Assembly (NCBI RefSeq): GCF_004331915.1
Contig: NZ_CP036528.1
Location: 820,567 to 884,566 of the forward strand
Length of the DNA stretch: 64,000 nt
Direction of reading: 5' to 3'
Source of the DNA: Ureibacillus thermophilus
GTDB taxonomy: Bacteria > Bacillota > Bacilli > Bacillales_A > Planococcaceae
The number at the start of each line of letters is the position of its first letter. Positions within the stretch are counted from its first letter, which is position 1. Shown here piece after piece: positions 1 through 64,000 of the stretch. The notes under the pieces were generated by a model, which saw only the letters and a program-made list of their open reading frames with translations, did no database searches and was not told the origin of the DNA. The position numbers and the translations under genes are program-made.

Positions 1-88
1 AAATATTAAGCAATCGAAAAAAGAATAAAAATCTTGTCCCTTAAGCATAAGAGTGCTTAGGGGGTTTATTATTTAAGGAGGAATGAAC

Positions 89-430
89 ATGCCGTTGAAA
101 AAAATCACGCCTGAACAATTAATGCAAAAAATGCAGCAAAAGGAGCAGGTTGTGATATTAGATGTCCGGGATAAAGAGAAATATAACAATTTTCATATTG
201 AAGGGGACAACATCCAATCATTGAATATTCATAAAAGCAAAATTTTCGAGATGGACAAAGAAATTTCTGCTTTGCCAAAGAGGACTGAAATCATCGTTAC
301 TTGCACAACCGGCAATTCAACAACTAAATGTGCAACAATTCTGTCCGAGCTGAATTATGATGTTGCAGTTTTAGAAGGGGGACTCACTGCTTGGAAGGAA
401 TTGAATATCGGAAAGAAAAATAATCTTTGA
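89..430 (+). CDS. Rhodanese-like domain protein
   Basis: Single-domain rhodanese (sulfurtransferase fold), about 113 residues. The family carries sulfane sulfur on an active-site cysteine; here that loop reads CTTGNST near residue 72, after a LDVRD motif typical of the family's N-terminal half and an EGG-LTAW C-terminal helix. No signal peptide or membrane segment is seen, so it is probably cytosolic. An ATG at 83 is in frame, but AAGGAGG at 75-81 leaves almost no spacing to it and 7 nt to the ATG at 89, so 89 is preferred. It stands alone, followed by an intergenic repeat array. The substrate cannot be told from sequence. Confidence 0.85.
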   Translation: MPLKKITPEQLMQKMQQKEQVVILDVRDKEKYNNFHIEGDNIQSLNIHKSKIFEMDKEISALPKRTEIIVTCTTGNSTTKCATILSELNYDVAVLEGGLTAWKELNIGKKNNL

Positions 431-655
431 ACGCAAAACTAGGGAACTGAGAGAATGGATAATCGCCAAAATCGTGAAGATAATCGCCGAAGTGGAGAGG
501 ATAATCGCCACTTCAAAGAAAATAATCGCCAAACGCAAAAAACTAGGTAATAGAGAATGCGGATAATCGCCAAAATCGTGAAGATAATCGCCGAAGTGGA
601 GAGGATAATCGCCACTTCAAAGAAAATAATCGCCAAGCGCAAAAAACTAGGTAAT
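431..655. repeat. 21-bp-period GATAATCGCC repeat array, copy 1
   Basis: Two ~103-bp units in tandem plus the start of a third. Each unit holds four copies of the core GATAATCGCC (or AATAATCGCC) exactly 21 bp apart, followed by a spacer of about 40 bp containing AAAAAACTAGGTAATAGAG. Within each unit GAAGTGG and CCACTTC can pair as a hairpin. A near-identical array is at 2976-3200. The 21-bp phase leaves all frames open, so short ORFs run through it on both strands; one hydrophilic frame, 455-550, starts with ATG and encodes DNRxxxE heptads. Coding is doubtful. Confidence 0.85.
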
Positions 656-689
656 AGAATACAAAGACTCAATCTCTCAACGTTAACCA

Positions 690-1319
690 TGGAATTTGGC
701 AAGTGTATGTATGCATTTTTAATTGCCATTTCATACATTTTCTACTTGCCAAAAACAACAATCAAGAGACTAAGAGTAATACGATTAAGCAAAAAAATTT
801 ATCCGATGAAGAACGCAACAGGTTAATGGCAGCAGTTGGGGGAAAGATTTTTCATTATGAATACAAAGCGGAAAAGGAAAAATTATTGCGGGTATGGGTG
901 GAACGTTATGAATACGGAAATTTAGTTGAACAGGCTGGAGACATCGGGGGAATCATTGAAAATGAAGAGGAGAAATTCTCGTTTATTTTCTAGAAAATCT
1001 TGAGTGGGAACACTATTATTTGCGTAGTGCAATTATCAATGAAACAGGTCATTCTATGTCGAGTAGCCCATATTTCCAAACCGGGTGAAACTTTAGAAGT
1101 GGGATCTTGGAGTTCGATTGTCAGTGATGAGGTTCCTCTGACAGAGGATGTAGTATTAGGGTATATGGGACTTTTTGAAGCACATGACGGGAGCTCGATA
1201 AGTGTCAAGTACTAGTCAATCACCTCCTCAAGAATTGGTTGAGGAGAATACACATATTCCTGTACTTTACCTCATTCGAGCTTCATTAACGGATGATACC
1301 GACTTGGACGTCGAGTAGG
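690..1319 (+). pseudogene. Decayed lipoprotein gene (paralogue of 13292-13930)
   Basis: Translations in different frames match the intact lipoprotein at 13292-13930 along most of its length: ERNRLMAAVG...LRVWVERYEYGNLVEQ (about 820-940), LEWEHYYLRSAIINETG (about 1000-1055), VPLTEDVVLGYMGLFE (about 1130-1185) and LYLIRASLTDD (about 1265-1300). These pieces lie in at least three frames with stops between them, so the gene is broken by several frameshifts. The signal peptide and lipobox region is no longer recognisable. It lies directly upstream of the zinc-ribbon/alpha-CTD-like gene, as its paralogue does. Function unknown. Confidence 0.85.
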
Positions 1320-1327
1320 AAGGTGGA

Positions 1328-1630
1328 ATGATGATGAAGCGTTCGGAAAAAACATTAAGAGTTTGTGAGAAGGGTCATCGATATTATAAAAGCAGTGATT
1401 GCAACACTTGTCCAACTTGTGAAGCAGAACGAAAACCAACAGAGGGTTTCTTAGCTGGATTTTCCGCCCCGGCAAGAAGAGCACTTGAAAGCCAGGGGAT
1501 TACAACTGTTGAAGAACTTTCGAAATATACGGAGAAAGAAATCATGTCCCTTCATGGCATTGGTAAAACTGCGCTTCAGAAAATGAAAGAGGCTTTAGAT
1601 GAAGCGGGATTAAGTTTTAGTAAGGAATAA
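1328..1630 (+). CDS. Zinc-ribbon plus RNA polymerase alpha-CTD-like (HhH) protein
   Basis: About 100 residues. The N-terminus has a zinc-ribbon-like cysteine/histidine set (CEKGHRYYK, then CNTCPTC, about residues 12-32). The rest resembles the C-terminal domain of RNA polymerase alpha: a helix-hairpin-helix fold with GITTVEELSKYTEKEI and HGIGKTALQKMKEAL. The natural guess is a DNA- or transcription-associated role, but nothing in the sequence proves it. Start: GGAAGGTGG precedes a run of ATG codons at 1328/1331/1334; any of these may be used. A broken lipoprotein gene ends 8 bp upstream. The same gene order recurs at 13.3-14.0 kb with the decay reversed, so the two genes probably formed a unit. 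Confidence 0.75.
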   Translation: MMMKRSEKTLRVCEKGHRYYKSSDCNTCPTCEAERKPTEGFLAGFSAPARRALESQGITTVEELSKYTEKEIMSLHGIGKTALQKMKEALDEAGLSFSKE

Positions 1631-1825
1631 TTTTAATCTTGAAATTTTTTCCATTTGCCGTCATAAATAAATGAACACTCTCTAATATCGGGCTTTATTT
1701 TAAAATTTTTTCTCATCGTCGACTTCACAAACAATTGCATTCGATGAAATTTCCGCATGGTCGTTACTTTTCATTATTATTGCTGCTTCAATTGCCTTCT
1801 AAAAATTCAGAAAGGGGAGTAAAAA

Positions 1826-2836
1826 ATGGATATCAATCAATTAAAAAAAGCAATTTCAAATCTCAGCGAGCAGGAAGTCAAAAGTTTATTACATTTGATT
1901 ATGATCCGTTCTGAACATATTGATGAAGACTTCCCAGAATTTATGCAATCCTTGAAAAACGCCCTTATTAAAAGAGAAAAAACACCGAACATGAAAAATC
2001 CTGAAACCATCCATATAGTATTCGGTGCTTCTGTAGCTGGTGGTTTGAAACACGCTTTTAAAGATCAACAAACAGAGGAAATCATCGAATTACCGGATTA
2101 TTTTGCAGAAGGTCCATTGAAACATTATCATACCCCAGAAGGTTTCGAACAACGTTATCAATGGTTTAAAGAAAACTATCAGTGGGATTCAGAGCATGCA
2201 GAGTGGTACAAATTTAAAATGAAAGAAGCGTTTGAAAAAATTCAATCGATTAACCCTGAGCAGCGAGTGGTGATTTGGACTTCTTCAAATGCAAGTGAAC
2301 AAACAGGATTACGCCTAGTGCTTTATTTATTGAAAGAAAAAACAAATGCGGTATATAAAATCAATACGTATGAAGCTTATCACAAACTTTACAAAGGAAA
2401 AGAAGAAGATTTTCCTCGCCATACGGGAGAATTAAATATTGAACAGTTGCGTGCATGTTACGAACTTGTAAAAATGAAGGAATTGACGGTAGAAATGCGC
2501 CATTCTTTAGCAAAAGAAGGGGAACAATTATTCACTTCCGAGTCGATTTTACGAACGTATAAAAATGGGCAAATTTTGAGCGCTGAAAGTAATCGGGATG
2601 ACGAGTTCATCATTGAAAAATTGAAGGAGATTCATGAAACGCAAGGGAAAAAGGATTTCCTTAAAGCTGCTAGATTAATTGGAGAAGTGCTTGGTCATAT
2701 GCAGCAGCATACGAGCTATGAATGGCTTGAGTACCGCTTGCGCCAATTAATTGCCGAAGGGAAAGTAGAATATCAAGGCGAACTCCGAGGCATGAGATAT
2801 TATGAGGTCAAATTGAAGGAAGCGCTTGTTGGTTAA
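1826..2836 (+). CDS. DUF1835 domain protein
   Basis: 336 residues, matching the DUF1835/DUF3658 protein family of Bacillales in length and architecture. After about 55 residues comes the DUF1835 core (IHIVFGASVAGGLKHAF, then LPDYFAEGPL). The middle WTSSNASEQTGLRLVLYLL stretch and a C-terminal DUF3658-like part (FLKAARLIGEVLGH, WLEYRLRQLIAEGKVEY, near residues 280-320) follow. No signal peptide or membrane segments. The biochemical function of the family is not known to me. The start follows GAAAGGGGAG with good spacing. Confidence 0.8.
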   Translation: MDINQLKKAISNLSEQEVKSLLHLIMIRSEHIDEDFPEFMQSLKNALIKREKTPNMKNPETIHIVFGASVAGGLKHAFKDQQTEEIIELPDYFAEGPLKHYHTPEGFEQRYQWFKENYQWDSEHAEWYKFKMKEAFEKIQSINPEQRVVIWTSSNASEQTGLRLVLYLLKEKTNAVYKINTYEAYHKLYKGKEEDFPRHTGELNIEQLRACYELVKMKELTVEMRHSLAKEGEQLFTSESILRTYKNGQILSAESNRDDEFIIEKLKEIHETQGKKDFLKAARLIGEVLGHMQQHTSYEWLEYRLRQLIAEGKVEYQGELRGMRYYEVKLKEALVG

Positions 2837-2950
2837 AGCATGTTTATACATGCTTTCAGCTTGTAGACAAAGTCCCAAACTAGGGGCCAAATCTACAGGC
2901 TTTTTTTGTATAATAGGGATAGAATTCTTGGTTAACGGGGGAAATTTAGG

Positions 2951-3070
2951 ATGTTATCGAAGCGTACTGACAATAAGGATAATCGCCAAAATCGTGAAGA
3001 TAATCGCCGAAGTGGAGAGGATAATCGCCACTTCAAAGAAAATAATCGCCAAGCGCAAAAAACTAGGTAA
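2951..3070 (+). other. Possible 39-residue ORF inside repeat array
   Basis: ATG at 2951 opens a frame that runs through the first repeat unit and ends at TAA 3070. It reads as hydrophilic heptads of the type DNRQNRE / DNRRSGE / DNRHFKE. The counterpart at 455-550 encodes nearly the same peptide. A TATAAT-like hexamer lies near 2909 and a purine-rich stretch precedes the ATG, but spacing is not convincing. The open frame may simply follow from the 21-bp period. Listed so that the conserved frame is on record. Confidence 0.2.
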
Positions 3071-3200
3071 TAGAGAATGCGGATAATCGCCAAAATTATG
3101 AAGATAATTGCCGAAGCTGGAAGGATAATCGCCACTTCAAAGAAAATAATCGCCAAGCGCAAAAAACTAGAGAATAGGAAGAGCGAATAATCGCCAAACA
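2976..3200. repeat. 21-bp-period GATAATCGCC repeat array, copy 2
   Basis: Two full ~103-bp units and part of a third, nearly identical to the array at 431-655. The second unit has drifted (one core is GATAATTGCC). The same internal GAAGTGG/CCACTTC hairpin is present in the first unit. It is followed at about 3221-3260 by a hairpin with an AAAGAGCGAAA/TTTCGCTCTTT stem that can serve as terminator for the minus-strand PFL gene. Confidence 0.85.
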
Positions 3201-3220
3201 CGAAAATACTGATAAAGCAA

Positions 3221-3260
3221 TAAAAAAGAGCGAAATCGAAAACTTTCGCTCTTTTCTTTA
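3221..3260 (-). terminator. Terminator of the ACT-PFL operon
   Basis: AAAAGAGCGAAA at about 3226-3237 pairs with TTTCGCTCTTTT at about 3243-3254 around a short loop. It is U-rich on the minus-strand transcript and lies just past the stop of the PFL gene. Confidence 0.7.
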
Positions 3261-4622
3261 TTAATTCCCCAACGCTTGCAATGGAGCTGGAATGCGGCCG
3301 CCGCGGCGAATGATTTTTTCGGAGCTGAATGGATTTACTCCTATTACTGGCGCTCGTCCTAAAAGTCCTCCGAATTCGACCATATCGCCTTCTTTTGCTC
3401 CTGGAACAGGGATGACACGTACAGCAGTCGTTTTCTTATTAATCATTCCAATGGCTGCCTCATCAGCAATCATGGCAGAGATGGTGCTGGCAGGTGCATC
3501 GCCAGTAATCGCAATCATATCAAGTCCAACTGAACATACGCAAGTCATTGCTTCCAATTTTGAAAGTGATAGTGCTCCTTCTTCAATCCCGCGGATCATG
3601 CCGTTATCTTCACTGACTGGGATGAAGGCGCCACTTAAACCGCCAACATAAGATGAAGCCATGGCCCCGCCCTTTTTCACCGCATCATTCATTAAGGCAA
3701 GGGCAGCAATAGTACCGTGAGTTCCAACCCGCTCAAGGCCGATTTCTTCAAGAATTTCAGCCACACTGTCGTTCATAGCATTTGTTGGAGCAAGGGATAA
3801 GTCCATAATGCCAAATGGAACACCTAAGCGTTTTGCCACTTCCCGGCCGATTAATTCCCCGGCACGTGTGATTTTAAATGCGGTTTTCTTTATAATTTCC
3901 GCTACTTCTCCTAAATCCGCATCTGGATAGCGTTTCAGTGCATTGAGCACCACTCCGGGACCGGAAACGCCGACATTGAGCACGGCTTCTCCTTCGCCAG
4001 AACCAAGGAAAGCGCCGGCCATAAAAGGATTATCTTCCACAGGATTGCAGAAGACAACAAGCTTTGCACAGCCAAGGCCGGATTTGTCTTTTGTCAGTTC
4101 GGCCGTTTCTTTAATGATTTCCCCTAATTGGCGAACCGCATCCATGTTGATTCCAGCTTTTGTGGTGCCGACAGAAATGGAAGCGCAAACCCGCTCAGTA
4201 GATGCCAAGGCTTCTGGAAGAGCCTCAAACAACACTTGGTCGCCTTTTGCGATGCCTTTGTGGACAAGGGCGGAAAATCCACCGATAAAATCAACACCAA
4301 GGGTAAACGCAGCCTGATCCAATGTTTTGGCAAGTTCCACTGCTTGTTCTTTTGTCGCATTGCCAAGAAGGTCGGCAATTGGCGTTATCGCAATCCTTTT
4401 ATTAATAATTGGAATACCGTATTCTTTTTCGACTTTTTCAGCAGTCGATTTTAAATCTTTCGCGTAATCGGTGATTTTATCATAGATTTTTTGCTTCATT
4501 TTATCGAAATCTGAATCCGCACAATCCCGGAGATTAATCCCCATTGTGACGGTGCGTATGTCCAAATTTTCAGTTCGAACCATTCGGATTGTTTCTAACA
4601 TTTCATGAATTTCAAAGTTCAT
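3261..4622 (-). CDS. PFL family protein (UPF0210/DUF711)
   Basis: About 453 residues, the usual size of the UPF0210/DUF711 (pyruvate-formate-lyase-like) family. Family features are the N-terminal [21 protein letters not shown], the glycine-rich [23 protein letters not shown] stretch near the middle, and the C-terminal [16 protein letters not shown]. The enzymatic role is not established. An upstream ATG (4640) overlaps the AAAGGA that best serves as ribosome binding site for the ATG at 4622, so 4622 is chosen. It follows the ACT-domain gene by 14 bp and shares its transcript, which is preceded by a glycine riboswitch; a link to glycine/serine or one-carbon metabolism is inferred. Confidence 0.85.
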
Positions 4623-4636
4623 GTTTGCACATCCTT

Positions 4637-4906
4637 TCACACACGATGCATTGCTCGGAAAATTTCTTCCAGTTGTACAGTAATGACAACCCCGATGGAT
4701 TTTCCAAGGTCATTCAGTTCCTGTTGCAAAGATTCTAAATCTTTTAGTTCAGTTACGTCAATGACCATCATCATGGTGAAGAAGTCTTGTAAAATAGTTT
4801 GACTAATATCTAAAATGTTAATATTTCGTTCGGCAAGCACGGTTGTGACTTTTGCAATAATTCCGACTTGGTCTTTCCCAATAACGCTGACAATAGCTTT
4901 TCTCAT
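4637..4906 (-). CDS. ACT domain protein (UPF0237)
   Basis: 89 residues, a free-standing ACT domain of the UPF0237 family, opening [24 protein letters not shown] domains bind amino acids or other small ligands and usually regulate a partner. The reading frame extends upstream to 5083, but that part is riboswitch sequence. The ATG at 4906 follows GAGGTGATACAA, a good ribosome binding site. It is co-transcribed with the PFL-family gene; this gene pair is common in Bacillota and archaea. Its ligand is unproven, though the glycine riboswitch upstream makes glycine or serine plausible. Confidence 0.85.
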
Positions 4907-4937
4907 TTGTATCACCTCTATTGATGTAATAAAAAAA

Positions 4938-4958
4938 GAGATTGGTTTTCCCAATCTC
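4938..4958 (-). terminator. Riboswitch expression-platform terminator
   Basis: Stem GAGATTGG/CCAATCTC with a short loop, followed on the minus-strand transcript by a run of U. It lies between the glycine aptamer and the ACT gene, where ligand binding could control its formation. Confidence 0.75.
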
Positions 4959-4990
4959 AAAAGCACAAGAACAATAACGGTTTTATCATT

Positions 4991-5052
4991 CTTCTGTCCT
5001 TTTGCCTGAGATTGTGAATCCTTCGGCGCCACAGATGTGGTCTCTCCAGAAG
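4991..5052 (-). promoter_or_regulatory. Glycine riboswitch (single aptamer)
   Basis: Read on the minus strand, the conserved glycine-aptamer core elements appear in order: CTTCTGGAGAGACC, then GGCGCCGAAGGA, then CTCAGGCAAAAGGACAGAAG. The ends pair as a P1 stem (CTTCTG/CAGAAG). A terminator hairpin follows, then the ACT-PFL operon. Only one complete aptamer is visible; about 50 nt further upstream lack a second full core, so it is a singleton, possibly with a small accessory stem. Such an arrangement usually turns genes on with glycine, but the direction is not shown by sequence alone. Confidence 0.88.
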
Positions 5053-5263
5053 CTGCTCCTGACTGTAGTGTTACCCACAGCATTCATCGCTACACCTATT
5101 CAATTCGATACTAGATGATACTAACACCTTTGTTGAAATTGGTCAACTCACATTAATTGAAATATTAAAAGATTTTAATAATTTTGTTGAAATATGTATG
5201 TTTTTTTATATATATAAAGGGGAATAGATTTAATGAAACTTTAGAATTTTGCGGTCTTTCTCA

Positions 5264-5292
5264 TTGACAATAAAATTCAGGCATGATATATT
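5264..5292 (+). promoter_or_regulatory. SigA-type promoter of yceI
   Basis: TTGACA at 5264-5269, 17 bp, TATATT at 5287-5292: a near-consensus vegetative promoter. Two related palindromes lie just downstream. Confidence 0.8.
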
Positions 5293-5293
5293 T

Positions 5294-5355
5294 ATCTTGA
5301 ATTCAAAATAAATTGATTCAAGATTTTTTAATCATATATATCTCGAATTCAGAAT
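5294..5355 (+). promoter_or_regulatory. Paired MarR/MhqR-like operators
   Basis: Two copies of a palindrome around GAATTC: ATCTTGAATTCAAAAT at 5294-5309 and TATCTCGAATTCAGAAT at 5339-5355. They resemble the MhqR operator known from Bacillus subtilis (ATCTCGAATTCGAGAT type). They sit between the -10 box and the ribosome binding site, a position suited to repression. The regulator is not identified; a MarR-family gene lies far away at 23601-24050. Confidence 0.55.
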
Positions 5356-5379
5356 AAAATAAACTGGGAGGAATGAAAG

Positions 5380-5913
5380 ATGGCAAAATGGGTTATTGAT
5401 AAAGCGCATTCAGAAATTGGTTTTGAAGTGAGACACATGATGGTATCAAAAGTAAGAGGGCATTTTGAGTCTTATGAAGCGGAGATTGAAGCGGACGATT
5501 TAACAGATTTAACAAATGGAAAAGTTTCATTTACATTTGATGTGGCAAGCATCAATACAAAATTGGCAGATCGCGACAATCACCTAAAATCTGCAGACTT
5601 TTTTGATGTGGAAAAATATCCAACAATTACATTTAAATCAACAGAAGTGAAGAAAAAAGATGATGATGAATATGAAGTGACAGGGGATTTAACAATTAAA
5701 GATGTTACAAAACCAGTCACATTCAAAGTAGAATTCAATGGAAAAGGGAAAAATCCTTGGGGTGTTGAAGTTTACGGTTTTGAAGCAGAAGCGAAAATCA
5801 ACCGTGAAGATTTCGGGCTTACTTGGAATGCAATGCTTGAAACAGGTGGCGTGTTAGTGGGCAAAGATGTGAAAATTAAAGCTGCATTGGAAGTAAACCC
5901 TGCAAGTGAATAA
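5380..5913 (+). CDS. YceI family polyisoprenoid-binding-like protein
   Basis: 177 residues, one YceI domain (lipocalin-like barrel that binds long isoprenoid chains in characterised members). Family signatures: WVIDKAHSEIGFEVRHMMVSKVRGHF at the N-terminus, the central KSADFFDVEKYPTITFKST, and GVEVYGFEAEAKINREDFGLTWN near the C-terminus. No signal peptide, so it is a cytosolic member, as is common in Firmicutes. The gene stands alone between its own promoter with two operators and a terminator at 5924-5952. Control by a quinone- or oxidant-sensing MarR protein is inferred from the operators. Confidence 0.9.
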   Translation: MAKWVIDKAHSEIGFEVRHMMVSKVRGHFESYEAEIEADDLTDLTNGKVSFTFDVASINTKLADRDNHLKSADFFDVEKYPTITFKSTEVKKKDDDEYEVTGDLTIKDVTKPVTFKVEFNGKGKNPWGVEVYGFEAEAKINREDFGLTWNAMLETGGVLVGKDVKIKAALEVNPASE

Positions 5914-5923
5914 GTTGGATGAA

Positions 5924-5952
5924 AGCCGATACCTAATAAGGTCGGCTTTTTT
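5924..5952 (+). terminator. yceI terminator
   Basis: Stem with arms AGCCGATACC and AGGTCGGCT followed by six T. Confidence 0.8.
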
Positions 5953-5982
5953 ATATGCCCATTTGCAGAAAGCGATATAGCT

Positions 5983-6014
5983 AAAAAAAGAGCGAATTTT
6001 TCATTCGCTCTTTT
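5983..6014 (-). terminator. Terminator of APC permease gene
   Basis: AAAAGAGCGAA/TTCGCTCTTTT stem, U-rich on both strands; it overlaps the last codons of the minus-strand permease gene. Confidence 0.75.
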
Positions 6015-7389
6015 GATTTAATAAACTATGCTTTCTTCCATACGTAAAATACACGATTAAACCAATTATCATCCAGATGAAGCATGTGAGAAATGTAAAG
6101 GAAGATAATTGGGTAATGATGAACACGCAAAGGATGAATGAAAGAATCGGTACAATAGGAAATAAAGGTACTTTAAATCCTTCGTTTAATTCTTGAAGGT
6201 TCATTTTTCTTACAAAGATGACGCCGATCGATACGGCTGCAAAGGCAATCAAAGTTCCCATATTTACAAGTTCTGCCAATTTATCAATTGGAATAAAGCC
6301 GGCAAATAATGAAATAAACAGCGCATAAATCCACGTATTTTTTAATGGAATTTTACGGCGTGGATGAATTTCAGACAGCACTTTTGGAAGCATCCCATCG
6401 CGTGCAAAGGAGTACACAAGCCGAGTTCCTCCATACAGCATAACGAAAATCACTGTCATCATACTGATTACGGCCCCTACGGAAATTACGCCGAATACCC
6501 AATCTAGGTTTGCCAGCTCCATCGCATAGGCTACCGGATTCCCTACATTCAACTCCGTATACGGCACCATTCCTGTTAGAACGAGGGAAACAGTCACATA
6601 TAAAATCGTACAAATGACAAGGGTTCCAATAATCCCAATCGGCATATTTCGCTTTGGATTTTTAACTTCCTCGGCCGCCGTGGATACAGCATCAAATCCC
6701 AAATAAGCGAAAATCACTAAAGCCGCGCCGGATAAAATCCCTTGGAAGCCAAAAGGAGCAAATGGTTGCCAGTTTTCAGGCTTCACATAAAAAGCTCCGG
6801 CAATAATAAAGAGCAAAATAATGCCGATTTTAATAAACACGATAATACGATTCAGCCGGGCAGACTCTTTTACACCTATCGTTAAAACTCCAGCTAAAAG
6901 CACAATAATCAGGATGGCCGGCAAATTGACAAAAGTTCCGTTGGCGGGGCTGAAGGAGCCGGACAAAGCTATAGGAATATGAAGTCCGAATCCTTCAATA
7001 AGCGATTGGAAATAAGCAGACCATCCTGTCGCTACTGCCGCAACGGCTAAACCATATTCAAGAAGAAGGCTCCAGCCGACGATCCATGCAATCAGTTCGC
7101 CAAACAGTACATAGGAATACGTATAAGCGCTGCCAGCCAAAGGGATTGCTGAAGCAAGTTCCGAATAGCATAATGCAGAAAAGGCGCAAACAATCGCCGC
7201 TAAAATAAATGAAAAGACGATGGCAGGGCCTGTATGCATGGCTGCAACGGTCCCCGGCAAAATAAAAATTCCTGTGCCGACTACTGCTCCCACTCCGAGA
7301 GCAATTAAATCAAAGGCATTCATCGACTTATTAAATTGGGCTTTGTGTTGTTGATTCAACGGTAATTTTCTAAAGAGTTGATTTTTCAT
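6001..7389 (-). CDS. APC-superfamily amino acid permease (CAT-type, YfnA-like)
   Basis: 462 residues with about 12-13 hydrophobic segments. The first helix carries the APC signature GVGAVVGTGIFILPG (about residues 32-46); the consensus YSELASAIPLAGSAYTYSY follows near 95-113. Its similarity is to cationic amino acid transporter-type permeases such as B. subtilis YfnA and the Geobacillus GkApcT. The transported amino acid cannot be told. The gene is alone on the minus strand and has its own terminator. Upstream at 7441-7460 a near-palindrome around AAAGCGCTTTT resembles a catabolite-response element, but lacks the outer consensus bases. Confidence 0.88.
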   Translation of the reverse strand: MKNQLFRKLPLNQQHKAQFNKSMNAFDLIALGVGAVVGTGIFILPGTVAAMHTGPAIVFSFILAAIVCAFSALCYSELASAIPLAGSAYTYSYVLFGELIAWIVGWSLLLEYGLAVAAVATGWSAYFQSLIEGFGLHIPIALSGSFSPANGTFVNLPAILIIVLLAGVLTIGVKESARLNRIIVFIKIGIILLFIIAGAFYVKPENWQPFAPFGFQGILSGAALVIFAYLGFDAVSTAAEEVKNPKRNMPIGIIGTLVICTILYVTVSLVLTGMVPYTELNVGNPVAYAMELANLDWVFGVISVGAVISMMTVIFVMLYGGTRLVYSFARDGMLPKVLSEIHPRRKIPLKNTWIYALFISLFAGFIPIDKLAELVNMGTLIAFAAVSIGVIFVRKMNLQELNEGFKVPLFPIVPILSFILCVFIITQLSSFTFLTCFIWMIIGLIVYFTYGRKHSLLNQKSE

Positions 7390-7653
7390 AAGTGATCCAT
7401 TCCTATATTAAAATAATAAAATTTTGATATTTAGAAAAATCTAAAAAGCGCTTTTAGTATAACACTTTTTCGCGTTGAAGTGTTAAAGAATATAAAAGAA
7501 ATAATATTTAATAAATTAGCAAATTTCTGATAATTTTATTATTACCAAATTATTCTAATATAATTTCTACGATCTATTAATTAAGGTGTCCAATTTTTTT
7601 AACTTAATCAAGGTATGTCTAAAAGAAAATTCTCATAAAATCAGACAAATATA

Positions 7654-7860
7654 ATGGGGGAGGGAACCTCGATCAACTTCATGGTTTGCTTAGGTCTCTC
7701 GTTATTGCTCTTTGGGATTTTGATGGCGAAATGGACCGCTTTCACATTGGTGATTTCCATTGTTGGCTGTATGGCCATGTTTGGAGGGTTCCTTTTAGAT
7801 GGACGGACAAAAATAAAAAAGCCATTCCATCACAATGGCTTTACGTTAAACGATAAATGA
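7654..7860 (+). CDS. Small membrane protein, function unknown
   Basis: Up to 68 residues with two hydrophobic segments (about residues 9-27 and 31-47) and a short basic tail. I do not recognise a family. The start is uncertain: the ATG at 7654 has no clear ribosome binding site, while GGGAGG at about 7658-7664 is too far from the next ATG at 7681. The 3' end overlaps the terminator and the last codons of the convergent methyltransferase gene. It could be a chance ORF. Confidence 0.4.
   Translation: MGEGTSINFMVCLGLSLLLFGILMAKWTAFTLVISIVGCMAMFGGFLLDGRTKIKKPFHHNGFTLNDK
7813..7842 (-). terminator. Terminator of methyltransferase gene
   Basis: AAAGCCATT/AATGGCTTT stem followed on the minus strand by a U run; lies just past the stop at 7841. 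Confidence 0.7.
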
Positions 7861-8446
7861 TAAAACGTTCATTCCAAATTTTTTCATTGATTGCAGGAAT
7901 AGGAATTTCCATCACTTTTTCAAAGGGCGTGGACCGGTTTAAATAATCAAGGTAGTCGATGGTTGGATAATATAAAATCACATCCACTGGCCGTTTCCTT
8001 TCTTCTGTTGAACGCATAATATGGTGAAGCGCTTTCATGAAAATGGGCAAGGAAAAGGGGTTAAAAAAATAAAATTTATTTTCGTTCGGCTGAATTGCGT
8101 AGTCTTCGGCAAGGCAGCAAAGAAACTGGATATTTTCCTCCTTCTTCCGAAATTTTTTACAATAATTTTCACGGTTTTTTATCGCTTTTTTGATAAATTG
8201 TTCGTTCAAATCAATGCCTAAAACAGATGCGTTTGTTTTGTTATGAAGGAAAATGCCAACCCTTCCTAAACCGCATCCAAAATCCACGATGGTGTCATTT
8301 TCATTGATGTGATAATGCTTCAACAATTCTTCCAACGCCAAATAAGGAGTCGGCTCATAGCGGTTATAATGGGAAGATTGATAAATGCCATTGTTTATTC
8401 CGCAAGTGTCGATATGAAGAAATCGGTCATATGCTGCTTCGTTCAT
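7841..8446 (-). CDS. Class I SAM-dependent methyltransferase
   Basis: About 201 residues. SAM-binding motif I is VDFGCGLGRVGIFLH (about residues 54-68), followed by an acidic LGIDLNEQFIKKA motif II, typical of Rossmann-fold methyltransferases. The C-terminus has FYFFNPFSLPIF in the place of the catalytic/substrate motif, a form seen in uncharacterised Bacillales homologues. The substrate is unknown. An in-frame ATG at 8464 lacks a binding site; GGAGAAAG gives a well-spaced start at 8446. Monocistronic, divergent from the YuzB-like gene. Confidence 0.8.
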   Translation of the reverse strand: MNEAAYDRFLHIDTCGINNGIYQSSHYNRYEPTPYLALEELLKHYHINENDTIVDFGCGLGRVGIFLHNKTNASVLGIDLNEQFIKKAIKNRENYCKKFRKKEENIQFLCCLAEDYAIQPNENKFYFFNPFSLPIFMKALHHIMRSTEERKRPVDVILYYPTIDYLDYLNRSTPFEKVMEIPIPAINEKIWNERFIIYRLT

Positions 8447-8553
8447 CTTTCTTTCTCCATTCATTTAAAGAGTGCGTTCTCATCATTGGTTGAACATTTA
8501 TGAACATAGTATAATGGAATCAATGATGGTTTTACAGAGTGAGGAGAACGCAT

Positions 8554-8826
8554 ATGTTAAAAAAATTTTTTGGCCGAAAAAATGAACCACTAAAAAATAA
8601 AGTCGAATTTTGTGTATCCAATGAAGCCTTTGCCCATCCGGATGTGTACGATGTATTGGAGCAAAGGGAAGATGTCATTGTAGAAGATGCAGGATGCAAT
8701 TCTTACTGCGAAATTTGCGACTGCCACTATTATGCACTTGTGAACGGAGAACCGGTTGCAGCAGATAGCGCGAAAGAATTATTGGAAAAAATTGAGGAAG
8801 CATTAAAGTTGAATTCCGTTCAATAG
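8554..8826 (+). CDS. YuzB-like (DUF1450) protein
   Basis: 90 residues, matching the DUF1450/YuzB family. Four cysteines at CVSNEAF and CNSYCEICDCHYYALVNGEPV could form a thioredoxin-fold redox or metal site, which is how the family is usually modelled, but no function is established. GAGGAG at about 8541 positions the ATG at 8554; an in-frame GTG at 8539 is too close to it. Stand-alone gene. Confidence 0.8.
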   Translation: MLKKFFGRKNEPLKNKVEFCVSNEAFAHPDVYDVLEQREDVIVEDAGCNSYCEICDCHYYALVNGEPVAADSAKELLEKIEEALKLNSVQ

Positions 8827-8906
8827 ACGTTGCGAAACTCAAGTAACAGTTCCCGCGCTTTTGCATATATCAAAAGTGAACAAAGTTATGCAATGGAGGG
8901 AACGCG

Positions 8907-9041
8907 ATGGCTTATCCCATGTATGGACTTGAACAGCTATTAATCGATGCAATATATTTTTTAGGAATTTTTATTATTGTGGCTACTATTATTTGTGTGA
9001 TCTCCGGAGCAATTTATAGTTTTTTATATGGAGGCGTTTAA
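8907..9041 (+). CDS. 44-residue membrane protein
   Basis: A short ORF with an excellent ribosome binding site (GGAGGGAACGCG then ATG). The peptide has a single hydrophobic helix, about residues 17-40 (FLGIFIIVATIICVISGAIY), with a short polar N-terminus. No family recognised. A rho-independent terminator follows at once, which supports a real small gene. Confidence 0.6.
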   Translation: MAYPMYGLEQLLIDAIYFLGIFIIVATIICVISGAIYSFLYGGV

Positions 9042-9066
9042 GGATTCCCTTAAGCGTTTTTTTATT
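9033..9066 (+). terminator. Terminator after the 44-residue gene
   Basis: GCGTTTAAGG and CCTTAAGCG pair (one G-U) and are followed by seven T. Confidence 0.7.
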
Positions 9067-9129
9067 GTCAAAAAATATGGCAATCCCATTAGAGGGAATT
9101 AAATACTTCTTAAATTGAAGGAGTCATCC

Positions 9130-9276
9130 ATGGAACAAATGAAAGGCAAAGCGTCTAAAATCTTGTTGGAACAAGCATTTCAGCCATTGTATGAAAAAAT
9201 CGACCGGCCTGAACAGGAAGTAAAAAGTTTGAGAGAAGAATTAAAAACGATCGCATTTCCCTTATTGAAAGCATAA
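9130..9276 (+). CDS. 48-residue protein, function unknown
   Basis: Short ORF preceded by GAAGGAGTCATCC, a strong, well-spaced ribosome binding site. The peptide is mostly helical and charged (EKIDRPEQEVKSLREEL), with coiled-coil-like spacing and no membrane segment. Not recognised. The following ~325 bp up to the next gene show no ORF with a good start; they are AT-rich and otherwise unremarkable. Confidence 0.5.
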   Translation: MEQMKGKASKILLEQAFQPLYEKIDRPEQEVKSLREELKTIAFPLLKA

Positions 9277-9602
9277 ATTATTTTATTTCGCACAAATGAA
9301 GGCTACAACTTTAACCACATTATCTCTCTTTTCTATGGCTGTCTGTGAGGACTCATTGTCTTGCGGAACAGCTTTTTTATGAATAAAATATTTTTGTGAA
9401 AAAGGCCTATAAAATTGTTTCCTGATTTTCATTTTTAGTTTGTAGTTGAGAAAAATATACTTTATAATTTTGAATTTTTATTCTTGCAAATTTGTAGTAT
9501 ATTAATAAATAGTAAAAAATGATTAATTATTTTAAATGTTCATAAATAGATATAGTATTTTTGATACATTTTTCGATATTAATAAAGGAGCATTAACTTT
9601 AT

Positions 9603-11732
9603 ATGAATGATAAAAATGTTTCAAAAAAGATGGAGCAATCTTATGACATTCATCAATTAAAGCAGGAGTTAAAAGAATTAAGAGAGCTGAAAGATATCCT
9701 TGATAAAACTTCCATCATCATCATTTTGGATGAGCAAGGAAGGATTACATATGTTAACGATTTGTTTTGTGTAACGGCTCAATATTCCAGGGAAGAATTA
9801 ATTGGAAAAACCCTTCAAGTAGTGAATTCCGGGCATCATTCTAAAGAATTTTTTAAACAACATTGGCATGAAATTTCAAGAGGAAATATTTGGAAAGGTG
9901 ATATAAAAAATAAAAAGAAAGACGGTACTTATTACTGGGTTCGTTCAACCATTATTCCATTTTTAAATAAGAAAGGGAAACCCTATAAGTATATTGCCAT
10001 TCAGACGGATATTACGAAAGAAAAGGAATTGGAAGAAGAACTGAAACAATGTAATAAAAAGTACGAATTAATTTCAGAATATATTGAACATTTAGTGGCG
10101 CTGGTTGATGAGCAAGGGAAGTTTTACTATATTTCCCCCACATTTAATAAACTCCTGCATGATGATTTGAAACATTTGGAACATCAAAATTTGTTTGATT
10201 TAGTACATACAGATGATTTGGATAGGATAAAAAAGGAAATGCAACGATTATTAAAAAATGGAAAGTTCACAACGAAACAGGAATTTCGATTGCTCCATAG
10301 TGAAGGAAATTATATTGATGTGGAAGCAAAGTTTAAAATCATTCATGATGAGGATAATGCAAGAAGACCATTTATATTATTGGTGATGAGTGATATCAGT
10401 GTTCGAAAAAAAGTAGAGCAAAATATTTATCATTTAGTTTATTACGATAGTATTACCAATTTGCCAAACTGCTCTTACTTTATGAAAGAGCTTCGTTCCT
10501 ATGTACGGGATATTCAATTAACGAAGGAAAAGTTTGCGATCTTTTGCATTGATTTAGACCATTTTAAATGGATTAATGACGAGCAAGGGCATGATGTAGG
10601 GGATATGGTCATTGCAAATGCGGCCAATAATATTAAAGAAGCGCTTCGGGAACAGGATGTTGCGGCCAGAATGAGCAGCGATGAATTTATGGTGCTAGTT
10701 AAAAGCATAAAAAATCAAGAAGAAGCGATTGCTATTGTGAAAGCCATTATAGAGAATTTCCGAAAGCCGCTTTATTTGAATGGAAAAGAGTATGTCATTA
10801 CATGCAGCGTTGGCGTTGTATTTTATCCAGAGCATGGAAAAACGCCAGAAGAGTTGATTAAAAATGCGGATTATGCTTTATCTGAAGTAAAACAAAAAAG
10901 TAAAAATAACTATATGATTTTCGATAAGCAGTTTGAAAATGTTTCTTTAGAGCGCCGCATTATCGAAAATACCATGAGAAAAGGGTTGAAAGAACACCAA
11001 TTCTTTTTAGAATATCAGCCAAAATTCAATATTCAAAACAATCAATTAGTTGGAGTAGAAGCGCTGGTTCGCTGGAATCATCCGGATTTAGGGGAAATCC
11101 CTCCAGCAAAGTTTATTTCCCTTGCTGAGGAGACAGGGTTGATTGTTTCGTTGGGAGAATGGATTATAAGAGAGAGTTGTAAACAAGGTAAAGAGTGGCA
11201 GGATAAAGGATTTGGTTCCTTTATTGTGGCAGTCAATGTTTCTATGCGCCAATTGGAATCGCCGGATTTTGTTCAAAAAGTCGAGCAAATATTAAATGAG
11301 ACAGGATTTGATCCTAAGTTGCTTGAATTTGAGTTGACTGAAAGTGTATTAGCGGATTTAAGCAGCATCATACCTGTACTGAAACGCTTGAGAGAGCTTG
11401 GCATTCATATTTCTGTCGATGATTTTGGCACAGGCTACAGTTCTTTAAGTTATATTAAACATCTTCCTGTTGATACCCTAAAGGTGGATGCATCATTTAT
11501 TAAAGACATTCATAATAATGAGGAAAGTAAAGCGATCTTCAAAGCGATTGTAAATATTGCGGATACGATTGGACTAAAAGTGATTGCGGAAGGCATTGAA
11601 ATGGAAGCGCATGTGGATGCTTTGCTTAATGGCGGATGTACTATTGGTCAGGGATTTTTTTATAGCCGGCCATTGAAGAAGGAAGAGTTTGAAGAATTTA
11701 TTCAAAGCAGCGGATTTATGTCTTCCAAGTGA
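9603..11732 (+). CDS. PAS-PAS-GGDEF-EAL cyclic-di-GMP phosphodiesterase
   Basis: 709 residues, no membrane segments. Order: coiled start (about 1-35), PAS/PAC 1 (about 36-160, GRITYVNDLFC..REELIGKT), PAS 2 (about 165-280), GGDEF domain (about 282-450), EAL domain (about 465-705). The GGDEF signature is degenerate (MSSDE near 357), so cyclase activity is unlikely and a GTP-binding regulatory role is typical of such domains. The EAL domain keeps EALVR, NVS, ELTES, DDFGTGYSS, AEGIE and GQGF motifs, so phosphodiesterase activity is expected. The start has AAAGGAG at modest distance. Monocistronic. Confidence 0.92.
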   Translation: MNDKNVSKKMEQSYDIHQLKQELKELRELKDILDKTSIIIILDEQGRITYVNDLFCVTAQYSREELIGKTLQVVNSGHHSKEFFKQHWHEISRGNIWKGDIKNKKKDGTYYWVRSTIIPFLNKKGKPYKYIAIQTDITKEKELEEELKQCNKKYELISEYIEHLVALVDEQGKFYYISPTFNKLLHDDLKHLEHQNLFDLVHTDDLDRIKKEMQRLLKNGKFTTKQEFRLLHSEGNYIDVEAKFKIIHDEDNARRPFILLVMSDISVRKKVEQNIYHLVYYDSITNLPNCSYFMKELRSYVRDIQLTKEKFAIFCIDLDHFKWINDEQGHDVGDMVIANAANNIKEALREQDVAARMSSDEFMVLVKSIKNQEEAIAIVKAIIENFRKPLYLNGKEYVITCSVGVVFYPEHGKTPEELIKNADYALSEVKQKSKNNYMIFDKQFENVSLERRIIENTMRKGLKEHQFFLEYQPKFNIQNNQLVGVEALVRWNHPDLGEIPPAKFISLAEETGLIVSLGEWIIRESCKQGKEWQDKGFGSFIVAVNVSMRQLESPDFVQKVEQILNETGFDPKLLEFELTESVLADLSSIIPVLKRLRELGIHISVDDFGTGYSSLSYIKHLPVDTLKVDASFIKDIHNNEESKAIFKAIVNIADTIGLKVIAEGIEMEAHVDALLNGGCTIGQGFFYSRPLKKEEFEEFIQSSGFMSSK

Positions 11733-11741
11733 AACGAGAAT

Positions 11742-11769
11742 CTCTTGCACTAATCGCAAGGGGTTTTTT
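11742..11769 (+). terminator. Terminator of GGDEF-EAL gene
   Basis: CTTGC/GCAAG stem followed by a T-rich tract. Confidence 0.65.
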
Positions 11770-11944
11770 GCTTTTATTTGAAAATAATAACTTTTTAAAG
11801 AGTTATTTCTATTAAATGATTATAATTGTTGGTTTTAGAAGGAATGAATGAAGGAATATTCACTAATAAATACTATTTTTGAAAAACAGTTCGCCAAACA
11901 GCAATTCTCCATAAAAAATAGTCATAATTTATCGAAATATTCTT

Positions 11945-12005
11945 TTAACAATTGAGGATAAAAGTATTATACTATTTTAATAACAGAAATATTATTCTGA
12001 ATATT
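11945..12005 (+). promoter_or_regulatory. ilvE promoter with CodY-like box
   Basis: TTAACA at 11945-11950, 17 bp, TATACT at 11968-11973. Downstream, ATTATTCTGAATATT at 11991-12005 matches 12 of 15 positions of the CodY consensus AATTTTCWGAAAATT. A box in the transcribed leader fits repression in amino-acid-rich cells, as known for ilv genes in B. subtilis. Confidence 0.6.
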
Positions 12006-12031
12006 CCACAAAATATTGGAGGCTTTACACT

Positions 12032-13096
12032 ATGACAGAGATTACAATTGAGTTAACAGATAGTCCGAAAGAAAAGCCAGCAGCGGACCAACTTGGCTTT
12101 GGACATCATTTTACAGATCATATGTTTATCATGGATTATACAGAAGGAAAAGGCTGGCACGATCCACGCATCGTCCCTTACCAAAAACTTTGCTTAGAGC
12201 CATCTTGCATGGTATTCCATTATGGACAAACAGTTTTTGAAGGGTTAAAAGCTTACCGCACACCAGATGGAGGAGTGCAATTATTCCGTCCAGATGCCAA
12301 TTTCAGACGCCTAAATCATTCAAATGAACGTCTTGTCATTCCACCGGTAGATGAGGAATTTGCTTTAGAAGCGTTGAAAAAATTGGTAGATGTAGACCGC
12401 GATTGGGTTCCAGATGCACCAGGCACATCTTTATATATCCGGCCATTCATTATTGCAACAGAACCATTCTTGGGCGTTCATCCATCCAAAAACTACTTAT
12501 TTATGATTATCATGTCTCCAAGTGGCTCTTACTATAAAGAGGGAATTAACCCAGTGAAAATCTTGGTGGAAGAAAAATATGTCCGCGCCGTTGTTGGAGG
12601 TACGGGTGAAGCAAAAACAGGCGGCAACTACGCAAGTTCATTAATTGGACAACTCAACGCAGAAAAAGCAGGCTATGCTCAAACATTGTGGTTGGACGGC
12701 GTAGAAAAACGCTATATTGAAGAAGTGGGCAGCATGAACATCTTCTTCAAAATCGATGGAAAAGTGATTACACCGGCACTTACGGGAAGTATTTTACCTG
12801 GTATCACGCGCGACTCCATGATTAAAGTGTTAAAATCAAAAAATATTCCAGTGGAAGAACGCCGTATTACAATTGACGAAGTAGTCGAAGCTGCTGATAA
12901 AGGCAAGTTGGAAGAAGTATTCGGAACTGGTACGGCTGCAGTCATTTCTCCAGTAGGGGAATTGAAATATTTAGATAAACGAATTGTCGTAAATGACGGG
13001 AAAATCGGTGAAGTCTCTCAAATGTTATATGATACATTAACTGGTATCCAATACGGAAAAATTGAAGATCCATTCGGCTGGACAGTACGCGTATAA
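12032..13096 (+). CDS. ilvE: Branched-chain amino acid aminotransferase
   Basis: 354 residues, class IV PLP aminotransferase of the long BCAT type. Motifs include FHYGQTVFEGLKAYRTPDG, IRPFIIATEPFLGV and the PLP-lysine region EAKTGGNYASSL near residue 195, with EEVGSMNIFF and GTGTAAVISPVG downstream. It catalyses transfer of the amino group between glutamate and the keto acids of leucine, isoleucine and valine. Start: TTGGAGG with 9 nt spacing. Single gene with promoter, CodY-like box and terminator of its own. Confidence 0.95.
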   Translation: MTEITIELTDSPKEKPAADQLGFGHHFTDHMFIMDYTEGKGWHDPRIVPYQKLCLEPSCMVFHYGQTVFEGLKAYRTPDGGVQLFRPDANFRRLNHSNERLVIPPVDEEFALEALKKLVDVDRDWVPDAPGTSLYIRPFIIATEPFLGVHPSKNYLFMIIMSPSGSYYKEGINPVKILVEEKYVRAVVGGTGEAKTGGNYASSLIGQLNAEKAGYAQTLWLDGVEKRYIEEVGSMNIFFKIDGKVITPALTGSILPGITRDSMIKVLKSKNIPVEERRITIDEVVEAADKGKLEEVFGTGTAAVISPVGELKYLDKRIVVNDGKIGEVSQMLYDTLTGIQYGKIEDPFGWTVRV

Positions 13097-13120
13097 TTGC
13101 CTTTGTACTTTTGCTGTAGG

Positions 13121-13152
13121 CTCGCACCTTGAATGACGGGTGCGAGTTTTTT
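13121..13152 (+). terminator. ilvE terminator
   Basis: CTCGCACC/GGGTGCGAG stem followed by six T. Confidence 0.85.
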
Positions 13153-13291
13153 CTTAGCTTTTGTGTCGGTTATTCACTTTGGCTAGCCTTTCGCTCTTAT
13201 TATTACTCATAGATAAAAAATACTGTTGAAAAGGGAGGAAGCAAAGTCTATAATTACTAAAAGTTTACATTTTGTTTAGGAAAGGTTGAAT

Positions 13292-13930
13292 GTGGTGAAA
13301 ATCCGTGTTTTCATCCTTTTATTTATAGCGTTGATTTTGGTTGGTTGCAGTAATGAGGGGATAAAAAATACGATTCAACAAAAGGAATTATCCAGCAAAA
13401 ATCAATTGTTATTAAAAGCGGCTGTCGGGGAAATGAATTATTATTATGAATTTATTGCTGAAAAGGGAAAATTTTTAAGAATTTGGGTTGAACGGTATCA
13501 ATACGGAAAATTGGTTGAACAAGTTGGTGGCATTGGAACGGAGATGCTAAAAGATGAGAAAGGAGAAATATTAATTTACTTTCTCGATGATCCCGAATGG
13601 GAAAACTATTATTTGAGAACGGTAGTTTTGGATGAATCAGGCTATGCAGTTGCAAACGGACAAATTGCCAAACCCAATGCCAACTTGAATGCAGGCATCT
13701 GGAGTTCAAATCTAAATGAAAAAGTGCCGTTAACGGAAGATATGTTGTTGGGGTATATGGCATTTTTTGAAGTGGATGATGAAAGTTCAATGGAGATAAA
13801 AACCACTCTGGCGGAACCGAAAGAATTCATCGAGGAAAACCGCGATATTCCTGATATCTATTTAATTCGGGCTTCATTATCCGATGAGGAACGATGGGAA
13901 TGGTATAACGAATCAGGAGAGGAATTATAG
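13292..13930 (+). CDS. Putative lipoprotein, intact paralogue
   Basis: About 212 residues. A short basic N-terminus, hydrophobic VFILLFIALIL and lipobox LVGC mark a lipoprotein signal peptide, so the protein should be anchored outside the cytoplasmic membrane. The mature part is acidic with no domain I recognise; a WVERYQYGKLVEQ stretch and VPLTEDMLLGYMAFFE are conserved with the decayed copy at 690-1319. Start: AGGAAAGG gives good spacing to GTG 13292 (or 13295); the in-frame TTG at 13286 abuts it. Just downstream are the remains of a zinc-ribbon/alpha-CTD-like gene. Confidence 0.75.
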   Translation: MVKIRVFILLFIALILVGCSNEGIKNTIQQKELSSKNQLLLKAAVGEMNYYYEFIAEKGKFLRIWVERYQYGKLVEQVGGIGTEMLKDEKGEILIYFLDDPEWENYYLRTVVLDESGYAVANGQIAKPNANLNAGIWSSNLNEKVPLTEDMLLGYMAFFEVDDESSMEIKTTLAEPKEFIEENRDIPDIYLIRASLSDEERWEWYNESGEEL

Positions 13931-13931
13931 G

Positions 13932-13983
13932 ATGCCGAAAAAAACATGAAAAATTTGCGAAAAAGGACATCGTTATTATAAAC
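13932..13983 (+). pseudogene. Remnant of zinc-ribbon/alpha-CTD-like gene
   Basis: ATG at 13932 followed by MPKKT, an in-frame TGA, then KICEKGHRYYKQN: the counterpart of the N-terminus of the intact protein at 1328-1630 (TLRVCEKGHRYYKSS). Similarity stops at a long inverted repeat that starts at 13984. The rest of the gene is missing. Confidence 0.8.
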
Positions 13984-14056
13984 AAAACATACAAAGATCA
14001 GTAGTACAAACCAAGGCCAAGGTTTGTACTACTAATCTTAGTATGTTTTATTTTTT
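13984..14056. repeat. 29-bp inverted repeat with T tract
   Basis: Arms at 13984-14012 and 14021-14049 pair with two mismatches around the 8-nt loop AAGGCCAA, then a T-rich tract. It could act as terminator for the lipoprotein gene, or be a small palindromic element that replaced the end of the neighbouring gene. The stem is much longer than those of the ordinary terminators in this window. Confidence 0.8.
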
Positions 14057-14116
14057 TGTAACTTTTTCTAGCTTTCAAACGTGGATATAGCGAAAGGAGG
14101 GCGTGAGAGTGAAGCC

Positions 14117-14314
14117 ATGAATTTAGAACAAATGTATGTTGTATATGTTCAAGATATATATCGATATATTTTTTCTCTTTGCAAAAATCAAGACTAAATC
14201 GTGCAAGAAACCTTCAATTGCGCCTTCCTATATCTTGAAAGCCATAAAGATGAAAAAAATCCGTCCATGGCTCTTTTTATGAATTTGGTTTCTTCCGCAA
14301 ACAATAAAGAGTAG
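14117..14314 (+). pseudogene. Remnant of ECF sigma factor gene
   Basis: A good ribosome binding site (AAAGGAGGG upstream) and ATG at 14117 open a frame reading like sigma region 2: MYVVYVQDIYRYIFSLCKNQD, stop, then IVQETFNCAFLYLE, the expected continuation (compare DIVQETFxRAYLYLE in ECF factors). It ends at TAG 14314 after about 65 codons. The -10 recognition helix is partly there, while regions 3-4 are missing. Clearly decayed. It immediately precedes the HAD phosphatase gene. Confidence 0.75.
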
Positions 14315-14324
14315 GAGGGAGAAG

Positions 14325-14855
14325 ATGAAAAGAGCAGTTTTTTTAGATCGGGATGGCGTGATCAACGAAGTGTTGACGAATCGAGTGAAATTTGTCAACA
14401 AACCGAAAGATTTATATTTTTTGCCGGGCGTTCCAGAAGCCATCCGCAAACTGAATGAGCATTTTGATTATATATTCGTGGTGACAAATCAAGGAGGCGT
14501 TGGGCTCGGTTATATGAAAGAAACCCAGCTCCAGAAAATCCATGAACACATGATGAATGAATTGAAAAAACATGGCGCCATCATCCATAATATTGCTTAT
14601 TGCCCCCATAAACCGAAAGAGGGATGCTCATGCCGAAAACCCGGTTCCAAGCTGATAAAAGACCTTGCCGAAAAATATAATGTAGATTTGTCTAAATCCT
14701 ACATGGTGGGCGATACGGATACAGATATTCAAGCAGGAAAGAAAGCCGGCACAAAAACGGTTTTCATCGGGGATGAAGAGCCTTTAGCCGATGCAGTTTT
14801 CCCTGATTTATTCACTGCAACGGATTGGATTATTAAGGATGCCCATATGGTTTAA
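14325..14855 (+). CDS. HAD-IIIA family phosphatase (GmhB-like)
   Basis: 176 residues. HAD motif I DRDGVIN (nucleophile Asp 8, acid/base Asp 10), motif II VVTNQGG, zinc-binding loop CPHKPKEGCSCRKP (about residues 92-105) and motif III/IV MVGDTDTDIQAG. This set marks histidinol-phosphatase/D,D-heptose 1,7-bisphosphate phosphatase-type enzymes; the physiological substrate is not certain in a Gram-positive, where a sugar phosphate is plausible. AGGAGGGAGAAG precedes the ATG. Confidence 0.88.
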   Translation: MKRAVFLDRDGVINEVLTNRVKFVNKPKDLYFLPGVPEAIRKLNEHFDYIFVVTNQGGVGLGYMKETQLQKIHEHMMNELKKHGAIIHNIAYCPHKPKEGCSCRKPGSKLIKDLAEKYNVDLSKSYMVGDTDTDIQAGKKAGTKTVFIGDEEPLADAVFPDLFTATDWIIKDAHMV

Positions 14856-15005
14856 AGCCACAAGCTTTTGTATATATTTCCAAACTTTAGATGAAAAATT
14901 TTGTTAATTTCCTATGAATTTGATAAACTACAAGTAATTTTTCTTGTTCTAAAGAATCAACCTCCTCGTGCATGCAAAAATAAAAGAAAAAAAGGAACGA
15001 TTCGA

Positions 15006-16457
15006 ATGCAGTATCATCCAGGCTGGAATTTTCAAAACAGCTATGTAAAACTGCCGCCTATTTTTTATACAATGCAAGAACCAAAGCCTGTTGCTTCTCC
15101 AAAGCTCATTATATTCAATGAATCACTTGCGGAAGAATTGAATTTGGATTGTGGAGCGCTGCAGACAGAAGAATGGATTGCAACTTTTGCAGGAAACTAT
15201 ATCCCGGAAGGTGCAGAGCCGATTGCCCAAGCCTATGCGGGCCATCAATTTGGCTATTTTACGATGCTGGGCGATGGGCGTGCCATCCTTTTGGGGGAGC
15301 ATGTGACCGCAAATCATCAACGGTTTGATATCCAATTGAAAGGTGCAGGAAGGACACCATATTCTCGGGGTGGGGATGGCCGTGCTGCTCTTGGTCCGAT
15401 GCTTCGGGAATACATCATTAGCGAAGCGATGCATCATCTTGGAATTCCGACGACGCGAAGCTTAGCAGTGGTCACAACAGGGGAGACGGTCATCCGTGAT
15501 CAATATCTTCCCGGCGCCATTTTAACGAGGGTTGCTTCAAGCCACATTCGCGTAGGCACTTTTGAATTTGCGCGGAAATTCGGCTCCAAAGAAGATTTAA
15601 AAGCTCTTTGCGACTATACCATCGAACGGCATGATCCGCATATTTTACAAGAGGAACATCCCTATCTGGCATTTTTAAAAGCCGTAATAAATCGGCAAGC
15701 GGCAACCATTGCTAAATGGCAGCTAGTCGGTTTCGTCCATGGCGTCATGAATACGGACAATATGACGATCAGCGGAGAGACAATCGATTATGGACCTTGT
15801 GCTTTTATGGATATTTATCATCCAGATACGGTTTTCAGCTCCATCGATACGTATGGACGCTATGCTTATGGAAATCAGCCAAAAATAGGTGGCTGGAATT
15901 TAGCCCGATTTGCCGAATCACTTATTCCTCTCCTTGATGCAGATAAGAACAAAGCTGTAACCCTTGCAAAAGAAGCCATTTCCGCTTACCCAACCCTTTA
16001 TGTATCCTACTATGTAGACGGTATGCGGAAAAAACTAGGTCTCATGTCTGCAAGAGAGGAAGATGAAGAACTCATCCAAGAATTGCTTGATTTGATGCAA
16101 ACCTATAAACAAGATTATACAAATACTTTTAGAGCGTTAACGTTGAAAAAACTAGAAGGAGCATTTTTCCAAACTGTTGAATTTCAACATTGGCATCAAC
16201 ATTATAAAGAGCGGATAAAAGACCAAAATCCAATTGAAACGGAAAAGCTTATGAAGCAGCATAATCCTTCTGTCATTCCCCGCAACCATCGGGTGGAGGA
16301 GGCTCTGGAAGCGGCAGTGGAGCGGGGTGATCTTTCAGTGATGAAAAAGCTGTTGTCGATTTTGTCGGATCCTTATTCATATTCAGAAGAACAAGAGGAA
16401 TACTGTACATTACCAGAATGTCCAGATGAACCGTATATTACCTATTGCGGTACGTAA
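15006..16457 (+). CDS. selO: Protein adenylyltransferase SelO (YdiU)
   Basis: 483 residues, pseudokinase-fold enzyme of the SelO/YdiU family that transfers AMP to protein hydroxyls in characterised members. Family features: N-terminal [74 protein letters not shown] and [11 protein letters not shown]. The C-terminus ends CGT; some homologues have selenocysteine there. The frame is open to 14901, but AAAGGAA with 9 nt spacing and the conserved N-terminus point to ATG 15006. Confidence 0.93.
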
Positions 16458-16483
16458 AATTTAACTGTAATGGAGGAATCCAC

Positions 16484-16759
16484 ATGGAAAAAATTGAAGT
16501 TGGAGAAGTTTTTACAATTGGTGATGAAGAACAACAAGAAGAAGTCGAAGTAATTGCAACGATGACGGTGGATGGGCAAGATTATGTAGCTGTAGCTTAT
16601 GTCGAAGATTTGCATGAAGATAATGAAGATGAGATTGAAGTATTCTTTTTGAAAGTTGATGAGGATGGTGACTTTGACGTAATTGAATCCGATGAGGAAT
16701 ATGATCAAGTGGCCGATGTTTTTGATGAAATGTTGGATGAAATGGAAGAAGAAGAATAA
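16484..16759 (+). CDS. DUF1292 family acidic protein
   Basis: 91 residues, very acidic (long Glu/Asp runs at the C-terminus), matching the DUF1292 (YrzB-like) family of Firmicutes. No known function. GGAGG precedes the ATG at 16484. It lies 26 bp after selO and is followed by a terminator, so it may be the last gene of that transcript. Confidence 0.85.
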   Translation: MEKIEVGEVFTIGDEEQQEEVEVIATMTVDGQDYVAVAYVEDLHEDNEDEIEVFFLKVDEDGDFDVIESDEEYDQVADVFDEMLDEMEEEE

Positions 16760-16770
16760 ATTGATTGGGG

Positions 16771-16800
16771 GGAGCGTGAGAAACTCTTGCGCTCCTTTCT
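16771..16800 (+). terminator. Terminator after DUF1292 gene
   Basis: GGAGCG/CGCTCC stem with a T-rich tail. Confidence 0.65.
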
Positions 16801-16941
16801 ATTTGGAAATATATATAGGAAAATGCTTATTTCCACTCGATTACTTGAGATTTCCCACAAGCTTTAAACAAAATACTTGCAGGATATCAAAAAATATCCA
16901 TTAAAATGTAGATAAAACAATTCAAAAAAGGGGATTTTCAA

Positions 16942-17991
16942 GTGCCTAATGTGCAATCAATGGGAATCGTTTTAGGCGTGAGTTTAGTAGGGGTTTGGAT
17001 ATTTACTTTATTGCATTTGCCGGTGCCTTGGCTTTTGGGACCGTTATTTTTCGTACTCATCAGCCAATTTTTTATCAAAACGGACTTTTATTGGCCAGCT
17101 GCCTTGCGCAATATGGGATTAATTATTATTGGTATTTCCATTGGACAAAGCTTCCAATTTCATATGTTTAAAAATCTTGGTTGGCTCATTGGTGTCATGC
17201 TGTTAATGAACGGAATGATTTTGCTTTTTAGCTTTCTTTTATCTTTAATGCTTGTGAAAGTAGGGAACTTGCCTTTAAAAACTGCAATTATTTGTACGGT
17301 GCCTGGGGGTTTTTCTCAAGTTGTCGCATTTGCTGAAGAAGAAGAGATTGATTTGCCGATTGTTACCTATTTCCATGTAATCCGCGTGATTTCGATTGTT
17401 ATAGGGATTCCGCTGCTTTTGCATGTGCACGCGATGAACAGCCAGAAAGAATCAGCCATTTCTTTTTCCACATTGATGGCTTTAATCCTCTTATTTCTAG
17501 TTGCCATCGGGGCAGTGTGGGTAGGGAAGAAGATAAAAATCCCGGTTCCTTATTTTTTATTGCCGTTAATCCTCGTGATTGGATTGCAGTTTTTCTCCAT
17601 AAATACGCCGGAAGTCCCTAGCCCGTTTCTTCAAATGGCCCAATTAATGATGGGGGCGTATATTGGAAAATTATTAACACCCAAAATGCTTGTATTTGAG
17701 AAAAAGATAATATTATTAGGGATTATCACGACCATCCTCTTATTGTTATTTACTGTTGGACAAGGATGGATGTTGATGAAAATGATGAATTATTCTTTGG
17801 CTACTGGCATTTTAAGCACGGCGGCAGGGGGGCTTGATCAAATGAGTTTGCTTGCCAGTGCAATTGGAGCTGATGTGAGCGTTGTGACCGTATTTCAATT
17901 GTTTCGGATTTTATTTGTATTCATCTTTATATTGCCTTTATTGAAAGCCTTTTGTCATTATATCGATCAAAGGGATGCGGGAAGGGTTTAA
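16942..17991 (+). CDS. AbrB-duplication family membrane protein
   Basis: 349 residues, about ten membrane segments, with the repeated VPWLLGPLFFVLI / VPYFLLPLILVIG and CTVPGGFSQVVAFAEEE / LSTAAGGLDQMSLLASAIGADVS motifs of the AbrB (ammonia monooxygenase-like) membrane family. The family is often mislabelled as a transcriptional regulator because of the name; it is a membrane protein of unproven transport role. GTG start at 16942 preceded by AAAGGGGA. Stand-alone gene. Confidence 0.85.
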   Translation: MPNVQSMGIVLGVSLVGVWIFTLLHLPVPWLLGPLFFVLISQFFIKTDFYWPAALRNMGLIIIGISIGQSFQFHMFKNLGWLIGVMLLMNGMILLFSFLLSLMLVKVGNLPLKTAIICTVPGGFSQVVAFAEEEEIDLPIVTYFHVIRVISIVIGIPLLLHVHAMNSQKESAISFSTLMALILLFLVAIGAVWVGKKIKIPVPYFLLPLILVIGLQFFSINTPEVPSPFLQMAQLMMGAYIGKLLTPKMLVFEKKIILLGIITTILLLLFTVGQGWMLMKMMNYSLATGILSTAAGGLDQMSLLASAIGADVSVVTVFQLFRILFVFIFILPLLKAFCHYIDQRDAGRV

Positions 17992-18194
17992 TTTATTGAA
18001 AAAGTTGTTTCTAGTCTTTGGCATAAAGTAATATTTTCATAGATAGCTGAACATCAACGGTCTATACATATGTAAAAATAAAAAACAATATTAATGAACT
18101 GTCGATTGTTGAAATCTATGAAAAAATGGTATGATATATATTAGTTTATTCTAGATTACAACCTTTATTTCTGATGAGGAGATTATGACATAAA

Positions 18195-19082
18195 ATGAAG
18201 GACAACAAATTAGAATTATGGAAAAAGGCTGTGAAAACGGGAATTATCAAGTCTAATTTAATTCCGATGTTCGCTGCTTTAATGCTGGCCCTTTATACGT
18301 ATAATTTAAGTTTCATTAAACATATTCCGCATATAATTTTTGCACTCATTGGAACGGCATGTGTGATTGGGGCAGCTGGAATTTTCAACAACATTTATGA
18401 TCATGATATTGATGCGAAAATGCCACGCACTAAATTAAGGCCTTCTGTGACGGGGGAAATTCATCTTCGTACAATGCTTGTGGTGGGCATTATTTTGCTG
18501 ATTGTTGGAATTGCCTTTTTGGCGTTGACAACATGGACAGCTGCATTGCTCGGATTCCTTGGGGTGTTTTTCTACGTAGTTCCATATACAATGTGGACAA
18601 AGCGGAGAACGATTTGGAACACGGAAGTAGGAAGCATTTCTGGAGCGATGCCGCCGTTAATTGGATGGGCAACTGTAGCACCGGATATTTGGCATCCTGC
18701 TTGCTGGGCGCTCTTTATTATCATGATTATCTGGCAGATGCCACATTTTTATGCGCTGGCTATCCGCAAAAAAGATGATTATGCAATGGCCAAAATTCCG
18801 ATGCTGCCAGTGGTCAAAGGGATTAAAAGAACCTATATTCAAACAAATGTGTATTTAGTTTTGTTAATGTTAACAAGCTTTTTATTTGTCCCTTTAAGCT
18901 GGGGATTAACCCTTTCTTCATTGACTCTTGGAGGCATTTGGCTATGGATTAGTTTGGTGGGGTATCGCCAGATGGATGGAAACAAGTGGGCCAATAAAAT
19001 GTTTGGTTATTCGCTCATCTATATGACGGCTGTTTTTGCGACAGTCATCATTTATGCAGGGGTAGGAATGATATTGAAATAG
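18195..19082 (+). CDS. ctaB: Protoheme IX farnesyltransferase (heme O synthase)
   Basis: 295 residues, UbiA-type prenyltransferase with about nine membrane segments. The first Asp-rich motif is NNIYDHDIDAKMPRTKLRP (about residues 66-84); a second conserved loop is TMWTKRRTIWNTEVGSISG. It farnesylates heme B to heme O for cytochrome oxidase. It is not next to other cta genes here. Upstream GAGGAG is followed by a 3-codon ORF (ATG ACA TAA) whose stop lies just before this ATG, so start by re-initiation is possible. Confidence 0.93.
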   Translation: MKDNKLELWKKAVKTGIIKSNLIPMFAALMLALYTYNLSFIKHIPHIIFALIGTACVIGAAGIFNNIYDHDIDAKMPRTKLRPSVTGEIHLRTMLVVGIILLIVGIAFLALTTWTAALLGFLGVFFYVVPYTMWTKRRTIWNTEVGSISGAMPPLIGWATVAPDIWHPACWALFIIMIIWQMPHFYALAIRKKDDYAMAKIPMLPVVKGIKRTYIQTNVYLVLLMLTSFLFVPLSWGLTLSSLTLGGIWLWISLVGYRQMDGNKWANKMFGYSLIYMTAVFATVIIYAGVGMILK

Positions 19083-19089
19083 ACATGGT

Positions 19090-19280
19090 TAAGGGGCTGT
19101 CAAGAAAGTGTAAAACTTTCCGGACAGCCCTATTTCTAATAGGAGAATTCTTTAAAAATCTTTGCTCCTGCGGTGGTCATATTAAACGCGCCTCCTCGTC
19201 GCAATTTATCTGCGGCGAAGCACTAGCTAAAGCCGCAAAGGGGGCGTCTCAAAATGTTTTTTAGACGCTCTTTTTTGTTG
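19090..19280 (-). repeat. ~180-bp double-hairpin repeat, copy A (inverted)
   Basis: Starts with a GGCTGTC...GACAGCC hairpin, continues with TGCGGTGGTCA and CGCGCCTCCTCGTCGCAAT segments, and ends with a GGGGCGTCT...AGACGCTC hairpin followed by T. Reverse-complemented, the order and central sequence match the copies at 23345 and 28407. It lies between convergent genes ctaB and the TPR-GGDEF gene, so both hairpins can serve as terminators. Confidence 0.8.
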
Positions 19281-19540
19281 TTGCTAAAATATCTCTAAAT
19301 TGTGAACAGGAATTTGATAAAAATATGACATCTGAATGGAACAGATATACATCAAATATGCTAGGTGCTATAGTAAATTATGAGAAAAAATTTTGTTGTG
19401 TATATAATCGCTCCTTTAGTAATCCAAAATCGCTCATTTGAACCTACATATAATCTCCCCCTGAGAGCCTGACCAATTTAGGTCAGGTTTATATAATTTA
19501 ATAATTTTGCAGTGGGCATAAAACTCCACTTCACCGAAAA
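19281..19540. other. Gene-free stretch, AT-rich
   Basis: No convincing gene. A frame from about 19300 to 19440 is open (NMTSEWNRYTSNMLGAIV...), without a ribosome binding site, and may be a remnant. A CTGACC/GGTCAG hairpin at about 19467-19495 could be a terminator. Confidence 0.4.
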
Positions 19541-19545
19541 AGGGG

Positions 19546-19572
19546 CGTCTTCAAATCAGACGCCCCTTTTTT
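19546..19572. terminator. Bidirectional terminator of TPR-GGDEF gene
   Basis: GGGGCGTCT/AGACGCCCC stem followed by T on the plus strand and by U-rich sequence on the minus strand. The stem matches one hairpin of the ~180-bp repeat, so it is probably a solo part of that family. Confidence 0.8.
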
Positions 19573-21011
19573 TAACAGTTATCATTGGAGAGATAGACAA
19601 TTTGATTTTTTCCTTGTCTTTTTGCCATATACAGCGCTTGATCGGCAACTTTAAAAAGTTGAGCGAATTTTTTGGCATATGGAATGCTGGAGGTGCAGAC
19701 GACGCCAATGCTCACTGTCACTTTAATTTCCTGGGAGAAATAGTTTACATGAAATGAAGTAATTTCGTTATGCAATTTTTTTGCTTTTTCCATGATGTTT
19801 TTCGGTTGGCTTTCTTTAAAGAGGACGATAAATTCATCTCCTCCGTAACGTCCGACAATGGTGTTCTCCTGATCTTCATTTGCCACTTTTAAACAAGCTT
19901 GCGCGATACCTTTAATAACTTCATCGCCTAATAAATGGCCATAGGTATCATTGATGACTTTAAATGAATCAACATCAATAATCGCGCAGCAAATATGCTG
20001 CCCCGATTTTTTATTTTCCTTCAACCATTTGTTGCATGTAGTTTCCAAAAAATAGCGATTGTAAACGCCTGTTAAACTATCCACATTGGCACGCTTCTCA
20101 ATGGCTTTGATGCTTTGCTGTATATCAAAATCTTTCATTTTAGAAGCAAGTCGATTAGAATAAAGTTTTTCTGTAATTTTGATATAATTTTTCATTGCTT
20201 CGTAAGATTTTTTGTAATCTCCAAGGGACTCATAAACCGCTGCAATGGTTTTCAATATTGCCTTCAGCTTGATTTGGTTTTGATATGCAGCAAAAATTTG
20301 ATAAGATTCGTTTAAGAGTTGCAATGCTTCATTAAATTCGCCTTTTGCACAGTGAAACGTCGCTTTCACATACAAAAAATTTGCTTTTTCATGAGGTAAA
20401 TTATTAATATATAAATTAGGTTCAATTTTTTTCAACATTTGCTCCGCTTTCTCTAATTCTTTCATGCCGATATGGATGGAAACAAAGTTTAAATAAATAT
20501 GACATTGTAATAAAATTTCTCTTGGACAGTGGGTTTCACAAATAGCCAGCGCCTTATTTGCATAATTCAAAGCCTCTTCATAATTTCCCTCTAGTATTAA
20601 ATAACTGCAATAAGTGTTGTAGCTACCGCTGACCTCATAGTACATCTCCAATTCTTCTGCTATTTCAATACAACTTTCTATGGCTTTTTTTGCTTCGCTT
20701 AAATCCTGTTCATATTCATAAATTAAAGCACTTAGCCTGTATAAGTGGTATTTATCCCGATCATCCCCGTACTCATTGCATAATTTTTTATATTCAAGGA
20801 TATGTTGAAAAGCTGTCTCGATTTCACCTAAAAAATAGTAGCAACCTGCAAGATGCAAATGAGCATTCATCATACCCTTTACATCATCTGATTCATTGGC
20901 TGAATTTAATAATTCCTTTGCTGCTTTGATTGCTTCTTTATATTTGCCATCAGAAAAGAGGTTGTTGATGATCGATTCCAATCTTGTAAGATGGTAAAGT
21001 AGCGCGTTCAT
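19572..21011 (-). CDS. TPR-GGDEF diguanylate cyclase
   Basis: 479 residues. Residues ~1-300 form repeated helical pairs of TPR type (A.CYYFLGEIETAFQHILEY, NYANKALAICETH, KGEFNEALQLLNESY). The C-terminal GGDEF domain begins near 315 (VDSLTGVYNRYFLE) and keeps the catalytic RYGGDEF signature near 389, so it should make cyclic di-GMP. No RxxD inhibitory site is seen before GGDEF. No membrane segments; the TPR part likely senses a protein or peptide partner. GGGAGGTGA precedes the ATG. Confidence 0.9.
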   Translation of the reverse strand: MNALLYHLTRLESIINNLFSDGKYKEAIKAAKELLNSANESDDVKGMMNAHLHLAGCYYFLGEIETAFQHILEYKKLCNEYGDDRDKYHLYRLSALIYEYEQDLSEAKKAIESCIEIAEELEMYYEVSGSYNTYCSYLILEGNYEEALNYANKALAICETHCPREILLQCHIYLNFVSIHIGMKELEKAEQMLKKIEPNLYINNLPHEKANFLYVKATFHCAKGEFNEALQLLNESYQIFAAYQNQIKLKAILKTIAAVYESLGDYKKSYEAMKNYIKITEKLYSNRLASKMKDFDIQQSIKAIEKRANVDSLTGVYNRYFLETTCNKWLKENKKSGQHICCAIIDVDSFKVINDTYGHLLGDEVIKGIAQACLKVANEDQENTIVGRYGGDEFIVLFKESQPKNIMEKAKKLHNEITSFHVNYFSQEIKVTVSIGVVCTSSIPYAKKFAQLFKVADQALYMAKRQGKNQIVYLSNDNC

Positions 21012-21183
21012 TCAGGGTCACCTCCCTTTAAAAAAGGAAGAAATCCCTGGTAAAAGAAATGTTTTTTGGGCATTTCTTCCTTACTTACTATTATAAATGC
21101 TATAAAGGGACGAAAATATATATAATGTTTGACAAAATTCGAGGTGAATTGACTTAAAAAACGATAAAATATACTGACTATTA

Positions 21184-22563
21184 TTATAATTTCAATTTTG
21201 CCACTTCACATAGATAATCGCACAGTACCCTCAAGCCTTTATCAAAATTTTCAAGATGGAAGTGTTCATTTGGCGCATGGAAGTTTTCTGTTGATAAGCC
21301 AAAGCCCATGAGCACAACGGGAACATTTAGAATTTGGTCGAAGGTTGCCACAATTGGAATGGACCCTCCACCGCGAGTGAACGCTGTAGGCACTTGATAT
21401 ACTTTTTCATAGGAACGGCTTGCTGTTTGAATTAATGGATGGTCGAAAGGTGTAAGATAAGGAGCGCCGTTGTCGAATTCTGTCACTGAAACTGTTACAC
21501 CTTTTGGAGTGTGCTTTTCAACGTGTTTCCGAAGTAGGGCGATAATTTTGTCTGGGTCTTGGTCTGGAACAAGCCGGCAAGTAATTTTAGCTCCTGCTTC
21601 ATTTGGCAAAACGGTTTTAATTCCTTCTCCAGAAAAACCGCCGAAAATGCCATTGATTTCAAGTGTTGGGCGAGCCCAAGTTCTTTCAAGGAAGGAGTAG
21701 CCTTCTTCGCCGAATAACTCATTCACGCCCAATTCCTTTTTCAAGGATTCTTCATCAAATTGGAGTTCTGCAAAAGCTTTTCGTTCTTCTTCAGAAAGTG
21801 GGCGAACGTCATCATAAAAACCTTCCACAAGAATTTTTCCATTTATATCCCGGAATGACGCAAGGATTTCAACTAATGCATGTACGGCATTTTGCACCCC
21901 GCCGCCATATAATCCAGAGTGAAGATCGCTGTTTGCGCCGCGCACATCAATTTGCACCCCGGCAAGTCCTCGCAGTCCGTAGCAAATGGCAGGTTTTCCA
22001 GGGGCGTACATACTTGTATCAGAGATTAATACAAAATCCGCTGCAAGTTTTTCTTTATTCCTTTCAATATATGCAGGAAGGTGAGCGCTGCCAATCTCTT
22101 CTTCGCCTTCATAAAGGAATTTCACGTTGACAGGCAATGTACCGAGGATGGCAAAAAGGGCTTCAATGGCTTTTAATTGCATAAACACTTGCCCCTTGTC
22201 ATCAGACGATCCGCGAGCATATAGTTTGTTTTGGCGTATTTCCGGTTTGAAAGGTTCTGACTCCCATAAGTTTAATGGGTCTACTGGCTGTACATCGTAA
22301 TGTCCGTAAATTAGTACGGTTGGTTTTCCTTCCGCATGAAGCCATTCTCCATAAACGACCGGATGACCCTCTGTTTCATCAATTGATACGTTTTCAATGT
22401 TCAATTGTTCCAGTTGCTGTTTTAACCATTGCGCGGCTCGTTCTACATCTTGTTTGTGCTCAGAGAGGGAACTGATGCTTGGGATGGATAAAAACTCAAA
22501 TAGTTCTTGTATATGTTTTTCTCGATTTTCCTTAAAATACTCATGAAAACGCTGCAACTCCAT
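21184..22563 (-). CDS. M20 family dipeptidase
   Basis: 459 residues, a metallopeptidase of the M20 dipeptidase family (PepV/CPG2-like). Metal ligands and neighbours are visible: YGHYDVQP, RGSSDDKGQ, EGEEEIGS, ISDTSMYAPGKP, and the C-terminal STENFHAPNEHF. The lid domain (about 195-320) contains ANSDLHSGLYGG. It hydrolyses dipeptides or N-acyl amino acids; specificity unknown. GGAGG fits ATG 22563; the in-frame 22584 start overlaps the site. Stand-alone. Confidence 0.9.
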   Translation of the reverse strand: MELQRFHEYFKENREKHIQELFEFLSIPSISSLSEHKQDVERAAQWLKQQLEQLNIENVSIDETEGHPVVYGEWLHAEGKPTVLIYGHYDVQPVDPLNLWESEPFKPEIRQNKLYARGSSDDKGQVFMQLKAIEALFAILGTLPVNVKFLYEGEEEIGSAHLPAYIERNKEKLAADFVLISDTSMYAPGKPAICYGLRGLAGVQIDVRGANSDLHSGLYGGGVQNAVHALVEILASFRDINGKILVEGFYDDVRPLSEEERKAFAELQFDEESLKKELGVNELFGEEGYSFLERTWARPTLEINGIFGGFSGEGIKTVLPNEAGAKITCRLVPDQDPDKIIALLRKHVEKHTPKGVTVSVTEFDNGAPYLTPFDHPLIQTASRSYEKVYQVPTAFTRGGGSIPIVATFDQILNVPVVLMGFGLSTENFHAPNEHFHLENFDKGLRVLCDYLCEVAKLKL

Positions 22564-22786
22564 AAAAATCCTCCGCTTCTCCAATTTACTAAAATTTAGT
22601 ATAACACATAAATAAAATTTACAACCAAATGTCAGAAATTTTTGATAAACGTAATAAAAGATATGACAATAATCGAAATCTTACAGGAATGTAATGTAAT
22701 TGAAAGCTAATCATATAGAGTGTAATACAAATTTTTGGGAAAATGTATATAGAAAGTAAAAGTTTCTTATACGGAGGAAATTAACG

Positions 22787-23329
22787 ATGAATAGAATTTC
22801 TGATGTTTATGAGGAGTTTAATCGTTATATATATCATTTATGTTTAAAATTAACCCGCAATCCAATGGAAGCAGAAGATTTAATGCAGGAAGTTTGGGTT
22901 AAAGTTGTTCGCAATGAAAAACAAGTGGAACAAGTTGATCATATAAAAGCATGGCTTACAACGATTACAATGAACACATTCCGCGACCGCTACCGGAAAA
23001 ATGTGCGCAGAAGCAAATATGTAATGAGTCAACCTGAAACATTAGACGTTCCAATACTAGATTTGGTTCCAAATAATGAAGTTTCAACAGAAGAGCAGAT
23101 TGAAAAAGTTGTTGTAACCAAAATTGTGCAGGAAAAAATGAAGCAACTCGATAGCATTTATCAAAAAACTCTTTGGTATTTTTATGTGGAGCAATATTCC
23201 TTAGCGGAAATTTCAACATTAATGAAGGTATCTATTGGTACGGTAAAATCCCGTTTGTTCCGCGCAAAACAAAGATTGAAAGAGATACTGCTTTCTGACC
23301 GAAACTTATTGGATGTGGTTCCGGTATAA
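22787..23329 (+). CDS. ECF-type RNA polymerase sigma factor
   Basis: 180 residues. Sigma region 2 covers about 1-75 (EFNRYIYHLCLKLTRNPMEAEDLMQEVWVKV, IKAWLTTITMNTFRDRYRK); region 4 covers about 120-170 (YSLAEISTLMKVSIGTVKSRLFRAKQRLKE). It directs core polymerase to a specific promoter class. An anti-sigma gene usually follows; here only a repeat and convergent genes follow, so its control is unclear. ATG preceded by CGGAGGAAA. Confidence 0.9.
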   Translation: MNRISDVYEEFNRYIYHLCLKLTRNPMEAEDLMQEVWVKVVRNEKQVEQVDHIKAWLTTITMNTFRDRYRKNVRRSKYVMSQPETLDVPILDLVPNNEVSTEEQIEKVVVTKIVQEKMKQLDSIYQKTLWYFYVEQYSLAEISTLMKVSIGTVKSRLFRAKQRLKEILLSDRNLLDVVPV

Positions 23330-23344
23330 GGAGATTTTTTAACA

Positions 23345-23526
23345 AGGGGGCGTCTGAAAAGTTGAGACGCCCCCTTTGCGGCTGTCACTAGAGTTTTTGC
23401 CGCAGATAAATGGCGACGAAAAGGCGCGTTTTGTAACCACCGCAGGAGCGAAGTTTTTAAGAGAATATTACTATAAGAAGTAAGGCTGTTTCCGAAAGTG
23501 TTCGACTTTCTGGACAGCCTCTTTCT
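23345..23526 (+). repeat. ~180-bp double-hairpin repeat, copy C
   Basis: Hairpin 1: GGGGGCGTCT/AGACGCCCCC at about 23346-23376. Centre: GCGACGAAAAGGCGCG, ACCACCGCAGGAG. Hairpin 2: AGGCTGT/GGACAGCCT at about 23485-23521. Lies between convergent ECF sigma and MarR genes. About 90% like the copy at 28407-28586 by eye. Confidence 0.85.
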
Positions 23527-23600
23527 ATTTTATAAATGAAAATGCAAGCTGCTTTTTTGGCAACTTGCATTTACCTAAATGGGTGATGTATAGACATTTT

Positions 23601-24050
23601 TTAACTCCTTCCATATTTTCGAGGAGATTGTTGCAAGCATTTTTCGAAAATGTGATGCAATGTTTGAATTTCCTCATTTGTTAGCATGCCAAACATCGAA
23701 TGGACTAATGCTATCACTTGGGTTTTTGATTCTTCTAATACTTTTCTTCCTTCTGGCGTTATGGCAATTTGGGAAACCCGGCGATCCTTTGAACTTTGGG
23801 ATTTTTGGATATATCCGCCTTTTAATAGTTTGGTTGTTAAAACCGTAACGCCGCCAGTTGTAATTTTTAATCGCTCCGCAATGACAGATGGACGTTTTGG
23901 CCCTTCTTTTGCAAGCAAGTCCAAAAGGAGTATATGGTTTTTTGAAAATCCTAAGTCATTGATTTGATTCCACTCATTTGACCATTTGCGCTCGAGAGAA
24001 GAAACCACTTCAAAGAGAGCGGAAATTGTGTCATATCTTTGGTTATTCAT
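23601..24050 (-). CDS. MarR family transcriptional regulator
   Basis: About 149 residues, winged-helix MarR fold. The recognition part reads KRPSVIAERLKITTGGVTVLTTKLLKGGYIQKSQSSKDRRVSQIAITPEGRKVL (residues ~50-105), with the DxRxxxIxxTxxG wing typical of the family. No cysteine suggests redox sensing in the usual place. ATG 24050 is preceded by GTGGAG with 9-10 nt spacing; a TTG at 24071 is in frame. It lies 45 bp from the Spx-like gene on the same strand and may be its co-transcribed partner. Confidence 0.85.
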   Translation of the reverse strand: MNNQRYDTISALFEVVSSLERKWSNEWNQINDLGFSKNHILLLDLLAKEGPKRPSVIAERLKITTGGVTVLTTKLLKGGYIQKSQSSKDRRVSQIAITPEGRKVLEESKTQVIALVHSMFGMLTNEEIQTLHHIFEKCLQQSPRKYGRS

Positions 24051-24094
24051 TATTTTCAGCTCCACTTTCAATTTTACATATGGTCAAAGGGGGA

Positions 24095-24505
24095 TTAGCT
24101 TACCACTTCATCCGCATGTTTCATTAATTCATTTAATTCATAAGCGCGCACTTTTCGTGGGATAAATCGACGGATGTCCATTTCGTTGTAACCGACTTGG
24201 ATGCGTTTTTCATCAACGATAATTGGGCTGCGAAGCATACGAGGATGTTCTCGAATCAATTCATAAAGCTCTTGAATGGAAAGTTGATCGATGTCGACGT
24301 TTAAATTTTTGAAGTCGTTTGAGTTGGTTGCAATGATTTCATCTGTACCATCTTCTGTCAAACGCAAGATGTTTTTGAATTCAGAGAGCGTCAGTGGTTG
24401 GGAGGTAATGCGTTTTTCAACAAATGGGATATTGTGTTCTTTGAGCCATTTAATCGCTTTACGAGAAGATGAACAACTGGATTGTGTATAGATGGTAACT
24501 GTCAT
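24095..24505 (-). CDS. spx: Spx/ArsC family regulator with CSSS in place of CXXC
   Basis: 136 residues with the whole Spx framework: MTVTIYTQSSC at the N-terminus, LTEDGTDEIIATNS, the RSPIIVDEKRIQVGYNE segment and RRFIPRKVR, which in Spx contacts the RNA polymerase alpha-CTD. The N-terminal redox centre is CSSS: the second cysteine of CXXC is serine, so the disulfide switch of B. subtilis Spx cannot form. A paralogue with redox-independent activity is inferred. Start: TTGGAGG fits ATG 24505 rather than 24520. A perfect palindrome lies upstream (24557-24580). Confidence 0.88.
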   Translation of the reverse strand: MTVTIYTQSSCSSSRKAIKWLKEHNIPFVEKRITSQPLTLSEFKNILRLTEDGTDEIIATNSNDFKNLNVDIDQLSIQELYELIREHPRMLRSPIIVDEKRIQVGYNEMDIRRFIPRKVRAYELNELMKHADEVVS

Positions 24506-24556
24506 ATTTACCGCCTCCAATATTTTTTTTCATTATAGTGGGATAAATTCAGCATT

Positions 24557-24580
24557 AAATATCTTACTAGTAAGATATTT
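24557..24580. promoter_or_regulatory. Perfect 24-bp palindrome upstream of spx-like gene
   Basis: Two 12-bp half-sites, AAATATCTTACT and its exact reverse complement, with no mismatch. Located about 50 bp before the start of the Spx-like gene, where an operator would be expected. The neighbouring MarR-family protein is a candidate ligand. Confidence 0.65.
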
Positions 24581-24656
24581 GGAAGTCAATTTTGATGAAA
24601 GTGGATGTAAAAATAATGTATAACCTTTAATCTATTAATTAATACGTTTTGCTTGG

Positions 24657-24679
24657 GCGAAGGTTTCGCTTTTTTTAAG
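24657..24679 (+). terminator. Hairpin with T tract, no obvious gene
   Basis: GCGAA/TTCGC stem followed by seven T. No plus-strand gene precedes it within 1 kb. Confidence 0.4.
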
Positions 24680-24724
24680 AAAATTTGATAGAATTTTTCA
24701 GTTTATTGTAGCGCTGAAAGAAAA

Positions 24725-24762
24725 AACTACTCGCAAGCGTTACATCTTTGCGAGTAGTTTGT
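24725..24762 (-). terminator. Terminator of SE1832-like gene
   Basis: CTACTCGCAA/TTGCGAGTAG stem, U-rich on the minus-strand side; overlaps the end of the gene. Confidence 0.7.
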
Positions 24763-24925
24763 TGAGTTCTGCCAATTTCTTTTCCATGCGGGCTAGTCTC
24801 TGTTCTGCTTCCATAACAGAGTTGATATGGCCTGTATTTTCAAGTTTTTCTATATCGCCTTGCAAGTTGATGTAATCCATTTTGATTTCGGCAATTTGCT
24901 GCTCGATTTCTCGTTTTGTTAGCAT
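24740..24925 (-). CDS. SE1832-like small coiled-coil protein
   Basis: 61 residues, almost entirely a charged coiled coil (REIEQQIAEIKMDY..., ARMEKKLAELNKLLAKM). It resembles the small SE1832 family of Bacillales, for which no function is known to me. GGGAGTTATC precedes the ATG. Single gene with its own terminator. Confidence 0.7.
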   Translation of the reverse strand: MLTKREIEQQIAEIKMDYINLQGDIEKLENTGHINSVMEAEQRLARMEKKLAELNKLLAKM

Positions 24926-25037
24926 AGATAACTCCCATCTTTCAATTTCATTGAATCAACGACAATATTATAACACAAAGAAGGGGAGTTTCATGGATAA
25001 AAAAATCAATGGCCGCTTTCGACCATTGATATAAATG

Positions 25038-25928
25038 TTATTGCACTTCCACTTTTTCCGGATTAGCAGAAAGAAGTAAATGGAAAGTGCCTTTTTGAGT
25101 TTTTACTGTGATTGTTACAAACTCTCCAGAAACTTTCACATTTTCTTTGAATTTTTGAGGGTTCATGGAAAGCTCTGTTCCCCAATTGGACATATTGACT
25201 AAATAGATGCCGTTATGCAAATTCAAAAATTCGCAAAAAGCATCCTTTGCCAATTCATCAACCTCAGTTAAATTTTCTTCTGCATGTTTTGAAGCTATGT
25301 ATAATAATGCATCGTCGTCTGCTGCTATCGCTGTCAATAGGGAAGGGCCGCCCACGATTTCTTGGCTTACTAACCATTTGGCTTGCTGTAGATTTTCAGA
25401 TATTTCAAGGAATGTTTGGCGATCAATAAAACGAATCATATTTTTTGCAAATAGAGAAATATAGCTTCCAAACTTTTCGCGAATATCTTCATGGCCTTTT
25501 GTTAAAATGTTTTCCACTAATGTTTCAATATTACCTCTTTGAATTTCTTCAAAATCTTCAGTGGAGAGGCTGTATTCTTTTTTGTAATCATTTAAGGCGG
25601 AACTGAACTCTTCCATGGACATATAGCCACGGTCAATCAACGCTTGTGCTAAATATAAATGCCCTCGTTTTTGATGGGAAATCAATTCTTCTACTTGTTC
25701 TTCCGTCAAGTATCCAAGTTCAACGGCAATTTCACCAAACCGCTTATCCATTTGTTTTTGTTTTTCATGGACTTCTTCCACTTGACTTGGAGTCATCAAT
25801 CCTTTATCTACTGCAATAACTCCAAATTTTACATGCACTTTTTCTTGATACTCTAGCACATCTTGAAGCTGCTCATTTGTAATCAACCCACGGTTTAATA
25901 AATAATGACCGAAATATTGGCTAAACAT
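25038..25928 (-). CDS. CheX-like protein with N-terminal MshEN-like repeats
   Basis: 296 residues. The N-terminal ~125 residues hold three ~37-residue repeats of the pattern (K/R)FG.IAV..G.MT..QVEE....Q, like the MshEN/GspE-N fold, which binds cyclic di-GMP in some proteins. The C-terminal ~155 residues (IREKFGSYISLFAKNMIRFI ... FCEFLNLHNGIYLVNMSN) resemble CheX-type CheY-phosphate phosphatases, although the key ExxN motif is not clearly identified. It overlaps no gene; a CheY-like gene lies 3 bp upstream in the same operon. A role in tuning that response regulator is inferred. Confidence 0.65.
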   Translation of the reverse strand: MFSQYFGHYLLNRGLITNEQLQDVLEYQEKVHVKFGVIAVDKGLMTPSQVEEVHEKQKQMDKRFGEIAVELGYLTEEQVEELISHQKRGHLYLAQALIDRGYMSMEEFSSALNDYKKEYSLSTEDFEEIQRGNIETLVENILTKGHEDIREKFGSYISLFAKNMIRFIDRQTFLEISENLQQAKWLVSQEIVGGPSLLTAIAADDDALLYIASKHAEENLTEVDELAKDAFCEFLNLHNGIYLVNMSNWGTELSMNPQKFKENVKVSGEFVTITVKTQKGTFHLLLSANPEKVEVQ

Positions 25929-25931
25929 GAT

Positions 25932-26303
25932 TTATCCCTCCTTTAAGGCTTTTTCTACAATTTTTACAAGTGTATCGATTTGAATTGGCTTTTGAATAAA
26001 GTCATAAGCCCCGTATTTAAGGGCCTCTTTCAATTTGCCGCTTGTACCAACGGAAGAAACCATAATCACTTTAGTATCCGGGTTAATGGCTTTGATTTCT
26101 TTAAGTGCTTCAATGCCATCTATTTCAGGCATCACGATATCCAGAAATACTAAACTTGGTTTATATTTTTTCGTTTGTTCCACAGCAGCCACGCCATTTG
26201 CTGCTTCATAGAATGCTTCAAAATTAAAAGAATCTAGAGCTTCTCTTAACTTTTTTCTTATAAGAAGTGAATCATCGCAAATAAGGACTGTTTTTTTATC
26301 CAT
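25932..26303 (-). CDS. CheY-like single-domain response regulator
   Basis: 123 residues, receiver domain only. Acidic pocket DD at residues ~9-10 (CDDSLLIRKKL), phospho-acceptor Asp in VFLDIVMPEIDG (~54), Thr/Ser at VSSVG and the conserved Lys in IQKPIQ (~103). No output domain. The frame is open to 26381, but AAGGAG fits ATG 26303. It is the first gene of the operon with the CheX-like protein; the partner kinase is not in the window. Confidence 0.9.
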   Translation of the reverse strand: MDKKTVLICDDSLLIRKKLREALDSFNFEAFYEAANGVAAVEQTKKYKPSLVFLDIVMPEIDGIEALKEIKAINPDTKVIMVSSVGTSGKLKEALKYGAYDFIQKPIQIDTLVKIVEKALKEG

Positions 26304-26411
26304 GTCATCAGCTCCTTTTTTTATATATACTACTACATACCTATCGAAAATTTCTATATAGCTATCCAAAAATTTTAACATTTAACAAAATATATAAATT
26401 CAATAAAAAAT

Positions 26412-26437
26412 AAGCCGATTCAAAATTGGAATCGGCT
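26412..26437 (-). terminator. Terminator of PseG-like gene
   Basis: AGCCGATTC/GAATCGGCT stem, U-rich on the minus-strand transcript. Confidence 0.75.
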
Positions 26438-26477
26438 GAGGTGGATAAAATAATATAGTAAGTATGGAAATATAATT

Positions 26478-27524
26478 TTATAAGGAAACAATATTATGCC
26501 GTTCATAGGCAAAATCTAATAACAAGGATTTAAGAACTTCATTATTGTCTTGGATTTCTAATTGAATTTGTTTTCGAACAGCTCTTTCCCGTCTTGCTTC
26601 ATGAAGCAATAATTCCATCACTGCATTTTGAATATTGGATTGCTTCATTTTTCGACCCAAACCTAAGTTGATGAATCCATTGTTTTCGCGAGGGAAGGTA
26701 TTGTTTAACTCCCGTTCATTTTGTGCGCTGACAATGCAAGGAATGCCGACAGCAGCTACTTTATATGGCGTATAGTTAGCATTGCAGATGACGATATCCG
26801 CTTCCGGCAATAATTTTTCCAGCGGTTTGTCATCTTTGAAAATTTTCGTGTTTCGACTGCTTAAGGCCATTAATTGCAAGTCGCTGATGGAATGCGAGTA
26901 TTCTCGATCGAGTGCAATGGTTACTTTTAGTGGGATTTGCAAGTGGGTTAAGTGGCGCAGAGTGCGGTATGTTAAGTTGTTGGGGTCGCCATCTTCATAT
27001 GCAACAACGATATGTGGTGGGTTTGATAATTCGTTGGATACTCTAGATTCGGCAATGGCTTTCAATGTATCGGAAACGGCGAAAGCAAAACTTCCTGCAA
27101 GAATGTTTTGAGATGTGGTTTCCCTTACTTCTTCTATGATGGACATAATATTGCAATCGGCAAGTTCTGCACCTTCACCAAAATCATCGAAATGCACAAG
27201 CGTTTTGCAGAAATGGCGTATCGTTTCAACATAGTCAGTGTACGTATCTTTTCCTTCTTGTATAATTAAATCTGGTTCAAATTCTTTCAAGTGTTTAACT
27301 AGTTCATTTAGATGGTCGTAAATGATTGGCGACAGCTGTGCATCTGTGAAGATTTCCAATGCTTCATCCTTCGGGCTTTTTAGAAATATCGCAACCTCTT
27401 CTTCATCGCTTAATTGCTTTGCAAGAATGCTCGCTCTTTCAAAAGGGTAATAACCTTTCATTGCATTATATTCAACAATAAAGGCGATTTTCTTCTTCTG
27501 GTTTTTACTCAATTCCTTCTGCAT
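26478..27524 (-). CDS. PseG/SpsG-like glycosyltransferase-fold protein
   Basis: 348 residues. Two Rossmann-like halves: the first has AFIVEYNAMKGYYPFERASILAKQL, akin to the G.GH..R...LA..L start of PseG (UDP-sugar hydrolase) proteins; the second has IVVAYEDGDPNNLTYRTLRHL and ADIVICNANYTPYKVAAVGIPCIV, the usual donor-binding helix region. The catalytic residues of PseG are not certain. No neighbouring sugar-synthesis genes are seen. GAAAGGA fits ATG 27524. Confidence 0.6.
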   Translation of the reverse strand: MQKELSKNQKKKIAFIVEYNAMKGYYPFERASILAKQLSDEEEVAIFLKSPKDEALEIFTDAQLSPIIYDHLNELVKHLKEFEPDLIIQEGKDTYTDYVETIRHFCKTLVHFDDFGEGAELADCNIMSIIEEVRETTSQNILAGSFAFAVSDTLKAIAESRVSNELSNPPHIVVAYEDGDPNNLTYRTLRHLTHLQIPLKVTIALDREYSHSISDLQLMALSSRNTKIFKDDKPLEKLLPEADIVICNANYTPYKVAAVGIPCIVSAQNERELNNTFPRENNGFINLGLGRKMKQSNIQNAVMELLLHEARRERAVRKQIQLEIQDNNEVLKSLLLDFAYERHNIVSL

Positions 27525-27838
27525 ACAATCCCATCCTTTCCCAATCATTAATTAAAATATGGTGAAAGATTTGAAAGTATGTGTTAAAAATAAAATTTAT
27601 ATGGCTGGCGTAAATATTTTGCTAGAAGATGCAAGAAAATTTTTGAGGTCGGCAAGAATTTTAAAAAAATTTGAGGGATTTCATAAAAACAGAAGAATCT
27701 GCAGAAGTTTAGAAAAGCTCTTCAATTTTCAGCCTTAAGACTGAACTTTTTCTTTTTCTAATCCGTTTCCTATCGAAAGATTTGTGCATTTGCTACAATA
27801 GACAAATGGAAGAACCTATATGATGGAGGATTTGCAAC

Positions 27839-28393
27839 ATGAAAATTCTGCTTGTAGATGGTACAGTTTTTGGTACAAAGACGGGTGCACTATTAAGACA
27901 GGTGGAACAATATATTAAAGAAATTGATTCCGTTTTGGAATTGGAAATATTATATTTTTCGAAATTAAAACATCAAATTTTAGATGGAAGCCCGCTTAAT
28001 GATGATATGAAAATGATGATACAAAAATTTGAAGAAGCGGATGGCTATATATTTGCTACACCGATTTATCAAGCCTCTATTCCGGGCGTGTTAAAAAATG
28101 CGCTTGATATGCTGCCGCCGAAAGCATTGCGATACAAACCGGCAGCCATTGTGGCAAATGGAGGTACGTTCCAGCACCATTTAGTCGTGGAAAATCAATT
28201 CCGTCCAATTTTGGATTATTTCCGCTGTCTAGTGACGCCAAATTATGTATATACCCATACAACCCATTTTGATGAAAAGGACCAAATCATTGACCAAGAT
28301 ATTCATGAACGTCTGCGGGAATTAGCACGCGTGTTTGTCCAATACTGCAAAATGAGCCAAACGTTGGCGAAAGAACCCATCGATAAACATTAA
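27839..28393 (+). CDS. NADPH-dependent FMN reductase (flavodoxin-like)
   Basis: 184 residues, flavodoxin-like fold of the NADPH-dependent FMN reductase family. The FMN-phosphate loop is DGTVFGTKTGALL at the N-terminus; ATPIYQASIPGVLKNALDMLP (residues ~75-95) is the family signature. Likely reduces flavin or uses it to reduce quinones or azo compounds. Cytosolic. ATGGAGGATTTGCAAC precedes the ATG. Followed by a double-hairpin repeat acting as its probable terminator. Confidence 0.88.
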   Translation: MKILLVDGTVFGTKTGALLRQVEQYIKEIDSVLELEILYFSKLKHQILDGSPLNDDMKMMIQKFEEADGYIFATPIYQASIPGVLKNALDMLPPKALRYKPAAIVANGGTFQHHLVVENQFRPILDYFRCLVTPNYVYTHTTHFDEKDQIIDQDIHERLRELARVFVQYCKMSQTLAKEPIDKH

Positions 28394-28406
28394 GCTTTGG
28401 GTAGAA

Positions 28407-28588
28407 AAGGGGCGTCTGAAAAGTCATTTCAAGACGCCCCCTTTGCGGATGTAGTTCTTTCGCCGCAGAAAAATTGCGACGAGGAGGCACGTTTTGTGAC
28501 CACCGCAGGGAAAGTTTTTAAGAGAATATTACTATAAGAAGTAAGGCTGTTTCCGAAAGTGTTCGACTTTCTGGACAGCCTTTTTTTA
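28407..28588 (+). repeat. ~180-bp double-hairpin repeat, copy D
   Basis: Hairpin 1 at about 28409-28442 (GGGGCGTCT/AGACGCCCC), centre with GCGACGAGGAGGCACG and ACCACCGCAGG, then TTTTTAAGAGAATATTACTA, which is identical in copy C, and hairpin 2 (AGGCTGT/GGACAGCC) at about 28544-28580 with seven T. Lies between the reductase and gerA genes, both on the plus strand. Confidence 0.85.
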
Positions 28589-28727
28589 TTTTTATATGGA
28601 AGTTTCCTTCGCATGGCTAATATATGCTTTTTTTGAACTTATAAGAAGTACGTAATAGTTGGATTATTTTTGGATATTCTATAACTAGAGCTGTTATTAC
28701 TCTAAAGAAGATTGGAGATAAAAGCCA

Positions 28728-30071
28728 ATGTCTTCAAAGGAAATCCTTTCATGGATTATGAACCAATTTAACGATACGGTTGAATTAACATACAAACCAT
28801 TGGAATTGGACAATAAAAAAATAACCGTATTATACATTAAATCTCTAATCGACCAGGAATTGTTTCAGAAATACATTCTGCAACCGTTTTTTGAAATCGA
28901 TTCAGAAGAAAAATTGCAGGTATATTTAATGGCCTTGCCGCAATTTCAAGAAGTGCCTTCAAAAGAAGAAGGGCTATTATATGTCATGGAAGGGAATGTA
29001 CTCGTTGAAATTCAAGAAAACTTGTATGCTATTGACTTCAAGTTGTCAAAAAATAGCGATGTCAATTCCACTTCTGTTGAAACAACCATCCATGGTTCGG
29101 AACTCGCCCTGAGCGATAATTTAATGACTAATATTAACATCATTCGCTCCTTTTATCACGAGCCTTCTTTAACCATTGAATATTTTTTGAAAGGGGAAGT
29201 GAACAAACCGAAAGTAGCCGTTATTTACGATCAGGAAAAAGTGAAAACAACGGCATTAGAAATGATTAAAGAAAAACTTAAGGAAATTGATAAGCAGGTC
29301 ATTACAGAATCCCCTCAATTCAGTAATTTTTTAAACCAAAAGCGTTTTTCCTTATTCCCTCAAATGCTTTTAACAGAGCGGCCTGACCGGATTGTTTATA
29401 ATCTGGCCGGAGGGAAAATTGTGCTGCTCGTCGACGGAAGTCCACAATGTATGATGGCTCCTGTTGTATTTTTTGATTTTATGACAACTATGGAAGATAA
29501 CTATCATACCTTTGTGATTTCTAATTATTTAAAATTGCTGCGGTATCTTGGGATTTTTGTATGTCTTTTGCTTCCAGGTATTTATATTGGAGCTGCCTCC
29601 TTTTCTCCTGAAGTTTTTAGGACGGAATTCATGTTGACCATTGCAGGGAGCCGGATGGGGGTTCCGTTTACATCCTTTGTAGAAGTTCTGTTCATGCTTT
29701 TTTTTATGGAACTTTTGCTTGAGGCGAGTATTCGTCTTCCAAAAGCCATCAGTGCCACAGCAGCAACGGTTGGAGGTTTGATTTTAGGTACAGCTGTGAC
29801 GGAAGCGGCCCTAGCTTCAAGCATTATGGTCATTATCGTATCAGCCGTTGCGATTTCCACCTTCGTTATTCCTGTAAATGAAATGGCTTTTGCCATCCGC
29901 ATTGTCCGGCTGCTTTTGATTGTCGTTGCAAGTATTTTTGGGTTGGCCGGCCTCACCCTTGGATTTTTGTGCCTCGTTATGTATCTCGTGAATCAAACAA
30001 GCTTTGGGGAACCGTTTTTAAGAGTGTATAACTACCGTAAAGAGAACAAGAAGTCGGAGGGAGAGGCTTGA
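28728..30071 (+). CDS. Spore germination protein, GerA (GerAA) family
   Basis: 447 residues, A-subunit of a Ger germinant receptor in the inner spore membrane. A soluble N-terminal part (~1-260) ends with GGKIVLLVDGSPQCMMAPVVFFDF, the family hallmark, and is followed by four to five membrane helices with the conserved PGIYIGAASF and ETSIRLPKA-like LEASIRLPKAISATAATVGGLILG. The usual PxEGFTE-type motif is altered (HGSELALSDNLMTNINIIR). First gene of a three-gene ger operon; the stop overlaps the start of the B gene. GGAGATAAAAGCC precedes the ATG. Confidence 0.92.
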   Translation: MSSKEILSWIMNQFNDTVELTYKPLELDNKKITVLYIKSLIDQELFQKYILQPFFEIDSEEKLQVYLMALPQFQEVPSKEEGLLYVMEGNVLVEIQENLYAIDFKLSKNSDVNSTSVETTIHGSELALSDNLMTNINIIRSFYHEPSLTIEYFLKGEVNKPKVAVIYDQEKVKTTALEMIKEKLKEIDKQVITESPQFSNFLNQKRFSLFPQMLLTERPDRIVYNLAGGKIVLLVDGSPQCMMAPVVFFDFMTTMEDNYHTFVISNYLKLLRYLGIFVCLLLPGIYIGAASFSPEVFRTEFMLTIAGSRMGVPFTSFVEVLFMLFFMELLLEASIRLPKAISATAATVGGLILGTAVTEAALASSIMVIIVSAVAISTFVIPVNEMAFAIRIVRLLLIVVASIFGLAGLTLGFLCLVMYLVNQTSFGEPFLRVYNYRKENKKSEGEA

Positions 30072-31180
30072 GTCGATTTTATTATTATTTAATTTTGATT
30101 AATATGATTGCCAATATTATTTCCGCTGTTCCTACCATTCTTCTCTATTATAGGGAAGATGGGGCTGTTTCCGCTTTAATTGTCGGGGCAATGTTAGGAT
30201 TAGTCATTGTGGTCATTTATACAAAATTTTTCAACGCCTTCCCGGGGATGACTTTTCCCGAATTATTAGTGAAAACAATGCCAAAATGGTTTTATTATCC
30301 ATTGCTTTGTTTTATGGCCATCATGTGGTTTGTAGCAGGGGCGAGTACTTTAATCACTTACACCTTTTTGCTAATACGATATTTAACGCCTGATATTCCC
30401 ATCATGCTTATTGGATTGACATTAATTGCATCGATTATTTTTGGATGCTTTATGAAAACGGATCGAGTGTTATATACAATTGAAATCATTTTTTTAATAA
30501 ATTTCCCTATTATCATTTTTATTATTATTAAAGCCTATACAAGCAAAAGTTTAGATTGGGATTTTATTAAAGCGGCCATGCTGCATGTGGTGGAAATGCC
30601 GAATATGAATGTCATAACTGCCTGCATTTTTTTATCCCTTGGTGTGGTGAATCTCGTCATTTTTAACCGTTTCTTTACGCAAAAACAAAACTTTGGTTTG
30701 AAACAGATAATAGTGGTTGCTTTTAGCTCCATTGCAACGATTTTTACCACTTACTTTATTCCAATGGGGTTTCACGGTTTAAAGTCAATTGATGAGTTGG
30801 TCTACCCATGGGTCGCAACGAGTGACTCCATGAGAATGAAATTCTTTTTAATTGAACGGTTAGTCTACGTCTTTCTGCTTCTTAATTTGTCCATGGCTTT
30901 TTTGAGTATCTTGATTCATTGGCATGTGGCAGTCGAGTTGTTTAAGTTTGTCTTCCGATTAGAGAAAATAAAGTATAAAGACATTCCGATTGGTTATTTG
31001 ATCATTATCCTCTTTTTTACAGCTGCTTCTTTATTTTTGATTGTAACGTTGACAGAGTATCAATTGTTCCAGTATTCGAAATACTTTTTTAATCTAACCG
31101 CTGTAAACTTTGTTACCATGATTTTTTTACTTTTTTACATTGCTAGGAGGATGAAAGGTGCTAAAGACAGTAAAAACTAA
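30068..31180 (+). CDS. Spore germination permease, GerAB/GerKB family
   Basis: 370 residues, about ten membrane helices, APC-like spore germination permease (B subunit), which contributes the germinant-binding site. Conserved parts include FPELLVKTMPKW and VWVATSD-like VYPWVATSDSM. TTG start at 30068 overlaps the TGA of the A gene (TTGA), with GGAGGGAGAG as binding site, so translation is probably coupled. Acts in the spore inner membrane with the A and C subunits. Confidence 0.9.
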   Translation: MSRFYYYLILINMIANIISAVPTILLYYREDGAVSALIVGAMLGLVIVVIYTKFFNAFPGMTFPELLVKTMPKWFYYPLLCFMAIMWFVAGASTLITYTFLLIRYLTPDIPIMLIGLTLIASIIFGCFMKTDRVLYTIEIIFLINFPIIIFIIIKAYTSKSLDWDFIKAAMLHVVEMPNMNVITACIFLSLGVVNLVIFNRFFTQKQNFGLKQIIVVAFSSIATIFTTYFIPMGFHGLKSIDELVYPWVATSDSMRMKFFLIERLVYVFLLLNLSMAFLSILIHWHVAVELFKFVFRLEKIKYKDIPIGYLIIILFFTAASLFLIVTLTEYQLFQYSKYFFNLTAVNFVTMIFLLFYIARRMKGAKDSKN

Positions 31181-32282
31181 ATTTTTCATCCTGGCTTCTA
31201 TTTCCTCTCTAATCCTGCTTTCAGGCTGCGGGGAGTTTAAAGATATTGATAAGATGGTCTTTGTTTCAATGATTGGGATTGATGAATCAGGGAATCCGGA
31301 TAAGCCCTATAAAATCATTTTAAAACTTTATGTGCCGACGAGTTCTTTTAAGCAAAACCCCGCGCCGGAATATACCTATCTGATTAAAGAAGGATTGACC
31401 ATGGATGAAACGATTTCTCTATTGGAATCTCATATTGATAAAGAACTGGATTTTGGACATTCGAAGCTGATTGTAGTTGGCGAGAAAATGCTGCAAAACA
31501 AAAAAAATAAGGTCATTTTGGATTTTCTAATCCGGAGGCCGGATATTCAAATGATTTCTTATTTTGCGGTGGGCAGACCGAATGCAGAAGAAATAGTAAA
31601 ATTTGCCCCTGCAGGAGAAACCGCATTGCAGCCGACCATTTTCAACTATTTTGACAATAGCGGGGCGGAAACTTCATACATTGTCACTTCCTTTGTCTTT
31701 GATTTCAGAAGAAGAATGAAAGAGGACGGAATTAGTCCAATCTTGCCTATTGTTGAAATGGATGAATCAAAAACTCATTTTATTATTAATAAATCGATTG
31801 TATTAGAGGAAGATAAACCGCCTTACGAACTGGATTCCGAAAAAACATTGCTTGTCAAATTGCTTTCCAATGAGGCAAAAAGTATTTTTTATGAGGTGAA
31901 AAGGGAAGATGAGCTTTTTGTTACCAGACTTGATACGATTAAACCCCACTACACGGTAGATATAAAAGATAATCATAAAGTGTCCATCAAGGTGGATATT
32001 AAGCTTGCAGGAATTATTACAGAATCAAAAAATTCTTTGAGGAATAAAGAATTGCCTAGATACAGTAAACTATTGGATGAGGAAATGAAGGAAAAAGTAA
32101 CTTCTATTATTAATGAGCTGAAAAGAGAAGGGTATGATCCCATTGGTTTTGGTTTAAGCTTAAATTCCCATACGCTGCCGAAAAATCGAATGAACGACAA
32201 GGAATGGCTTTCTGCTTTTCAAAACGCCGATGTAGAAGTCAAGGTAGATTCAAGTTTGAAAAGTACCGGAAGTATTCAATAG
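31158..32282 (+). CDS. Ger(x)C family spore germination lipoprotein
   Basis: 374 residues, C subunit of the germinant receptor. Lipoprotein signal: hydrophobic FFILASISSLILL with lipobox LSGC at residues ~20-23, followed by the family start GEFKDIDKMVFVSMIGIDE. GTG start 31158 lies inside the end of the B gene (22-bp overlap) after AGGAGG at 31145-31150. Completes a canonical A-B-C ger operon; the germinant cannot be predicted. Ends with a terminator. Confidence 0.9.
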   Translation: MLKTVKTKFFILASISSLILLSGCGEFKDIDKMVFVSMIGIDESGNPDKPYKIILKLYVPTSSFKQNPAPEYTYLIKEGLTMDETISLLESHIDKELDFGHSKLIVVGEKMLQNKKNKVILDFLIRRPDIQMISYFAVGRPNAEEIVKFAPAGETALQPTIFNYFDNSGAETSYIVTSFVFDFRRRMKEDGISPILPIVEMDESKTHFIINKSIVLEEDKPPYELDSEKTLLVKLLSNEAKSIFYEVKREDELFVTRLDTIKPHYTVDIKDNHKVSIKVDIKLAGIITESKNSLRNKELPRYSKLLDEEMKEKVTSIINELKREGYDPIGFGLSLNSHTLPKNRMNDKEWLSAFQNADVEVKVDSSLKSTGSIQ

Positions 32283-32294
32283 CAAATTCTATGC

Positions 32295-32326
32295 AAAAGG
32301 ATCAACCGAGAGGGATCCTTTTGTTT
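32295..32326 (+). terminator. ger operon terminator
   Basis: AAAAGGATC/GGATCCTTTT stem followed by T-rich sequence. Confidence 0.8.
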
Positions 32327-32330
32327 CTCA

Positions 32331-32360
32331 TTTACATACCATACATGGGTATTGTATAAT
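32331..32360 (+). promoter_or_regulatory. csoR promoter with CsoR-type operator
   Basis: TTTACA at 32331-32336, 18 bp, TATAAT at 32355-32360. Between them ATACCATACATGGGTAT (32336-32352) resembles the CsoR operator (TACCC...GGGTA type). Overlap with the promoter fits copper-relieved repression of the whole csoR-copZ-copA operon. Confidence 0.65.
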
Positions 32361-32378
32361 GAATTTAAGAAATGGAGG

Positions 32379-32684
32379 TTGATAAAGCTGGAAAATTGTT
32401 CCTACCGAAGAAGCCATCATCCAGACCATGTTAAAAGGGACTTAATAACCCGTTTAAATCGGATTGAAGGACAAATTCGGGGCATTAAAGGTATGATTGA
32501 ACGGGATGTTTACTGTGATGATGTCATCACACAAATTGCAGCTACTCAATCGGCGCTGAATAGTGTGGCGAAAATTTTATTGGCAGGCCATATTAAAGGA
32601 TGTGTCGTCAGCCGACTACAAGAAGGCGACCAAGAAATACTTGATGAATTAATCGTAACAATTCAAAAATTAATGAAAAAATAA
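32379..32684 (+). CDS. csoR: Copper-sensing repressor CsoR
   Basis: About 101 residues, DUF156/CsoR family, all-helical DNA-binding protein that releases DNA on Cu(I) binding. The Cys-His-Cys copper site is visible: Cys in RDVYCDDV, His and Cys in AGHIKGCV. RLNRIEGQIRGIKGMI is the family's basic helix. The start is unclear: GGAGG at 32374-32378 touches TTG 32379 and is 9 nt from CTG 32388; an upstream ATG at 32352 lies in the promoter and is unlikely. First gene of the copper operon. Confidence 0.88.
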   Translation: MIKLENCSYRRSHHPDHVKRDLITRLNRIEGQIRGIKGMIERDVYCDDVITQIAATQSALNSVAKILLAGHIKGCVVSRLQEGDQEILDELIVTIQKLMKK

Positions 32685-32699
32685 AGAGGAGGAGTGTTC

Positions 32700-32906
32700 A
32701 TGGAAACTGTAACATTAAACGTAAAAGGAATGTCTTGCAATCATTGCGTAAAAGCAGTGGAAGGCAGCGTCGGCGCATTAGACGGTGTACAAGAGGTAAA
32801 AGTAAATTTAGAAGCGGGCCAAGTGAATGTTACATTTGACCAATCCAAAGTTACTTTAGAACAAATCAAAGAGACAATCGATGACCAAGGCTATGATGTG
32901 GAATAA
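32700..32906 (+). CDS. copZ: Copper chaperone CopZ
   Basis: 68 residues, one HMA domain. The copper-binding GMSCNHC motif (residues ~10-16) is intact; overall ferredoxin-like fold with LDGVQEVKVNLEAGQVNVTFD. Carries Cu(I) to the ATPase CopA encoded next. GAGGAGG is well placed for ATG 32700. Separated from copA by about 100 bp holding a short-repeat array. Confidence 0.93.
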   Translation: METVTLNVKGMSCNHCVKAVEGSVGALDGVQEVKVNLEAGQVNVTFDQSKVTLEQIKETIDDQGYDVE

Positions 32907-32916
32907 TATTCAACGG

Positions 32917-33002
32917 ATTTTGTGAACGTAACGACAATTTTGGTGGCGAAAATGACTGATTTTGTGAACATATCTTCTGATTTTGTGACAATATCGACAG
33001 GG
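32917..33002 (+). repeat. 21-bp-period TTTTGTG repeat array, copy 1
   Basis: Four units of 21 bp each, starting ATTTTGTGAACGTAACG, TTTTGGTGGCGAAAATG, ATTTTGTGAACATATC and ATTTTGTGACAATATCGACAG. They fill the gap between copZ and copA. The same units, in the opposite direction, are found at 53567-53720. No ORF or promoter-like signal seen in the array. Confidence 0.75.
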
Positions 33003-33011
33003 TGAGCCATA

Positions 33012-35432
33012 ATGAATAAAAATTTGAAAGAAACAACCCTTCAAATTACAGGAATGACTTGTGCAGCCTGCGCCAACCGCATTGAAAAAGGGTTAAAGAA
33101 AATGCCTGGTGTGGAAAATGCCAATGTCAATCTAGCATTAGAAAAATCAACGATACAATATGATCCGAACCAAGTTAGCGTTAAAGACTTGGAAAAGAAA
33201 ATTGAAGATTTAGGCTATGGCGTGGTGAAAGAGAAAAAGGAACTCGTCATTACAGGGATGACTTGTGCCGCTTGTGCCAATCGTATTGAAAAAGGACTTA
33301 ACAAAATGCCTGGCGTGACTAATGCGACTGTCAACCTGGCTTTAGAAAATGCAACGGTTGAATTTAACCCTGCTGAAGTGAACGTTTCCGATATCATTCA
33401 ACGGATTGAAAAATTGGGCTACGGCGCCCACCTTGAAGATAATAAGAAGGAAACGGTTGACTTTCGGGAGCAGGAAATGAAAAAGCAATTCATCAAATTT
33501 CTCGCAGCAGCCATTCTTTCAGTGCCATTGTTATGGACAATGGTCGGTCATTTTCCTTTTACTTCTTTTATATATATGCCTGATTTTTTAATGAATCCAT
33601 GGGTGCAAATGGCCTTTGCTACACCTGTGCAATTTATTATTGGATGGCAATTTTACACAAGCGCCTTTAAAGCATTGAAAAACGGCAGCGCAAATATGGA
33701 TGTATTGGTGGCTCTCGGCACATCCGCTGCATATTTTTACAGTTTATATCAAACCATTAAAACCTTTGAATCCACTACTGTGCATCCACAGCTTTATTTT
33801 GAAACGAGCGCAGTGTTAATTACTTTAATTCTTTTAGGGAAATTGTTTGAAGCAAAAGCAAAAGGGCGTTCTTCTGAAGCGATTAAGAAGCTAATGGGCT
33901 TGCAGGCAAAACAAGCGAGAGTGGTCAGAAATGGAGTTGAAAAGGAAATTCCCCTTGAAGAAGTGGTAGTGGGAGATATCATCCTTGTGAAGCCCGGCGA
34001 GAAAATTCCGGTGGACGGCGAAGTAATAGAAGGAAATACGGTTGTTGATGAATCGATGTTAACAGGTGAAAGCATTCCTGTCGATAAAACGGCTGGTTCC
34101 CTAGTGTTCGGCTCCACCATCAATAAAAACGGCTTCATCAAAATGAAAGCTACAAAAGTCGGGAGAGATACGGCTCTTGCGCAAATTATTAAAGTGGTGG
34201 AAGATGCCCAAGGAAAAAAAGCGCCAATCCAGCGTTTAGCAGATAAAATTTCTGGCATTTTTGTGCCCATTGTTGTGGGAATTGCCGTCATTACATTTGT
34301 GATTTGGATTTTCTTCATTGCACCGGGAGAAGTGACGCCAGCCTTAGAAGCAATGATTTCAGTGCTCGTCATTGCCTGTCCATGTGCATTGGGTCTTGCC
34401 ACACCGACATCCATTATGGCAGGTACCGGCAGGGCGGCAGAGTACGGCATTTTATTCAAAGGTGGCGAATATCTTGAACAAACCCACCAGCTTGACACGG
34501 TGGTAGTTGATAAAACAGGAACCGTCACTAAAGGCGAGCCTGCACTAACTGACGTGGTGCTGGCAGCAGGCAAAGATGAACTGACTTTCCTCTCTCTTAT
34601 TGGTTCTGTGGAAAAGCAGTCGGAACATCCGTTGGCCCAAGCGATTGTAAAAGGAATTGAAGCACGGGGAATCGCTTTACAAGAAGTTCAGGAATTTCAA
34701 GCCATTCCGGGACTTGGTGTGCAGGGAATCGTAGCAGGGAAAAAAGTGCTTGTTGGAAATAGAAGATTCATGCAAGCCAATCTTGTGGATATAACGCCGG
34801 TTTTATCCCAAATGGAACAATTTGAGGAAAAAGGGAAAACGGCGATGCTTGCAAGTATTGACGGCGAGTTTGCTGGTTTAGTGGCGGTCAGTGATACGGT
34901 GAAAGAAACATCGAAACAAGCAATCGAGCGGTTGAAGGAAATGGGCATTGAAGTAATCATGCTTACGGGGGACAATGAACGGACTGCCAAAGCAATCGGT
35001 GAAGAAGTCGGTGTTGATTACGTGATTGCGGACGTACTTCCTGAACAAAAGGCGGAAGAAATTAAGAAATTACAGAATACAGGGAAAAAGGTGGCCATGG
35101 TTGGTGATGGAATCAACGATGCTCCTGCTTTAGCCGTTGCGGATATTGGCATGGCGATTGGCACTGGTACGGATGTAGCCATCGAATCAGCGGATATCAC
35201 GCTCATCCGCGGCGATTTAAACAGCATTGCCGATGCGATTTTAATGAGCCGCAAAACAATAAGGAACATTAAGCAAAATCTGTTCTGGGCTTTTGCCTAT
35301 AATGCGCTCGGCATTCCTATTGCAGCAGCAGGCTTCCTTGCTCCATGGGTGGCCGGAGCAGCAATGGCCTTCAGCTCCGTGTCCGTTGTCTTGAATGCAC
35401 TGCGTCTTCAAAAAGTAAAATTAAATCATTAA
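33012..35432 (+). CDS. copA: Copper-exporting P1B-type ATPase CopA
   Basis: 806 residues. Two N-terminal HMA domains with GMTCAACA (near residues 14 and 82), then eight membrane helices with the Cu-translocating CPC motif (IACPCALG, ~455), phosphorylation site DKTGTVTKG (~498), HP motif SEHPLA (~540) and the hinge GDGINDAP. Exports Cu(I) from the cytoplasm using ATP. It follows csoR and copZ; the ribosome site is weak (GGGTGAG). A terminator follows at 35440-35478. Confidence 0.95.
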
Positions 35433-35439
35433 TTATAGA

Positions 35440-35478
35440 AAAAATCACGATCAGATTTGGTCGTGATTTTTATTTTTC
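35440..35478 (+). terminator. copA terminator
   Basis: AAAAATCACGA/TCGTGATTTTT stem followed by T. Confidence 0.8.
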
Positions 35479-35578
35479 CGTTTTGGTTGACCGCGTTGCA
35501 ACTTTCTATTTCCCACGCATAAATCCCTATGAAATGCAAATGCTGTAAACAGAGCAAACATCAACAGGAGGAATTCCA

Positions 35579-36214
35579 ATGAGAAAGCAGCTTCTTGTAT
35601 TTACAGCAATATTAAGCCTCTTTTTATTAATTGCCTGTGGAGATACGGAAAATGTATCGGTTAAAAATGAAAAAAAACCAACGGAATTATTAAATAGCGA
35701 AGATGTGGATGTGACAAACAATCAAGTGGATGGGGATAAAGTCGTCGGAGATAACATGGACGGTGAATTAGGGCATGCAGATGTGATCCATTCTACGTGG
35801 GGCAAAATACCAGAAGGATTAAAAGAAGCAAAAAATCCGAAATTTAAAGTCGGCGATCAAGTCATCATCAATGCTGCCCACGATGATGATATGCAAGGTT
35901 CGAAAGGGACGATTGTCGGCGCTTATGAAACTACCGTTTATTCGATTTCTTATGAATCCACAACAGGAGAACCGGAAGAGAACAAAAAATGGTTTGTTCG
36001 GGAAGAAATTGATTCTCTTGGCGAAAAGACATTAGATGTAGGGTCAAAAGTCATTATTGAAGCTGACCGGGAAGAAGGCATGAAAGGGGCGGAAGGAGTC
36101 ATTGATACCGTTGAAGAAACGGTAGTCTATATGGTAGATTATGTAAATAAAGAAGGGCAAACGGTAGAAAATTATCAATGGCTTAAAGAAAGTGAATTAT
36201 CGCCTGCTAAATAA
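35579..36214 (+). CDS. YdhK-like DUF1541 lipoprotein
   Basis: 211 residues. Lipoprotein signal peptide with lipobox LIAC at residues ~17-20. The mature part has two copies of the ~55-residue DUF1541 repeat (KVGDQVIINAAHDDDMQGSKGTIVGA... and VGSKVIIEADREEGMKGAEGVIDTV...), each ending in a conserved (K/Y)W aromatic. Proteins of this family in Bacilli are often near copper genes, as here, though function is unproven. CAGGAGG precedes the ATG. Confidence 0.85.
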   Translation: MRKQLLVFTAILSLFLLIACGDTENVSVKNEKKPTELLNSEDVDVTNNQVDGDKVVGDNMDGELGHADVIHSTWGKIPEGLKEAKNPKFKVGDQVIINAAHDDDMQGSKGTIVGAYETTVYSISYESTTGEPEENKKWFVREEIDSLGEKTLDVGSKVIIEADREEGMKGAEGVIDTVEETVVYMVDYVNKEGQTVENYQWLKESELSPAK

Positions 36215-36227
36215 CGCTTTCATCCAG

Positions 36228-36292
36228 GGGCTGTCCAGAAAGTATAAAACTTTTAGGACAGCCTCAAATTATTGCTACTGCGGTGTAGCAAA
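36228..36292 (+). repeat. Double-hairpin repeat, partial copy E
   Basis: GGCTGTCC/AGGACAGCC hairpin at about 36230-36264 followed by a short TACTGCGGTG segment shared with the ~180-bp repeats, in inverted orientation. The rest is missing. Probably also terminates the YdhK-like gene. A further hairpin (GGAGAATT/AATTCTCC) at about 36361-36395 precedes topB. Confidence 0.65.
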
Positions 36293-36507
36293 TGATGTGC
36301 AATATGCCAGGGAAAACAGCAATTAGGATAATGAATGCTTGATTTAGATAAAAATGGAAATGGAGAATTGGAGTGAAACCGAATTCTCCTTTTTCTAAAT
36401 TGTTTCAACAAATGTCTCTTGCATAGTATATGCCCATCTCTTTCTCAAATGAATGAAATCCCGAGATATGCTATAGTTATCATATGACTTACGAAAGGAT
36501 GTAATCT

Positions 36508-38685
36508 ATGGGAAAAAGCTTAGTATTAGCCGAAAAGCCGTCAGTGGCCCGTGATATTGCCCGTGTTTTAAAATGCAATAAAAGCGGCAACGGTTATTTG
36601 GAAGGAAATCAGTACATCGTCACTTGGGCTCTTGGGCATTTAGTAACCCTTGCCGACCCAGAGTATTACGATGTGAAATATAAAACATGGAGACTTGAAG
36701 ATTTGCCGATGCTGCCAAAAGAAATGAAACTTATGGTCATCAAGCAATCAGCGAAGCAATTCAACGCGGTGAAAACTCAACTTCATCGAAAAGATGTTAG
36801 CGAAATTATCATTGCAACGGATGCTGGAAGAGAAGGGGAGCTTGTGGCCCGTTGGATTATCGAAAAAGCGAACGTTCGGAAACCTATTAAACGCCTATGG
36901 ATTTCATCGGTGACAGATAAAGCCATTAAAGAAGGGTTTAAAAATTTAAAACCAGGAAAGCTCTATGAAAACTTATATGCCTCTGCCGTAGCTCGTTCGG
37001 AAGCGGATTGGTATATCGGATTAAACGCGACTCGGGCCCTTACAACAAAATATAATGCCCAATTAAACTGCGGACGGGTGCAAACGCCGACTCTAGCCAT
37101 CATCGCTGCGCGGGAGGAAGAAATTCAAAACTTTGTTCCAAAAGAGTACTATGGTATACAGGCTATCAGCGACAAAGTGACACTCACTTGGCAAGATGCA
37201 TCTGGAAATACAAGAAGCTTCCATAAAGACAAAATTCAAACGATCATCCAAAAATTACAAGGCCAACATGCAGTTGTGGAAGCAGTTGAGAAAAAGTCAA
37301 AAAAATCCTACGCACCTGCATTGTACGACTTGACGGAATTACAACGGGATGCCAATAAACTCTTTGGCTTTTCCGCAAAAGAAACGTTGAATATCATGCA
37401 AAAGCTTTATGAACATCATAAAGTATTAACTTATCCAAGAACTGATTCCAGATACCTTTCATCAGATATTGTTTCAACGATTCCAGAAAGACTTAAAGCT
37501 TGCGGAGTTGGGGAATATCGGACGCTTGCCAATGAAATTTTGAAAAAGCCGATTAAAGCCAACAAATCCTTTGTAGATGATGCGAAAGTCAGCGACCACC
37601 ATGCCATCATCCCGACGGAGCAGTCGCCAAACTTATCTAAATTTACGGATAAAGAACGCAAAATCTATGATTTAGTCGTTAAGCGTTTCTTTGCGGTGCT
37701 TCTTCCACCAACGGAATATGTGCAGCTGACGATTCATGCCAAAATCGGGGATGAATTTTTTGTTGCCAAAGGGAAAAACATCCTAAATCCCGGTTGGAAA
37801 AAAGTATTTGCGAACGATTTAGTGGAAGAAGATGACGAAGAAATTCGCGAACAAATTTTGCCGCCTATTGAAAAAGGAGATCTGCTTTCAATTCAAAAAA
37901 TCCAAATGACGGAAGGAATGACAAAACCGCCTTCCCGTTTTACGGAAGCGACATTGCTTTCCGCAATGGAAAATCCAACGAAATATTTGGACTCGAACAA
38001 TAAAAAGCTCGCCGAAACTTTAAAATCCACAGGTGGGCTTGGAACGGTGGCTACACGCGCAGATATTATTGAGAAGTTATTCAACAGCTTCATGATTGAA
38101 AAACGGGGCGGAAAGGAAATCTACTTAACTTCCAAAGGCCGACAACTTTTAGACCTTGTGCCGGAAGATTTAAAATCTCCAGCCCTTACTGCAGAATGGG
38201 AAATGAAGCTTGAGCAAATTGCGAAGGGCAAAATGCGAAAAGAAGCCTTCCTTAACGAAATGAAGCAGTATACAAAAGAAATTGTCCATGAAATTAAAAC
38301 AAGCGATAAAAAATATAAGCACGAAAACCTTTCAACGAAAACTTGTCCGGAATGTGGAAAATGGATGCTCGAAGTAAACGGAAAAAAAGGAAAAATGCTT
38401 GTTTGCCAAGATCGGGAATGCGGTTATCGCAAAACGATTTCTCAATTTACAAACATCCGCTGTCCAAATTGCCATAAAAAGATGGAATTGCACGGAGAAG
38501 GGGAAGGGAAAATTCTCGTTTGCCAATGCGGATTCCGTGAAAAATGGTCCACATTCCAAGAAAAACGAAAACATCAAACAAGCGGCAAAGTAGACAAGCG
38601 CACACTGCAAAAATATTTAAAGAAAGAAGAGACTTTCATTAATGATGCCCTTGCCGAAGCATTAAAAAAATTAAAGCTTGATTAG
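36508..38685 (+). CDS. topB: DNA topoisomerase III
   Basis: 725 residues, type IA topoisomerase. TOPRIM domain at the N-terminus (LVLAEKPSVARDIA, ATDAGREGELVAR), catalytic tyrosine in TYPRTDSRYLS (~311), and two C-terminal zinc-ribbon-like parts (CPECGKWML...CQDRECGY and CPNCHKKM...CQCGF). Relaxes and decatenates single-stranded DNA junctions. The length and ribbons fit the Bacillus chromosomal TopB. ATG after AAAGGATG. Confidence 0.95.
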   Translation: MGKSLVLAEKPSVARDIARVLKCNKSGNGYLEGNQYIVTWALGHLVTLADPEYYDVKYKTWRLEDLPMLPKEMKLMVIKQSAKQFNAVKTQLHRKDVSEIIIATDAGREGELVARWIIEKANVRKPIKRLWISSVTDKAIKEGFKNLKPGKLYENLYASAVARSEADWYIGLNATRALTTKYNAQLNCGRVQTPTLAIIAAREEEIQNFVPKEYYGIQAISDKVTLTWQDASGNTRSFHKDKIQTIIQKLQGQHAVVEAVEKKSKKSYAPALYDLTELQRDANKLFGFSAKETLNIMQKLYEHHKVLTYPRTDSRYLSSDIVSTIPERLKACGVGEYRTLANEILKKPIKANKSFVDDAKVSDHHAIIPTEQSPNLSKFTDKERKIYDLVVKRFFAVLLPPTEYVQLTIHAKIGDEFFVAKGKNILNPGWKKVFANDLVEEDDEEIREQILPPIEKGDLLSIQKIQMTEGMTKPPSRFTEATLLSAMENPTKYLDSNNKKLAETLKSTGGLGTVATRADIIEKLFNSFMIEKRGGKEIYLTSKGRQLLDLVPEDLKSPALTAEWEMKLEQIAKGKMRKEAFLNEMKQYTKEIVHEIKTSDKKYKHENLSTKTCPECGKWMLEVNGKKGKMLVCQDRECGYRKTISQFTNIRCPNCHKKMELHGEGEGKILVCQCGFREKWSTFQEKRKHQTSGKVDKRTLQKYLKKEETFINDALAEALKKLKLD

Positions 38686-38691
38686 CGTTTG

Positions 38692-38726
38692 AAAACTAGG
38701 TGGTTCAAAAGCCACCTAGTTTTTTG
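38692..38726 (+). terminator. topB terminator
   Basis: AAAACTAGGTGG/CCACCTAGTTTT stem followed by T. Confidence 0.85.
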
Positions 38727-38833
38727 ATAGAAAAGCACTATGGAAAAATAATATTTTTTTGTTTCAAAACATTTTATAATAATAATGATAGAATAAACTC
38801 ACTATTCAGAAACTTTACAAAGTGGTGTGTAAA

Positions 38834-39304
38834 ATGAAAGTAAATCATCGTTTTGTTGAAAAAGTGGATCCGATAGAAGAAAAGAAGCGTTTGTTACTGC
38901 GCAAAGAAATGAAGGAAGCCTATAGAAAGAACCGTGATTTTTTGTATGCGAGAAATAAGATTAACCAATTGTTTCAACATTTATTAGAAAATCCAGAAGA
39001 GACGAATGAGAAACCAAAGGCAGAAGAAGTTTCAAAGGAATATTTCCAGCTATTATCCTATACTCCTTTTAGTCAAATCCCATTGGCCCAAAATGCAAAA
39101 ACGAAGAAAATGGTAGAAGGGAATCGGTTATTTAAAAATTTTCAGCAGAGCAAAGGGCAGAAAGTGTCGTTTAATAAAATATTAGAAAGTCCGATTTTCA
39201 AAAAAAGAATGTATCAAAAAGCGATTAATACCTACACTTTTCAAATGAACTTGGCGCAAAATCAATTTCGTTTATATGAGCCGATATTCTCGCAAACTGC
39301 ATAA
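38834..39304 (+). CDS. Conserved-looking protein, function unknown
   Basis: About 156 residues, highly basic and charged, mostly predicted helical, with no signal peptide, membrane segment or domain I recognise. Positively charged stretches such as KKRLLLRKEMKEAYRKNRDF at the N-terminus could bind nucleic acid, which is only a guess. GTG 38822 and ATG 38834 are in frame; the ribosome binding site is weak for either. Own terminator at 39320-39346. Confidence 0.6.
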   Translation: MKVNHRFVEKVDPIEEKKRLLLRKEMKEAYRKNRDFLYARNKINQLFQHLLENPEETNEKPKAEEVSKEYFQLLSYTPFSQIPLAQNAKTKKMVEGNRLFKNFQQSKGQKVSFNKILESPIFKKRMYQKAINTYTFQMNLAQNQFRLYEPIFSQTA

Positions 39305-39319
39305 ATGCCTTTGCCAAAA

Positions 39320-39346
39320 CGTTTCCATCATGGAACGATTTTTTTT
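39320..39346 (+). terminator. Terminator after 38834-39304
   Basis: CGTTTCCA/TGGAACG stem followed by eight T. Confidence 0.75.
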
Positions 39347-39415
39347 AATGAATTTTTCAAACACTTGCCTTTTTGTTATGATTAGTATGCATTGATGAAA
39401 ATGAAGGTGATGGAA

Positions 39416-39907
39416 TTGACGAAAAAGAAAATGGCAAAAACAAATGCAATTCGTCAGTTGGAACAAAAAAAGGTAGCGTTTCAAGTGCTTACATATGAAT
39501 CAGAAGGAGTTATTGATGGGGTATCAGTGGCAAAGAAAATCGGGCATCCAGCAAATCATGTTTTTAAAACTCTTGTGACAACGGCAGGACCGGGCAAAAT
39601 GTTTGTGTTTATTATTCCTGTAGAAGCGGAGTTGGATTTAAAAGCAGCTGCGAAAGTTGCGGGAGAAAAGAAAGTGGACATGCTGCCTTTAAAAGATTTG
39701 CTTGCAACAACCGGATATGTGCGAGGAGGCTGTTCGCCAATCGGCATGAAAAAGCTGTTTCCAACCTTTATTGATGAATCTGCAGAGCAACTTGATTACA
39801 TCATCGTCAGCGGCGGGAAAATAGGGCTGCAAATTCAACTGGACCCTAAAGAATTGGCGGAAATGGTGTGTGCGAAATTTGCACCTGTTACCAAATTTAA
39901 TACATAG
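39416..39907 (+). CDS. Cys-tRNA(Pro)/Cys-tRNA(Cys) deacylase (YbaK family)
   Basis: About 163 residues, YbaK/EbsC domain that removes cysteine from mischarged tRNA(Pro). Signatures: KTNAIRQLEQKKVAFQVLTYE, VFKTLVTTAGPGKMFVFIIPVEAELDLKAAAK, and the conserved TGYVRGGCSPIGMKK loop. TTG 39416 has AAGGTGATGG in front; in-frame ATGs at 39395 and 39401 have weaker sites. The ATG of the YczE-like gene follows 21 bp after its stop, so the two may be co-transcribed. Confidence 0.9.
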   Translation: MTKKKMAKTNAIRQLEQKKVAFQVLTYESEGVIDGVSVAKKIGHPANHVFKTLVTTAGPGKMFVFIIPVEAELDLKAAAKVAGEKKVDMLPLKDLLATTGYVRGGCSPIGMKKLFPTFIDESAEQLDYIIVSGGKIGLQIQLDPKELAEMVCAKFAPVTKFNT

Positions 39908-39928
39908 ATAGAAAGAAGGCATATAGGG

Positions 39929-40579
39929 ATGAGGAGAATGTATTTATGGAGGTGGGGATTTTATCTCATCGGCTTAATGATTATGTCATTAGGCATAACA
40001 ATGATCATTAAGGGAGAGGATATAGGGGTCAATGCATGGGATGTGCTGCATATTGCTTTATATAAAACAATTGGTTTATCGATTGGATCATGGGTGATTA
40101 TTACAGGGCTCATTATTGTTGCCTTTACTTCCCTCATGTACAGAAGTTTCCCGAAAATCGGTACATGGCTTAATATGCTTCTAACAGGAGTATTCATCGA
40201 CTTCTTTTATTGGCTTTTGCCTGATACAGATTCTTTTTCCTTTCAGCTGATTTATTTTATTGCAGGGATTTTTGTGTTAAGTTTTGGCACGGGAATGTAT
40301 ATTTCGCCGAATTTAGGATCTGGACCTAGAGATGGGTTGATGATGTGGATTGTGGAAAAACTAGGGGGAAGCATTAAGATTGCCCGCATGTCCATTGAAT
40401 TGATCGTGGCGGTAATCGGTTGGCTGTTAGGAGGCCCGTTTGGCATTGGTACGGTCATTATCGCCATTGGTTCCGGCTATATAGTACAATTTGCTTTGCC
40501 TTATTGCCAAGGGCTGTTGTTAAAATGCATCGGCGAAGAGTCGCTGGAAGGAACGAAGCCATTTATTCAAATGCGATGA
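39929..40579 (+). CDS. YczE-like membrane protein
   Basis: 216 residues, five to six membrane helices, YczE/YyaS/YitT family. Typical pieces are GIGTMISKGDDIG-like GITMIIKGEDIGVNAWDVLHI and GSGPRDGLMMWIVEKLG near residue 130. In B. subtilis YczE is linked to antibiotic regulation, with no clear transport substrate. GAAAGAAGG precedes the ATG at a somewhat long distance. Confidence 0.85.
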   Translation: MRRMYLWRWGFYLIGLMIMSLGITMIIKGEDIGVNAWDVLHIALYKTIGLSIGSWVIITGLIIVAFTSLMYRSFPKIGTWLNMLLTGVFIDFFYWLLPDTDSFSFQLIYFIAGIFVLSFGTGMYISPNLGSGPRDGLMMWIVEKLGGSIKIARMSIELIVAVIGWLLGGPFGIGTVIIAIGSGYIVQFALPYCQGLLLKCIGEESLEGTKPFIQMR

Positions 40580-40601
40580 TGAACTACATATTTGAAAACT
40601 T

Positions 40602-40642
40602 ACGCAAATTGAGAAAAACTGCTTCTCAATTTGCGTTTTTTA
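40602..40642. terminator. Bidirectional terminator between convergent genes
   Basis: Perfect 13-bp stem ACGCAAATTGAGA/TCTCAATTTGCGT with T on one side and A on the other; serves both the YczE-like and GNAT genes. Confidence 0.85.
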
Positions 40643-40659
40643 TAAAGTTTAATTCGCCA

Positions 40660-41163
40660 TCAAACAATTTTCTTCCCTAGAATCAACAAATCCCGTTTTA
40701 CTCTATCTAGTTCCGCCACTTCCGGAAAATGTCCCCATTTTTCGAATCCAAAATGGTAAAACAATTGAAGACTTGGTTCATTGTGTCCAAAAATGAAAGC
40801 AAGAAGTGTTTCAATGCCAAACTTAGGGCATTCTTCTATCACCTTGCTTAAAATCTTTTTCCCCAGCCCTTGTCCCCGATATTTTTCATGGAGGTAGATG
40901 CTAACTTCTACTGTGGCATGATAGGCAGGCCGGCCATAGAAAGACTGCAGACTTACCCAGCCGCAAATATTTCCTTCAGACTCCACCACCCATAAAGGTC
41001 TCTTTTCAGGCGTGTGTTCATGAAACCACTGCAATCGATCCTCAACGGTTACAGGTTCTGTATCTGCTGTAACCATTCTGTTTGGAATTGTGGAATTGTA
41101 AATTTCTACGATGATTGGCAAGTCTTCGAGTGTTGCAATGCGGAATGTTATATCAGCTGTCAT
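40660..41163 (-). CDS. GNAT N-acetyltransferase (Pat/phosphinothricin type)
   Basis: About 167 residues, acetyl-CoA-dependent GNAT fold. Acetyl-CoA loop Q/R-x-x-G-x-G/A is YRGQGLGKKIL (~108-118); the N-terminal IVEIYNSTIPNRMVTADTEPV is characteristic of the phosphinothricin/methionine-sulfoximine acetyltransferase group. The natural acceptor is unknown. AAAAGGA places the start at ATG 41163, not 41181. Confidence 0.85.
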   Translation of the reverse strand: MTADITFRIATLEDLPIIVEIYNSTIPNRMVTADTEPVTVEDRLQWFHEHTPEKRPLWVVESEGNICGWVSLQSFYGRPAYHATVEVSIYLHEKYRGQGLGKKILSKVIEECPKFGIETLLAFIFGHNEPSLQLFYHFGFEKWGHFPEVAELDRVKRDLLILGKKIV

Positions 41164-41298
41164 CAAAACCATCCTTTTCATTCATGAAAGTACACTTTTT
41201 ACTAGTATAAAATAAAAACATTTCTTTAGGAAAATCAGATAAGAATTGAAAGCCCATATCATATAGTGTCTGTAAGGAACTGAGTTGGAGGTGCAGGT

Positions 41299-42486
41299 TT
41301 GGCAAAAGCTTTAGATTCGTTTCTTGAGGAAAACTTGAAGCTACTTAAAGACCAAGGATTATACAACGAGATTGATGTGATTGACGGGGCGAATGGTCCT
41401 GTTATCGAAATCAGCGGAAAAAGGTTGATTAATTTATCTTCCAATAATTACTTAGGGCTGGCGACAAATCCACTTTTAAAAGAAGCAGCTAAGCGAGCGG
41501 TTGACCAATACGGGGTAGGGGCAGGAGCGGTTCGCACCATAAATGGAACCCTCGATTTGCATCAACAATTGGAAGAAAAAATTGCCGAGTTCAAAGGAAC
41601 AGAAGCGGCCATTAGCTATCAGTCCGGCTTCAACTGCAATATGGCGGCCATTTCAGCCGTGATGGGGAAGGATGATTGCATTTTATCGGATCAATTAAAT
41701 CATGCTTCGATCATTGATGGCTGCCGATTATCAAAAGCGAAAATTGTTGCATATACTCATTCTGATATGGATGATTTGCGCAAGAAAGCGAAGGAAGCGG
41801 CGGAATCCGGACACTACCGGAAAATCATGGTGATTACCGACGGCGTGTTTTCAATGGATGGCGATTTGGCAAAGCTTCCGGACATTGTGGAAATTGCAAA
41901 AGAATTTGATTTGATTACTTATGTAGATGATGCTCATGGTTCGGGCGTCACTGGAAATGGCAGAGGGACAGTGAAGCACTTTGGATTAGAAAAAGACATT
42001 GATTTTCAAATGGGAACGTTGTCAAAAGCGATTGGCGTTGTTGGGGGTTATGTGGCTGGTAAGAAGGCGTTAATTGAATGGCTAAAAGTGCGTTCCCGTC
42101 CGTTTTTATTTTCTACTGCAGTGCCTCCGGGGGATGTGGCAGCGACCATTGCAGCGATTGATATGTTGATGCAGTCTAGCGAACGGACTGAGAAGTTATG
42201 GGAAAACGGCAATTACTTTAAAGAAGGGTTAAAACGTCTCGGTTTTAATATTGGAAATTCCGAAACGCCGATAACTCCATGCATTATTGGAGATGAAAAA
42301 CTCACACAACGATTTGCAAAACGTCTTTTGGAAGAAGGCGTTTATGCAAAAGCCATTGTGTATCCAACCGTGCCTAAAGGAACAGGCCGAATTCGCAATA
42401 TGCCGACTGCTTCTCATACAAAAGAAATGCTGGATGAGGCGCTTGCCATTTATGAAAAGGTAGGGCGGGAGCTGCTCGGGGTTTAG
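41299..42486 (+). CDS. kbl: Glycine C-acetyltransferase (2-amino-3-ketobutyrate CoA ligase)
   Basis: 395 residues, alpha-oxoamine synthase family, PLP-dependent. Motifs: [15 protein letters not shown]-like [16 protein letters not shown], and the PLP lysine in [14 protein letters not shown] (~244). It cleaves 2-amino-3-ketobutyrate with CoA to glycine and acetyl-CoA in threonine catabolism; the related enzyme 8-amino-7-oxononanoate synthase is an alternative. No tdh gene is adjacent. TTG start after GGAGGTGCAGG. Confidence 0.85.
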
Positions 42487-42511
42487 CAAGCTGAAAAGAA
42501 AGGATGAAAAA

Positions 42512-43573
42512 TTGAAAGGCTCCATTACAAAATATTTCGGGCAGGCGATGACCGGACAGGGATGGAAAAATCTATATAAGGACATTGTACGGGAAGCCAA
42601 GGAAGTCTATTTTTTGAAAGGCATCTTCGGCTTCAATGTTTCCAATTTATTGAAAGAAATCGGCTATCATTATGTCAATAAAGGCCATGATATCGAATTT
42701 TTCTATGATCCCCTTTTTGAAAATACCATTCAGGCAACCTTCATCAAAGGCATCGACACTTTATTTCTCCAAAGCTCTAAACCTTCCATCGAACCAACGC
42801 AACTTGGCACCCGCGATAAAGTCATTTCCTTCTATGAATGTCTAGATGAAGCAATTCTTATTCAGCACGGAGAAAGGCTCAAACAGCTTTCTGAAGAAGC
42901 GGAAAAATGGCACGACCAATGTTTTGCTTCTCTTCAAATGGCGATTCAAATTCATGATGAATGGGAAGAAGCGACGCAGCAGCATATGGATTGGAAAGCA
43001 TTAGAAGAGCAAAGGGAAGAGCTGTTTGACCAAATTTTTAATGGCATTCTTCTGAATAAAACAGGGGTTTTAACCCACCGATTATTTGGAACGTTGACGC
43101 CGGATGGAGCAAAAGACTTTCTGCGAAATATTACCAGAAATTTAGAGAAAAGATATTTTATTAAAGGACTGCCGGGGACAGGAAAATCGACCATGTTGAA
43201 ACAGTTGGCGCAAGATGCGTTAAAAAGAGGGTTTGATGTCCAAAAGGTGTGGTGCGGATTAGATTCCAAATCCATCGATATGGTCATTTTGCCGGAATTG
43301 AAGCTTTGCATTTTCGACAGTACCGCTCCCCACGAATACTTCCCTGAAGATGGAAGGGAAGGGGATGTCATCTTTGACATTACAAAACATTGCCAACTAT
43401 CCGATGAAGCCGAGGCGAAAATTGAAGAAATTTCAAAGAAATATCGAAAAGCGATTCTCCGTGCGACGAACTACGCCAAATTGTATGCTGAAGCAGAAAA
43501 GGAAATCCGCGAAATTCTTGACCAGGCAACGGATTTTTCGAAATGGAAAAAGCAGTCGTCCTTTCTGTTTTAA
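42512..43573 (+). CDS. P-loop ATPase of the PRK06851 type
   Basis: 353 residues with a Walker A motif in the C-terminal half (LPGTGKST, ~222-229). The N-terminal half is a related but P-loop-less domain with GFNVSNLLKEIGYHYVNKGHDIEFFYD, giving a two-domain pattern known from uncharacterised Firmicute nucleotide-kinase-like proteins. No function known. TTG start preceded by AAAGGATG, 26 bp after kbl, so it is likely in the same transcript. Confidence 0.7.
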   Translation: MKGSITKYFGQAMTGQGWKNLYKDIVREAKEVYFLKGIFGFNVSNLLKEIGYHYVNKGHDIEFFYDPLFENTIQATFIKGIDTLFLQSSKPSIEPTQLGTRDKVISFYECLDEAILIQHGERLKQLSEEAEKWHDQCFASLQMAIQIHDEWEEATQQHMDWKALEEQREELFDQIFNGILLNKTGVLTHRLFGTLTPDGAKDFLRNITRNLEKRYFIKGLPGTGKSTMLKQLAQDALKRGFDVQKVWCGLDSKSIDMVILPELKLCIFDSTAPHEYFPEDGREGDVIFDITKHCQLSDEAEAKIEEISKKYRKAILRATNYAKLYAEAEKEIREILDQATDFSKWKKQSSFLF

Positions 43574-43579
43574 CATGAA

Positions 43580-43618
43580 AACCCCTTGGATTCTCTTGAG
43601 AGGGTCCAAGGGGTTCAA
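43580..43618. terminator. Terminator between P-loop ATPase and acetoin operon
   Basis: AACCCCTTGGA/TCCAAGGGGTT stem; the minus-strand side ends in U, fitting the aco operon. Confidence 0.75.
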
Positions 43619-43678
43619 AGTCAGGAAAACATGCATCAAACATATATAAAGAGGAAAGGTGAGTGAACCATTTTCTTT

Positions 43679-44899
43679 TTATAGAAGCAGACGATATGGG
43701 TCTTGCAAGTAATCGGCGATTTTTCCCAAAAATTCTGCGGCAGGAGCACCATCGATAATTTGGTGATCGTAAGTTAAACTGAGCGGCAATTTCAATTTCT
43801 CCACCACTTCACCATTTTCCAGTGCCAGTTCTTTTTGGATGGCACCGACACCTAAAATGCCCACTTCCGGTGTATTCAAGATAGGGGTAAAGTATTCGAT
43901 TTCATAACCGCCCAAGTTTGTAATCGTAAAAGTCGATCCGCTGTAAAGGCTGCCGTCCAGTGTGCCTTGCCGTGCTTCGGTTGTCACCTTCTTGATGGCA
44001 GCGCCAAGTTGGGACAAGGACATGAGATGGGCGTTTTTGACGACGGGAACGACCAAGCCGTCTTCCACCGCCGTGGCCATTCCGATATGCACTTCTTCCA
44101 CACGGATATATTCGCCATTATGATACCAGGCGTTCATATCCGGCGTATCTTTTAGTGCCAAAACGACCGCTTTTGTCAGAAGGGTATTGATGCTTAGTTC
44201 ATTATTGTCAAGCGGTTCTTTCACTTTCGACTTGATATCTTCGCGGAATTTCATCAATTCGGTGATATCCACTTTTCGATGGTTCGTTACTTGGGCAGTT
44301 GTTTGGACACTGCGCATCATTCGTTGGGCAATGGTTTTGCGCAAACCGGCAAGTCCGGCACCATATGAAACTGTTGACGCGGCTGGAACGCTGTCTGTTG
44401 CCGGAGATGCTTTCTCCATAGAGGCTTGATATCTCAATATATCTAACCGGGTAATTCGCCCGTTGCCGCCTGTACCGACAACATTGCGAATATCAATGCC
44501 AAGTTCTTTCGCCATCTTGCGGGCAATTGGCGTAATAAAGATTCTTTCTCCGTCATCTTTTACATTTGATTCCGTTTTTGCAGGTTCATTTGCCACCGGT
44601 GTTTTGACGGTTTGTACTTCCGGTGTACCGGCCGATGTAGAAGGGGAGCCGATCTGTTCACCAGGTTTTCCGATATACGCAATGGGTTCCTTGCTTGGTA
44701 CGACATCTCCTACTTGAGCGACAATTTTAATGATTGTACCCGACTCTGGTGCAACGACTTCACCGGTCAATTTCTCTGAACTGATTTCCGCCACTGCATC
44801 ACCTGCATGAACTTCATCCCCTTCATTTACAAACCAATGTTCTACTGTACCCTCTGTCATCGTCAAGCCTAGCTTAGGCATCAATATTTCCGTAGCCAT
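43679..44899 (-). CDS. acoC: Acetoin/2-oxoacid dehydrogenase E2 (dihydrolipoyl acyltransferase)
   Basis: 406 residues. Lipoyl domain at the N-terminus with the lipoyl-lysine in EISSEKLTGE (~43), a Pro/Ala/Thr-rich linker, peripheral-subunit-binding domain (FITPIARKMAKELGIDI, ~120-155) and the catalytic 2-oxoacid acyltransferase domain ending in LSLTYDHQIIDGAPAAEF with active-site His. It transfers the acetyl group to CoA. Last gene of the lpd-acoA-acoB-acoC operon; ATG after GGGGTGA. Confidence 0.9.
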   Translation of the reverse strand: MATEILMPKLGLTMTEGTVEHWFVNEGDEVHAGDAVAEISSEKLTGEVVAPESGTIIKIVAQVGDVVPSKEPIAYIGKPGEQIGSPSTSAGTPEVQTVKTPVANEPAKTESNVKDDGERIFITPIARKMAKELGIDIRNVVGTGGNGRITRLDILRYQASMEKASPATDSVPAASTVSYGAGLAGLRKTIAQRMMRSVQTTAQVTNHRKVDITELMKFREDIKSKVKEPLDNNELSINTLLTKAVVLALKDTPDMNAWYHNGEYIRVEEVHIGMATAVEDGLVVPVVKNAHLMSLSQLGAAIKKVTTEARQGTLDGSLYSGSTFTITNLGGYEIEYFTPILNTPEVGILGVGAIQKELALENGEVVEKLKLPLSLTYDHQIIDGAPAAEFLGKIADYLQDPYRLLL

Positions 44900-44915
44900 G
44901 ATGAATCACCCCTCT

Positions 44916-45950
44916 CTATTTAACTCTCAAGTCATCGATAATTTCTGTCGCTACTGTCAATACTTTATTAGCATCTGGGATATATAATTTTTCAAGATTA
45001 GCAGCAAACGGAACAGGTGTGTTTGGCGCGCATACGCATTTGATCGGTCCATCTAAATAATCAAAGGCTTTGTCTGCTACAACTGAAGCGATATCAGTTG
45101 CCGTGTTGTTGTGCGGATTGGATTCATCGATGATAATTAAGCGGCCTGTTTTCTTCACAGACTCCAGTACTGTTTCTTCATCCCATGGTGCAACAGTGCG
45201 CAAGTCAATGACTTCGACTGAGATATTGTCCTTTTCTAAAATGTCTGCAACTTCTAAGCCGACGTACAACATTTTTCCAATGGTAACAATTGTCAAGTCT
45301 TTACCTTCACGTTTGATGGCAGCTTTGCCAATTGGGATTGTGTAATATTCTTCCGGTACTTCGCCTTTCATTCCGTACAATGTTTTATCTTCCGAAAAGA
45401 TGACAAGGTTATCATCTTCAATAGCGGAGAGGAGAAGACCTTTTGCATCATATGGTGTTGCAGGGACAACGACTTTGACGCCAGGAATTGAACCGAACAA
45501 ACCGTAGTAGGAGCCGGAGTGTTGAGCTGCTGCGTTCACCCCTGCACCGTGCATTGTGCGCACTGTCATTGGGACTTTCGCTTTTCCCCCGAACATGTAG
45601 CGCATTTTTGAACCTTGTCCGATGATGGAGTCAAAGCAAAAGCCGATAAAGTCGCTAAACATCAGCTCAGCTACAGGACGCAAACCAGTAACAGCCATAC
45701 CTACAGCCGCAGCCATATACCCCATTTCGGAAAGTGGCGTATCGATGACTCGTTCACGGCCGTATTTTGGCGCAAGACCGCGGGTTACGCCCATTACACC
45801 GCCCCAAGCATCTTCGTTGGCCTCTTCCAAATGTTGGACTTCCGCTCCGCCTGCAATATCTTCACCTAATAAAATGATGTTTTCATCTTTTGCCATTGCT
45901 TGATCAAGCGCTTCATTGATTGCTTTCATGAATAAAATTTCTCTAGCCAT
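44916..45950 (-). CDS. acoB: Acetoin dehydrogenase E1 beta subunit
   Basis: 344 residues, transketolase-type beta subunit. Recognisable motifs are GEDIAGGAEV, ERVIDTPLSEMGYMAAAVGMA and KTGRLIIIDESNPHNN. With AcoA it forms the ThDP-dependent E1 that cleaves acetoin. The Ala/Asn-rich HGAGVNAAAQHSGSYYG part is typical of acetoin rather than pyruvate E1. AGGAGTTATAGAGA precedes the ATG; 30 bp after acoA. Confidence 0.9.
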   Translation of the reverse strand: MAREILFMKAINEALDQAMAKDENIILLGEDIAGGAEVQHLEEANEDAWGGVMGVTRGLAPKYGRERVIDTPLSEMGYMAAAVGMAVTGLRPVAELMFSDFIGFCFDSIIGQGSKMRYMFGGKAKVPMTVRTMHGAGVNAAAQHSGSYYGLFGSIPGVKVVVPATPYDAKGLLLSAIEDDNLVIFSEDKTLYGMKGEVPEEYYTIPIGKAAIKREGKDLTIVTIGKMLYVGLEVADILEKDNISVEVIDLRTVAPWDEETVLESVKKTGRLIIIDESNPHNNTATDIASVVADKAFDYLDGPIKCVCAPNTPVPFAANLEKLYIPDANKVLTVATEIIDDLRVK

Positions 45951-45980
45951 TCTCTATAACTCCTTTCCAAGTTTTTTAGA

Positions 45981-47045
45981 TTAGTCCGCAAAAACATCTT
46001 GATAGAGTGATTCAGGTGATGGTTCTGGACTTTTTTTCGCAAATTCAATCGCTTCTTCAATATCGCGAACGGATTCTTCCCTCAATTGATCCAACTCTTC
46101 TTCAGTCAATAAGCCGTTTTCGATGGCGTATTGACGGAATACTTCAAGCGGATCCACTTCCGCCCATTCTTTTTCTTCTCCGCTAGGCGCTTTGTAAGTT
46201 TGTTCGTCACCTTCAAAGTGTCCGTGGTTCCGGTAAGTGACGCATTCTATTAGTGTTGGTCCTTCACCTTTGCGTGCGCGTTCGATTGCTTCGCCGGCCG
46301 CTTCATAAACGGCGACAACATCTTTTCCGTTCACCCGAACCCCAGGCATATTGTAGGCGGCCGCTCTTTCCGCGATTGTGCGGGAAGCGGAAGAATACCA
46401 TTGTGGAGTGGATTCGGCGAAAAGGTTATTCTCACATACAAAAATCACCGGCAACTTCCAAATGGATGCCATATTCAAACATTCATGGAATACACCTTCA
46501 TTAGCTGCACCATCACCGAAGAAGCAAACGGCAACCCGGTCCGTTTTCTTATATTTGTTGCGCATGGCAGCACCTGTTGCCAGTCCGAAACCGCCTCCAA
46601 CCATTCCATTGGCGCCTAAAATTCCTTTATTCATGTCGGCAATGTGCATGGAACCGCCTTTACCTTTGCAAAGACCTGTGGCTTTCCCAAAGATTTCAGC
46701 CATCATTCCTTTTAAATCGCCGCCTTTGGCAATACAATGCCCGTGTCCTCGATGGGTGCTTGTTATGTAGTCTTCATCTGTCAGGTGGGCACAAACACCA
46801 ACAGCAATCGCTTCTTCACCGGCGTATAAGTGCACAAACCCCGGAATTTCCCCGGCAGCGAAGAAACGTTTTACATTTTCTTCAAAATTGCGGATATCCT
46901 CCATGGATTTATACATGGATTTTGCCTTATCTTTTGTCAACTCCGCAGTATCCGTAGCTGTGCGAATCTCTAAATCCACCAATTCTTTCACCGACGTATC
47001 AACACTCGTAAACAATTTAGGCATGCCTTTTGCTTTTTCCGTCAT
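45981..47045 (-). CDS. acoA: Acetoin dehydrogenase E1 alpha subunit
   Basis: 354 residues. ThDP-binding motif GDGAANEGVFHECLNMASIWKLPVIFVCENN (~160-190), with STHRGHGHCIAKG and GKGGSMHIAD. The sequence is closest to acetoin dehydrogenase (AcoA), which turns acetoin plus CoA into acetyl-CoA and acetaldehyde. A branched-chain or pyruvate dehydrogenase role cannot be excluded by sequence alone. GGAGG precedes the ATG; 20 bp after lpd. Confidence 0.9.
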   Translation of the reverse strand: MTEKAKGMPKLFTSVDTSVKELVDLEIRTATDTAELTKDKAKSMYKSMEDIRNFEENVKRFFAAGEIPGFVHLYAGEEAIAVGVCAHLTDEDYITSTHRGHGHCIAKGGDLKGMMAEIFGKATGLCKGKGGSMHIADMNKGILGANGMVGGGFGLATGAAMRNKYKKTDRVAVCFFGDGAANEGVFHECLNMASIWKLPVIFVCENNLFAESTPQWYSSASRTIAERAAAYNMPGVRVNGKDVVAVYEAAGEAIERARKGEGPTLIECVTYRNHGHFEGDEQTYKAPSGEEKEWAEVDPLEVFRQYAIENGLLTEEELDQLREESVRDIEEAIEFAKKSPEPSPESLYQDVFAD

Positions 47046-47065
47046 TCTTGATTCCTCCTTATGAT

Positions 47066-48412
47066 TTATTGATGTTTTAATATTTTTTTGGCTGTATCAT
47101 GGATCAACTCAGAAATGGTAGGGTGGGCGAAGACTGTGTTTGCCAATTCATCAACAGTACCTTCCGCTTCATGGACGGCAAGAATTTGGTGAATCAGGTC
47201 CGCCGCATTGGGTCCGACAATCACGGCTCCCAATATTTCCCGATATCTCCTTTCGGATATGATTTTGACAAATCCTTCTGTTTCATTGGCGGCAATGGCC
47301 CGTCCATTGAATGAAAACGGCATTTTTTCGACAATTACGTCATAGCCTTTTTTTCTTGCTTCTTCTTCACTCATCCCGAATTCGGATACTTCCGGTTCGA
47401 TGAATAGGGGGCGGGGGATGCTGTATGGCGATACGGGCCTTTCTTTTTTGCCGCTCATGGCCCGGACGGCTTTGATGCCTTCCGCGCTGGCCGAATGGGC
47501 GAGAGTATAGCCGCCGATTAGATCGCCAACGGCATAAACATGTTTCATGCTTGTTTCATAATATTCATTGACTTTCACAAATTGCTGTTTTTCATCCAAC
47601 TCAAGTCCCATCGCTTTTGGAATCTCAAGGTTTTGTTTTCTCCCCGTTGCCACCAAAAGTTGGTCAAAAGGAATTTCCCCATGGCCGGAAAGGACAACCT
47701 TTCCTTTTTTCACTTGCTGTATGGACGCTTTTGTGATGATTTTTATTCCTAAGCTTCGAAGCTTTTCTTTTACAATGGCACGGGCTTCCAGATCAACCGT
47801 CAGCAATATGTCCGGTGCGGCTTCGATAATCGTGACATCGGCGCCGAAACTTTTCATGGCATAGGCCAATTCCACACCAATCACACCGCCGCCGATGATG
47901 GCCAATTGATTCGGTAATGTTTCCATGTCAAAAAAGGTGTTCGTCGTCAAATAATCTATATCGCTCAAACCTGGGATGTTCGGGATGAAGGGGGCACCGC
48001 CTGTGGCAAGCAACACATTTTTTCCGTAGTATCGCTCTCCATTCACTTCGAAAATTTTTCCTTCCACGTATTTCGCTTCGCCTGCAATATAATGGATGCC
48101 ATTCTTTTTAAAGGTCATGTGAATGCCGGATTGTAAGGTGGAGATAATTTTGTTTTTTCTTTTCACAACGGATGGGAAATCGATTTGATTCACTGTTACG
48201 GATAAACCGTTTGCATTAAGGGCCTGTACGGCGGACAACCAGTGGCTGTATTGCAAATAAGCTTTGGAAGGGATGCAACCCACATTGAGACAGCAGCCGC
48301 CAACGGCATTTTTTTCAATCACCGCCACTGAATTCCCGAGCTGTGCCGCTTCTTCCGCCGCAACATATCCCCCAGGTCCTGCTCCGATAATGAGTACATC
48401 ATAAGTTTTCAA
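47066..48412 (-). CDS. acoL: Dihydrolipoyl dehydrogenase (E3) of acetoin complex
   Basis: 448 residues, FAD-dependent disulfide reductase. N-terminal FAD loop IGAGPGGYVAAEEAAQLG, redox pair GGCCLNVGCIPSK (Cys ~42 and 47), NAD loop IGGGVIGVELA, and the C-terminal HAHPT-type AHPTISELIHDTA with catalytic His. It is the first gene of the operon, unlike B. subtilis where acoL is last. TTG start preceded by AAGGTGATTCC. A possible cre lies at 48472-48485. Confidence 0.93.
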   Translation of the reverse strand: MKTYDVLIIGAGPGGYVAAEEAAQLGNSVAVIEKNAVGGCCLNVGCIPSKAYLQYSHWLSAVQALNANGLSVTVNQIDFPSVVKRKNKIISTLQSGIHMTFKKNGIHYIAGEAKYVEGKIFEVNGERYYGKNVLLATGGAPFIPNIPGLSDIDYLTTNTFFDMETLPNQLAIIGGGVIGVELAYAMKSFGADVTIIEAAPDILLTVDLEARAIVKEKLRSLGIKIITKASIQQVKKGKVVLSGHGEIPFDQLLVATGRKQNLEIPKAMGLELDEKQQFVKVNEYYETSMKHVYAVGDLIGGYTLAHSASAEGIKAVRAMSGKKERPVSPYSIPRPLFIEPEVSEFGMSEEEARKKGYDVIVEKMPFSFNGRAIAANETEGFVKIISERRYREILGAVIVGPNAADLIHQILAVHEAEGTVDELANTVFAHPTISELIHDTAKKILKHQ

Positions 48413-48471
48413 GGAATCACCTTCTTTTTTTTTTGTGGGAAGAGTTACATAAGTAAGAATTTTCAGAATAA

Positions 48472-48485
48472 TGAAAACGTTTATG
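48472..48485 (-). promoter_or_regulatory. Possible cre (CcpA site) of acetoin operon
   Basis: TGAAAACGTTTATG agrees with the cre consensus TGWAANCGNTNWCA at 12 of 14 positions, about 60 bp upstream of acoL. Catabolite repression of aco genes is known in B. subtilis. Site prediction only. Confidence 0.45.
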
Positions 48486-48642
48486 AATTAATTGTAGCGA
48501 ATTTCAAAATATCCGTCTATAGATTTTTTGAAAATTATTGGAACTTTGTTACAAAATATAACAGTTTTTAAGGTTTAATGGGATGAAATTTCGGGAAAAG
48601 AGAGAGAGGATAGGGGTAATCCCCTCCTTCATTGAAGTGGAA

Positions 48643-51237
48643 TTATATCGGTTCATAATGGAAAACCGGTTCATCATTTTCGATGGAAATGGTAATACGG
48701 ACATTTTCGCCGATTTGATTGGCGATGATATCCCGGGCAAGCGGTGTTTCAATGTGCTGGACGATAAACCGTTGAATTGGACGTGCTCCATAAATTGGAT
48801 CGTACCCATTCTCCGCGATCCATTGGATGACCTCCGGAGTTGCGTGCAGAATCATTTTGTTTTCATTTAAGCGTTCATTGAGTTCTTTCATCATGATTTC
48901 CGCAATCGCTACCATTTGTTCTTTCATTAATGGATTGAAAATGATGGTTTCATCAATCCGGTTTAAAAATTCCGGTCTGAAATGGGCCTGCAATTCGTTC
49001 ATGACCGCTTCCCTTGCTTCAGATGTAATGGCACCATAATTATCAATCGAATCCAATAGCAGTTTTGATCCGATATTGCTTGTCATAATTAAAATCGTAT
49101 TTTTAAAATCCACCGTCCGTCCTTGGGAGTCCGTAAGTCTTCCTTCATCGAGCACTTGCAATAGAATGTTGAAAACATCCGGATGGGCTTTTTCAATTTC
49201 ATCGAGAACGATGATGGAATGGAGCCGATGCCGGACCGCTTCCGTCAAGTGGCCCCCTTCGTCATAGCCGGCGTATCCCGGCGGAGGACCGATGAGTTTC
49301 GCGACCGCATGTTTTTCCATATACTCTGACATGTCCAATCGCACCATATCCAGCTCGGTACCGAACAACACTTTTGCCAGCACTTTTGCCAGTTTTGTCT
49401 TGCCGACGCCGGTAGGGCCAAGGAACAGGAACGAGCCGGTCGGTTTATTCGGATTTTTAATGCCAGCCCTTGAACGCAAAACGGCATGGGTCACTTTTTT
49501 CACCGCTTCATCTTGTCCCACGATGTATTGATGTATTTCGTCCTCCAAATGCAATAGCCGTTCCCGTTCATTTTCCATAACGCCTGTAATTTTGATTCCC
49601 GTCAGCCTTTCCACGACGCGCTCGATATCTTCGGCGGTCACTACATTATCGATAAAGGTTTTGCTTTGCTTTAATGCCTCCCATTGTTGTTCCAGCCCTT
49701 TCAGTCTCTTTTCGGATGCAGGAATGTCACCGGTTTCCAATTGAACGATTTGGCCGACTTCATTGTTCTTTACCGCTTTTTCGTATAACTTATGCAATCT
49801 TGCCAAATTTCTTTTTTCCCGCTGCGTGAAATGGAGCATTTCCAGCTCTTTGGCCCATTGCTTTTCCATTTTTTCCTTTTCGGTTTCCAAATTTTTTAGC
49901 TGTTGTTCAAATGTATGCCGGTCAAATGCCGGGTCGGGTTCCAACTCATGCTTATAAAGGGCAATTTTTGCTTGCAAAATTTGTTCGTTGATTTTTTTGA
50001 TGGAGTGGGGGACTTCATTTAAGGAAATCCGTTTGACTGCGCTGGCTTCATCCATCAAGTCAATGGCTTTATCCGGCAAATACCGGTCGGTGATGTAGCG
50101 TTTCGAAAGTTTGACGGCCGCTTCGATGGCTTCATCGGTGATTAGGGTTTCGTGATACAATTCATAATCCTCTTTAATGCCCCGCAGAATTTCAATGGTT
50201 ACTTCAATCGACGGCTCATTGACGATTACCCGCTGGAAACGGCGCTCCAATGCTTTGTCTTTTTCGATATATTCCCGATATTCATCTTGCGTGGTTGCGC
50301 CAATGCAGCGAAGTTCTCCGCGGGCAAGCATCGGTTTTAAAATATTGCCGGCATCCATGGAGCCCTCTGTACGTCCTGCACCGACGATTGTGTGGATTTC
50401 ATCAATGAAGAGGATGATCCGATTATTGGATTGTTTCACATCATTTAATACGGCTTTTAATTTTTCCTCAAATTCCCCGCGATATTTGGCTCCTGCGAGA
50501 AGGGAACTCATATCGAGATTGTAGACGACTTTATCGAGCAAATTATTTGGAACCTCTTTGTTTACGATTTTTTGGACCAACCCTTCAACGATAGCGGTTT
50601 TCCCGACCCCGGAGCTTCCTATCAATATCGCATTATTTTTATTTTTTCTTGTCAATATGCGGATGATATCGTTGATTTCTTTTTCTCTGCCGACAACCCG
50701 GTCCACTTTCCCCTCTATGTATCGTTGATTCAAATTGACTGCATATTTGTTTAAAGAATCGTATAGCGCTTCCTGGTTGTCGGATGTGACATTTTGCCCG
50801 TTTCGCGTTTGATTCAATTTTTCATAGATGGATTCTTTTGTGACATGATGTTGGATCAGATATTTTGTAATCGGATTAAAATCTTGCTCAAATAGGGCAA
50901 TCATCAAATGCTCAACGGAAATAAACCGGTCCCGCAGACGTTCCGCTTCGATTTCCGCTTGTTTGAACAGCCTTTTTAGACGTTGGCTCTCTTTTTCTCC
51001 ATAGGCGATTTCCGTACTGGTTAAAGAGGGGATTTTATCCACTTCCTTATTGACGAGTTGGATTAGTTCATCCATATCAATGTTTAATTCCTGGTAAAAG
51101 TGATAGGCAAAGTGGTCCGGTTGCAATAAAGCGGCCCAGAGATGGGGAATATCCAGTTGATAATTCAGTTTCTTTTGGGCAATCTTTTTCGCATTCAGGA
51201 TTCCTTCTTTTACCGACATTGTATATTTTGTTGTCAT
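48643..51237 (-). CDS. clpB: ClpB-type AAA+ disaggregase
   Basis: 864 residues. N-domain (~1-150), AAA-1 with Walker [10 protein letters not shown] and Walker [15 protein letters not shown], a long coiled middle domain (~410-530; [20 protein letters not shown]...), AAA-2 with GPTGVGKTK and the C-terminal GARPIQRFI. The middle domain is what separates ClpB from ClpC/ClpE. It resolves protein aggregates with DnaK. Upstream no CtsR or CIRCE site was seen, and the gene borders the acetoin operon. ATG 51237 follows AGGGTGAT; the frame is open to 51333. Confidence 0.9.
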
Positions 51238-51375
51238 GTTATCACCCTTTGCTATAGAATAGGCAAACTTTGTAAATCTATCGTAAGCGAAAAATCCTAT
51301 GAAAATCAATCTTATTTCTGAATTTTTCGCCAATTCGGTTTAGGAAAGCTTTATGGATGCAGGACAGGCAGAGGG

Positions 51376-51418
51376 TGCAAAAATATTAACCCCTCCGCTT
51401 ATTTAAAGGGGAGGGGAA
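51376..51418 (-). terminator. Probable terminator of mtnE-like gene
   Basis: CCCCTCC/GGAGGGG stem followed on the minus strand by TTAATATTTTTG. Confidence 0.55.
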
Positions 51419-51423
51419 TGATG

Positions 51424-52614
51424 TCATTTTTGAACTTTCGCTTTGTCTTTTTGGAATATCCCTAATGCTTCAATTCTTCGGATGGCTTCCCGGAGCCGGT
51501 CTTCTTCCACGAGCAGCCCCACCCGGATATAGCCTTCGCCGTGCTCGCCGAATCCGTTGCCGCTTGCGACTGCCACATCCGCCTTATCCAATAGGTAATC
51601 GGAAAATTCTTGGCTCGTAAACCCTTCCGGAACCGGCAACCATGCGAAGAAGGAGCCTTTTGGCGCTTTTACATTCCATCCGATTCGACGGGCTTCTTCC
51701 ACCAACACATTGCGGCGGTATTCATAAACTCGTCTCAGTTCTTCCACACATGATTGGTCGCTGTTTAAGGCATATGCGGCTGCCCGCTGTACGGCAGGGA
51801 AGAGGCTGCAAAACAGATGGTCTTGCAACAAGTTGATGGCTTCAATGATGTCGCGGTTACCCACCGCAAAAGCAACGCGCCAGCCAGCCATGTTATAGGT
51901 TTTGGATAAAGTGTAAAATTCAACGCCGATTTCTTTTGCGCCTTCCGCTTGCAGGAAGCTCACGGGTTTTTCTCCATCAAATCCAAGGGCGCCGTAAGCA
52001 AAATCGTGGACAACATAAATGCCGTGTTCTTTTGCAAACTGCACCGTTTTTTCAAAGAACGCTAAATCGGCTGTGGCGCCAGTCGGATTGTTTGGATAGT
52101 TTAAATACATTAATTTGGCTCGCTTCTTCACTTCCGGTGATAAAGCATCGTAATCTGGGAGAAAATCATTTTCTTCAAGTAGCGGCATTGTATCAAAATG
52201 AACATTTGCCAGTACTGGTCCGGATAAATAGTCGGGATATCCCGGGTCCGGCAGCAGCATATAGTCGCCAGGATTCAACACGCAAATGGGCAGTTCCACT
52301 AATCCCACTTTGGCGCCGCCTAAAATCGCCACTTCATCGTTCGGGTCGATGTCGACATGATATTCTCTTTTGTAAAAGTCGCTGACGGCTTGTTTTAATT
52401 CCGGCATGCCGCGGAACAAGGAATATTTGTGGGTAGCAGGGTCCGTTGCTGCTTCTTGGAGGGCTTTCACGATGTGAGGAGGCGTTGGCCGGTCCGGATT
52501 CCCCTGTCCGAGATTAATCACGTCCCTCCCTTCAGCAATTGCCGCATTCACTTTTTGAACAAGGGAAGCAAAAAACTGAGTAGGAAGTTTTTTTAATGTA
52601 TTTGATAATTCCAT
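51424..52614 (-). CDS. mtnE: Class I/II aminotransferase, MtnE (YkrV) type
   Basis: 396 residues, PLP-dependent fold type I. Conserved GQGNPDRPTP, NYPNNPTGATA, and PLP lysine in TLSKTYNMAGWRVAFAVGN (~235). Closely similar in style to B. subtilis MtnE, which makes methionine from 4-methylthio-2-oxobutanoate in methionine salvage. The other mtn genes are not present except the next, divergent nitrilase-type gene. GAGG precedes ATG 52614; ATG 52620 is in frame. No SAM riboswitch seen upstream. Confidence 0.85.
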   Translation of the reverse strand: MELSNTLKKLPTQFFASLVQKVNAAIAEGRDVINLGQGNPDRPTPPHIVKALQEAATDPATHKYSLFRGMPELKQAVSDFYKREYHVDIDPNDEVAILGGAKVGLVELPICVLNPGDYMLLPDPGYPDYLSGPVLANVHFDTMPLLEENDFLPDYDALSPEVKKRAKLMYLNYPNNPTGATADLAFFEKTVQFAKEHGIYVVHDFAYGALGFDGEKPVSFLQAEGAKEIGVEFYTLSKTYNMAGWRVAFAVGNRDIIEAINLLQDHLFCSLFPAVQRAAAYALNSDQSCVEELRRVYEYRRNVLVEEARRIGWNVKAPKGSFFAWLPVPEGFTSQEFSDYLLDKADVAVASGNGFGEHGEGYIRVGLLVEEDRLREAIRRIEALGIFQKDKAKVQK

Positions 52615-52751
52615 GGCCATCCTCTTTTCTTATCTTGATTGGATTCACAAAATCTGTCATTCTGTATTTTAAGGAAATGTCCGTATATAATTATAAGTAG
52701 ATATGTAGGAATATTATTATTTTTTTGAATACTTGTCTAGGGGGATATGAG

Positions 52752-53543
52752 ATGAAAATAGGTTGCATTCAAATGAATGTCGGGTTTGGGAAGGTAGAAG
52801 AAAACTTCCAGAGGGCAGAACAGTTGATTCGGGAAGCAGCAAGCCAAGGAGCAGAAATGGTGGTGTTGCCTGAGATGTGGAATACCGGCTATGCCCTTGA
52901 AAAGTTGGAAGAATTGGCGGATGAAAATGGAGAGCGCACTAAAGCGTTCTTAAAAACTCTTGCCCGCGAGCTAGGCATACATATCATTGGAGGCTCTGTG
53001 GCAACAAAGCAAAACGGCAAATTTTATAACACGATGTATGTGGTGAATCGCGATGGAGAATTAATAAGTGAATACAGCAAAGTACATTTATTTAGATTGA
53101 TGGATGAAGAAAAGTATTTAGAAGCAGGAGACTCCATGAACTGCTTTGAATTGGGCGGTCTTCCGGCAGCGGCTGTGATTTGCTATGACATCCGCTTCCC
53201 TGAATGGCTTCGCGCCCATGCATTGGCAGGAGCAAAAGTATTGTTTGTATCAGCCCAATGGCCAACCCCAAGAATTGACCATTGGAAAATTTTATTGCAA
53301 GCACGGGCTATTGAAAATCAATGTTTTGTGATTGCGGTGAACCGGATTTCCCGCAAACCGGAAAACTTTAATGGCCAGTCAATGGTGATAGGACCTTGGG
53401 GCGAAGTGTTTTGGACAGGGGCGCAAGATGAGGAATTGGCAGTCATTGATGTTGATTTTTCAATTGTGGATGAAGTGCGCACACGAATTCCCGTATATGA
53501 CGACCGCCGTCCAGAATTGTATGGAAAAGTGGTAGATTTCTAA
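52752..53543 (+). CDS. Carbon-nitrogen hydrolase (nitrilase family, MtnU-like)
   Basis: About 263 residues. Catalytic triad Glu-Lys-Cys: Glu in VVLPEMWNTGY (~44), Lys in YSKVHLF (~109), Cys in VICYDIRFPEW (~145). Probably an omega-amidase-like enzyme acting on small amides. In B. subtilis mtnU lies next to mtnE, the same divergent arrangement as here, so a role in methionine salvage is plausible. AGGGGG positions ATG 52752. Confidence 0.88.
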   Translation: MKIGCIQMNVGFGKVEENFQRAEQLIREAASQGAEMVVLPEMWNTGYALEKLEELADENGERTKAFLKTLARELGIHIIGGSVATKQNGKFYNTMYVVNRDGELISEYSKVHLFRLMDEEKYLEAGDSMNCFELGGLPAAAVICYDIRFPEWLRAHALAGAKVLFVSAQWPTPRIDHWKILLQARAIENQCFVIAVNRISRKPENFNGQSMVIGPWGEVFWTGAQDEELAVIDVDFSIVDEVRTRIPVYDDRRPELYGKVVDF

Positions 53544-53566
53544 TTATGGTTATAAAAATTTGGAGA

Positions 53567-53720
53567 TAATCATATAACCTGTCGATATTGTCACAAAACC
53601 AAGGGATATGTTCACAAAACTGGGTGTTATGGCCACAAAATTTGGGGATAAAATTATAACCTATCAATATTGTCACAAATCCAAGTGTTATGTTCACAAA
53701 ATCTGGGGATAAAAATATGT
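53567..53720 (-). repeat. 21-bp-period TTTTGTG repeat array, copy 2
   Basis: Read on the minus strand, about seven units of 21-22 bp: TTTTGTGAACATAAC, TTTGTGACAATATTG, TTTTGTGGCCATAAC, TTTTGTGAACATATC, TTTTGTGACAATATCGACAG, with short joins. The last unit is identical to one in the array between copZ and copA. Located between two plus-strand genes. Also listed as the gene-free stretch before the RNA methyltransferase. Confidence 0.75.
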
Positions 53721-53772
53721 CCATCACCCCAAATGACAAAATGCATGATAATATACTTTTGAGGTGAACAAA

Positions 53773-55146
53773 TTGAATCTACCCCAAACCTTTCAAGACA
53801 AAATGAAATGCTTGTTGCAGGAAGAGTATGATGCGTTTATCCGAAGCTATGAGGAAGAAAAGAACCAAGGTTTGCGCATCAATACGTTAAAAATTTCAAT
53901 AGAAGATTTTTTAAAAATCAATCCTTTTACAATCGAAAAAATTCCATGGGTGAAGGAAGGATATTTTTATCCCAACAACGAACGGCCTGGGAAACATCCT
54001 TATCATGATGCAGGTTTGTATTATATTCAAGAACCGAGTGCGATGGCGGTAGGGGAGTTGGTCGACCCGAAGCCGGGGGAAACAATTCTCGATTTATGTG
54101 CAGCACCGGGCGGAAAAACGACGCACCTTGCTTCTAAAATGAATGGACAAGGACTTTTGGTTTCTAATGAAATCCATCCGCAGCGGGCGAAAATTTTATC
54201 CCAAAACGTGGAGCGGATGGGCATCAAAAACGCTATTGTAACCAATGAAACACCCGAGCGATTGGCTGCGCATTTTCCAAGCTTTTTTGACCGAATTTTA
54301 GTGGATGCTCCGTGTTCTGGGGAAGGCATGTTTCGGAAAGATGAGGAAGCCCGCTTGCATTGGAGTCCGGAAAACGTGGCCCTTTGTGCAAGCCGGCAAG
54401 ATGAAATTCTCGAATATGCCCAAAGCATGTTAAAGCCAGGGGGAAGACTGGTTTATTCCACTTGCACTTTTTCGCCGGAAGAAAACGAAGGAACAATCAG
54501 CCGCTTCCTTGAAAAATATCCAAACTTTGAGATTGAACAAGTGGAAGTGTATGAAGGTTTCAGCCCAGGAAGAGCCAATTGGGTAAAGGGGGCTGCACCA
54601 AATATTGAGCAGACAATTCGCATTTGGCCCCATCGTGTGAAAGGGGAAGGCCACTACATTGCGGTGCTGAAAAAGAATAATGGGGATGAACTGCCGCGGT
54701 TGAAATATGCAAAAACGAAACTCGATCCAAAAATGCTGAAGGCTTATCAAGAATTTGCTGGCGAAACGTTAAATAGCATGCCTTCTGGATTTTTTATTGC
54801 CTTCAACGATCAGTTCTATGTTTTGCCTGAGGAAGCGCCGACATTGGAAAAATTAAAAGTGCTTCGTCCAGGTTTGCATTTGGGAACGTTCAAAAAGAAC
54901 CGCTTTGAACCTTCCCATGCCCTGGCATTGGCTTTACGCAAGGAAGAAGCGAAGAGAGTATTCGATTTATCGGCAGATTCAAGTGAAATCATTTCTTATT
55001 TGAAAGGAGAAGTTTTGTCGGTAAACGGCGTCAAAGGATGGCATTTAATCACCGTGGACGGCTATTCCATCGGCTGGGGAAAACTTGCCGGAAATATGAT
55101 GAAAAACCATTATCCAAAAGGCTTGCGCTGGATGGGGAATGATTAG
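53773..55146 (+). CDS. NOL1/NOP2/Sun (RsmF-type) RNA m5C methyltransferase
   Basis: About 457 residues. SAM-binding LDLCAAPGGKTTHLAS (~105-120), the two catalytic cysteines in DAPCSGEGMF (~182) and YSTCTFSPEENE (~230). A C-terminal PUA-like part follows (from ~300), typical of bacterial RsmF/YebU-type 16S rRNA methyltransferases. Target position not deducible. GAGGTG fits TTG 53773; the GTG at 53764 overlaps it. Confidence 0.9.
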   Translation: MNLPQTFQDKMKCLLQEEYDAFIRSYEEEKNQGLRINTLKISIEDFLKINPFTIEKIPWVKEGYFYPNNERPGKHPYHDAGLYYIQEPSAMAVGELVDPKPGETILDLCAAPGGKTTHLASKMNGQGLLVSNEIHPQRAKILSQNVERMGIKNAIVTNETPERLAAHFPSFFDRILVDAPCSGEGMFRKDEEARLHWSPENVALCASRQDEILEYAQSMLKPGGRLVYSTCTFSPEENEGTISRFLEKYPNFEIEQVEVYEGFSPGRANWVKGAAPNIEQTIRIWPHRVKGEGHYIAVLKKNNGDELPRLKYAKTKLDPKMLKAYQEFAGETLNSMPSGFFIAFNDQFYVLPEEAPTLEKLKVLRPGLHLGTFKKNRFEPSHALALALRKEEAKRVFDLSADSSEIISYLKGEVLSVNGVKGWHLITVDGYSIGWGKLAGNMMKNHYPKGLRWMGND

Positions 55147-55336
55147 GAAAGCGCATAATACTATTGAATTCACCTATCAACAAATTAAAACTTTCACATA
55201 CATTAACATTAACCTCTCGAGGCTGCAGCTGCGGCTTTGGGGGGTGTTTTTATTTACAAAATTACAATAATTATTCCAAATAATACAAATTTTTTCTAAT
55301 ATATAAGTAAAAATGATTAGGAAAGAAGGGGATTCT
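55147..55336. other. Gene-free gap before cas9
   Basis: No ORF. A GC-rich patch at about 55217-55245 (GGCTGCAGCTGCGGC, followed by GGGGGGTGTTTTTA) could be a terminator for the RNA methyltransferase gene. No tracrRNA anti-repeat or CRISPR repeat could be recognised here. Confidence 0.4.
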
Positions 55337-56869
55337 ATGAGTAAAGTATTGGGATTGGATATTGGCATATCATCCGTAGGTTGGGGAATTATTGATACCG
55401 AGACAATGGAAATTATTGATGCTGGTGTAAGATTATTTGAGGAAGCGACGAGAAATGCTAACGAGGAAAGAAGAGGGTTTAGAGGATCAAGAAGATTAAA
55501 AAGAAGAAGAAATCATCGTTTAGAAAGGGTAAAGAATTTATTTGAAGAGTACGGTATTCCAACAAATTCAATTGGAACTGGAAACCCATATGAAATTAGA
55601 TGTAAAGCGTTAAAAGAAAAAGTATCATTGGAAGAATTAGCAATTGGCCTTTATCACATTGTGAAAAGGAGAGGTACTGTTTTAGATGCACCTTTGGAAG
55701 AAGAAACAACTGCTGGAGAGTTATCTACAAAAGAGCAATTGAAAAGGAACAGCAAAGAACTGGAAACGAAATATGTCTGTGAAATACAAATGGAAAGATT
55801 ACAAAAAGGATTAGTTCGTTCCCATGAAAATCGTTTTCGTACAGAAGATTATGTTAAGGAAGCGAAAGCAATTTTGAATAGACAAGCCCAATTCTATCAA
55901 GAAATCAATGATGAATTTATTGAGAAATATATTGATCTAGTTCAAAGAAGAAGGGCATATTATGAAGGACCAGGATCAGAAAAATCTCCTACGATATATG
56001 GAAGATTTTTTATTAAAAATGGGGAACTTCAAGAAATGTCAATGATTGAAAAGATGAGAGGAAAATGTTCGTATTTCCCTGAAGAGCCTCGTATTGCAAA
56101 AATGTCTTTCACTGCCGAATTGTTTGATTTATTAAATGGTGACTTAAATAAACTGAGAGTAAATGGTGAATATTTGACAGAGGAAGATAAAGTTTATATT
56201 GTCGAGGAAATTGTAAAAAAGGGTCAAAAGGTAACTATTGATAGAATCTTAAAATATAAAGGATTACCAAAAGATACCTATGTTTCTGGTTATAGAGTCG
56301 ATCTTAAAAAAAATCAGCCATCCTTTACAGAATTTAAGGGATACAAAAGAATTTTAAAAGCTGTAAAAGAAAATGATTTGCCAAAAGAAATATTAGATAA
56401 CGTTGAACTGTTAGATGAAATCAGTGAAATTCTTACGGCAGAGAAATCCTATAAAAGAAGAGAACATGATATAAAAGAAGCGTTGGAGAAATATTCTACT
56501 TTTGATGAGCGTACAAAGAATAACATCATCAATGCCTTAAAAGAAATCACAGAATTTAAAGGTTATCATTCATTATCTAAAAGAGCAATCCAGCTCATCT
56601 TACCGGATTTGTGGAAAACAAACAAAAATCAAATGGAATTGTTTAGCGAACTAGGTTTAGAAGGAAAGAGATATAAAAATATATCTAACGGAAAGAATAT
56701 TAAGTTTGATGATTCTGCGATTTTAAGCACAGTGGCAAAAAGGGCCCATCGGGAAGCAATTAAAATTGTCAATAAAGTAAGAGAAGTCTATGGTGAATTA
56801 GATTCGATTGTTATTGAAACAGCAAGAGAGAAAAATAGTGAAGAAGCCCAACAAAGATATGGGAGATGA
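55337..56869 (+). pseudogene. cas9: Truncated Cas9 (SaCas9-like), N-terminal part
   Basis: 510 residues of a type II Cas9 most like the small Cas9 of Staphylococcus aureus (LGLDIGISSVGWGIID, EE.RRGFRGSRRLKRRRNHR, LKEKVSLEELA, NRFRTEDYVKEAK, YYEGPGS.KSP, CSYFPEEPRIAK). RuvC-I Asp 8 and the Arg-rich bridge helix (~45-65) are present, as is RuvC-II Glu ~494 in IVIETAREKNS. The frame ends 16 residues later at TGA; HNH, RuvC-III and PAM-interacting domains are absent. The sequence past the break is an IS605-type element. Non-functional as a nuclease. Start: AAGAAGGGGATTCT then ATG 55337. Confidence 0.92.
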
Positions 56870-56876
56870 ATCGCCT

Positions 56877-58265
56877 TAACTATATTTTACTGAATCTATA
56901 TTATTTTCAGTAAAATTAAGTAAAATATAGTTAGATGGGAGGTGAAAAAATGTATTTTTGTATCAAGCAACAGCTAAATGGTTTGACGAAAGAAGAATAC
57001 TTGACTCTTAGAGAACTGTGCCATATTGCCAAAAACATATACAACGTCGGATTATACAATGTCAGACAATACTATTTTGAACACAAGGAATTTCTTAATT
57101 ATGAGAAAAACTATCATCTTGCAAAAACGAACGAAAACTATAAGCTGTTGAACAGCAACATGGCACAGCAAATTTTAAAAAAGGTTAATGAAGCTTTTAA
57201 ATCTTTCTTTGGCTTAGTAAAACTAGCCAAACAAGGCAAATATGACTACAAGGCTATCAGTATCCCAAAATATCTTAAAAAAGATGGCTTTCATTCACTA
57301 ATCATTGGTCAAATTCGTATAGACGGCAACAAATTCACGATACCGTATTCGAATCTGTATAAAAAGACTCATAAGCCTATCAAGATAACGATTCCGCCTG
57401 TGTTGCTTGACAAAAAGATTAAGCAGATTGAAATTATTCCTAAACATCATGCCAGGTTCTTTGAGATTCAGTACAAATATGAAATGCCTGAAGATCAAAG
57501 AAAATTAAATGACCAAAAAGCACTGGCGATTGATTTAGGATTAAATAATCTCGCCACTTGTGTCACATCAGACGGCAAATCGTTCATCATTGATGGGCGG
57601 AGATTAAAAAGTATTAATCAATGGTTTAACAAAGAGAATGCCAGACTTCAAAGTATTAAAGATAAGCAAAAAATCAAAGATACAACTCGTAAACAAGCTT
57701 TGCTTGCTATGAATCGCAATAATAAAGTTAATGATTATATCAACAAGACTTGTCGTTACATCATAAACTACTGTATTGAAAATCAAATTGGCAAACTTGT
57801 CATTGGCTATGCTGAAACATTACAGCGCAATATGAATCTAGGAAAAAAGACAAATCAAAACTTTGTCAATATTCCTCTCGGTAATATAAAAGAAAAACTA
57901 GAGTATCTTTGTAAATTTTACGGCATTAAATTCTTCAAACAGGAAGAGTCATATACGTCTAAAGCCAGCTTTTTTGACGGCGATGAGATTCCTGAATATA
58001 ATGCCGACAATCCAAAAGAATATAAGTTCAGTGGCAAACGTATTAAGCGAGGTTTGTATCGAACAAAGTCCGGCAAACTAATCAATGCTGATGTAAATGG
58101 TGCATTAAACATTTTAAAGAAAAGTAAAGCTGTAGACCTGAGTGTCTTATGCTCTAGCGGCGAAGTGGACACGCCTCAAAGAATAAGGATTGCTTAAAGC
58201 AGTCAAACTTCTTTGGAAGCCCCCACTTCAAATTTTCGCTAGAAAATTAAGTGGGGGTAGTTCAC
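56877..58265 (+). mobile_element. IS200/IS605-type element (tnpB only)
   Basis: About 1.39 kb. Left end: an exact 13-bp inverted repeat AACTATATTTTAC / GTAAAATATAGTT (56880-56932) enclosing a second, competing one. Right end: a 9-bp stem CCCCCACTT/AAGTGGGGG with further pairing (58220-58257) and GTAGTTCAC. Such subterminal hairpins mark IS605 ends; no tnpA is present (IS1341-like). No target duplication is expected. Outer limits are uncertain by a few bases. Flanks come from two unrelated genes. Confidence 0.85.
56950..58197 (+). CDS. tnpB: TnpB, RNA-guided nuclease of IS605-type element
   Basis: About 415 residues. The RuvC residues are present: Asp in AIDLGLNNLA (~193), Glu in VIGYAETLQ (~285), Asp in NADVNGALNIL (~378). 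Between the last two, the usual CxxC zinc finger is not seen; the form YTSKASFFDGD...SGKRIKRGLYRTKSGKLINA belongs to a zinc-less subgroup. In studied relatives TnpB cuts DNA next to a transposon-specific motif, guided by an RNA from the right end. ATG 56950 follows GGGAGGTG; 56935 is also in frame. Confidence 0.9.
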   Translation: MYFCIKQQLNGLTKEEYLTLRELCHIAKNIYNVGLYNVRQYYFEHKEFLNYEKNYHLAKTNENYKLLNSNMAQQILKKVNEAFKSFFGLVKLAKQGKYDYKAISIPKYLKKDGFHSLIIGQIRIDGNKFTIPYSNLYKKTHKPIKITIPPVLLDKKIKQIEIIPKHHARFFEIQYKYEMPEDQRKLNDQKALAIDLGLNNLATCVTSDGKSFIIDGRRLKSINQWFNKENARLQSIKDKQKIKDTTRKQALLAMNRNNKVNDYINKTCRYIINYCIENQIGKLVIGYAETLQRNMNLGKKTNQNFVNIPLGNIKEKLEYLCKFYGIKFFKQEESYTSKASFFDGDEIPEYNADNPKEYKFSGKRIKRGLYRTKSGKLINADVNGALNILKKSKAVDLSVLCSSGEVDTPQRIRIA

Positions 58266-58285
58266 ACGGAAGAGCGTACGAAAAG
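58200..58285 (+). ncRNA. Likely TnpB guide RNA (omega-RNA) 3' part
   Basis: The right-end hairpin (58220-58257) directly follows tnpB, as in omega-RNA scaffolds. The sequence just past the element, from about 58266 (ACGGAAGAGCGTACG...), would be the guide and lies in the binding-protein gene fragment. Inferred from the known architecture; 5' limit unknown. Confidence 0.5.
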
Positions 58286-58796
58286 CTTCCTTTATCCAAA
58301 AGAATTTTTGGGGCTCAGCAGTGTAGGATTTGTGTTGAAAGCCGATAAAGCGGATATTCATAGTTTGAGCGATTTTGCTTCTGCAGGATATACCCTTGCG
58401 CCAATCGCTGCAAGCAGTGCCCAATATACACTGGTTGATGAATATAATAAAGCCAATCCAAACAACCAAGTGAAACTGAAAGCAGGGGATGAGTTTAACT
58501 TGGATGTGGTGCAGTGGGTGAATGAAGGACGGGTCGATGGAGGAATCATCATCGAAGCTATGTACAATGCGCAAGTGGCTGATGAAAATGGGCCATACCA
58601 CCAATTCAAAGACGATCTTGTCTACAATGAGTTTGCCGTAATCAAAACATGGCCGCTTTTCAACAAGAAAAACATAGAACTTGCTGCAGCTTATGACGAA
58701 GCGATGCAGGAAATTAAAAAGACGGACAAATTGAATAAATTAATGGAAAAATATTACGGAAAAGATTTGTTTCCGCTGCTTGAAGCAAGTCAATGA
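58266..58796 (+). pseudogene. Amino-acid ABC transporter substrate-binding protein, C-terminal part
   Basis: About 176 residues corresponding to the C-terminal lobe and hinge of a family-3 solute-binding protein (SFLYPKEFLGLSSVGFVLKADK, LSDFASAGYTLAPIAASSAQYTLVDEY, GRVDGGIIIEAMYN). The signal peptide and first lobe are missing; the gene begins directly after the IS605-type right end. Together with the cut cas9 this shows a deletion or rearrangement at the element. No permease or ATPase genes follow. Confidence 0.88.
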
Positions 58797-58803
58797 TATT
58801 TTG

Positions 58804-58830
58804 ATGGCACGTGTTTTCGTGCCATTTTTT
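58804..58830 (+). terminator. Terminator of the ABC binding-protein gene
   Basis: ATGGCACG/CGTGCCAT stem followed by six T. Confidence 0.8.
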
Positions 58831-58917
58831 GTGGAAGGAACCATCTGTCATGGTCACAAAATTTCGGCTTGTTCATGATAAAATAGATGTAAAGAATATT
58901 GTAAAGAAGGTGTCGGT

Positions 58918-59457
58918 ATGAAAGAGGCTTTATTGATTGTGGATATGAGCAATGACTTTGTGGCCGATGACGGCAGTTTAACGGCGGGGAAACCTGCTCA
59001 AGACATTGTTCCTTATATTGTGGAAAAAGCCAATGAGTTTTTAGAGAAGGACCAGATTGTGGTTTTTGCGATGGATGCCCATCAAGAAAACGATCCGCAT
59101 TTTGACTTATGGCCGCCACACAATGTGGTGGGTACAAAAGGGCAAGAGCTTTATGGGGATTTGTACACATGGTATGAAGCCCATAAAGAGCATCCAAATG
59201 TGTTGATGCAGCCGAAAGAAAATTACAATGCCTTCTATAACACTGGGCTTGCGGACAAGCTGCGTTCCCGTGGTGTGGAGAAAGTTCATGTGTGCGGCGT
59301 ATGCACCGACATTTGCGACTTTTTAACGGTTGCAGGAGCCGATGCAGAAGGGTTCAAAACGGCCGTTCATAAGCGGGGCGTTGCGACATTTACCGGCCAA
59401 GGCGATCTTTTCATCGAGCATATGAAACGATGCTTCTTTACGGAAGTGGTGGAGTAA
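58918..59457 (+). CDS. Isochorismatase-like cysteine hydrolase (nicotinamidase-like)
   Basis: 179 residues. Catalytic triad: Asp 9 in LLIVDMSNDF, Lys in the QPKENYNAF loop (~100), Cys in CGVCTDICDFLT (~125). The metal site (D..H, AMDAHQENDPHFDLWPPH) fits a nicotinamidase-type enzyme, which would deamidate nicotinamide for NAD recycling. Exact substrate unproven. Preceded by GAAGGTGTCGGT; followed by a hairpin of the genome's repeat family. Confidence 0.9.
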   Translation: MKEALLIVDMSNDFVADDGSLTAGKPAQDIVPYIVEKANEFLEKDQIVVFAMDAHQENDPHFDLWPPHNVVGTKGQELYGDLYTWYEAHKEHPNVLMQPKENYNAFYNTGLADKLRSRGVEKVHVCGVCTDICDFLTVAGADAEGFKTAVHKRGVATFTGQGDLFIEHMKRCFFTEVVE

Positions 59458-59476
59458 TTCGAAGATTTTTCGGATG

Positions 59477-59528
59477 GGGGCTGTCCGAAAAGTCGATTGA
59501 ATCGACCTTCGGCTCAGCCCTTTTTTCT
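59477..59528 (+). repeat. Double-hairpin repeat, partial copy F / terminator
   Basis: GGGCTGTCCGAAAAGTCGATT and its complementary arm ending TCAGCCC, then a T tract: the second hairpin of the ~180-bp repeat with a longer stem. Serves as terminator of the hydrolase gene. Confidence 0.65.
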
Positions 59529-59541
59529 GTTTTTAGGGTAC

Positions 59542-60190
59542 AAAAAAATCGTCCTTTTTTATAGAATGAAATTGACCAAAAAACATTCTAAAGAAAGGAC
59601 GATTTTTTATGAATAATCAAATGACTATTCAAGAAAATTATAACACGCAATTAGAAATGACTCTAGAGGGTATTCAAAAAATAGAGGTTCAAAAGAACAA
59701 GAAACGCAAAAAGCTAGTTTTCCAACCTTATTGCAATCGTCAAGTCATGAGCATTTTAGATATCGAAATGTATATTCCTGAAAATCATGTCGCCCGTTTA
59801 GTGGATGAAATGGTGGAATCGATTCCGGATGAAGTGTTGTATACTCATTATGTTGGTGGGGGTCGTGCACCCTATCACCCTAAAATGTTATTGAAAGTGA
59901 TTTTATATGCGTACACTCAAAAAGTTTATTCAAGTCGGAAAATGGCGCAAATGGTGAAAGAAAATCTTCCGATGATGTGGTTGGCGGGATTGCAAACCCC
60001 TGACCATCGCACAATAAATGATTTTCGTAGTGTTCGTATGTCAAACATGATGGATTCTGTATTTGAACAATTTGTCCTTCAACTAGTAGAACAAGGATTT
60101 ATCGACCTCGACCATATTTTTGTGGATGGTACGAAAATAGAAGCGAATGCCAACAAATATACGTTTGTATGGCGAAAATCCGTGCGTGAG
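59542..60190 (+). mobile_element. IS1182-family element, 5' fragment
   Basis: Left part of an IS1182-type insertion sequence. It starts with a long hairpin (59542-59609) that contains the ribosome binding site of the transposase; the gene runs to about 60185, where it fuses to an unrelated minus-strand transposase. The right end of the element is missing, so no terminal repeats or target duplication can be assigned. Confidence 0.8.
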
Positions 60191-60199
60191 GACATCTGA
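59609..60199 (+). pseudogene. IS1182-family transposase, N-terminal part
   Basis: 196 residues of about 450-500 expected. DUF772-type N-terminus (YIPENHVARLVDEMVE, RAPYHPKMLLKVILYAYTQKVYSSRKMAQ) and the start of the DDE domain with the first Asp in DHIFVDGTKIEANANKYTFVWRKS. Then the frame runs into minus-strand transposase DNA and stops. Inactive. Confidence 0.9.
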
Positions 60200-60683
60200 A
60201 CTTGAGCTGGTCCTTATCAGCTCCCCAATAAGTCATTTCATAACCCATGGAACAACGCGGAGTTCCATTGGAAGAAATCCTTTCAGGAGGCTCTTTTTCG
60301 TTGCACAAATTGAGCGGGATAATGGCTTGTGCTCCAATGTTTTTGGCTGATTCATAGTTTTTTAGTTGGTCATATCCGCCATCCATGATCAGAAATTCAA
60401 TTTTGGATTTGGTACGCTCTGCCACTTGCTCGATTAATTCTGGTGCGACTTCTCCATCGTTCACATGGGCAGGGGTTATTTTTATGGCCATTGGCAGTTC
60501 GCTTGCGGTATCGACTGAAAGATGCATCTTATAGCCAAACCAGGTAATTTTATTGCCGAAGGAATCATATTTTGCGCCCCAATTGGCATTACCCGTTTGT
60601 TCACTACGCTTTTTGGGCTGTTTCTTTTCATAGGCATCAATGGCGGCACTGTCGATGGCCTGGTGGCTGCCGTCAATTATTCC
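60186..60683 (-). pseudogene. DDE transposase remnant, middle part
   Basis: Minus-strand translation reads IDGSHQAIDSAAIDAYEKK, then NANWGAKYDSFGNKITWFGYKMHL, DTASELPMAIKITPAHVNDGE, FLIMDGGYDQLKNY and FRCPHA: the DDE core of an IS4-type transposase with its first and second Asp. The frame is cut at 60186 by the junction with IS1182 and continues, after a 619-bp insertion, at 61303. Part of the same decayed gene. Confidence 0.8.
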
Positions 60684-61302
60684 TTGTAAATTTTCACATT
60701 ATTTCAGGCTGACTTTTTCAAATTATTTTGGTTCGTTTTCTGAAATAATGTGCAATTTTTTTGCGGATTATTTTAGATTTTGCGAGCAAAATACATATAA
60801 ATCCATGAAATTGTTTGGATAAATCGTCGGAGATAGAAAGAAATGAGTTGTCTTTTTGATGGATTTGTGCCGGTTTGATGAAGCGCATCATGGAGCCATT
60901 GAACGATGGTACGAGTCGTATGTTGAAAGTATGGGAGAAGAAAGTGAGGGAGGATGGACACCGTTTGGAAACAAATCGAACAACGAAAACGGCAGATCAA
61001 GAGACGATATTCCTTTTCTGCGGTGATGGCATTCCGTTCATAAAAACCATGGCGATGAAGGGAATGCTTCGCATGACAATGTGGGCACTCCTCCACCATA
61101 GGAAAGTCATTGTTTTTTCCTAATTCATGATAGGTTTCGAGATCGACTCCAAAATCATGAATCAAGATCACAGATCTTCCATCCCCCTATGAAATAATTC
61201 ACAAAAAATTTAGCACATTTTTTCAGAGGATGGCAAAGATGATTCCGAAGGAATTTGAAAAAATCGTACTCTTTTTAGATGAGATAAAATGAAAGTTTAC
61301 AA
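60684..61302 (-). mobile_element. 619-bp element with TIRs and 4-bp target duplication, DUF6431-like ORF
   Basis: Ends: TTGTAAATTTTCA at 60684-60696 and, inverted, TTGTAAACTTTCA at 61290-61302; similarity extends to 19 of 23 bp. It is flanked by TTCC on both sides (60680-60683, 61303-61306). Removing the element and one TTCC rejoins the minus-strand transposase frame exactly (..EEGIIDGSHQ..). It carries one ORF (60773-61171) with zinc-ribbon cysteines and no recognisable transposase. A non-autonomous or shortened mobile element. Confidence 0.85.
60773..61171 (-). CDS. DUF6431-like zinc-ribbon protein
   Basis: 132 residues. Cysteine/histidine pattern ECPHCHAKHSLHRHGFYERNA and CRFRCSIC (about residues 29-68) forms a likely zinc ribbon, followed by LPHFLLPYFQHTT and a basic helical C-terminus. 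It resembles the DUF6431 proteins that recur in many Bacillales genomes; members I recall are longer, so the C-terminus may be shortened. GTG start with GGAAG in front. It is the only gene of the 619-bp element; a role in its movement is inferred. Confidence 0.65.
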   Translation of the reverse strand: MILIHDFGVDLETYHELGKNNDFPMVEECPHCHAKHSLHRHGFYERNAITAEKEYRLLICRFRCSICFQTVSILPHFLLPYFQHTTRTIVQWLHDALHQTGTNPSKRQLISFYLRRFIQTISWIYMYFARKI

Positions 61303-61590
61303 TTCCTTCCTCCTGAGCTAACTGTACCAAGTCAAGGAAGATCTTTTCAGCCAGCTTTTTTTTGGTAAGTGCTGCAAAAACCCGGCTGAGAGTGGAGATC
61401 CCTTAGAATCCCTTCTCTGGAATGACCGTCAGCCCCTCGGGGTGAAGAACTTCTCAACTGTTTAGCATAAGGGCGTAAATCAAGCGAGCTAAAAAAGATT
61501 AGGTAATTTCTCTTTTGACTCTAATTTTTGCAGTTCTTCAAAGGAAAATAGGCTTTCTTGTAGAATATACAAAGTGACTTCCTCCTTTTG
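61303..61590 (-). pseudogene. DDE transposase remnant, N-terminal part
   Basis: Minus-strand fragments in shifting frames: YILQESLFSFEELQKLESKEKLP from a TTG near 61572 preceded by GGAGG, then stops, then GISTLSRVFAALTKKKLAEKIFLDLVQLAQEEG, which runs up to the 619-bp element and continues at 60683. It has several stops and at least one frameshift, so the gene was dead or died after insertion. Confidence 0.7.
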
Positions 61591-61764
61591 AATTTTTTGT
61601 TGTTTCGTCACTTCAAAAATTCTACATTTTAGGGGTGAAGTCCTTTTTTATGTCTTTGAAATCCTTATGGCTCTTGGGTCAAAAAATATGCAAAATGCTC
61701 ATATAGAATTTGAGTAGATAAAGTTGAAGTTACAGACGCAAAAAATCTACTCTTTTAAAAAAGA
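61591..61764. other. Gene-free gap
   Basis: AT-rich, no ORF. It probably holds the outer end of the decayed minus-strand transposase element; no terminal repeat could be fixed. Confidence 0.3.
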
Positions 61765-62010
61765 TCAAGGTGTACTCCAAATCATCCCAACGATATAAAC
61801 CCAAAGGATATAAAAAATCACCGTAATGAAGTTGGTCCACAATGCTAAATTGTTTAACAGACGATATTTAGGGTCGTTACGTTTCCCTATATAACCAATA
61901 AGCCCTCCTACTATCCATAAAGTAATTAAAAGATAGCCATTTGGATTTGTTGAGAAAACAATCATTAAAATGGTTATTATCCATATTCCTAATGATAAGT
62001 ATTTATACAA
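61765..62010 (-). CDS. Small membrane protein, function unknown
   Basis: 81 residues with three hydrophobic segments (about 5-20, 26-40, 55-77) and a short polar loop GKRNDPKYRLL. No family recognised. TTG start at 62010 with a very good AAGGAGGG site 8-9 nt before it. Stand-alone between insertion-sequence debris and an orphan hairpin. Confidence 0.65.
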   Translation of the reverse strand: MYKYLSLGIWIITILMIVFSTNPNGYLLITLWIVGGLIGYIGKRNDPKYRLLNNLALWTNFITVIFYILWVYIVGMIWSTP

Positions 62011-62206
62011 TTGATTCTCCCTCCTTTAAATTTTGTTAATGTAAAATATATAATTTTTATTTTACCAAATTATGATAGTTGAGTTAATTTCATAATTCTC
62101 ACCCCTTGATTTTCAAGGGATTCAAGACAATAAAAAATGGGTACCTCCCCAAATTTCGTTATAATGGTAGGTAACCAAATCCCAAACCAATTTCAAAAAT
62201 AAGGAA

Positions 62207-62254
62207 ACAGAGCGAATGGAAAAACTCATTGTTTTCTCCATTCGCTCTGTTTTT
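62207..62254 (+). terminator. Strong hairpin terminator without an upstream gene
   Basis: Perfect 14-bp stem ACAGAGCGAATGGA/TCCATTCGCTCTGT followed by T. The 110 bp before it contain a TATAAT at 62160-62165 but no ORF, so a short RNA or an element remnant is possible. Confidence 0.7.
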
Positions 62255-62436
62255 ATGGACTTTTTAGACAAGCCCTTTTATTTTTCCGGATGTATAGTTG
62301 GGATTTTCGTTTAAACGGATTATTATGTATCGTTGAGGTTTAAAGGAAAGAATATCGGTTAATGATTTTATTAAATCATAAAGTTAATGAAATTTATATA
62401 TCATTAATACGGATTTTATAATAGGAGGTGATAGGG

Positions 62437-63204
62437 GTGACGTTCATGAGCATAACTGTATATGAACAAACACAAAAGGAGATTGAATGTGCTTATTTGG
62501 AAAAAGATAAAGCAAAGATTGAAAAAGAAACGTTGAATGTATTGAATTTTGTGATTATCATGTTCATCAACAAGTTTGAAGAGCGTATTAATAAGACTAT
62601 TTTCGATCCAGATGATTTTCAATTGAATGAAGAATATTTGTTGTCTGAAGAAAATCATCAAGAGTTAAAACAGTGGGTTAATCGGCTATCATTGATGGAA
62701 TTTCCTATAAATGATGAGGAATTTGGAAAACTAATAATTGAACTAGAGCAATGGTATTACAAAATTGGTGGTAAAAATTTGAAAATTTATTATAATGAAA
62801 ATTATTTGCTGACACCGAAAGAGGCAGCAAATATGCTTAGCGTATCTACCGTAACAATTCATAAGTACATGAAACAGGGACTCGAGAACTTGGAGACACG
62901 TTCCCATCGAAAAATTCCGAAACACGCGGTTCTGTTATGGAAAGATTCGAAATATTGTATTTTGATGCAAAGGATTTATCATGAGAAAAAATTGCGAAAT
63001 CAAACGCCGGAAGACCGTATTAAAGAGGCTAAACATGAATTGCTAGACTTGCAATTAAAGTACGGTGTGGACACTCTTGAACAGGCGTGGAAGCTAGTGG
63101 ATGAAGAGAAGATGGACATCTCTGAATATTATGAATGGGAAGCTCTAGAAGATGAACTACGGGAGTTAGAGGGAAAACTCAAAGGGAAGGGAATCCGTGA
63201 GTAA
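62437..63204 (+). CDS. HTH (excisionase-like) domain protein
   Basis: About 255 residues. In the middle (~120-165) LLTPKEAANMLSVSTVTIHKYMKQGLENLETRSHRKIPKHAVLLW is a MerR/excisionase-like helix-turn-helix with wing. The N-terminal ~100 residues are acidic and helical, the C-terminal part a charged coiled coil. Such proteins often act as DNA-binding antitoxins or regulators. Start: AGGAGGTGAT leads to GTG 62437 or ATG 62446; both are possible. Its last codons overlap the start of the next gene by 8 bp. Confidence 0.7.
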   Translation: MTFMSITVYEQTQKEIECAYLEKDKAKIEKETLNVLNFVIIMFINKFEERINKTIFDPDDFQLNEEYLLSEENHQELKQWVNRLSLMEFPINDEEFGKLIIELEQWYYKIGGKNLKIYYNENYLLTPKEAANMLSVSTVTIHKYMKQGLENLETRSHRKIPKHAVLLWKDSKYCILMQRIYHEKKLRNQTPEDRIKEAKHELLDLQLKYGVDTLEQAWKLVDEEKMDISEYYEWEALEDELRELEGKLKGKGIRE

Positions 63205-63680
63205 AACACATAGAGATGTAAATGAACTGCTGAAATCGGCAGACATTCATCAAATGATGAATAAGTATGGTCATCTTCTTGAGTTTTATCCAAAAATTGC
63301 TGAAAGGGATTCAATTTTTCCGAAATACAAAAGAACATCCAATTTATTATCTGTTTTATTTCCACTGTGTTCATGGCATTACAGGATTGTATGCTATGGA
63401 GCGATATAATGAAGAAGGCTGTGTCTGGAAGTATTCCTATGAATGGAAAATTATTTATCCGAAAAAAGGAAAACATTTAAAACATATATCGGCATGGGGA
63501 AATGAACTTCATGAAGATGAAGAAACAAGGAAAGAATTCATTGTTGCATTTACTCCACATCATCATCACATTCCGGGATACCGAAGAGCGAGAAAAGAAA
63601 ATTGGGATGTTTGGACATTGGAAGAGACATTTGAATTTGTTGCTTATTACATTCAGTCTGGAAAAGAATATAAACCTTGA
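63197..63680 (+). pseudogene. Frameshifted partner of the HTH protein
   Basis: GTG/ATG-type start at 63197 opens MSKTHRDVNELLKSADIHQMMNKYGHLLEFYPKIAERD..., which runs out near 63360. A frame shifted by +1 continues with YAMERYNEEGCVWKYSYEWKII...HHHHIPGYRRARKENWDVWTLEETFEFVAYYI to 63680. The joined product would be about 160 residues. The family is not recognised with confidence; a histidine-rich motif next to an Arg-rich stretch is conserved-looking. Overlap with the HTH gene suggests a two-gene unit, perhaps toxin-antitoxin-like. Confidence 0.55.
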
Positions 63681-63718
63681 AAATACATCTAAAGGAATTT
63701 GTTCTTTAGGTGTATTTT
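63680..63718 (+). terminator. Terminator after HTH/partner pair
   Basis: AAAATACATCTAAAG/CTTTAGGTGTATTTT stem (near perfect) with T tract. Confidence 0.75.
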
Positions 63719-63826
63719 ATTTTTCTCTAATTTTTAGAAACCTATGTCGGATAGAGCATTTTCCACCACGTAATTCCCAAATTCCCCCACTTGTCGTTTC
63801 AATCATCTCATTCTAAAATAAAGAAT

Positions 63827-63840
63827 AGAACGTATGTTCC
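63827..63840 (+). promoter_or_regulatory. SOS box (LexA/DinR site)
   Basis: AGAACGTATGTTCC agrees with the Bacillus SOS consensus CGAACRNRYGTTYC at 13 of 14 positions. Located 31 bp before the Y-family polymerase start, so damage induction is expected. Confidence 0.75.
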
Positions 63841-63870
63841 TTTCATACAATGTAAACAGGGGTGGTTCAT

Positions 63871-64000
63871 ATGAGGGTAACGGAACTGAATTACACGAAC
63901 TTTAGCCCCGAAAAATTGCATCGCCTTCTTCCGTATCGTTCGATTATGTGCATTGATATGCGCTGCTTTTATGCCAGCTGCATGGCGATGCTTCACAATT
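63871..64000 (+). CDS. Y-family DNA polymerase (UvrX/YqjW-like), partial
   Basis: The first 43 residues, cut by the window end. YRSIMCIDMRCFYASCMAML matches the catalytic start of Y-family lesion-bypass polymerases (DxxxFYAS), in the UvrX/YqjW style of Bacillus with an N-terminal extension. GGGGTGG precedes the ATG. The upstream SOS box supports damage-inducible translesion synthesis. Linkage to mobile DNA fits UvrX-type genes, which are often on phages or islands. Confidence 0.85.
   Translation, partial: MRVTELNYTNFSPEKLHRLLPYRSIMCIDMRCFYASCMAMLHN

Follow-up and report, generated by a model that had tools for sequence, protein, structure and literature searches.

We report that a stretch of the Ureibacillus thermophilus genome probably preserves what is left of a type II-A CRISPR-Cas9 locus after its loss, and that a single IS605-type element in a solute-binding-protein (SBP) gene, together with one break within cas9, would suffice to explain it. 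The window, i.e., the whole stretch of 64,000 nucleotides that was analysed (G000:C1:820567-884566), belongs to a genome assembled as one contig of 3,017,325 bases (G000; completeness score 100%). The relatives compared were Ureibacillus thermosphaericus DSM 10633 (G022; NZ_JAAXPW010000002.1), the metagenome-assembled genome Lysinibacillus sp. AS09scLD_39 (G009) and G021, the closest relative of G000 among the genomes compared here. The features of the locus are collected in Table 1. The original prediction, which described a cas9 frame stopping 16 residues past a conserved Glu, then an IS605-type element and then the 3' half of an SBP gene, holds at these positions; the Glu is that of the motif IVIE, read from the sequence, which we take to be RuvC-II.

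Table 1. Features of the cas9/TnpB/SBP region, in window positions.
Feature	Position	Strand	Basis
rsmF (16S rRNA methyltransferase), left anchor	53764..55146	+	PF01189, PF17125
cas9 N-terminal half (RuvC start, bridge helix, REC, RuvC-II region)	55337..56859	+	family and SaCas9 matches
Joint of cas9 and left-truncated TnpB element	56859..56860	.	G009 and G022 cas9; complete element left end of L045
IS605-type tnpB-only element, first 49 nt missing, right end complete (..AGTTCAC)	56860..58265	+	
tnpB, 420 aa, open frame throughout	56935..58197	+	PF01385, PF07282, NF040570
Right-end hairpins, presumed 3' omega RNA scaffold	58165..58265	+	fold; role inferred from TnpB literature
SBP gene 3' half, 176 codons and stop	58266..58796	+	PF00497, C-terminal part
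Isochorismatase-family gene, nicotinamidase-like (presumably pncA)	58918..59457	+	PF00857
umuC-like (Y-family polymerase) gene start, right anchor, continues beyond the window	63871..64000	+	

The cas9 frame opens at 55337 and stops at 56869, encoding the first ~508 residues of a SaCas9-like Cas9; the final two residues of the frame (G-R), with the stop, are provided by the TnpB element and not by cas9. Its product matches SaCas9 chains across residues 3-507 (E about 1e-105) and model positions 2-527 of 1070 in TIGR01865 (cas_Csn1); the bridge-helix model scores 22.2 bits, under its cut-off of 26.3. The N-terminal part of a type II-A (SaCas9-like) Cas9, with RuvC start, bridge helix and REC, is thus present in the window, and the HNH, RuvC-III, WED and PI domains, all found in the Cas9 protein of U. 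thermosphaericus, are gone. Judged from sequence, the remnant should yield no working Cas9, because HNH, RuvC-III, the PAM-reading domain, tracrRNA and array are all missing. When 151 genomes (U. thermophilus included) were searched with the Cas9 half, eight gave matches: two other genomes of the same genus hold close full-length frames (G022, 87% identity; G009, 83%), and the other five matched at 28-45%.

What has been lost can be read from the intact loci. The gene order in U. thermosphaericus is rsmF-cas9-tracr-cas1-cas2-csn2-array-umuC, with rsmF directly upstream of cas9 and with the same anchor genes as in the window; the right anchor, which by its sequence we take to be umuC, has an 89% amino acid match to the gene immediately past the U. 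thermosphaericus array. The cas1 gene is frame-broken in the assembly of this species and whole in G009 (299 aa, TIGR03639), and the csn2 product, unnamed by Pfam and NCBIfam, is matched by PADLOC Csn2 (E 6.6e-119). An anti-repeat between cas9 and cas1 scores 51 in G022 and 45 in G009, values reached by 0 of 200 shuffles, and none stands out upstream of cas9 (score 20, equalled by 13-23% of shuffles); because the anti-repeat sits between cas9 and cas1 in both genomes, tracrRNA would fall within the lost part. Set against G022 and G009, the locus is missing everything from the cas9 C-terminal half through tracrRNA, cas1, cas2 and csn2 to the array, and its cas9 is fused to a damaged element end. 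The predicted loss is thereby borne out: relative to G022 the remainder of cas9 is gone together with cas1, cas2 and the array, to which tracrRNA and csn2 are to be added, and the front of the SBP gene is gone as well.

Both the missing halves and orphan arrays, which the original prediction suggested looking for, were sought in the whole genome. No match at E<=1 was obtained with the cas9 C-half, in a search that had no positive control, and the 4.1-kb cas9C-cas1-cas2-csn2 DNA of G009 gave a single 36-bp match (E 8.7e-4), i.e., no counterpart; as a positive control, the latter query matched G022 at 77% across positions 2-4088 of 4129. The SBP N-half of G021 met five matches in G000, all in other genes (paralogues, the top one at 59%), so that the absence of another half for either gene stands. 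The G022 CRISPR repeat, with up to three mismatches allowed, occurs 0 times in G000, 37 times in G022 and once in G009, and no type II cas1, cas2, csn2, tracrRNA or array was found in G000. An inversion that carried the cas9 half elsewhere, which had been named beforehand as the finding that would speak against a deletion, is not seen in G000 and was discarded, neither the cas9 C-half nor the 4.1-kb DNA being found there. The sole Cas1 in G000 is that of type I-C, whose locus comprises cas3, cas5c, cas8c, cas7, cas4, cas1 and 107 repeats; because this system is kept, the strain has lost one CRISPR system, not all. Autoimmune loss through the type I-C array was also considered and rejected: 106 spacers compared with the loci gave, besides array copies in L055, matches of 14-18 nt (for G022, among the matches listed), and one 14-nt match in the window lies at 3777-3790, far from the cas9 locus.

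The element that now abuts cas9 has the features of an IS605-type tnpB-only (IS1341-like) element, namely TnpB nuclease and C-terminal domains with no tnpA adjoining, insertion 3' of a fixed motif and a hairpin at each end, the window copy being without its outer left end. Its TnpB scores 205.6 bits against NF040570 (guided_TnpB), and the element matches a complete copy in L045 over 1406 bp at 97.7%. The only matches to Y1 transposases in G000 lie at 2104784 and 2851228. The element is present at five places in G000. Besides the copy in the window there are two more full copies (98% and 97%; tnpB of 420 and 415 aa), one with an internal deletion and a 3' fragment; the search also listed two short inverted matches inside element left ends, and megablast gave no match to plasmid copies. 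TldR proteins, which are TnpB-derived RNA-guided repressors, have lost the RuvC catalytic residues and have a fixed association with a host gene. In the window TnpB the motifs AIDLG and NADVNGALN were seen by eye, AIDLG also in one other copy, and the flanks differ among the G000 copies; by sequence, this TnpB gave no relative in the PDB. The right end AGTTCAC is common to all five copies, and in 3 of 3 other copies that keep a left end, TTTAT stands directly before it. TTTAT is the target motif of the ISDra2 and ISYmu1 TnpB in the accessible part of one report (PMC12908284).

At its right end the element is in order. The SBP half, of family 3, matches PF00497 model positions 66-132 of 132. 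G021 has an intact frame of 296 aa to which it is 97% identical, and this intact gene reads TTTAT/ACGGAAGAG at the position of the right-end joint (codons TTT TAT/ACG GAA GAG; the slash marks the joint). Because TTTAT lies exactly at the joint in G021 and the right end is complete, the comparison shows a single insertion in the SBP gene, with TTTAT as its normal target. The fold of 58165-58258 reaches -39.6 kcal/mol, a value that comes without a shuffle control. An insertion in cas9 with a deletion adjacent to the right end was rejected, since the right end is complete and at its canonical SBP target.

The left end, facing cas9, is different. In the three other copies with a left end, 59 nt precede the shared ATCGCC; the window copy retains the last 10 of these and is without the first 49 nt, a truncation that the other three do not have. 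The break falls in the 3' arm of the terminal hairpin, within the stem AAG/TGGGAG; the left end folds to a hairpin as single-stranded DNA (z -4.6), and about 1 nt (T) at the joint can be assigned to either side. In the cas9 genes of G022 and G009, TTTAT is absent from both strands within about 60 nt of the corresponding position. Because the left end is 49 nt short and TTTAT is absent near this position in the two cas9 relatives, the cas9 side is a secondary, illegitimate joint; because its left end is lost, the element is probably immobile now. These features bear directly on the history first proposed, namely homologous recombination between a copy in cas9 and another in the SBP gene, with loss of all that lay between the two. 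Recombination of this kind is possible, as the similar full copies exist and one of them, in the same orientation, lies about 36 kb downstream; however, had a copy inserted in cas9, its left end should be complete and beside TTTAT, and an additional step, in which that end was lost later, would be needed. The two-copy history is therefore not supported, and we regard it as very unlikely.

In the reading that we prefer, a tnpB-only IS605-type element would first have inserted at TTTAT into an SBP gene that, on this chromosome, presumably lay downstream of the CRISPR array. A break in its left-end hairpin would then have been joined to one in cas9, the two sharing no more than about 1 nt of homology, perhaps because hairpin instability makes the left end a break point; the element may have helped the event or may merely mark the break. 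The 3' half of cas9, tracrRNA, cas1, cas2, csn2 and the array would have been removed together with the start of the SBP gene and the outer 49 nt of the element, in the simplest form by a single in-place deletion. The possibility that TnpB cut cas9 with a guide from another copy was tried and rejected: 16-nt guides of the four other copies, with an exact TTTAT and up to six mismatches, were compared with the G022 and G009 cas loci, which stand in for the lost G000 sequence. The four sites obtained are all rich in mismatches, and the one closest to the joint lies within the lost part, about 190 nt in; we take them as chance matches.

The event seems recent, at least from the reading frames, because both halves are open (no stops) and strong purifying selection is seen in the pairwise comparisons. 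The cas9 half gives a dN/dS of 0.076/1.66 against G022, a dS so near saturation that the event is undated by it, and the SBP half gives 0.010/0.325 against G021. Private codon changes in the cas9 half (nonsynonymous:synonymous) number 20:62 in G000, 10:69 in G022 and 23:58 in G009; relaxed selection was not adopted as a conclusion, the Fisher test of G000 against G022 (p 0.07) being suggestive and not significant.

The arrangement before the loss was expected to be visible in relatives as cas9-cas1-cas2-array followed by the full SBP gene. The first part of this is found in G022; the second, an array followed by the SBP gene, is seen in no fetched genome, and none has both an array and an SBP gene of the G000 type. 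The G022 array adjoins umuC, no SBP or pncA match occurs within the 48 kb compared, and its only SBP match lies on a different contig and is a paralogue (59%). G021 has the order rsmF-(PBP-like gene)-SBP-isochorismatase-family gene-five other genes-umuC, with rsmF upstream of the SBP side, and no cas genes were found within the 40 kb fetched; the PBP-like gene, named by eye, has short paralogous matches or none in G000, G022 and G009. In five regions chosen for their SBP matches (L039-L043), an isochorismatase-family gene follows the SBP gene in every case, immediately in three of them and after two intervening genes in L040 and L043, and umuC lies further downstream in four of the five; rsmF was not found in these regions. 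Between the pncA-like and umuC-like genes of G000 there are IS1182 and other remnants.

Divergence between G000 and G021 is uneven: identity is 98% left of about 51.4 kb, 83-88% to the right of it, and 94% in the SBP half. Because it shifts along the region in this way, we take this stretch to have been touched by recombination with other strains. This keeps alive the main rival to an in-place deletion, namely a replacement by DNA from a CRISPR-less donor that already had SBP::TnpB-pncA, homologous on the pncA/umuC side and illegitimate at the cas9/left-end joint, by which the cas genes would have been swapped out. The 94% of the SBP half, the lack of any genome seen with array and this SBP gene together, and the fact that the left joint alone is illegitimate are all consistent with it. 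However, the donor must already carry the element, pncA immediately right of the SBP gene is at an ordinary 88%, and the SBP gene may just be well conserved (dN 0.010). We consider such a replacement unlikely, and the in-place deletion remains our preferred reading.

An error of assembly would have the same appearance if two true places had been glued through the repeated TnpB element, and a 1.4-kb element with near-identical copies elsewhere is a usual source of false joins. Yet both flanks lie where synteny expects them, cas9 meets a truncated left end that is unseen in the three other copies having a left end, and the missing halves are not found in a one-contig, complete genome. Synteny on both sides and the unique joint tell against an assembly join, which we hold to be very unlikely and the least probable of the explanations.

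The leftover TnpB might conceivably guard the CRISPR deletion by cutting intact SBP alleles, an idea that we consider quite improbable. The putative guide, which the open tnpB frame and complete right end could supply from the SBP flank, would be read from 58266 on and matches the G021 SBP gene at TTTAT plus 20 of 21 nt, with a mismatch at guide position 15. Given an active nuclease, incoming DNA able to restore the locus would carry the SBP site, be cut, and be repaired from the deleted chromosome; if so, the element would be a homing drive that favours a haplotype lacking Cas9 immunity, though it is itself probably immobile. Only if this idea is true would the link between TnpB and CRISPR loss be of wider importance. 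The kinship of TnpB with Cas9, which had been regarded as striking, is weakened and indirect, since TnpB is named as the likely progenitor of Cas12 and IscB as that of Cas9 in the accessible part of PMC10951260.

What the window offers is a base-exact natural example of the loss of a Cas9 locus, with an intact locus in a species of the same genus and an intact insertion site in another, and a simple test of the element ends takes the place of a story of recombining transposon copies. In the literature found, which covers few subscription journals, no paper judged by its title and the opening of its abstract describes a Cas9 locus deleted up to a TnpB element. CRISPR loss assisted by insertion sequences is already documented, and the case is a clear but fairly ordinary loss of a defence system. 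A close comparison is Staphylococcus epidermidis RP62a, whose system is reportedly of type III-A. According to the available text, CRISPR loss there occurred by insertion-sequence-assisted deletion among escapers, and of 16 different deletion mutants nine had ends at IS431, three at IS256 and one at Tn554 (PMC3784566). In both cases CRISPR loci were deleted up to mobile elements; unlike the events described in that text, ours is natural and concerns a type II-A locus, an IS605-type tnpB element and a joint inside an end hairpin. Haloquadratum walsbyi HBSQ001 is similar, in the part of the report available, in that the loss of a locus is shown by relatives and a remnant lies with a mobile element (a MITE), but it keeps a few spacers without cas genes, whereas half a cas9 without an array is kept here (PMC3119063). 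TnpB homing, or gene drive, of IS200/IS605 elements has also been described, and the intact tnpB frame, the complete right end and a flank that serves as guide against an empty TTTAT site are what the window copy would share with it, as far as the accessible text goes (PMC11870625). Unlike the homing elements of that text, the copy in U. thermophilus has lost its left end, and the allele that it would guard is a deletion, not only an insertion.

Sequence identity between the window and its nearest compared genome (G021) falls from 98% to about 86% at window position ~51400, and this step looks like a recombination edge. In both G021 and U. thermosphaericus DSM 10633, rsmF is preceded by genes that were identified by eye as sigma-factor-like and DUF4179-like; the nitrilase-rsmF interval of the window is without these genes. 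The same interval carries short degenerate repeats, and repeats resembling them are found in U. thermosphaericus DSM 10633 near rsmF as well as in the trp region.

The inner hairpin loop at the left end of the tnpB element differs in orientation among the copies compared (the window, L045, L046, and L048, all of the same genome), i.e., it is inverted in the copies at 913669 and 510033 relative to the window copy and the copy at 445524.

To the right of the solute-binding-protein half, two IS1182 transposase pieces lie in opposite orientations, an arrangement suggestive of an inversion with a breakpoint inside the element. Before umuC, an excisionase-like gene, whose product gives a weak mad1 match in PADLOC, is followed by short overlapping frames; the single frame tested (63267-63677) matched no NCBIfam model.

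Coordinates of the features described
Feature	Position	Strand	Remark
Short degenerate repeats	window 53537-53764		TGTCACAAAACC.. type; nitrilase-rsmF interval
Inner hairpin loop of tnpB element	window 56880-56935		left end
Two IS1182 transposase pieces	window 59609-60527	N-terminal part +, middle part -	facing each other
Excisionase-like DNA-binding protein	in window 62428-63680		258 aa; NCBIfam match below cut-off
Type I-C CRISPR locus	L075 (G000:C1:1590001-1610000)		107 repeats
Minisatellite, DSM 10633	L013:7143-8200		21-nt unit, ~1 kb; between array and umuC
Split cas1, DSM 10633	L013, 7053-7923 of reverse complement

The window's own genome (G000) also has a type I-C CRISPR locus. In the U. 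thermosphaericus DSM 10633 stretch (L013), several reading frames are open in the minisatellite beside the array, and a frameshift splits cas1 in the assembly used; spacer uptake in this strain may be dead, or the frameshift may be a sequencing error. By comparison, cas1 is whole in the type II-A locus of the same-genus metagenome-assembled genome (G009).
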